Shown here: positions 1 through 33,558 of the stretch, piece after piece | Numbering within the stretch: position 1 is the first letter of the stretch | Layout of the letters: every line of letters starts with the position of its first letter | Assembly: GCA_018398765.1 (NCBI GenBank) | Contig: JAHBMJ010003752.1 | Location: 65,565-99,122, forward strand | DNA: 33,558 nt | From: Chromera velia | Taxonomy: Eukaryota; Sar; Chromeraceae | Reading direction: 5' to 3' | Made by a program: the position numbers and the translations under genes | The notes under the pieces: generated by a model | The model's input: the letters and a program-made list of their open reading frames with translations, nothing else | Database searches by the model: none | What the model was told of the DNA's origin: nothing

Positions 1-11
1 GGGGGGGGGGG
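1..11. other. Poly-G run at the window start
   Basis: The window opens with an uninterrupted run of eleven G. At a sequence end this is most simply a contig-end or library artefact. It has no annotated function. Confidence 0.6.
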
Positions 12-37
12 ATCAGTGCGACCACCCGCGGTCGGCT

Positions 38-514
38 AGCCGGCGTGGGTCAATCGTAAAGTTCTCATTTTAGCCCTGGAAAGCGAAGCGGGGGGCACTT
101 ACAAAATAAAAATACCCCAGCCCATGAATGCACAGTGTCTTTCGCCAAAAAAAGGCCCCGGAAAGATCCCGTCCCAAATGGTCTAGAAAAGCATGCATAG
201 CCCCGGAAAGCGAAGCGGGGGGCACTTAGAAAACAGAAATACCCCAGCCTACGTGTACGCTGTCTTTCGGCAAAAACCCGGCCCCGAAAGGCTGAATTTG
301 GGCTATGCGTGCATCAGATGGGTTTCAGATTTCCACTTACCCCCGGGCTTTTTTCCTGGGGGAGGGGGGGTTCTGCGGTTTTTCCTGCGGGGGGGGGGGT
401 CGGCGTGCGTCAATCGTGAAGTTCTCATTTTTCTTGCTTTCCGGGGCCGTTCGCAAGCTTGCTTGCGTCAGATTCTTGCTTTCCGGGGCCGTTCGCAAGC
501 TTGCTTGCGTCAGA
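38..514. repeat. Dispersed and tandem repeats upstream of polyubiquitin
   Basis: Two near-identical blocks of about 50 bp occur at about 74-127 and 199-252; both start near CCCBGGAAAGCGAAGCGGGG and run into a tract containing ATACCCCAGCC. A second pair sits at about 48-75 and 399-430 (the GTCAATCGT..AAGTTCTCATTT motif). A 42-bp unit beginning CTTGCTTTCCGGGGCCG is then present twice in direct tandem (433-474 and 475-514). The GGGGC core recurs in both orientations. This could be promoter-proximal repeat DNA or a degraded mobile element; no coding potential is convincing. Confidence 0.7.
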
Positions 515-527
515 TGCAGGGCCCGCG

Positions 528-562
528 GCGGGCCGGGTCGCGTGACCGCGCGCGCGGCCCGC
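528..562. other. GC-rich inverted repeat (potential hairpin)
   Basis: An exact 8-bp inverted repeat, GCGGGCCG at 528-535 and CGGCCCGC at 555-562, surrounds a 19-nt CG-rich loop. It lies about 300 bp upstream of the ubiquitin start, in a CpG-dense stretch that may belong to the promoter region. A role in transcription is inference only. Confidence 0.45.
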
Positions 563-715
563 CGGACTGCATGCGCGCCGCGGCCAAAACACTGCCATGC
601 AAACCCGCACCCACTTCATATTAATTTCGGTCTCATTGCTTCTTCTCATTTTCTTTCTGCAGTCCTTTGCAGTCCTTCAGTTCGGCTCCAACTCTCCTCA
701 CTACTCCGCAGTTAA

Positions 716-2229
<1,514 letters not shown>

Positions 2230-3130
2230 AGGCTCGGCTGAAGGTCCGCATGAGATTTCTTTTTTTGCGTTTTCTTTTGGTCGTCATTCTTCTTGTCTCT
2301 TGCTTCTCTCCTTCGCTGATCTCCCGTGTTTTTTCCTTATCAGGTTTTCCTTTGCTGGCCGGTGTCCTGTGTGTTTTCCTTCTCAGATTTATTTGTTGTG
2401 CTTGGTGTTTAATGAGCTTTGTGCCCGCTTTCCCACGTCTGAGTCTTGGTGTTTGTGCGGCCGATCTCAATGCAGTGTGACCCTCTCTTTCAGTTGTCCT
2501 TCGTGTATCCTTTCGTCTTTGTTTCTGAATCTCTCATGCCTCTGCTTTCTTCTCCATCTTCTACCTCTGCGTTCAGGATTCTAAGGGTGCGTGCCGGCTG
2601 GCGTGACGCTAGGGCGTGACGTGGCAGCATGGAGAAAACTGGGGAGAAAAGCGGCCCACCTTGTTTACGGGACATGAGACAATGCGCCCAGCTCTCGTTT
2701 TTCATGATGAACCGAGGTGAACATGATGGAGTCATCTAGGGAATCATCCACCGGATGACAGGGAATTCTGGTGGATACTGGTAAACAACTTGCCAGTGTA
2801 CAGTGACGGGAGTAAACAGCAGCGAGCATGAAAACGTCATCGGTTTTACACACAGTTTATACATCTAGTACTGTCATCTACTATATACACGAATAACAGT
2901 TTAAATCGAACTATATCCTTGCAGTTCTAGTTGCAGTTTGTTGGTTATGACTGGTTACTTCTGATTACTTCTTATTTTAAGCTAGATTTTAAAGGAAAAA
3001 TTACTTGATAACTTGATAAGTAACAATAACTGGCTTAATAACTAAACCTAGAATTAAAAGGTACACCCTACATATACCCCCCTTTCTCTCTCCCGCTTGC
3101 TGTTCTTTATCTTTTTCAATTTGTTTCACC
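2230..3130. other. Intergenic: polyubiquitin 3' flank, then AT-rich DNA
   Basis: From 2230 to about 2590 the DNA is T-rich and probably contains the polyubiquitin 3' UTR, although no AATAAA-type signal is obvious. From about 2600 to 2850 it is unique, mixed-composition sequence. From about 2850 to 3070 it becomes strongly AT-rich, just before the reverse-transcriptase fragment. I see no gene here. Confidence 0.5.
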
Positions 3131-3491
3131 TTTTTTCTTTTTGGCCTGAATGCTGGAATGTATTGCGCATTGCTCCCGTCTCTAAGGGCCCGCCGAGTCT
3201 CGACTGTAATGAATGGCGCCCGATCCACATTGTGGGGCTTCTGGGTAAGATTTTTGCTTTATTGATGGACTCAAAGATCAGGAAAGAGGTGAAAATTGAC
3301 GAAAGGCAGCTCGGTTTCAGACAGGGGGTAGGGACAAGGGAGGCCTTCGCTGCTCTGTCTTTGTTAATTCTCAGCTCAAAAAAGAAGAAGAGCCCTCTGA
3401 TTGCCGCGTTTGTTGATTTCAGCAAAGCGTTTGATACAGTTCCTCAGGTCAAAATGTTAGAGAGGCTCAGGGAGGAAGGAGTAAGCCAAGC
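3130..3491 (+). pseudogene. Non-LTR retrotransposon reverse transcriptase, 5' fragment
   Basis: This is the N-terminal part of a reverse-transcriptase domain from a LINE-like element. The frame shows the early fingers motif (EWRPI, followed by an LLGKIFALL stretch), a GFRQGVGTREA block, and motif A with the catalytic Asp in FVDFSKAFD (Asp codon at 3415-3417). No endonuclease domain or upstream ORF is visible, so the element is 5'-truncated, as is common for LINEs. The frame runs straight into an inserted element at 3492 and resumes in the same frame at about 6168. Once one copy of the CCAAGC duplication is discounted, the two parts are contiguous. Confidence 0.9.
3486..3491. repeat. Left target-site duplication CCAAGC
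   Basis: This is the left copy of the 6-bp direct repeat that bounds the inserted element. Its partner is at 6162-6167. Confidence 0.8.
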
Positions 3492-3760
3492 CCTAGGCGT
3501 AGGACATCAAAATCAAATAATAAAACATAACGTCATTTTTTCTAGTTTTTTTTTTTAATATTTGATTTTGATTTTTTTTATTTTTGAAACTAGTTTTGAA
3601 TTAAACGATCAAGACCTAGGTCAAGTCATTTCAAAACACTAGTCAAGATGTAAGTTCTAACTGCTTTGATCTTTTTTATAAAAATCTACGAAACACTTTA
3701 TTTACAATTGTTTTCATTGAGATACATTGAGAGCAAAGATAATGACCTCAATCACAGCTT

Positions 3761-4414
3761 TTAGGCTTGGAGAACAGAATGAGGCTCTAGCACATCGTAG
3801 TGATCCCCTTCCACTTTCTGCTGCCAAAACAAAAAAATTTCTTTCTTCATCTCCTTTTTACCTAGGACACACAGTCTTCTGTACATATCAGTTTCTTTTC
3901 CAAAGACGTGAATCCGCACGTCCTTCATGAATGAGAAGCAAATCATTTCTACATACCCACCCCATACATGCCCTTCAATGAGGTGACCTTCCAGAGCACG
4001 GGCATATTTATCTATGTCAAGACTCCATCTGCTGGACAGGCCCTCGTCGGACAGAAGGCCGAGTCTCTTGACTTCGTCAGCACAACAGAGCGTAATCCAA
4101 CCTTCCTCCCCCCCGATCGGTGTGCCAAACACAAGGGTCTCAGCACTCCCCACTGTTTGAATAAAATTGGTGATCCCGGAAAGGTGAGACTCGCACGTCC
4201 CTCCAAATTTATGGGAGAAGCAATGATACAGACATCTTCCGTCCCCCAGCACTTTCGTAACAGGGGTTGTCAGAGGGAGAGAGGAAAGAGCGCAATCGCC
4301 CTCTTCCCCATTCTGCAGCTGAAGCGCGTAGTCGATCCACTTGGGGAGGGACAACTCAACTCCGTCAACTAACTGAGTCTCATCCCCTCCTGCGGCCCCT
4401 TCTCTTCCGAGTCA
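3761..4414 (-). pseudogene. OTU-family cysteine protease (deubiquitinase-like) in the transposon
   Basis: OTU proteases cleave ubiquitin chains. The frame encodes about 200 residues with OTU landmarks, numbered from the TTG codon at 4354: a GDGRC motif with Asp38 and catalytic Cys41 followed by LYHCFS; a WGG motif at 131-133 before a hydrophobic strand (IHVFG); and GDHYDVLEP with catalytic His185. The catalytic set therefore looks intact. The frame is open from just after a TGA at 4412-4414 to TAA at 3761-3763 and contains no ATG upstream of the domain. It lies in the same frame as the PIP-box ORF just upstream, separated only by TAG (4424-4426) and TGA (4412-4414). One longer ancestral protein, now broken by two nonsense changes, is the likely explanation. 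OTU domains also occur in some other eukaryotic transposons, for example certain Helitrons. Confidence 0.85.
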
Positions 4415-4423
4415 AAGTGCCCC

Positions 4424-4858
4424 CTATGGAGCGAAACTATCCGTCTTCTTTTCAGAGAGTCCAGGGCCAAAAAAGGTGAACATCGTTGTCTGTTTCTTCT
4501 GCCCCCTCTTCACTTCTGAATCGGTGTCTTTTTGTTTCTCACTTTCTCTCTCTGCACTCACTTTTGCTGCTTCCTCTTTCTTTTTTTTCTCTTCTTCTTC
4601 CATTTTCCTCTTTTTGGCTGCCTGCGTTGCAGCAGATTGAGGCCGACCCCGCCCCTTCTTTTGACTTCTGTCTGTGGTTTTGATCTTAGGATGCTCTCTT
4701 TTGCAATGGACAAACCATACATGCATGCTCCATGACTTGTCCTTTTCCTTTGTAAAGTGGTTTGGGGTTACCTGTTTTCCCTTCGTGTCACCATGACAAA
4801 CACAGACGAAACTGAATTTCTCTTTTCCATCGATCAAGGAAGCCATCAAGGAAGCCAT
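4424..4858 (-). pseudogene. Basic coiled protein with C-terminal PIP-box, N-terminal part of the OTU frame
   Basis: This 144-residue ORF is in the same frame as the downstream OTU domain. Residues 15-60 hold closely spaced Cys and His (FVCVCHG, then HVWFVHCKREH), which could bind zinc, but I do not recognise the family. Residues about 60-115 are highly charged and Lys/Glu-rich, probably coiled or disordered, and contain basic stretches such as KKRK. Residues 123-130 (QTTMFTFF) match the PCNA-interacting PIP-box, Q-x-x-(hydrophobic)-x-x-aromatic-aromatic. PIP-boxes tether proteins to the replication clamp and have been described in transposon proteins. ATG 4858 is the first Met after the upstream stop at about 4931. 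The frame ends at TAG 4424-4426. The function is inferred from the motif only. Confidence 0.6.
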
Positions 4859-5813
4859 AAATTCGGCTGCACAAATTGCTGGACGAATCCTCCAGAGGGC
4901 TTCTCCAGAATTTGTTTTTGCAACGAGACCTTACATTGCTCTGCATCTTAGGGGCTCAAGCAAGCCAGGTCAGCGTTGCAAACTCTATTCGGAAAAAGAT
5001 ACACTGTCTGAGCGAATTCGACTTGTTGCAGAGAAGGTTGATTGGTTGGAAATGTTGAAATTGCCAGACAAGACAGAATCAGACGTGTTGGCTTCTGAGT
5101 TGGTAAAGGAAACTATAGAGGAGGAAAAAGAAGAGGGAGGAGTGACAAAGCCAGGCGTCTCAAACGTTGATACTGCGTGTGCAGACTTTAAGAGATTGTA
5201 CACTTTCTGGCAAAACAGGGGCAAAGACGAGGAACTGAATGCAGAGCTGGACACGGCGTAAGGCTTTGACTCATCTGAGGTGAGTCACACTGTCAGCCCT
5301 GACGGCTGCCACATTTTTCGAGACAAGTTTTTCCGAATCTTGATTGAAGACAGCAGTAGCAAGCTTCGACCGATCACTGCTGTGTTAAAAGAAGAAATGA
5401 CAGCGCTTGAGAAAAAAAATCCTATTGTTGATGCTCTTGAGGCCAAAGGGCTTTGTTTGGACCGCGAACAGGCAAAGGGCAAGCGTGCAGCAGATGATGC
5501 TGGCAACATCATCAAGGAAAAGGGGTAGGTGTGGCTGCACACGATACACAAGTTGAAAAGAAGCAAGGAAGAGGTAGAGTATTATGAATTGGCGCAGGTA
5601 CAGGCAGTGTTCAGTGCTTCAGGAAGGCGGTTCACTGGTCCTGTTGCCCATGATCCCAAGTACAAAGACTGGATAGCACAGTACTTACGCGCACCTATGT
5701 TTGAGCGAAACACAGAGACTGCGACCTTTAGTCTTATGATCGAAGACAATGACAGGACGCGCTTTGGAAATATTTTCAGGGTCGCGAAGGTTTCAGAGTT
5801 CCAAAAAATGTGA
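4797..5813 (+). pseudogene. Unrecognised transposon protein, one frame with two in-frame stops
   Basis: A single reading frame opens after TGA 4794-4796 and runs about 338 codons to TGA 5811-5813. It is broken only by TAA (5259-5261) and TAG (5526-5528) and has no indel. The conceptual product is mostly helical and charged: an Ile/Ala-rich N-terminus, an acidic patch rich in EEEK around 5115-5140, and a C-terminal region with aromatic residues (YELAQ, DWIAQYLRAP, FGNIFRVAK). I recognise no family and no DDE or HUH motif. The first 60 codons overlap the divergent PIP-box ORF, so the two genes are head to head and may have shared a promoter near 4800-4930. This may be the mobility protein of the element, but that is a guess. 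Confidence 0.5.
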
Positions 5814-6161
5814 AAGGTAAAAATGAAGATGCCAGTGGGGAATCAAGGGTGGGTTGGTGGATGGGCAGAGGTGCCAATTAGAGTTATTAAAATTCTTGAA
5901 GAGGGAAATGCAAAAATTGTGTAAGTCAGCCTATCGTGTACAGACTAACTTCAAAATTTATCTCCATAAAAATCGATAAAATTGCTTTTAAAAGTCCTAA
6001 AATAATAAATTTGAATTTTTGAAGACGTTTTTAGATGACCGGAAGGTCCTAGTAGTAACCTATAGGTCAAATTGTACATTTTTTGTATTTAAATCATATC
6101 GTCATTTTTTTTTGTTTTGATTATTATTTTTGATTATTGTTTTTAATATCCTACACCTAGG

Positions 6162-6167
6162 CCAAGC
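6162..6167. repeat. Right target-site duplication CCAAGC
   Basis: This is the right copy of the 6-bp direct repeat. It is followed at once by the resumed reverse-transcriptase frame (residues ADVW..). Confidence 0.8.
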
Positions 6168-7803
6168 TGATGTTTGGATAATTCATTCGATGTATAGTCA
6201 GGTGAAGGCTTGGGTGGATGGGGCAACAGAATGCTTTCCAGAAGGCGGGGGAGTAAACAAGGCGATCCTCTCTCTCCTCTCCTCTTTCTTCTTTTCATTA
6301 ACAATCTACATAAGTCTGTCAGCTCCGATAATGAAAATAAGAATCAAAACTTGGCTAAGGGTACTGATAGAGAGACTCCTGTCAGACTGTCTGACGTTTT
6401 AATCGAAAGCATCGGATATGCTGACGACCTTGTTCTGTTTGCTCACAGTGCTTCAGACTTGCAAAAACGTCTGTCTTGCCTCAAGGACTATTGTAAGGAA
6501 CACGGCCTGAAGGTGAATTTAAAAAAGACAAAAGTTATGCGTCTCTCCTCCCCCCACCCCGACTCAGTGCCCCGGACCCCTTTTCTTTATGAAGGCAGAC
6601 CAGTGGAAGCGGTGAGTAAATATAAGTATTTGGGCAACTGGGTTTTTGAGGGTGGGGACCTTAGCAAGACAGTCGAAGCCCACATTGAGGCGGCAGAGAA
6701 GGCACTGGGGGCTGTGTTTGGTACTCTCTCTTCTCTGGGCTTTGTTTCTCCCTTTTCTAAAATTACTTTATTCAACTTTGAAGGCCCTCTAGCTGCCAGT
6801 CATACTGTATGGACTGGAAACGATCCCGCTGAGAAAGACAGATGTTGCCTGCCTTGATGCATTACAGTTACGTTTTGTTCGATGTTGTTTTGGTCTCTCT
6901 TATCACTCCTTTGTTTCGCCTTCCCTTCTCTCTCTCTCTCTCGAGCCATTCAGTTCTCTACTTGGTAAGTTGAGTGGGGGCTTCATTCAATGCATCAAAT
7001 CGATCGACCGTGCTCTACCCCGGGCAGTGTGGAATGAGTGCTTGGCTGGCTCGTGCGAACCCTTCGTTAAGATAGTAAAATGGCTGGCCGTTCGATTAGA
7101 TTACTCCCTTTTATAGCCTCCATTGCCAAGCATAGTGGGGGATAAGTTTAAAAGGAAGGGCAAAGGCAGAAGGAAAAGGGCGGCAAAAAGGATCATAGAG
7201 GGTGCCTGGCTGTTTGACTGGTTGAAAGAAGAAACTAGAAATGTTAGAGACAGAGACAGAATTTTCCCCCGCCTTGCGAATCTCTCCCCTTTCCAGTCAA
7301 AGAATCCGACCAGACAGCGTTTGGCCATGCACCTTCTGTATGAAAGGAAATGGCGTCCGAGAAGTGAAATGATAGAGTGCAGTGTTGAACCTCTGCCAAA
7401 GAGTCTGTTGCAGTCCTCTGCAAGCTTCTGTACGCTTTTCAGAGCTCTTACAGGGGGGGATATAGATAGAACCCAACCAGAACGGCTGTGCGATAAATGT
7501 TTGTCCCCCTCATGTGTGATCAAAGATGAGGTTCATGTCCTGACGGAGTGTAAGGACATAGAAAGGGAACGGAATAGGCTGAAAGAACTGTACAAAATTG
7601 CGAAGCAGAAAGCGCCCATTGATATAAGTCTTAGAATACAGATTGCACAACGCGTTGCAGGTGTAACCGGGAGGGGCACTTCTGATAATGAGAAGAAAAT
7701 GAAGGATATGGTGTTACTGTTGTGCACAATCCTGCTTAGAAGCGGCTCTAAAGCGCTAGCTGACTGTCTCAAGAAGGTCCATTCTGTTGATAAGGCAAGT
7801 TGA
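6168..7803 (+). pseudogene. Non-LTR retrotransposon reverse transcriptase, 3' part (frameshifted)
   Basis: This continues the LINE-like RT after the insertion. The frame reads ADVW.. to about 6245 and then shifts by one near a G-rich run. It next gives motif B (KQGDPLSPLLF, about 6260-6290) and motif C, YADD, at about 6416-6427 with the catalytic Asp pair, followed by a GLKVNLKKTKVM thumb block and a YKYLG motif. A second frameshift near 6810-6825 leads into a further open stretch ending in TAG at 7114-7116. The same frame then continues to TGA at 7801-7803. The last part has a C-x2-C..H-x4-C cluster (about 7488-7555), as seen at the C-terminus of many non-LTR ORF2 proteins. The element is dead: two frameshifts, one nonsense codon, one insertion. 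Confidence 0.88.
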
Positions 7804-7955
7804 GGCGAATCAATCCGATTGGCATGCAGGCTTCCTCATCCCCCACCCCATATAAATGTGTGCTCTGGGTTGTCCTCAAAGCCTTGCTAGTGGCTTGGGA
7901 TTTGGCGTCACTAAATCTAGGATTTAACCCTTAATCATCATCATCATCATCATAC
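7804..7955 (+). mobile_element. 3' UTR and (ATC)n tail of the non-LTR element
   Basis: About 130 bp of non-coding sequence follow the RT stop and end in an (ATC)n tract at 7934-7953. Many non-LTR elements end in a short tandem repeat instead of poly-A, so I take this as the 3' terminus. No clear target-site duplication was found because the 5' end is not defined. Confidence 0.6.
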
Positions 7956-8269
7956 AAGCATTGCATTATCACACAATTCATATTAGTTATCTAACCATGC
8001 ACATTCTAGCCTAGGCTCTAGCTAGGGTAGTGTTCAATTATAATTTTAATCATATCATTAAATACACCGTCCGCATAAGGGTTACGATGGGGGTATGTGA
8101 GGAAATTACAGATTATGACTTTTTTTGTTACGGTTTTATAATTGAAAATATAATATGAAATTTATAATAATAATAATATATATAGAGATCACGTCTAGCA
8201 AAACTGCTGGTAACTTAGGTGACTATGGGTGACTGACGGAAATGTTTTGGCAAGTAGCGGAAATGAATG
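7956..8269. other. AT-rich intergenic DNA
   Basis: This AT-rich stretch has short TA and TAA runs (for example around 8165-8185) and no convincing ORF. It separates the retrotransposon tail from the microsatellite block. Confidence 0.5.
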
Positions 8270-8301
8270 TACACACACACACACACATACACACATACAC
8301 A

Positions 8302-8341
<40 letters not shown>

Positions 8342-8385
8342 AACAGACAGATGGAGAGAGAAACAGACAGATGGAGAGAGACGCA
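8270..8385. repeat. Compound (CA)n-(GA)n microsatellite with a short tandem repeat
   Basis: A (CA)n tract at about 8270-8319 passes directly into (GA)n at about 8319-8341. A unit containing AAACAGACAGATGGAGAGAG then occurs twice. ORFs in both directions here are repeat artefacts. Confidence 0.9.
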
Positions 8386-8559
8386 AACTAGGATGCAAGC
8401 ACATACCCACAGAGATCGAGGCACATGCAGATCGACGCGCATATACGTGCACGCATACAGGCACACGCGGAATCCCGATATATGGATTGAGTGCAAAGTT
8501 ATCATTCATAAGCAGGTGGTTTGCTTTTAAGTGTAGTCTATTCCCTCCCCCGAGCCCCC

Positions 8560-9235
8560 TCTTGGGTTCCCGCCGATCAAATACCTAGCCACATGGTACC
8601 TACGACATGCGGGGAGTACCAGCACTTCGAAGCCTCCAACTAGAGCCCTCGAATCCAAACAATTTGAAAGAGAGAACAGAGTTTGATTCGCGAAGCAAAG
8701 TTCAATGCGCTCACTCACTCACAGAGGCCACCGGCAGTAAAGAAAACACCAACTACCAGAGATGATCGAGCAGGATACACCAACTACCAATAGACCAAGA
8801 ACCTGCGCTGCCGAAGCTCGCAGATTCTGCAACGAAATCAAGTCTTGCCTCAAGAAAGAAACACCGCAAGGTTCCCGCCCTAGGCCTCCCGTCGTTTCCC
8901 CTCCTACCATTCAGCGTCCGAAGAAACTCGCGACTTGGGAGGGCGTGGCTCAGCTCAGCTTGTCGTCCACTGGGACAGGGCTGTCGAATCGGCCCCGTCT
9001 CCCCCATGGGAGGCTGCAATGCAGCTGGAGAGAATCTCGATGCGGAGTAAGGGGGGGGCATCTGTCCAACCTGGTACACCCAAGGCGTAGAGGAGGCACC
9101 TGTCGCAAGCAGCAAGGCAGAAGGGATTCCGTGGATTGGATGTGATCTCTGTCCCGCAGTATCAGTTTGCCTAGAGAAGCCGTAGCCCCTTGAAGATGTT
9201 TGTAGATAGGTCTTGCCCCATTTGAAGGCCTCTAC
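8560..9235. other. Intergenic region without a recognisable gene
   Basis: ORFs are open on both strands (about 8762-9145 forward; a long reverse frame spans it). None shows a recognisable domain, splice pattern or start context. I see no supported gene here. Confidence 0.4.
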
Positions 9236-9430
9236 GTGCTCCCTGACGCGCATTTTACCTGCAAGTATTGTACCAAGGAAAAGCTGAATGGAATCACATT
9301 CAGCGAGCGTCCTACAAAATTTGAAAAGCAAAGAGCGGCGAACCATTGCACACAAGCCCTCAAACGAACATTCACCACCATGTATTCTGAAATGCTGAAA
9401 CAACAAAAGAGAGCTTCGAACGAATACTAA
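9236..9430 (+). CDS. Short ORF with a CxxC motif, possible zinc-finger remnant
   Basis: This 64-residue forward frame ends at TAA 9428-9430. Its start includes HFTCKYC followed about 30 residues later by NHC, a spacing reminiscent of BED-type fingers of hAT-like transposases, then a Lys-rich tail. There is no downstream transposase domain, and an overlapping reverse-strand frame is also open. It could be a transposase fragment or chance. Confidence 0.2.
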   Translation: MLPDAHFTCKYCTKEKLNGITFSERPTKFEKQRAANHCTQALKRTFTTMYSEMLKQQKRASNEY

Positions 9431-9494
9431 GTTTGTCCAATCCTCGCTCATCCCTTTGACCAACCGTCTGCAGTGTAGTGGAGGCTGCATGGAT

Positions 9495-10045
9495 ACACTG
9501 CATTCGATCTGACGCAGAAAGAAAGGGAGACTACATGGGTGCCTTGCATTCGATCTGACGCATGCATGCAGAAAGAAAGGGAGACTGCCAGTGGGTGTAT
9601 TGCAGCCGATCTGACGCAGAAAGAAAGGGAGACTATATGGGTGCCTTGCATTCGATCTGACGCATGCATGCAGAAAGAAAGGGAGACTGCCAGTGGGTGT
9701 ATTGCAGTCGATCTGACGCAGAAAGAAAGGGAGACTACATGGGTGCCTTGCATTCGATCTGACGCATGCATGCAGAAAGAAAGGGAGACTGCCAGTGGGT
9801 GTATTGCAGTCGATCTGACGCAGAAAGAAAGGGAGACTACATGGGTGCCTTGCATTCGATCTGACGCATGCATGCAGAAAGAAAGGGAGACTGCCAGTGG
9901 GTGTATTGCAGTCGATCTGACGCAGAAAGAAAGGGAGACTACATGGGTGCCTTGCATTCGATCTGACGCATGCATGCAGAAAGAAAGGGAGACTGCCAGT
10001 GGGTGTATTCCAGTCGATCTGACGCAGAGAGGAAAGGAGACTGGA
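9495..10045. repeat. 102-bp minisatellite built of two related 51-bp halves
   Basis: The string GCATGCATGCAGAAAGAAAG recurs at 102-bp spacing (about 9560, 9662, 9764, 9866, 9968), giving five near-identical units. Each unit is two diverged 51-bp halves that share GATCTGACGC and AGAAAGAAAGGGAGACT. Because 102 is a multiple of three, both strands stay open. The forward reading gives a 34-residue repeat with CIRSDACMQKERET and GCIAVDLTQKERET halves. Transcription is not shown. Confidence 0.92.
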
Positions 10046-10070
10046 CGTTTGGCATTCAAGCAAATTGAAT

Positions 10071-10200
10071 GCAAACGATGTGAGCCAGTGAGACGGAGAG
10101 AAAAGAAGCAATGCAAACGATGTGAGCCAGTGAGACGGAGAGAAAAGAAGCAATGCAAACGATGTGAGGCAGTGAGGAGTACGAGGAGAAAGGAAGCAAT
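10071..10200. repeat. 42-bp tandem repeat
   Basis: A 42-bp unit starting GCAAACGATGTGAGCCAGTG is present at 10071-10112 and 10113-10154, with a degenerate third copy from 10155. It is in frame with the 102-bp repeat and would encode a CKRCEPVRRREKKQ repeat, so one forward frame (about 9539-10279) spans both arrays. Confidence 0.85.
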
Positions 10201-10354
10201 GCAATTAAACGGTGGCATTGAGGCAGTGAGACGGGAGAGGATGCGATGCATGTGGCGAAGTGAAAAATTAATTAATTAATTCACCAATACAGAGACGCGG
10301 GGGCTTTAGGGCGCACCCCGCCTGACATCGCCTGACGGCTCGAAGGAGCAAAGC

Positions 10355-10362
10355 TATATATA
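10355..10362 (+). promoter_or_regulatory. TATA-like box
   Basis: TATATATA lies about 270 bp upstream of the proposed ATG at 10626. It would suit the core promoter of the UBZ-like/PPPDE gene, but no initiator or transcript evidence is available. Confidence 0.3.
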
Positions 10363-10625
10363 GGGCCAATTAAGGCAAGATTGAGATCCATGATCGCCAT
10401 GCATTCCACGCCTTAAAGAGACTAGCTTCATCGCAATAACGTGTGACAACATCCGAGGGCTGTCATGTCAGATCAGCGTGATCAGGTGAACCAACTTCTC
10501 GTTAGATGCTGTGGAATTCCCCTCAAGCCGCCCAAGAAGAGTTTCCATTTTCGGATTCGCGATGGATTCAGTCAGACATTAGCTGTTGGTGTGTCCGACT
10601 CGATCGATCAAGTGTTGTTTCAAAG

Positions 10626-13537
10626 ATGGAAGGCCACGGATTTTTTCTCCCGCTTCCGCCGCCGCCTCCTGGGGTTCCATACCCGCAAGCTCAGAGTACC
10701 TTCTTCTATCCGGAACCGGCACAAGCACAGCCTCTTCCACCGCCGCATTGTAATGAGCAACAGCAAGACCTTGTTCACGCCAACTTGCAGATGGTGCAAG
10801 CGCCGGAGGTTCTTGGAGGCAGGGTCCGCCTCTGTGCGGGGGAGAACCGGGAGGCCAATGCAGAGTCTGTGCAATTGCAAGAGGCAGGAACCGAAAGGGC
10901 CTCATTATCTGGTCAGTTGCTGGCTTGCTCTTTTCGATCTGGTTTTTGGATTGGGCTCAGCGGTGCATGCGGTTTGATGAAAGGGTCAGACAGGAGTTAT
11001 CTAAAAAGGGGCGGGGAGGGATTTCTTTTGGTCCTTCCGTCTGCACGTCCAACATGAAGCGATTGCATGAAAGAGTCGCCTGGTTGATGTCATGAAAGAA
11101 GAGTTTAGGCTGGACTGTTGTTGCGTTGTTATCTGTTCTGTTGTTGCTTCTATTCGATCGTTCTGCTCTCTCAGACTCTCACTCTCTCTCCCTTCCCCCC
11201 CCTCTCTGTCTTGTTATTTGCAGACACAAGTAAGGAAGGAGAGAAGGGACGAAGAACTCCGGAGACGTCGGGGATCAACTGCAAGCCAGTCAGTCTGTCT
11301 GTCTATCTGTCTCGAGAAGAAGAAACATATAGTCTGTCGGTGTGTATGCGTGTGTGTTTGTGCAGCCGCACTTTTCTCTTCTTGGCTCTGCGTGTCTGTG
11401 TGTGTTCACGTCTCTTTTTTTCACTTTGCGTGTTGACTTTTACCACACTCATCTTCTTCCCTTCGTACGGGAAATGTCGTTCATCCAATCGTTTCCCCGA
11501 CCAACCCTCCTCTCTGTCTTTTCCATCCATCCGTGCGAACATGCAGGTGGAAAATGAGGGTGACACGACCGACGTGCCAGATGTACTAGAGGACGAAGGG
11601 CAAAGTGAACTGCAGCCACTGCCGTCCCCCCCGAAGGCTTCCCCTGCCACCCCTGCTGCAGTGCGGGAGCGGGGGGAAGGGTCCACCCCCCAGTGTCGGA
11701 AGGACAGACGACAACTGGAATCCCCCACCCTTCTCTTTTCTTTTGCGCCCCCTCACACTTTGAGACCCACGCCCTCCACCGTTGCCACTGAGTCGGGGTG
11801 GAGTCCGACTTGCCTTCGAGGGAGAGGCCCTAGCCGAAGTCTGCTCTGCAGTCCCGAAAGGGAAAGGGAAAGGGCGGAAGAATTAAACCATCTCCTGCCA
11901 TTCCTCGTCTCTCCGTCACCGACTCCCCTCCCCGCTCCCGTCCCGAGGACCCCTCCTCCCCGCGTCCCACCGACTGCGAATGCGTGGGGTGCTTCCACTG
12001 CGGTCAAAGAGTGAGGCTCTCAGAAGTCGAGGCCCACCTGAAGGTCTGCCAAGCAGCCGCCGAGCAGGAGACGGCAGCAGACCCCCATGAGAAAGAAGGA
12101 CCGAAGACAGAGACGAGGCAGGGAGAAACCCCCACACGGCCGTCCAACAACACCAAAAGATGCAGAGCAGCAGAGAAGGCTGCAGGCGTGTCCGCCCCCG
12201 CCCCGTCCATTCTCGTCTCCGATCCTCTTACACACGCACCGCCGGCACCTGCACAGAAGCAAGAATCCTCAACTGTGTCGGCACGTGCCCGCCGGGTTCT
12301 TTCCACAGTCGCCGCCAGGTTTTCCGACTTCTCTGTCTTTGTCTCCAGTCAAGTCAGCATAATTGGCGGCGGGGCTTCAGCCGCGGCGTCTGTGGGTGCT
12401 CAGCCAGCATCCAAATCAGACAGTCCCTCACAGGTACTTCAGAAGCAGAACAACGGCAAGGGGGAGGGCACAGGGAAGGGTGAGAGCACCAATGTTGAGA
12501 CTGCTGATAGGAGGAACCAACTGCAAAACAGCAGCGGCAGCAGCAGCAACAGCAAAACTGCCAACCCGCCTGCCGTCTTTTCCCCCTCTCAAATCTCATC
12601 AGACGCCCACCCTGCCTCTTCCTCTGTTTATCAGTCTACCTGCCGGTTCTTCTCAAGTGTGGGGTCGGTTGTCTCCAAACTCCCGTCCTCCGTCTCTGCT
12701 TCCTTTGCGAACGCACACAAGGAGATGGAATGTGATGGCCAGTCCCCCCAAGCTCAGAAGGAGGGAGGCAGGACCTCGTCCCAAGAGGGGGGGGGAAAGT
12801 CACGCCTCTATCAGCAGGACCTCTCCTCCCTTGTACAGAATACGCCGATGGAAAACTTAGTCGATCTTGCATCCTCAGCCTCTTCCGTCTCCACCCCTGC
12901 CTCCTCTCTCCCCCGCCCCGTTCGCATCCTCGTCTACAACGTCCACAGCATCGCAGGATTGTTGAACAGTGCGTTGAGGGCATGCAACAGCAATGCGGGG
13001 GGGGTATACCATCTCTCTGTCGAAATCGACGGAGTAGAGTGGCAGTTTGGGGCGAGAGGGAGACCGGAGGGCTTGGTTTCCTCGGGGGGGATCACGTGCA
13101 TCCCTGTACGGAGCAGTGCAGAGTACGGTAAGGTCGTCTTGGAAGTAGAGGCGGGGGCGACATCTCTCTCTCCACGAGAGATCGTGGACATTCTCGACAC
13201 GTTGTACGACGAAGGCTATCACACGGAGTCGTACGACGTGTATGAGAGAAATTGCGTCCACTTTGTGGATGAATTTCTGTCTCGTCTGTCTAGCAGGGAT
13301 CCGGGTGTCCAAAAGATGCCGGAGAGATTTCGACAGGGCCACGAGGCCCTGCGAAACGTCCACAATTGGGTGGTGAGAGGAGAATTGGATCGCAGGGAGA
13401 GAGTCGAACGTCCCGATCCACAGAAAGCAAAGCTCAGCAGCAGCATAAGCAGCTCTGTGGAGAGGCGAGCATGCCCTCGTCCTTCTGGATGCGCACTGCG
13501 ATTGAAGGGGAAAAAATTCTTTTCCCTATCACCGTGA
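10626..13537 (+). CDS. UBZ4-like zinc finger plus PPPDE cysteine peptidase, spliced
   Basis: PPPDE peptidases (DeSI family) remove SUMO or ubiquitin using a His-Cys dyad. The domain lies near the C-terminus, about 12925-13290. The catalytic His is in GVYHLSVEI (codon 13010-13012) and the catalytic Cys in YERNCVHFVDEF (codon 13253-13255). Upstream, at 11990-12049, Cys and His are spaced C-x2-C-x11-H-x3-C, the pattern of RAD18-type UBZ4 ubiquitin-binding fingers. Between them lie about 280 Ser/Pro/Gln-rich, probably disordered residues. Proposed exons are 10626-10911 (Pro-rich start), 11224-11288, 11547 to about 11660, and about 11834 or 11852 to 13537; phases agree at the first two junctions. 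The third intron is uncertain because its donor is weak, so a frameshift there is possible. The stop is TGA 13535-13537. An alternative splice from donor 13373 (GTGAGAG) into about 13441 would extend the protein into downstream exons. Confidence 0.75.
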
Positions 13538-13865
13538 CCTGTCTCTCTCTGCATGAAAAGTGCGACGGGGGGGCAAGGGAGAGGGTGAGTAAGGGGGGCC
13601 CGAGGATTCTCTCTCTTCTTTGATGTTTCTGCTTGCTTCGTCTTTGATGAATTGATGCTTTTTGATTTTTCTTGTTCTTGACCGAAGAGAAGAGAAGAGA
13701 AGAGAAGCGTGTCAGCGGAATGCACAACGGACACGGACATTGTGAAAGGGGGAAAAGAAAGGAGCAGACCGGCCTCGCCTCTCACATCCTCGCTACTTTG
13801 CCCTCCTTTGAACCTCTGGCTTGTCTGATCTCTCACTGTGGATTGCGGCAGTGTCCCATAGACAA

Positions 13866-13901
<36 letters not shown>

Positions 13902-15963
13902 AGGAGTCCTCCCGGCTCCCTCCGGTGTGGAGAGAGAGAGAGAGAGAGAGAGAAGGACGGGAAGGAATGCATCATGTCGTTCCTCCCTCAAGCTGGAGGC
14001 AGATGAAGGAGAAATCGACCCGTAAATCTGTTTTGAATCCGCATCGCTCTCTTCCCGTCCTTTCTCTCCCTCTGTGTCTACATTGCGCCATGCATGCAAC
14101 GGTCGGAAATATGTTGGAGCATGGAAGGAGGAAAACACAGGGGGGGGAAGCATGGGAGATCTCGTCCCAAGATGCACTCACGTACACGTACTTGTTTTGT
14201 TTCCCTTGGTCTTTTGAGACTGCCCTGCTCGACTAGTCCTTGTCGGGTAAAGGAATGAAAGTCTCTTTGTTTCTGTCTTCTTTTCTCCTCAAATTACCTG
14301 CATACATCTTGCATGTGCCATCTTGGCTATTGGAAAAGGGGGTCGGGTTTGGGATTTAGGAAGGGACTCTGAGATGCCTCTCGAGGTCCGGTTGGGTTTG
14401 CGGAGGGAGGTTCTTCGCAGGTGTCTGTCTGTCTGTCGGTCTGTCTGTCTGTGAAAGCTACAGGGAAACTGTCTCGTCGGGCATATTCGCACCGTGATCT
14501 AGGTGCTGGAAAAGGGAGATGCGCTATTTTGAATACCTGTTCTCAGCTGTGAGTGGACGAAAAATACTGCCTGAGGCGGATCAGTGTTCGTGGCTCTGCG
14601 GGACTTTCTTTGATCTTTCCATACATTTTCTTTCAAGAAGAAAGAACAGACGCTGGGCTTTTGAGAGAGCTCACCAAAAGGAGCGAGAGAGAGCATATAG
14701 GACTGTGCTTCGCTGCTGTGGGTGTTGCGAAACGTTATAAGAAGAAGGAAATGAAAGAGTTGTGAAAGCAAAGTGAAAAGCTGGTTTGTCATTGTATGCC
14801 GTCACTTTCTGCACTCATGTCATGTCGTCATGTCTTGCCCTTCATGTCATGTTTTGGTTCATAACATTCCCTTTCTTTTCTTTTCTTTTTTTTTTATTCT
14901 TTTCCCTCGGGCGTTTTCTTGTGACGGGTCCCCCACCAGCAAATTGCTAAGCAGATGGCAGCTCGGAAACTTTCTTTCTCTCTCCCGCGGGCTGATGCAA
15001 GCAACCCGTACAGCATGAAAAACACAGCATCAACCAGAAAAGCTCCCTCCCTGGACATGCAGAAAAAGTCTACGTATTTCAGTCAGAAGATTGGGAGGAA
15101 CAGCAAGGTGCGTCACCTCCTGCCAGGAATGGGGTGGATCTTCGACCATGAATTCCCTCCCTCCCTCCGCCGCCTCCATCCATCATCCTTTTTTGAAAGA
15201 AAAGTCTCTCTCTTATCCCGGTATGCAGTCAGATATTCCAATCATGTGGCGATGATGGAAAGAAAAAAAGAAGAGTCCGTACGAGCAGAGCACCACCCAG
15301 ACAGAGACAGAGAAGTCATCAACAGTCCCAAGAGCAGACAACAGGCTCGGGAGCAGGGAAGATCAGCTCAGCCAATCAGGAAAAAGCCCCCCGCAAGCTC
15401 AGCTCACCCAAGACGAAGGAAGCTTCTCAAGCAGCCGCCGCTGCTGCTGCTGCTGCTCCGGTACTTTCGGTTTCAGTTTCTGGCGGGTCGCACCGGTCTT
15501 CCGGGGCGCTGCCTGGCCCAAAGATGCGCCTTCCCCTTCCCCGCGGAGGACCCCAAACCCCCGCCTCCCCCCCCTCCGGACACACCGCCGCCGCCTCCGC
15601 AACTCCCCCCTCTGTGCCCCCCCAGGTTCCTCCCATCATGATCCACCACGAAGTGTCTGTCTGCTGCAGCTGCCCCCACCGACACAGACGACCTTCCGAT
15701 TCCCTCTGCAGAACCCTCTGCCCGTCTGCTGCTGGAGAGCAGGAAGAACGAGAGAGAGCGACAGCAACAGCGGCGAGTACACGGGGGTCAGCGACGAGGA
15801 GGATAGCTCCAGCTCAGACGACGGCTACATGACCCCACCGAAGCGGTCGTCCCACGCGAAGGCCATGGAGAGACTGCCTAAACTAGGCCTGAGTCTGGGT
15901 GCGTCCCCTCCCGTTCCATCTTCCTTCTCCCTCCAGGCTCCTCCTGAGTATCTGACAGATTGA
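13441..15963 (+). CDS. Multi-exon gene with nuclear-localisation-like motif; may be the 3' part of the PPPDE gene
   Basis: Spliced coding blocks follow each other in phase. A frame ending at a strong donor (GTGAGTAAGG, 13585) is followed by exon 14940-15107 (CAG acceptor, GTGCGT donor, 56 codons) and an exon from 15233. That exon encodes KKKRRVR (15260-15280), resembling a classical nuclear localisation signal, then a Gln/Ser-rich run, eight or nine Ala, and a Pro-rich segment. After at least one further, unclear junction near 15660-15710, a last frame is acidic (DEEDSSSSDD) and ends at TGA 15961-15963. I recognise no catalytic domain. It could be a separate gene or an alternative C-terminal extension of the PPPDE protein. 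The first exon, 13441-13584, is the weakest part. Confidence 0.4.
13560..14525. repeat. Segmental duplication, copy 1
   Basis: This block is more than 95% identical by eye to about 16055-17012, offset about 2,490 bp. It begins around a shared GAGG^GTGAGTAAGG donor, includes CA and GA microsatellites of different lengths, and ends at AAAGGGAGATGCGCT. It lies mostly within the intron before exon 14940-15107. Confidence 0.93.
13866..13954. repeat. (CA)n and (GA)n microsatellites in copy 1
   Basis: A (CA)n tract of about 34 bp is followed 30 bp later by a (GA)n tract of about 24 bp. The matching tracts in copy 2 (about 16366-16393 and 16421-16441) are shorter, so they have diverged since the duplication. 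Confidence 0.85.
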
Positions 15964-16054
15964 TTGATTGATTGAGGGAGGTGCATAGGAGAAGAGAAGG
16001 TAAAATTAATTCAAGGGTTCTCTTTAGCACATAGAAGAAGCTTCACTTCATGTG

Positions 16055-16361
16055 TGAGGGCGGGGAGGGCACGGAAGAGGGTGAGTAAGGGGGGCCCGAG
16101 GATTCTCTCTCTTCTTTGATGTTTCTACTTGCTTCGTCTTTAATGAATTGATGCTTTTTGATTTTTCTTGTTCTTGACCGAAGAGAAGAGAAGAGAAGAG
16201 AAGCGTGTCAGCGGAATGCACAACGGACACGGACATTGTGAAAGGGGGAAAAGAAAGGAGCAAACCGGCCTCGCCTCTCACATCCTCGCTACTTTGCCCT
16301 CCTTTGAACCTCTGGCTTGTCTGATCTCTCACTGTGGATTGCGCAGTGTCCCATAGACAAA

Positions 16362-16395
<34 letters not shown>

Positions 16396-17061
16396 AGTCC
16401 TCCCGGCTCCCTCCGGTGTGGAGAGAGAGAGAGAGAGAGAAGGACTGGAAGGAATGCATCATGTCGTTCCTCCCTCAAGCTGGAGGCAGATGAAGGAGAA
16501 ATCGACCCGTAAATCTGTTTTGAGTCCGCATCGCTCTCTTCCCGTCCTTTCTCTCCCTCTGTGTCTACGTTGCGCCATGCATGCAACGGTCGGAAATATG
16601 TTGGAGCATGGAAGGAGGAAAACACAGGGGGGGGAAGCATGGGAGATCTCGTCCCAAGATGCACTCACGTACACGTACTTGTTTTGTTTCCCTTGGTCTT
16701 TTGAGACTGCCCTGCTCGACTAGTCCTTGTCGGGTAAAGGAATGAAAGTCTCTTTGTTTCTGTCTTCTTTTCTCCTCAAATTACCCGCATACATCTTGCG
16801 TGTGCCATCTTGGCTATTGGAAAAGGGGGTCGGGTTTGGGATTTAGGAAGGGACTTTGAGATGCCTCTCGAGGTCCGGTTAGGTTTGCGGAGGGAGGTTC
16901 TTCGCAGGTGTCTGTCTGTCTGTCTGTCGGTCTGTCTGTGAAAGCTACAGGGAAACTGTCTCGTCGGGCATATTCGCACCGTGATCTAGGTGCTGGAAAA
17001 GGGAGATGCGCTCTACATCATGTGGCGATGATGGAAAGAAAAAAAGAAGAGTCCGTACGAG
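16055..17061. repeat. Segmental duplication, copy 2, with internal deletion
   Basis: Positions to 17012 match copy 1. From 17017 to 17061 the sequence matches 15241-15285 exactly, the segment that encodes the KKKRRVR motif. The 715 bp present in copy 1 at 14526-15240, including exon 14940-15107, are absent. This is therefore a partial tandem copy of the exon-intron unit, probably non-functional as a gene. Confidence 0.9.
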
Positions 17062-17534
17062 AAGGTGACACTGTTTCTTCATCCGATCCGTTTCCTCTCT
17101 GCCTGGTTCTCCACTGGAGACATTGAGAAGTGGGAATGACTCAGAGAGAGCACTCATCTAGACAGGAGAACAACACGGACATACGCAACTGCACATTCAT
17201 CTCACGTACTCTCTGAGCCCCTCATCGTACTTCGCTCCCCCTTCACTTTTCGTCCTCGTCCGCTCTTCAACCTCCAACCCCGACCCTCGGAGGGCCCAAA
17301 GGAAGCGCAGCCCTCCCAGAGACGAACCAAAAACAATCCTCAAATCCCCCACGTCCACAGGAGGAGCCAGATCTCCATCCCCCAAACACAACGTCCGTTT
17401 TCCCTCCCCTGAGACACTCTCCCCCTCGAGGCCCATTCCCCCAGCCGAGGGGCGGATGGATGACGGGAGAAGACTGGTCCGCAGTGATTGTCTGCCTGTT
17501 GAAGGCTTTTTTGTTTCCACTTATCTATCTCTCT
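17062..17534. other. Region between repeats, no firm gene
   Basis: A reverse frame (17520-17197, 107 residues) and forward frames overlap here without recognisable domains. The reverse frame has a plausible mixed composition but no supporting splice partners. No gene is called. Confidence 0.35.
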
Positions 17535-17905
17535 ACTTCATTCTGTCTCTCTCTTAACTGTTGTCGGACTGGCCGTGTTCTCGTTCAGTGGGGCACGATA
17601 ATTCAGGTTTTGTCAGGAGTCTGTCTATCTTGCCCTCTCTAGCTACCTCTCTTTGTCTCTCTGCTTCATTCTGTCTCTCTCTTGACTGTTGTCGGACTGT
17701 CCGTGTTCTCGCTCAATGGGGCACGACAATTCGGGTTTTGTCAGGAGTCTGTCTATCTTGCCCTCTCTAGCTGCCTCTCTTTGTCTCTCTGCTTCATTCT
17801 GTCTCTCTCTTAACTGTTGTCGGACTGTCGGACTCCGTGTTCTCGCTCAATGGGGCACGACAATTCGGGTTTTGTCAGGAGTCTGTCTATCTTACCCTCT
17901 CTTCC
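17535..17905. repeat. 128-bp tandem repeat, three copies
   Basis: The anchor GGGGCACGA occurs at 17590, 17718 and 17852 (spacing 128 and 134 bp). Each copy contains CTCTCTCTT.ACTGTTGTCGG and TTTTGTCAGGAGTCTGTCTA. Copy 3 carries a 6-bp internal repeat of the TGTCGGAC motif. The unit is not a multiple of three. Confidence 0.88.
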
Positions 17906-17999
17906 TTTTTGTCTTCCTTTTTCGGCCTTTCTCTCTCTGTGAGACAAGGACACACAGAACCCATCCCCCCAGCCCCTCTGTGAGTAGGAGAGGGAAGTG

Positions 18000-18880
18000 A
18001 GTGAAATTTAAGGAGGGAGAAGGGGGAGTCGAGGGGAGGAACGGGCACCTCTCAGACACATGCACACCGAGAGTCAGCAGAGGAGGCCCCACACTTCTCG
18101 CTGCACTCACCCTCTAATAGCTCCTCTTCCCGAAATAACCAATCGCCCAACACTAACTCACCGCTTCACTTGCCTTCCGTGCATCCTTACATCACCCTCA
18201 CCCTTACTCTCACGGAGTCTTACCCAAATTGAACCGGGGAAGGGGAAGGGGAAGGGGTAGCATGGCATTGCCCGCGTGTTCTTAGTGAAGTGGCTTTGGT
18301 TTTTTTCTTGTGGACAATGAAGGCATACAAGGATGAGGGGAAGGTTTGCTGCATCCGGCGTCGTTTGATCGACTCTTCTCATTGAGTCGTTACTTCCGTC
18401 TGAGGGTGCGTGTCCCTGTAGTTGCATCTCATGTGGGGCCTCATGTCTGCCCGTCCACTGGGGTTGCTCATGCTGCAGTGCCGCAGCAGAGACTGGCAGG
18501 GTGTCGACGTCCGCAAGAGTGCGTCGGGGGAGGGGATTCCGAAGCGCCTGACAGTATGGTATGGGTGTGACCAGTGCGGTGGCAGGTTGGGGAGGTCGGC
18601 CTTCCCTTTTTGAAGGCAAAGGAGTGGGAACAGTTCAATGCATCAGTGGGACGTGTGCCACATATTTCCCTCAGTTATAGATTCTGTCTCCGCGCCTGTC
18701 CGACAATTAAGTGGTGAAACAACAGTCAAGTAGGAGAGGCGCTGCTTGCCTGTTGGTCGGGCTGTGGGTCAATGGCTTAACGGAGGGTGCGTGTGGTTGT
18801 TTTGGGGAATTGAGGGCTTTTTGATTCCTTCATTTGAATGCACGTACGCATGGTTCCTCAATAATTCAAAGGAGCGACAA
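18000..18880. other. Unannotated region, possible decayed coding DNA
   Basis: Moderately long frames exist on both strands (for example reverse 18619-18158, and forward 18422-18613 with CDQCGG). All are short and none shows a known domain. Several forward stretches after 18600 look codon-like but contain stops. I call no gene. Confidence 0.35.
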
Positions 18881-20280
18881 TGTCGACGTATTTAGACCTC
18901 AAAGTTGCGTGGGCATAAGGAGAATCTCTCCCATACAAGTGAATAAGAAAGGCGCTCAGTGCGTTCAGGCCTTTGTTGTCACTTTCTTCTTAACTTAACT
19001 TTTTCCTTTGTTTAACTCTCTGGTTGAGATCCGACTTTTTTCTTCAAGCATGAGCAAATGTATGGCCGCTATAGTATGTCTCCTTGACAACTTGAAAAGG
19101 GATGATAAGAGACTATGTTGATATTTGATGTTCAAAGTCATATATATTCGATTCATATTTATTTGAATTTCATCATCATCATCAGCAGCATCATACACCA
19201 TCGCTATTGGCCCATAATAGGCATCTAGCGTTCAAGAATTTAATGCTGGTAAATAAGAACAAAACTGCCTCGTGCGTTGCTGCTTAACGCTAGAACTAGT
19301 GCTAGAAGCCTAGAAATAGGCTGATGGCGAATCATTAACGATGGTATAATAATATAATGGTCTAGATAATGATGGTAATAATATATAATAGTATTTGATA
19401 TGTCTTAAATTTAATACTACAGGTTTTTTGTACAGGGTTTTCCACTTAAAAGCAACCTCCCTGAACCTAAGTACCATTTAAAAGACTGACATTAAATAAT
19501 CATTTTGAATGTGTTCAATGCCATAACATTGCCGTTTTATCTTCTAGTGAGAGAGTATGGTAGATCTGTGTTTTGAAAGAAATCAAGAATCGGGAATCAT
19601 ATCTATTGAATAATTTGAATTTTCAATTATTATGAGGACCGTCTGCACATTTTTAAAAGATGTACGTAAAGGACCGATCGTTCTTTTTCTTGAAAGACGT
19701 GAAAGAAAGTAGATTTGGAGATACTTTTAAGGTTGGTTCTGGTATCGTTTTCCTTAAACCTTGCCTAATCTAGACATTCAACCTAGTATTCAATCCTGAT
19801 AATTAATATGATTGTTTTGCATGTCTAACTGCATATATATATTGAATACTATATTTTAGTGCAAAATATTTTACAATTTTTATTTATTCTAAAGTTTATT
19901 CGGCCAGCCCATCAATTGGCAGCTAATTATTAGCTAATTTAATCATTATTTATAGATTTTCACAGCTCTAGTCACAGCTAGTGACCTAGCTAGTGACCTC
20001 ACCTAAGAATCACTTTGGACCTTATTGACAGAGTTATTGTACTGCATGTATTTTATTTCGTCAAGTTTCAATTAATCTATCTCAATCGCTTTAACCGCGA
20101 ATTACGACGAACCAACGCATATATGTGAATTGAATTGACCACTGTTTCCCTTGTATCGAGTACTATCGAGTGGTGCATTCAAAAAACGTAGCCCCCGTCG
20201 ATGCTTCCGTGCAATGCGTGCTGCAAGCACATGCGATCGCACGGACAGTGCAGCACCTTCGATCGGCTGACTGATTGAGT
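18880..20280. other. AT-rich island without genes
   Basis: About 1.4 kb is strongly AT-rich, unlike the GC-rich flanks, with only very short ORFs. It contains a (CAT)n-like tract at 19171-19195 and repeated CTAGCTAGTGACCT-type motifs near 19970-20000. It may be ancient non-coding mobile-element debris or a structural spacer. It separates the repeat-rich left half from the reverse-strand THADA-family gene. Confidence 0.6.
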
Positions 20281-20339
20281 GATTGCATCTCAGATCAACC
20301 GATCGTGAAGGAATGAAGTCAAGACGGAGGCTCTTAGCG

Positions 20340-20630
20340 CTAGCTCAGCACAGTCGAGAAGCACACAGCTTCACAGCATTTCTGCAGCTGTTGAAGCAAG
20401 TTCTGTTCTCTCCCCGACCCCGAACCCTCCCCTCTGTCCGCTTCGGCGTCCTTCCCCTCTTCCCCGTACATGTGCAAGACAAGGGATACCAACGCCCCCA
20501 GCATTCTCTCCAAGTGCACGCTTCCCCTCCCCACCCCGCGACTTCGCAAATACCCTTCATGAGCCCTTCGCACAGCTGACGCTACTCGCCGACCCCCTTC
20601 GTCTTTCAAAGAGTCACCTCGAAATCCCTT
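20340..20630 (-). CDS. THADA-family gene, probable terminal exon
   Basis: The reverse frame ends at TAG 20340-20342. The last about 97 codons (from GFRGDSLKDEGG) look coding and contain MLGALVSLVLHMYGEEGK and LLQQLQKCCEAV helices. The acceptor is weak (GCGAAG near 20631) and the preceding intron contains the assembly gap, so the join to exon 12 is uncertain. Another in-phase candidate begins at 21252 (AYIVSLSGWK). Confidence 0.45.
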   Translation of the reverse strand, partial: KGFRGDSLKDEGGRRVASAVRRAHEGYLRSRGVGRGSVHLERMLGALVSLVLHMYGEEGKDAEADRGEGSGSGREQNLLQQLQKCCEAVCFSTVLS

Positions 20631-20980
20631 CGCAACCCCGCAAAGAAAGGCGAATACGCAAAGAAGCAGACCCGAAATGGGCCCAAAACAGAACTCGTGA
20701 CTGTCTGCCAGATTCATGGACGTCTCTGTGGGTTTTCTCTCGCTTCCCTCCTCTTGTCCCCCACTCCCTCCCGCTCCCCTGCCTTCAACAGACGAGGAAG
20801 GACCCCCCCCTGCCACCCGCTTTACCTTTGTCTCAGTTCCTGTCAGACCCTGCACGTCAAAAGAATGGGTACACGCATGATTGAAACATTGTCACGTATC
20901 ATCACAGACATACAACAGGAAAAAAAGAAAATTTGGGGCTGAGGAAACAGAACGACAGAGTTACAGAGACAGAGAGCGAG

Positions 20981-21012
<32 letters not shown>

Positions 21013-23112
21013 AGAGAGAAAGAGAGAAAGAGAGAGAGAGAGACAGAGAGAGGNNNNNGGGGGGGGGGGGGGACAGAGAGACAGAGAGCCGGGCAGAGAA
21101 AGCGCGATCGATTCGTTGGTGACGTAAGAGATGGAACAGAGTGAGAGAGAATTGTACTGCTTCAGTTCTGTCTGCTTTCCCACAAGCGCTGTCTTGTCCT
21201 TTTCAGTTTTCCAACCACTGAGTGAAACAATGTATGCCTGTGGGATTTGATGAAGACACTGAGAGCAAGTGACAAGGAAGGCAAGCGAAGCGAGAGTGGT
21301 TCCTTCCAGGCGGGTGGCAGTGGTGGAAAGAACGGAGAAATAAACAGATGAATGAAGACATTGAAGGAAGGACACACACAGAGGCGACTCACAAAAAGCA
21401 AATGCTCCCCCTGGACCTTCTCTAATACGACTCTCAGCTCTTCCAGACGCCTACAGAGTTGAATTGAATCCAACGGGCTCTGTAGGAGACTCCAAATTTC
21501 TGAAGAAGTTCCACCCCCCAACCTCAACTCTGGTGTCTCCCCGGGACCTTCACCGAGAATCAGGAAGCTCACGGCTGTATGAGCAAGTGCAAGATCGTCA
21601 CTGAGAACATTCGGAGGTTCGGCATCAAAAAGACGCCGCAGAGAAATTGACCCTCCCTCTCCCTTCTGAGTGTCGCCATCTACCTTCTCTTCCAACAACC
21701 TGATATCCACTGCAAGACGCTCTGCACACACGTCCTTCAGAGACGGGGCCACCGACAAAAGTATGTCGCTGACAAGTTTTCGGGTCTCTTCAACCACGAC
21801 TGCGGGTGCTGCAGATGAGAGTGCTGCGTTGACTGTGAGGGACAACAGAGCCCTGCTTGTGACTCTGGGCTCGAGGAATGAACCGCCTTTGCTGTGCCCT
21901 CCAGAAGGGGGAGAGACGGGGGCATTCCTCTGTTCCTTTCCGTCTTCAGACAGAGGTGTTGATCCGATTGTGGCGGCAGAAAGAGACAGCAGGGGGGACA
22001 TGTGGGGAGTCACCAGAGGGGCAGCTGCCCGGGCAGCACCGTCACGGATCTCCGGCAGCTCATCCTGCACAGAAGGAAAACACAGACAGAAAGGTCAAGA
22101 CAATACCGAAGAATACAAAGCATGTCGAATCAATTCAACGCATAAATTCCGGAAGGCGTACACCTGCCCCGATCTGAATCTATGCTGCTCTGACAGATGG
22201 GAGAGACCGAGACAGACACATCCCATTTTTCCTGTAATGTCTCCTAAGCAGACCGAAGCTCAGCTGAACAAGCAAAAGGAATTCTGAGAACCCGCTCTTT
22301 CTAAACGCACCTGAAGAAGAAGGAAGAACCCGCGCAGGACGGCAAAGACAAAGGTCCACATGCCTTCACTTTCAGAAGGTGCAATGCCCCCTTTCTCCTT
22401 CTCTCCCTCTTCTGATGGCGAAGACACCAGCCCTGCTGCTTCAAGGGAGCGTCGAAGAGGGAAAGCGAGTCGACGCAGAGCCTGCAACAAAAAAAACACG
22501 ATAAACAACAGAGCAACGGAGTGGGCTTTCGTGTCCACCGACCTCAGGGTCGAAAGCCGATCCAAAAAGAATTGAAAATGGTACAAAGAAAAAGCCATCA
22601 TGCCTTCCCACAATGCATCGATTGTCGACCCATCAGGATTAAAAGCCAATCTCATCAGTCTTCACTGGCATTCCCAAAAGAGGTCCTGCCTGTAGACGTT
22701 TCTTTTCGTCATCTAGGTCGACAACAGTCTCCTTCCTCCGTCCAGAAAGCATAAAGAACAGGCAAGCGTTCAACACATGAGGGATACAGCAGGATGTGAC
22801 GACACCAAAAGAAATGCGTTGCGAGAAATCAACACAATCAGATGGGGACTGGACAGCGCTTTACTCCATCAATGGCGCTTTCAGCTCAACCGTCCTGAAA
22901 TGAAACCCTATGTGTGAAGCTTGCCCCATCCCCGGACACACAGACAGACAGACCATCGCAAAGTGAGACAAATGAAGAAAGACAGACAAATACAGATGTA
23001 GATAGACGGAAAGGCAGGATGACAGACACACACAGAGGCGGCCAGACACAGACACAGACACAGACGGAGGCACGAACAAACAGTTCTGGTTGCCTCTCTT
23101 GTTCGTTTCACG

Positions 23113-23147
<35 letters not shown>

Positions 23148-26100
23148 GGACACACACACACACAGACAGACGTACAGACGGGGAGGGGAGACGGATGGAC
23201 ATGCAGACAAAGACAAACCTCCACAGCGACGAGGCGCGCGTCCTCTGACGCAGCCGGGTCGCCGCAACGGTGCAGCCACGCCGACGTCGCTCCTCTCAGC
23301 CATATCGCTGCCCCTGCACGACAAGATCGCAGCCGATTTTAAATTCCATGAGAGCAAGAAAGAAAAAGAAGCTTTGCAACAGGATAGCAAATTGGGGATC
23401 TATGTGGGCTCCAATGAGGCCCACTCCTCTGCATCTCTCGTGCGTCGAACGGACTTTGAGCAACGAACAAACCCGACCGGGGAAGGGCACAAGGAAGGAA
23501 CTTATACCATTGATAGTACCCACCCTAGTATCGATCTGACAGTCTCTCTCCAGTTGTTTCTCCCTGACCTGGCCTCCCTAGGTCCCCCTCTTGCGTGCTC
23601 TTCACGTTTTCGTTCTCCTGTCCCTCTTTGAGGAAGAGAAGAGGCCTGCACTGGGAGGCGACTGCAAGGGCACACTTTCGGAATTTGGGATTTCTCAGAT
23701 CACTCGGCAGCACACCTCGCAACGCAGCTGTTGCGATGCGCACATTCTTCAAGTAAGTTTGCCTCTCTGTCCCCCCCCCAGTCGCTGAGTGGACATTCCC
23801 CTCCAGCCCCTCTTCACTAAACGAACCACTCCCGACACAAACCACCCCGATTTCACCCAGTACCGCATCCAACAGCTTCAGTCCCTGCAGACGTGCGACC
23901 GCCCCCGCCCACGCGGCCTGCAGTCAGACAGTCAGACAGACAGAGGTCGAGAGAGGAGAGAAAGGGCATTCCCTCCCTCAGAACAGAAGGCTCCTAGGAG
24001 GGAAGAAACGAAAACCTCAGCTTGCTGAGGATGACGAAGGAAACAGAAGGAGGCTTCAAACGAGACGTTGACGGAACTGGAAGAAAGACCGTCCATAGCA
24101 AAAAGGAAGGATATTATTGCGAAGGAAGATCGCAGAAGAACCGACGTGCATCTAGACAACCAGCCATTTCAGGGTAAAAATCAAAAAGTACGTTGCAAAT
24201 GCATCTGCCCCGCATTGCAGTTTTCAAATTCAAGCGCAAAATTACAACTGAAAAGAACCAAACGCACCTGTAGAACTTCACACGCCATCAAAAGCATCTG
24301 GTTGAGTTCTTCTCCAGAAAAGCAATTTCCCTCTTTTGCGTTCTCTTCCCCCCCCTTCTCTTGACCACTTGTTTTTTGTCCTTTACTTTTCCTTTCCTGT
24401 CTCTCATCCATCCGAAGTGTCTGTTCGCTTGCAATCCTCTTTCGAAGAACACGCAGTCCCTCTTCAAGAGTGTGCCCCCCCCTCTGCCTACACCTCCCAG
24501 TCGAGACCAGACGGCACAGAAGATCCACAGCACGCGCCCTCCCCCCCACCCGCATCGCAGCTCGAACTCCGCACACAACCATCGGGGTGCTTCCCAGATC
24601 CAGTGAGGAGCTCAAATCCAGCTGCTGCCCTCCCTCTTCACCTCCTGTCGCCACTTCACTGACGCACTTCTTTACAGACCACACACAGCGCTGCACAATA
24701 AGAAAAAGGAGAGAGAGAAAGAGAGAGAAAGGAAATCGCGATGACCAGACAGTCACAAAAGGGGAGGACCTTCTCCCTCTCTCGACTCGATGTAGACATG
24801 GCAAGTATCTGTCTCTGCCTTTCGCGATGCTTCTGAGTTCCGCATATGCCTCTTATTCTGCTGTTCTGAGAGACAGAAAGGCCATCGCAAAGGAAGCGAG
24901 GCAGGCTACTGTACAGGTAGGCACAGATAGAAAGAAAGAGAGGGGGAGGGAGAAACAGATAGACTATATGTTTCTTCTTCTCCCAGACAGACAGACAGAC
25001 AAACAGCCAGACAAGGCGCACAAAAAGAAAGAGAGAGGGAAGAAGCTAAATGGACAGAAAGGACATAAGGACAGACCTCCACCTCCGTGCCTGACACCGC
25101 CTCACTCCCCTCTTCAAGAAGCACATCGGACACTAGGATCTCGAAGATTTGGAACATCACCCCCCGAACCGTGTCTGTGCGGGCCGCCCTGAAGGCGAGA
25201 GACAGAGCTTTCGCAAACAAAGCCGACCAGACGCTCTCTCCCACGGCTTCAGGTACTTTGGCCATCAGAATCGCACTCTGTCCGGACAAGAGACGAGACG
25301 GTGTACCGCTCCCCCCCCCAGTCATCACGAGGACGCCAGGCACAATTTCCGGACGAGAGAGCACTTCAAGACAGAATAGCATCCACCCATGACGCTCATT
25401 CTCTCTGCAGTCTGACAAAGCAGCTGCGTGAAGAGCAAGCAGAATGCGACAAAAGGGGATTTCGGGTGCGGCTCCGAATGGCACCGTCTCTCTACTCGTT
25501 CCCTCTCTTTCCTCTGATGATACTGCCGCTCTGCTTTGACTCAGGAGATCCCACTGCGGCAAGGGGGGTGAGAAGGCACGCGTCTGCAGCGCTTCCTCGA
25601 CAGTGCAGTTGGCCAACAGACGGGCGGCAAGGGCTCGCAGCTGTATGTTGCGAGATCCCAAGATGCTTTGGAATGAAGTAACAAGGGGAAGAAGAGAGGC
25701 AGCGGGGGAATTTGGGGAGACCGACTGAGAAGGGGCCTGCTCTATCGCGGCTGAAGGTTCAGCTGAAGGAGACGGATCTGAAGCTGCGGGAGAGAAGACA
25801 GAGCGTATCGACAGCAGCCGCATGCGGGAGAGGACTAAGAGAGCCGAAGTGGCTGGCGCCTCGAGCATCTCTCTCTCCCTGTCAGTCCTCCCCTCCCCCA
25901 CACCACCCACCAGTCTCTGATCGTCCTCCCTCACTGCCTCCGCAAGTCGGCACACAATGGCGACAACACATGAGTGCAAGTCGGGGTAGTGAGCTCTGAG
26001 CTCCTCAAGAGTCAAGGGCGAAGAGGCGAGTATGGTTGCCCTCGAAGGAGCGGATGTGCACAGCTTGTATCCTCTCGGCTTGGCCTCCACAGCTTCATTG

Positions 26101-29100
26101 TCTGCTCCAAACAATCTGCGGGCAGCGGCAACGAACAGCAGGTTGGCTGCATTGCGAGTGCCCCAGTGGCTGTCGCCCAGCCTTTGAACAGCGAGCGCTA
26201 GAATCTTTCCAACGTGTGCCTCTGTCGACGTTGACAGAGGTCCGCATCTGATAATGGCACGCAGACAGTTGAGTGCGTGAACTCTACAGTTTCTCCGCTC
26301 TTCCTGCTCCTCGTCCTCCTTTTCCTCCTCCCCTGCCACCCCAGACAGCCGTGACACAGCACGAGGGAGCAAACAAGGAGCCACCTTGCCAGGCTCAGCC
26401 CTCAGGAGGGCAACAAAAGAAAGACCAAGAGCGGTCGACCGTCGGAGTGCTGGGGGGAGAGAGGCGCCCCAGGCAGCTCCTGAGTCTCCTTCTGGCTCTT
26501 TGCCTTCCCCCTCTCCGTCGCCCTCTGTTACAGAGAGGAGTCCAAGGACGAGGTCAACCCACTGGGTGGGAACTTCACAGAGACGAAGGTCACCTGACGC
26601 AAGCAAACGCCCTGCACACAGCAACGCAGGAGACAGGAACTCGCCATCATCATATTCTCTCACACACACTGATCTACCTCTGCTGCGAGAGTCGCTTACC
26701 GTGCAAACACGCCAAAGACGGGAGAACATACTGTTCCAGTCAGTCAAAACAGGTGGTGTTTATGTGCTTTTTTGACTCTTCCTGGAATCTTTTTTTTTAA
26801 CTTCTTCCTCAGGCGAGATGGACGCGGAGAGAAGGAGCAGATTGACACACAAAGTGCGAAGAATTAACACTGATTGCTCCCTGGTTCCCCATGCATCTCA
26901 ATTGACGCACGCAAGGACGATTGATACTGATGGTTCCGTTCTCCATGCAACACAAAAAAGGGAGGAAGAAAGTTTCCTTCTAGCTCGCTCACCTGCCAGA
27001 ACGGTCAGAGCACCGAAGAGACGGTCCATGGCTGCGGGATGGCGTGTTGCCAGAAGAAAGGTCAAAAGTCTCGCACCCATACGAAAAACAAGGGGCGCAG
27101 GGACGAGAGGTTCCGAGAGTCCCACAGAGCCCCTCGCACCACGTCCCCCCTCCTGACGCCCCTGCTTCCCCTGTTTCCTCCCTTGTCCCTTCTTTCCAGG
27201 ACCTCCTGACACTGCCTGATCTGCTCCTTGCGATGCCGACCCCCTCAAAGGAAGCCAGCTGAAAAGAGCTTGAAGAGCCTCGCCCACCTCTCGTACAGCC
27301 ATCCACGAGGCAACAACAAGGACGTTCTCTTCCTCTTCCTCCTCGCCCTCCTCTCCCCCTTCCCCCTCTCCCTCTGCCCCCTTGCGATGCTTCTTGTGAA
27401 GGATCGGATGACCCCTGCAGTCCACAGCTCCCGAGAGGACAGCGCCCTGCACAGGAGGCAATGCAGACGAGTCTTCCGTCTCCTTCCCCCCCGCGCTCCC
27501 AGTTCCGCGAGCGACCCCCGACAGAAGCACTGCGTCAACTCCCGATGAGATCAGAGTTCCGCGAGCGACCCCCGACAGAAGCACTGCGTCAACTCCCGAT
27601 GAGATCACCCCGAACATCGTCGTGCACACCTGTGGCATGTGGCATGAGGCACAGCGAGCGCGGCAAGCAGTCAGACAACCAACACACAAAAAAAGGCGGT
27701 CAGCAAGATAAACACGTGCGTACCCATTCATGTCGCGGATGAAATGGATGAGGATGGAATCAAACGGCAGGGAGGGCTCACACCAGCGTAACAGAACTCA
27801 AGTCGAACAGAGGGTTCAAGGCATCTGGTGACAGAGGGAGGGAGGGACTCTGACTCTGCACAAACGAAAGAAAATGGTCATCTTTCAAAAGGAAGCGAAA
27901 CGAAGCAGAAAAACACCTGCATCCCCACCTCCAGCAGTTTATCCATCAGATCCAGACAGAATTTGCTCATCCTCTCTCGTGTCTTCTCGGATTCACTCAG
28001 GGCTTCGGCAGCCTCCGGTAGAGAAGGGAGGACCCGCAACGCCTCTGTCAGCACAGCAACGACGCCGTGCAAAGTGAACCCCCTCTGTCCGAGAAGTTCC
28101 TTCTGATCCTTCAATAGGCGCGTCCGCCTGCCTACCTCCTCCGCCACCCTCTCAAGTATCATGAAGATCATCTGAGCCTTCGAAAAAGAAGAGGAAGAGG
28201 AAGAGGAAGAGGAAGGAGATGCTGAGGGACTAGACAGAGACTCCACCTCTAGAGGGGAATTTGAAGGGGGGCCCTCAACCCCTGTCACAGCTCTGTAAAG
28301 AGTCTTGAAGGGGAGGGGGGGCACAGACCCGTCTGAGGGCATGCCGAGGCCCCGACGAAGAATCAACCGGATGATTTCGATTCCGCAAGAGAAATCCTGA
28401 AGGAGCGACGTACAGAGACAGGTAGGAAGAGAGAGTACACAACGGCAGTGAAATAATGATCGCACAACAGAGAAAGATCTTTACCAGTGCGGCGAAGGAA
28501 GCAGTACACCCAAAAGGGGTCTCGCTTTCCGCCTTTTTTTTGTGACAGTAAAGGTGGAAGGCAGCGAGAAAGACAGGAGCGACGGAAACCAGAAGATATC
28601 AAAGCGACAGGGAAACCCGCAGAGACAGCAGAACAGAGGACCGATACCCACATGCCAACAGAGCAAAGAAGATTCACAGCTCCATTCCCTTCACGAACTG
28701 ACTGACTCACCCGGGGGCGAACGCTTTCCAACATGATCCACACGCTTTCTGAGAGGCTCTCGATAGCTTCCGACAGAAGGGCAGCAGTCTGTTCGGCTGC
28801 CTCAATCGAGGAGGGAGATATGGCGGAGGGCGCTGACGGTCCTGCCCCATTCGGAAGCTTCTTCTTCTGATGGGGGAGGAGGAGGGGGAAATGCGAAAGA
28901 TGTGGACAGGCACATGGTGAAAATTGGAAACTACCTGGGGACGAATAGAACACTTCAAGGCACGAAGCGAAGGAGGAAAATACACCCGATCGCGCAATTC
29001 AGGCGACGGCAATCTCGGAAGAACGTGTTGAAAAAAATGACGAGGAAACCAAAACTCCAATTGAGAAAAGAAGACGATTGATACACACGCAGCACCAGAA

Positions 29101-32100
29101 CGAGGGGGGGACGTAGTGAGCAACGGAATGAGAAACGGCAGATCGAAAACAAGAAGAGCAAAATGCTCACCGCGGGATCCGAAGCCCTCCGAGAGTCCGG
29201 AAAGACTTCAGACTTCAGATGAAGAGGCCGCAATCCCATGTCAGGAAATGAACGCAAACACCGAGCTGCCGTCTGTCGATGCCCTGCGTAGTTCGTTGCC
29301 ATCGCATTCAAAAGAAACACGCGCATGCCTTCTGAGAAAAATCCTGTGACCGCAAGGGCCGCACATCCAGCCGCACTCCGAAATCCCGACCCTCCTCCCC
29401 CCGCAGCAGCCGCAGCAGGTGTAGATGAGGCAGGGCGCTGTGCCCAGACTTCAATCAGAGCACAGGTCCACTCCAGAGCCGCACCAAACAAATCGGAAGG
29501 CGCGGAGGGTGCAAGGTGTGCCATGAGAGTCTTTCTCATTTTCTCAAGGAACTGAAGAGTTGCACCAACGAGAACCGTTTTGTCTTCCTGAATGGCTGCA
29601 TCGCTTGCCGGCCCCCTCGCCCGCCCTGCGCTTTCTCTTGAAGCCAAGCAGGCTGCAAGATCCTCTTCGGTCATGTTCTCCACATGTTTCCTGCATGAAT
29701 CTCTTGCACGTTGAAACAGCCTCTTGGCTGACTGAGCGCACTTGGCTGTGTAGTCAGATGAGGGCGGCTTCAAACTTCGACCGGCAAAGAAACGCACGAG
29801 TCGCATCTCACAGTCAAGAAGCGGAGAGGAAGACTTCTGAGATGAAGTGGAGGTCTGCAAAAGCGCTAGACGGACAGCCTCCTCTCCAGACACGAGACCC
29901 GTACAGACACGCGAAAGGGGGACAGTAAAGAAAGAGAACGAGGCTGGGAGAGCAGGAAGGAGACCCTCCTCATCGCTCAATCCATCCAACCCATCGTGCA
30001 ACTGCTGTGTCCCTCCTGGATGTGCCGGCAAAGGAGGTCGCGACCTCCCCACCGCATTCTCCCCTGCAGTCCCCTCACTCTCCGTCGTTGCATCACCCGC
30101 GCCTGCCGCTGCCAGACGTTTCGCTCTCTTCTTCCTGCTCAGGATCTTTTTGGCAGCTCGGGATCGCGCGGCCTGGCTGCTCTCATGGAGGCTGTCACTG
30201 CAGACAAGTAGGCCTGAAAACGGACCGCCGTTCTCTCCCAATTTCTCCAGGGCTCTCTTTAGCTCTGCAGGGATCAGAATGCCTCCCTCAACGACACCGC
30301 GGTCAACCCAGAGGGCACGACCGCGCGTTCGTGCACAGCAGAGCAGCTCTGCCTCCGCAGCAGTCCAAGGGAGACTAGGGTGGGGAGCAGGGAAGAAGCG
30401 GGGGGCGGCGGGCAGGTCTGGGATCCAACGCCTCGCCCCTCCTTCCGTCTCCTCCTGTTGGGACACCTGCTCCTGCTGCTGCTGGAGCACCCCTGGCTGC
30501 AGAGGCAGATTGCGGTTGCTTGTTGCCTCTTCAACAAGTGGTAGTGCAATCCTCTGAGGGGAAGAGGAGGCACTTGTCGGTTCAGAGTGCAGCGCTGCCA
30601 TGAGAGCAGGGAGGCCTCCAGGGTCGGCCTTGTGGACTGTCGGTATGATTTGTGCTGCTGCTGCAACAGAGATTTGGGCTCTCGTGAGGGATGAGAGGTC
30701 TGCGGGTAGCAGGGGTGAGCCTCTCTGCCTCGCTCTGATCCCTTTTCCGTCTCTCTGTACGGACGCATCGGAAGACTTCTGGTTGAAAGAAAAGGACCCC
30801 CCCGCCCCGGCCCCCCACTGCAGAGGCTTCAAGTTGGACAGCTCGAGAGGTTCGCGTTCCCCCCTCAGAGCTGCGGTGAGGAGGGGATATACCTCCCCTC
30901 TGAGCACAGAGATGGACCTGGAAGCCAGAGCCTCCAAGAGCTTCTCTAGGAGAAGCGCAGAGGCCCCTGCATTTTGGGGGTCTCTGAGAGGAGCTGTGAG
31001 GAGATGATGTATCAAGAGGGGTTGGGCCTCGGGGGCATCGGAGAGAAGCCAGCTGCATGCATTGATCAATTCCGTTTCGTTTTATTTCATTGCGGGACGG
31101 TGGAAGGGAGAAGAAGAGAAGGAAACCGAGTTCAAGGGCAAAAACAAACCGCGGAGGAACGAAGGTCCAGCGGATTGTGTGTGAGATAGAGGGAGAGAGA
31201 GGGGGGGGTGGGGGGAGAGAAAAAGAATCAGGTGATTAATCAGGATTAAAAGCCAATCTCATCAGTCCTCACCGACACAAACCGAAGAGTCGACAAATGC
31301 ATGTCTTCCCTCCTGCACATGTCTGGGGACAGAAAATCTCGTCATCTCAATCATCTGAAAATCAAAGCAAATACAGAAGGGGCATCTTGTTGTTATCATT
31401 CACAGTTGTGGGAAGCAACGTAGAGGAGAGAGGCAATTAAACTCAGAGAGAGAGAGGACAGGCGAAGTAAGAAAAGGCAAGTCAAGAGAGCGAGAAGAAG
31501 AAAGGAGAAGAGACTGACGCGATGTCCACGAGGGGGAGCAACGAGCAGAAGGCGAGGTAGAGGCTCTTTTTGGACGCCACTGCCTCGGGGAGAGCGGAGA
31601 GTCTGCGTGTGATTGACAAAAGAGAAGGGGGTGGGGGCCTCGGAGGGTCATCGGCTCTCTGCTCTTCCTCTTCAACCACCGATCTCCTGCTGCTCTTCCC
31701 ACTGATTTCACGACCATCCCCCCCCTCACCCTGATTCTGATTCTCCCCCCTCTCTCTGTCTCCTCCTTTCCCCCCACCCCCCGAGATCCGCCCAGGGCCT
31801 GCCTGGAAGAGTAAGAGGTCCCACAGGTCATGGGCAGCCGCGACTAGGGATTTGGTGGGATGGTCCCAATTTTCAAACACAACCGCTAAAGTTTTCTCCT
31901 CGATTGCTGCTCTTTTTTCTTCTGGCAGCTTGAAGAGGGTCCAGTCAGGCCAGAGCCCTCTGGAGACGGGGGTGGGCCCTTCTTCGCCGTCCGTCTCGTC
32001 GGCAGAAAACGGAAGGGCCCCTGCAGGGAGAGCAGTGAACTCATCACCCGAAAATACAGGAAATATGTCACCCCCCTCTCTCTTTGACTTCCCTCCTCCT

Positions 32101-33496
32101 CCTCCTCCTGCGCCGCTGCATGCGAAAGACGACGAACCCAATAGTCTGCTCACCCACACATGCAGAGACTGCAGCGCAGTATGACGCAGTCTCGCGTCGG
32201 TGTGTCCACACAACGCGGCCGTCTCTTCAAAGAAAGAAGTCGCCAAAATGCTCCACTCACTCGACAGACGGCCTAAGGATACAGAGGCATCGGCTCCCGA
32301 TGGATCCTCAAGATGGAACAGATCCACTGCACCCCCTGCCGTTGCAGGCACCGCCACCAGGAGTCCCCGCATTGCAGCGAGGCGCGTCTGGGGGTTCGCA
32401 CGGAGCTGCGGGGATCGTGCCAGCATCTCCAACTTCCTCACCTCTGTCCGGACATCTGACCCAACCGCCCCCTGTCTCTCTGGATGCGGGGATTCATTCC
32501 AGCGCGACAGGACTGCCGTCAGTTCGTCGATTGAGCACGCTGTAACGAGAATCTGCAGAAGGAGCAGAAGAGATTGTGTCACGGCGTCTCTGGAGAGACC
32601 ACCTGTAGACGCAATGTCAACGAGGGAAGAGGGAAGGGTTTCGAGAAGAAATTGGATCTCTGCGGACATCTTCGGCTCCCCCCCCTCCTCTGTGCTTGCA
32701 GACCCCCCCTTGATCTCCTTCTGCAGAGAGGAGTGCAGCCTTCTAGCACATTTCTGAATCAACTGAGTTGCGCTCTTGATCAGACTGATGAAGATGTCCG
32801 ACTGATCAGCAAGACTCTGCACAGCGCTTGTTCCCTCTCGCGCTCGGTGGGTGAGAACACGGGCAAATCTATCGATCTGACGACCGTAGGATGCCAAAAT
32901 CTTCAGCATCACTCTGTCCGGCACCTCCCCCGCAAGTTGGTCACTCTCGTAAACGACTTCAAACTGCTGGAGACGGAAAAAGGTCTTCGCGGGAATGGGC
33001 TCCGTGGAGGAGACGGCAATGGTGCTTGCAGCGTCATCCGCAAGGAAAGAGTCAACGGCTCTGTGGAGCCTTTCGCGAAAAAACTCCTTCGCCCTCTTTC
33101 TCTCTTGTCTGCCGAGACGGGTGTCGAACATAAACTTGGCCACGTAGATCGCAAAACTCTTCGCGGATTTATGTCCGGCGATGCAAAGGAGGAACTCCAC
33201 CAAGACCTTCTCCGCTGCCACGTAAACTTCTGTGACGACGAATGGGTCGAGCTCATCCTCCGTCTGGGCCACCCGAGAGACCAGATTTGCAAGCTCCTTC
33301 AGATGCATTTGTTGCTGGAAGGCGCTGCTGGCAGTGCGGAATCCTTCACTGGCCTCGGAGAGGCGCCGCACAAAATCAGGGAGATCTTCTTGGAGCCCTA
33401 CGGCCTTGGCTGTGGCCTCATCTAGGTGCTGCAGCACGGATGGAGGCACAGCCACGGGCTCGCTCTGGGTTTCCTTGGCTTTGAACTTTTTCATCT
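20340..33496 (-). CDS. THADA/Trm732-family (DUF2428) HEAT-repeat protein, 13-exon gene
   Basis: Family members act with the Trm7/FTSJ1 methyltransferase, which 2'-O-methylates the tRNA anticodon loop (position 32). Exons (reverse strand) are 33496-31519, 31052-29171, 29054-28935, 28866-28711, 28396-27917, 27629-26993, 26611-25083, 24690-24268, 23917-23569, 23313-23219, 22481-22311, 22064-21393 and about 20630-20340. Phases agree at all eleven junctions joining the first 12 exons, giving about 2,630 codons before the last, uncertain exon; human THADA has about 1,950. Landmarks in family order are FENWDHPTKSL in exon 1, VASWMAVREVGEALQALFSW in exon 6, and RRSTALGLSFVALLRAEPGK with LGDSHWGTRNAANLLF in exon 7. 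ATG 33492-33494 is the first Met, but TTTACAG directly precedes it, so an upstream exon may lie beyond the window. Yeast calls this protein Trm732. Confidence 0.88.
20985..21074. repeat. (AC)n-(GA)n-poly-G tract with assembly gap
   Basis: An (AC)n tract passes into (GA)n, then five N at 21056-21060, then a run of fourteen G. The N block marks unresolved sequence of unknown true length inside the last intron of the THADA-family gene. Confidence 0.95.
21393..24690 (-). CDS. THADA-family gene, exons 8-12
   Basis: Exons are 24690-24268, 23917-23569, 23313-23219, 22481-22311 and 22064-21393. Joined in phase they give HEAT-like segments such as LVAVE/ALRRLAFPL across the exon 10/11 junction and LLLQ/DELPEIRDGAARAAA across 11/12, which supports those splice sites. 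Introns are 246-831 nt and carry GACA and GA microsatellites. Confidence 0.75.
22632..22660. repeat. 29-bp intronic repeat, copy A
   Basis: These 29 bp are identical to 31239-31267 and similarity extends a few bases further. The copy lies in intron 10 of the THADA-family gene. In sense (reverse) orientation it contains TGATGA and, 15 nt later, CTGA. Confidence 0.85.
22920..23180. repeat. (GACA)n and related microsatellites
   Basis: Several ACAGACAG-rich tracts include an uninterrupted (GACA)n at about 23113-23147 and a short (CA)n after it. They lie in intron 10 of the THADA-family gene. Confidence 0.85.
25083..26611 (-). CDS. THADA-family gene, exon 7: DUF2428 core
   Basis: About 510 codons hold the most conserved part of the family. 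RRSTALGLSFVALLRAEPGK matches the RRSAG..ALL.SEP signature. CRVHALNCLRAIIRCGPL, LGDSHWGTRNAANLLFVAA and LTLEELRAHYPDLHSCVV follow in the same order as in animal and yeast proteins. The acceptor TGTGTGCAG at 26612 supplies two bases that complete the codon from exon 6. The exon ends at a GTGGAG donor, phase 0. Confidence 0.88.
26993..29054 (-). CDS. THADA-family gene, exons 3-6
   Basis: Exons are 29054-28935 (40 codons, weak TTGGAG acceptor), 28866-28711 (52 codons), 28396-27917 (160 codons) and 27629-26993 (212 codons). Exon 5 has a nine-Ser run; exon 6 has a Glu-rich run just before the conserved ASWMAVREVGEALQALF segment. Exon 6 also contains an exact 54-bp tandem duplication. All splice sites are GT-AG, with phase 0 until the end of exon 6 (phase 1). 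Confidence 0.78.
27501..27608. repeat. 54-bp tandem duplication in THADA exon 6
   Basis: Units 27501-27554 and 27555-27608 are practically identical. They encode two copies of an 18-residue block (ISSGVDAVLLSGVARGT plus one residue) and keep the frame. Confidence 0.92.
29171..31052 (-). CDS. THADA-family gene, exon 2
   Basis: About 627 codons. It begins with HEAT-like helices (LLIHHLLTAPLRDP, ALLLEKLLEALASR). A low-complexity Gln/Glu-rich part and a basic KKILSRKKRAKRLAAA stretch follow. It ends with MATNYAGHRQTAARCLRSF, a repeat typical of the centre of the family. The donor at 29170-29169 (GTGAGC) is strong and in phase 0. Confidence 0.8.
31239..31267. repeat. 29-bp intronic repeat, copy B
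   Basis: This partner of the copy at 22632-22660 lies in intron 1 of the same gene. Here the flanks can pair (GGTGA and TCACC in sense orientation), which is not so for copy A. Confidence 0.85.
31519..33496 (-). CDS. THADA-family gene, N-terminal exon
   Basis: About 658 codons of helical repeat protein. It includes a LRHTALQSLHVWVSRLL HEAT-like repeat, a Gly/Ser-rich insert, then FENWDHPTKSLVAAAHDLW, which corresponds to the NW-[ED]-[DH]-P segment of THADA proteins. A second acidic and Pro-rich insert (EEEEQRADDPPRPPPP) follows. The donor at 31518-31517 (GTCAGT) leaves phase 2 and joins 31052 in phase. Confidence 0.8.
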
Positions 33497-33558
33497 CTGT
33501 AAACAAATGATCGAGTCTAGAGGGATTCAATCGGTCTCATCTCTCACAAAAAAAAGAC

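Follow-up and report, generated by a model that had tools for sequence, protein, structure and literature searches.

A probable internally deleted DNA transposon with 8-bp target duplications, nested in a LINE of Chromera velia

In a 33,558-nucleotide stretch of Chromera velia DNA (contig JAHBMJ010003752.1; the whole stretch is called the window here), the reverse-transcriptase frame of a LINE is interrupted by a 2668-bp sequence carrying two broken frames. What was inserted, and what do those frames encode? The initial annotation had described a DNA-transposon-like element with unusual cargo, nested in a LINE. We find that the element is a kind of thing already known, namely an internally deleted transposon with terminal inverted repeats (TIRs). 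We put a probability of roughly 80% on the reading as a non-autonomous deletion derivative with an 8-bp target-site duplication (TSD). That one of its two genes (gene 2) encodes the transposase we favour slightly, and the other (gene 1) may encode a helper.

The LINE frame is open across the junction once the element and one octamer are removed, as had been reported for the insert and one duplication. With the 240 bases on each side of the insertion as one query (240 + 240), all 40 scored LINE copies (from 170 candidates) aligned over its full length. The site was empty in all 40 and the insertion present in none, and the element is thus no intron. The annotation had named LINE copies carrying the same sequence as the sign of an intron, and none of those scored has it; together with the inverted ends and duplications described below, the empty sites uphold the proposal of a nested DNA transposon. 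The aligned span is 481 bases in 30 of the 40 LINE copies and 480 in the window LINE, which, with the frame change near 6260, indicates that the window LINE probably lacks one base.

We searched the genome (177.8 Mb in 4040 contigs) with positions 3492-6161 of the window and obtained 85 matched stretches on 38 contigs, merged into 38 places (loci L001 and L009-L045). A 20-base end pattern, allowing up to 2 mismatches, matched 198 times, while the reversed control pattern matched 0 times. Further copies with the same ends, for which the initial annotation had proposed to search, are therefore numerous; they sit in many places that are unrelated to one another, and the octamers there differ. The substitution spectrum was drawn from 19 of 30 elements.

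Eight of the 38 loci have an end missing or at a contig edge and were omitted from the TSD table (L017, L023, L026, L033, L038, L041, L044 and L045). The right end of L043 is incomplete and its boundary arbitrary, so the count was made on 29 rows instead of 30. The 29 copies with both ends have the termini CTAGGCGTAGGAYAT...ATATCCTACGCCTAG, and CTAGGCGTAGG-type ends mark the end pairs of this first-type family. Flanking octamers are identical in 23 copies, match at 7 of 8 positions in four (the window copy among them) and at fewer in two. Mispaired left and right flanks, used as a chance control, gave 8/8 in 0 and 7/8 in 2 of 812 combinations, and an exact 9-bp duplication occurs at none of the 29 loci. 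These counts set the duplication at 8 bp. The comparison of TSD lengths among copies, as suggested beforehand, thus rules out the "clean 6-bp TSD CCAAGC" of the initial annotation, and the duplication of the window copy is imperfect (Table 1). Because the base preceding CTAGG differs among copies and is itself duplicated, the outermost C and G of CCTAGG count as target sequence. The inverted ends lie where they had been noted, and the boundaries 3492-6161, given as exact to within a base, were one base too wide at each end.

L024 and L042 are the two copies in which matching octamers are missing where they would be expected. Inspection by eye shows GCGCGTTG on either flank of L042, with two extra bases. 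Two further loci have first-type ends, L079 with octamers matching at 7/8 and L081 at 1/8. By eye, TCTAGAAC stands on both flanks of L081, with 3 extra bases.

Table 1 Features of the nested element and its host LINE (window positions).
Feature	Position	Strand	Evidence
LINE reverse transcriptase, 5' of insertion	3097..3492	+	frame open across junction; empty sites
Left target-site duplication GCCAAGCC, 8 bp	3485..3492	.	length set by exact octamers, 23/29
Non-autonomous element, 2668 bp	3493..6160	+	nearest copy C3165
Left terminal inverted repeat CTAGGCGTAGGACATCAAAA	3493..3512	+	end pattern, 198 matches vs 0 in control
Gene 1, OTU-like cysteine protease part (GDGRC ... GDHYD)	3761..4354	-	Pfam OTU match; conserved across copies
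Gene 1 upstream part, Cys/His segment and K/E-rich linker	4355..4835	-	frames; SAND_ULT1 match
Internal deletion breakpoint, ~1.5 kb relative to the C3231 copy	4828..4860	.	12-bp duplicated filler; junction also in C3165
Gene 2 C-terminal part, one frame	4836..5924	+	stops TAA 5259-5261, TAG 5526-5528, TGA 5811-5813
Right terminal inverted repeat, reverse complement CTAGGTGTAGGATATTAAAA	6141..6160	-	end comparison among copies
Right target-site duplication GCCAAGCT	6161..6168	.	7/8 identical to left one
LINE reverse transcriptase, 3' of insertion; frame changes near 6260	6169..6857	+	RVT_1 E 2e-16 for 6198-6854

The fullest copy seen, on contig C3231 (L011), measures 4191 bp and has octamers matching at 7/8. 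It carries two genes whose starts lie close together and which point apart (head-to-head). Gene 1 runs leftward as one-register pieces separated by stops, in the order N-terminal part (a 245-aa frame), Cys/His segment, K/E-rich linker and C-terminal OTU-like part. Gene 2 runs rightward as a single frame of 638 codons when two stops are read as X. The copy nearest to the window element, on C3165 (95%, 2675 bp), has the identical internal deletion, and the shared junction implies a single deletion derivative as their common ancestor. Different internal deletions mark other copies, with sizes down to 0.9 kb.

Abortive gap repair after excision leaves filler at breakpoints in P and Ac/Ds elements, and repair of this kind may have produced the internal deletions seen here. 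In the reading that we favour, a copy of a cut-and-paste-type DNA transposon entered the LINE and duplicated 8 bp of target. The window copy is a non-autonomous deletion derivative that lacks the middle of the two-gene element and retains gene remnants with stops, and its movement probably relied on a transposase acting in trans on the 20-bp ends. Two contigs were considered as sources of a longer autonomous copy and set aside: on C3468 the part in L065 is decayed and has further inserts, and on C3971 the interior is mostly tandem repeats. A 1885-aa frame at C133 was discarded as it coincides with a run of N.

Gene 1 resembles OTU cysteine proteases, whose catalytic motifs are Asp-Gly-x-Cys and His-Tyr. 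The Pfam OTU profile matched the window gene with E 0.0073 and 17.3 bits, under the 23.3-bit cut-off, and SAND_ULT1 matched its Cys/His segment with 16.1 bits, under the 25-bit cut-off. Among the copies whose rows cover the motifs, DGxC is present in 10 of 12 and DHYD in 27 of 30. In the window, the upstream part has same-register stops at 4412-4414 and 4424-4426. A single-sequence structure prediction of the OTU part had a mean pLDDT of 36.8, too poor for a fold search. Searching PDB with an OTU profile gave best matches at E 0.2, to two viral polymerase chains and through the GDGxCxxHC stretch alone, with OTUD1 at E 0.6. No relative of the OTU part was found in viral contigs. Gene 1 may encode a helper that binds DNA and acts as an OTU-type ubiquitin protease.

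For gene 2, no transposase profile matched in Pfam, NCBIfam, PHROGs or PADLOC and no PDB chain was convincing, in agreement with the initial annotation, to which no transposase family had been recognisable. The best E-values were 0.015 (PHROGs), 0.03 (NCBIfam) and 0.057 (PDB), and the match at 0.015 is no transposase. Within the Chromera genome, the middle domain of gene 2 has 20 matched stretches, some of them distant and in long open frames; two of the distant frames have no stop (409 aa on C92 and 367 aa on C2547). The C92 relative is 27% identical to gene 2 over 175 aa (E 3e-13, from a single comparison). Neither gene 2 nor the C92 relative has a relative in the viral contigs, and none was found in phage records.

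The distant paralogue offers a hint of function. Its stretch GSQAKPCEELFR aligns to GSQICKLFFR of gene 2, and it has GSQAKPCEELFRLLRLY at the place of GSQICKLFFRICQLY in gene 2. We take its CE..FR stretch to be a possible catalytic-glutamate region; animals have transposase-like proteins with a comparable stretch, SQ.CE..FR. At the putative glutamate position L013 has E, while L011 (C3231) and L060 (C3762) have K, so the residue is not invariant. Lysine in two of three copies either counts against gene 2 as a transposase or marks those two copies as inactive. A catalytic Asp pair was not found in gene 2. The gene 2 frame of C3231 starts about 50 codons ahead of the region conserved in L061, and this late start suggests that a catalytic N-terminal part may sit in a longer element. 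Since gene 2 is multi-copy, old in the genome and selected together with the ends, we slightly favour it as the probable transposase of the lineage, or the C-terminal part of one, a view drawn from sequence comparison.

Both genes recur beyond the subfamily of the window. Searching the genome gave 105 matched stretches for the C-terminal part of gene 2 (398 aa) and 75 for the OTU part. Leaving aside the subfamily to which the window copy belongs, the two lie near each other on at least 14 contigs (C52, C753, C1108, C1251, C1648, C1900, C1912, C2266, C3229, C3480, C3539, C3566, C3597 and C3635). A second subfamily has the ends CTAGGCGTAGGCCATT (...GGCCATT). Of 10 of its loci that were examined, seven have both ends, with octamers matching at 8/8 in two, at 7/8 in three and at fewer positions in two (L068 and L074); the end pair is missing at L066, L072 and L080. 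The octamer of L060 sits in a GAAAG run. Three loci with pieces of gene 2 (L063, L066 and L071) have no second-subfamily ends within the DNA examined.

We compared nonsynonymous and synonymous differences (pn/ps) in chosen pairs of copies, a selection from all pairs. For gene 2 (18 chosen pairs), the ratio was 0.25-0.45 in ten between-subfamily pairs, 0.58 for the C92 relative and 0.46-0.70 in seven close pairs. Synonymous differences per site between subfamilies were 0.77-0.85 in eight pairs and 0.40-0.41 in two. The OTU part (11 chosen pairs) gave 0.16-0.30 in nine, 0.50 for L030/L023 and 1.10 for the window against L009. The window against L011, one of the nine, is a close pair. Purifying selection between subfamilies on both genes indicates that they are the element's own and no captured cargo. 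What the initial annotation called "unusual cargo" is accordingly what is left of two genes, which other subfamilies also carry as a pair and which show purifying selection. We read the pattern as probable selection on the genes in active ancestors and decay in dead copies.

Could the two frames still be fragments of host genes taken up by a non-autonomous transposon (Pack-type capture)? The broken frames of the window would suit this, as would at least one copy with an unrelated interior, the tandem repeats in L081. The same head-to-head order of the two genes in other subfamilies speaks against it, as do the between-subfamily pairs, most of which combine synonymous sites near saturation with pn/ps well below 1. 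On these ratios we rejected captured host genes and consider such an origin very improbable. A still smaller chance, close to nil, attaches to an intron or twintron of the LINE or an assembly artefact: the open LINE frame is what an intron would leave, but every scored LINE copy is without the element, and the same element occupies many other sites with octamers of their own.

It is possible, though we doubt it, that gene 2 is not the transposase and that a hAT, Merlin, P or KDZ transposase encoded elsewhere in the genome moves the lineage in trans. The genome does contain 7 matches to hAT dimerisation domains and 19 to Merlin DDE domains; of 14 control genomes, the hAT search was positive in 0 and the Merlin search in 1. 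However, none of the 7 hAT and none of the 19 Merlin matches lies on a contig with an end match, among about 100 of the 198 end matches listed. hAT ends have the consensus YARNG, which the ends of the window lineage do not resemble, and scanning the element frames with Pfam revealed no hAT transposase or dimerisation domain. KDZ transposase had no profile match in the frames scanned and none in the genome, where its control was positive nowhere; MULE transposase was likewise absent from the frames scanned and from the genome (control positive in 3 of 14). Gene 2 has no Pfam match of any kind, P/THAP9-type transposases included, and among the scanned frames of gene 1 and gene 2 none matched DDE_Tnp_IS1595, the domain of the Merlin protein. 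The length of the duplication would suit several of these candidates: passages of one account give 8 bp for hAT and for Zisupton/Dileera (KDZ) (PMC12730594), and passages of another give 8 or 9 bp for Merlin, which is present in alveolates and other protists (PMC8101967). According to the latter, Merlin ends begin with GG, whereas those of the window lineage begin with CTAGG. Moreover, selection has kept both genes conserved as a pair, something that an element parasitising another transposase could do without, and we keep gene 2 as the preferred candidate.

More tentatively, the lineage could be an undescribed superfamily of eukaryotic cut-and-paste transposons, one we think possible rather than probable, with CTAGG ends, an 8-bp duplication, a divergent transposase (gene 2, its CE..FR stretch seen via distant paralogues) and, head-to-head with it, a zinc-finger/OTU deubiquitinase helper. 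A search of open-licence PMC papers found no description of the lineage. Were gene 2 confirmed as a transposase, it would be of a type invisible to the profile libraries used, with dozens of bounded insertions to test it on; were it a known superfamily in disguise, the lineage would be an ordinary new family. A separate OTU-type helper gene would extend the recurrence of ubiquitin/SUMO proteases (OTU, Ulp1) across unrelated transposons.

Among known groups, Helitrons have neither target duplication nor TIRs; the window lineage has both and shares the OTU domain with them. That domain is ascribed, in passages of one study, to some Helitrons and to several families of Ginger1, TIR DNA transposons of about 2.6-7 kb whose target duplications are 4 bp long (CCGG/CCGT), whose ends read TGTNR and in which the OTU domain follows a Gypsy-type integrase in a single fusion (PMC2836005). 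As far as those passages describe it, Ginger1 is like the window lineage in being a TIR DNA transposon that encodes an OTU domain; the window lineage differs in its 8-bp duplication, its CTAGG ends, an OTU domain in a separate gene and no integrase match. Passages on Dada-U1/U6 describe elements that lack terminal inverted repeats and duplicate 6 bp in genes for small RNAs (PMC3706591). The window lineage departs from that description in having 8-bp duplications, TIRs and varied target octamers. Its inverted ends, a duplication of fixed length in many copies and the empty site in paralogues are those of a TIR transposon. Many internally deleted copies are a feature of Ac/Ds (hAT), and the window lineage is like hAT in this respect, in its short TIRs and in its 8-bp duplication, the last of which it also has in common with Zisupton/Dileera and Merlin. 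The lineage is unplaced among superfamilies, and in its workings the window element is comparable to a Ds-type derivative, formed by internal deletion from a TIR transposon with two genes.

We compared the ends of 19 family elements (copies at L001, L009-L032 in part), each with the majority sequence. C>T and G>A together accounted for 80 of the 107 departures from the majority in the left 340 bp, and for about half (84 of 176) in the right 255 bp. The majority of these changes fell at non-CpG positions; the per-site rate was somewhat higher at CpG than at non-CpG positions at the left end (5.3% versus 3.8%) and at the right (8.8% versus 5.7%). The pattern looks like cytosine deamination, for example through methylation or a RIP-like process.

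Individual copies had further features. The decayed copy at locus L065 is interrupted by a short insert whose ends are inverted and TAGGCGTGATCCCAATA-like; this insert may be another small inverted-repeat element. The interior of the L081 copy is mostly a long TCCATCCA-type repeat array, together with a stretch that it seems to share with the copies L033 and L034. L025 (contig C53) and L045 (C3968) have the right end of the element and its right flank in common, probably through a duplicated or haplotype contig.

Locations of further features in the window and in family copies
Feature	Location	Strand	Domain match
THADA/Trm732-matching frames	window 24906-31069	minus	DUF2428, E 2e-18; TPR_Trm732 slightly under its cut-off
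PPPDE (Peptidase_C97) frame	window 11984-13537		E 7.7e-18
Insert in L065 copy	L065:2500-2766		
L081 family copy	C3971:23950-27420		

Elsewhere in the window, domain matches point to a putative tRNA-methylation partner gene (THADA/Trm732). The PPPDE frame presumably encodes a further cysteine peptidase of ubiquitin/SUMO type.

A domain search of the genome (G000) gave 19 matches to the DDE domain of Merlin, a known DNA-transposon superfamily. Four of these, on contigs C4019, C3817, C525 and C1641, fall within stop-free open frames 330-394 aa long, which suggests that the genome has intact Merlin-like transposases.
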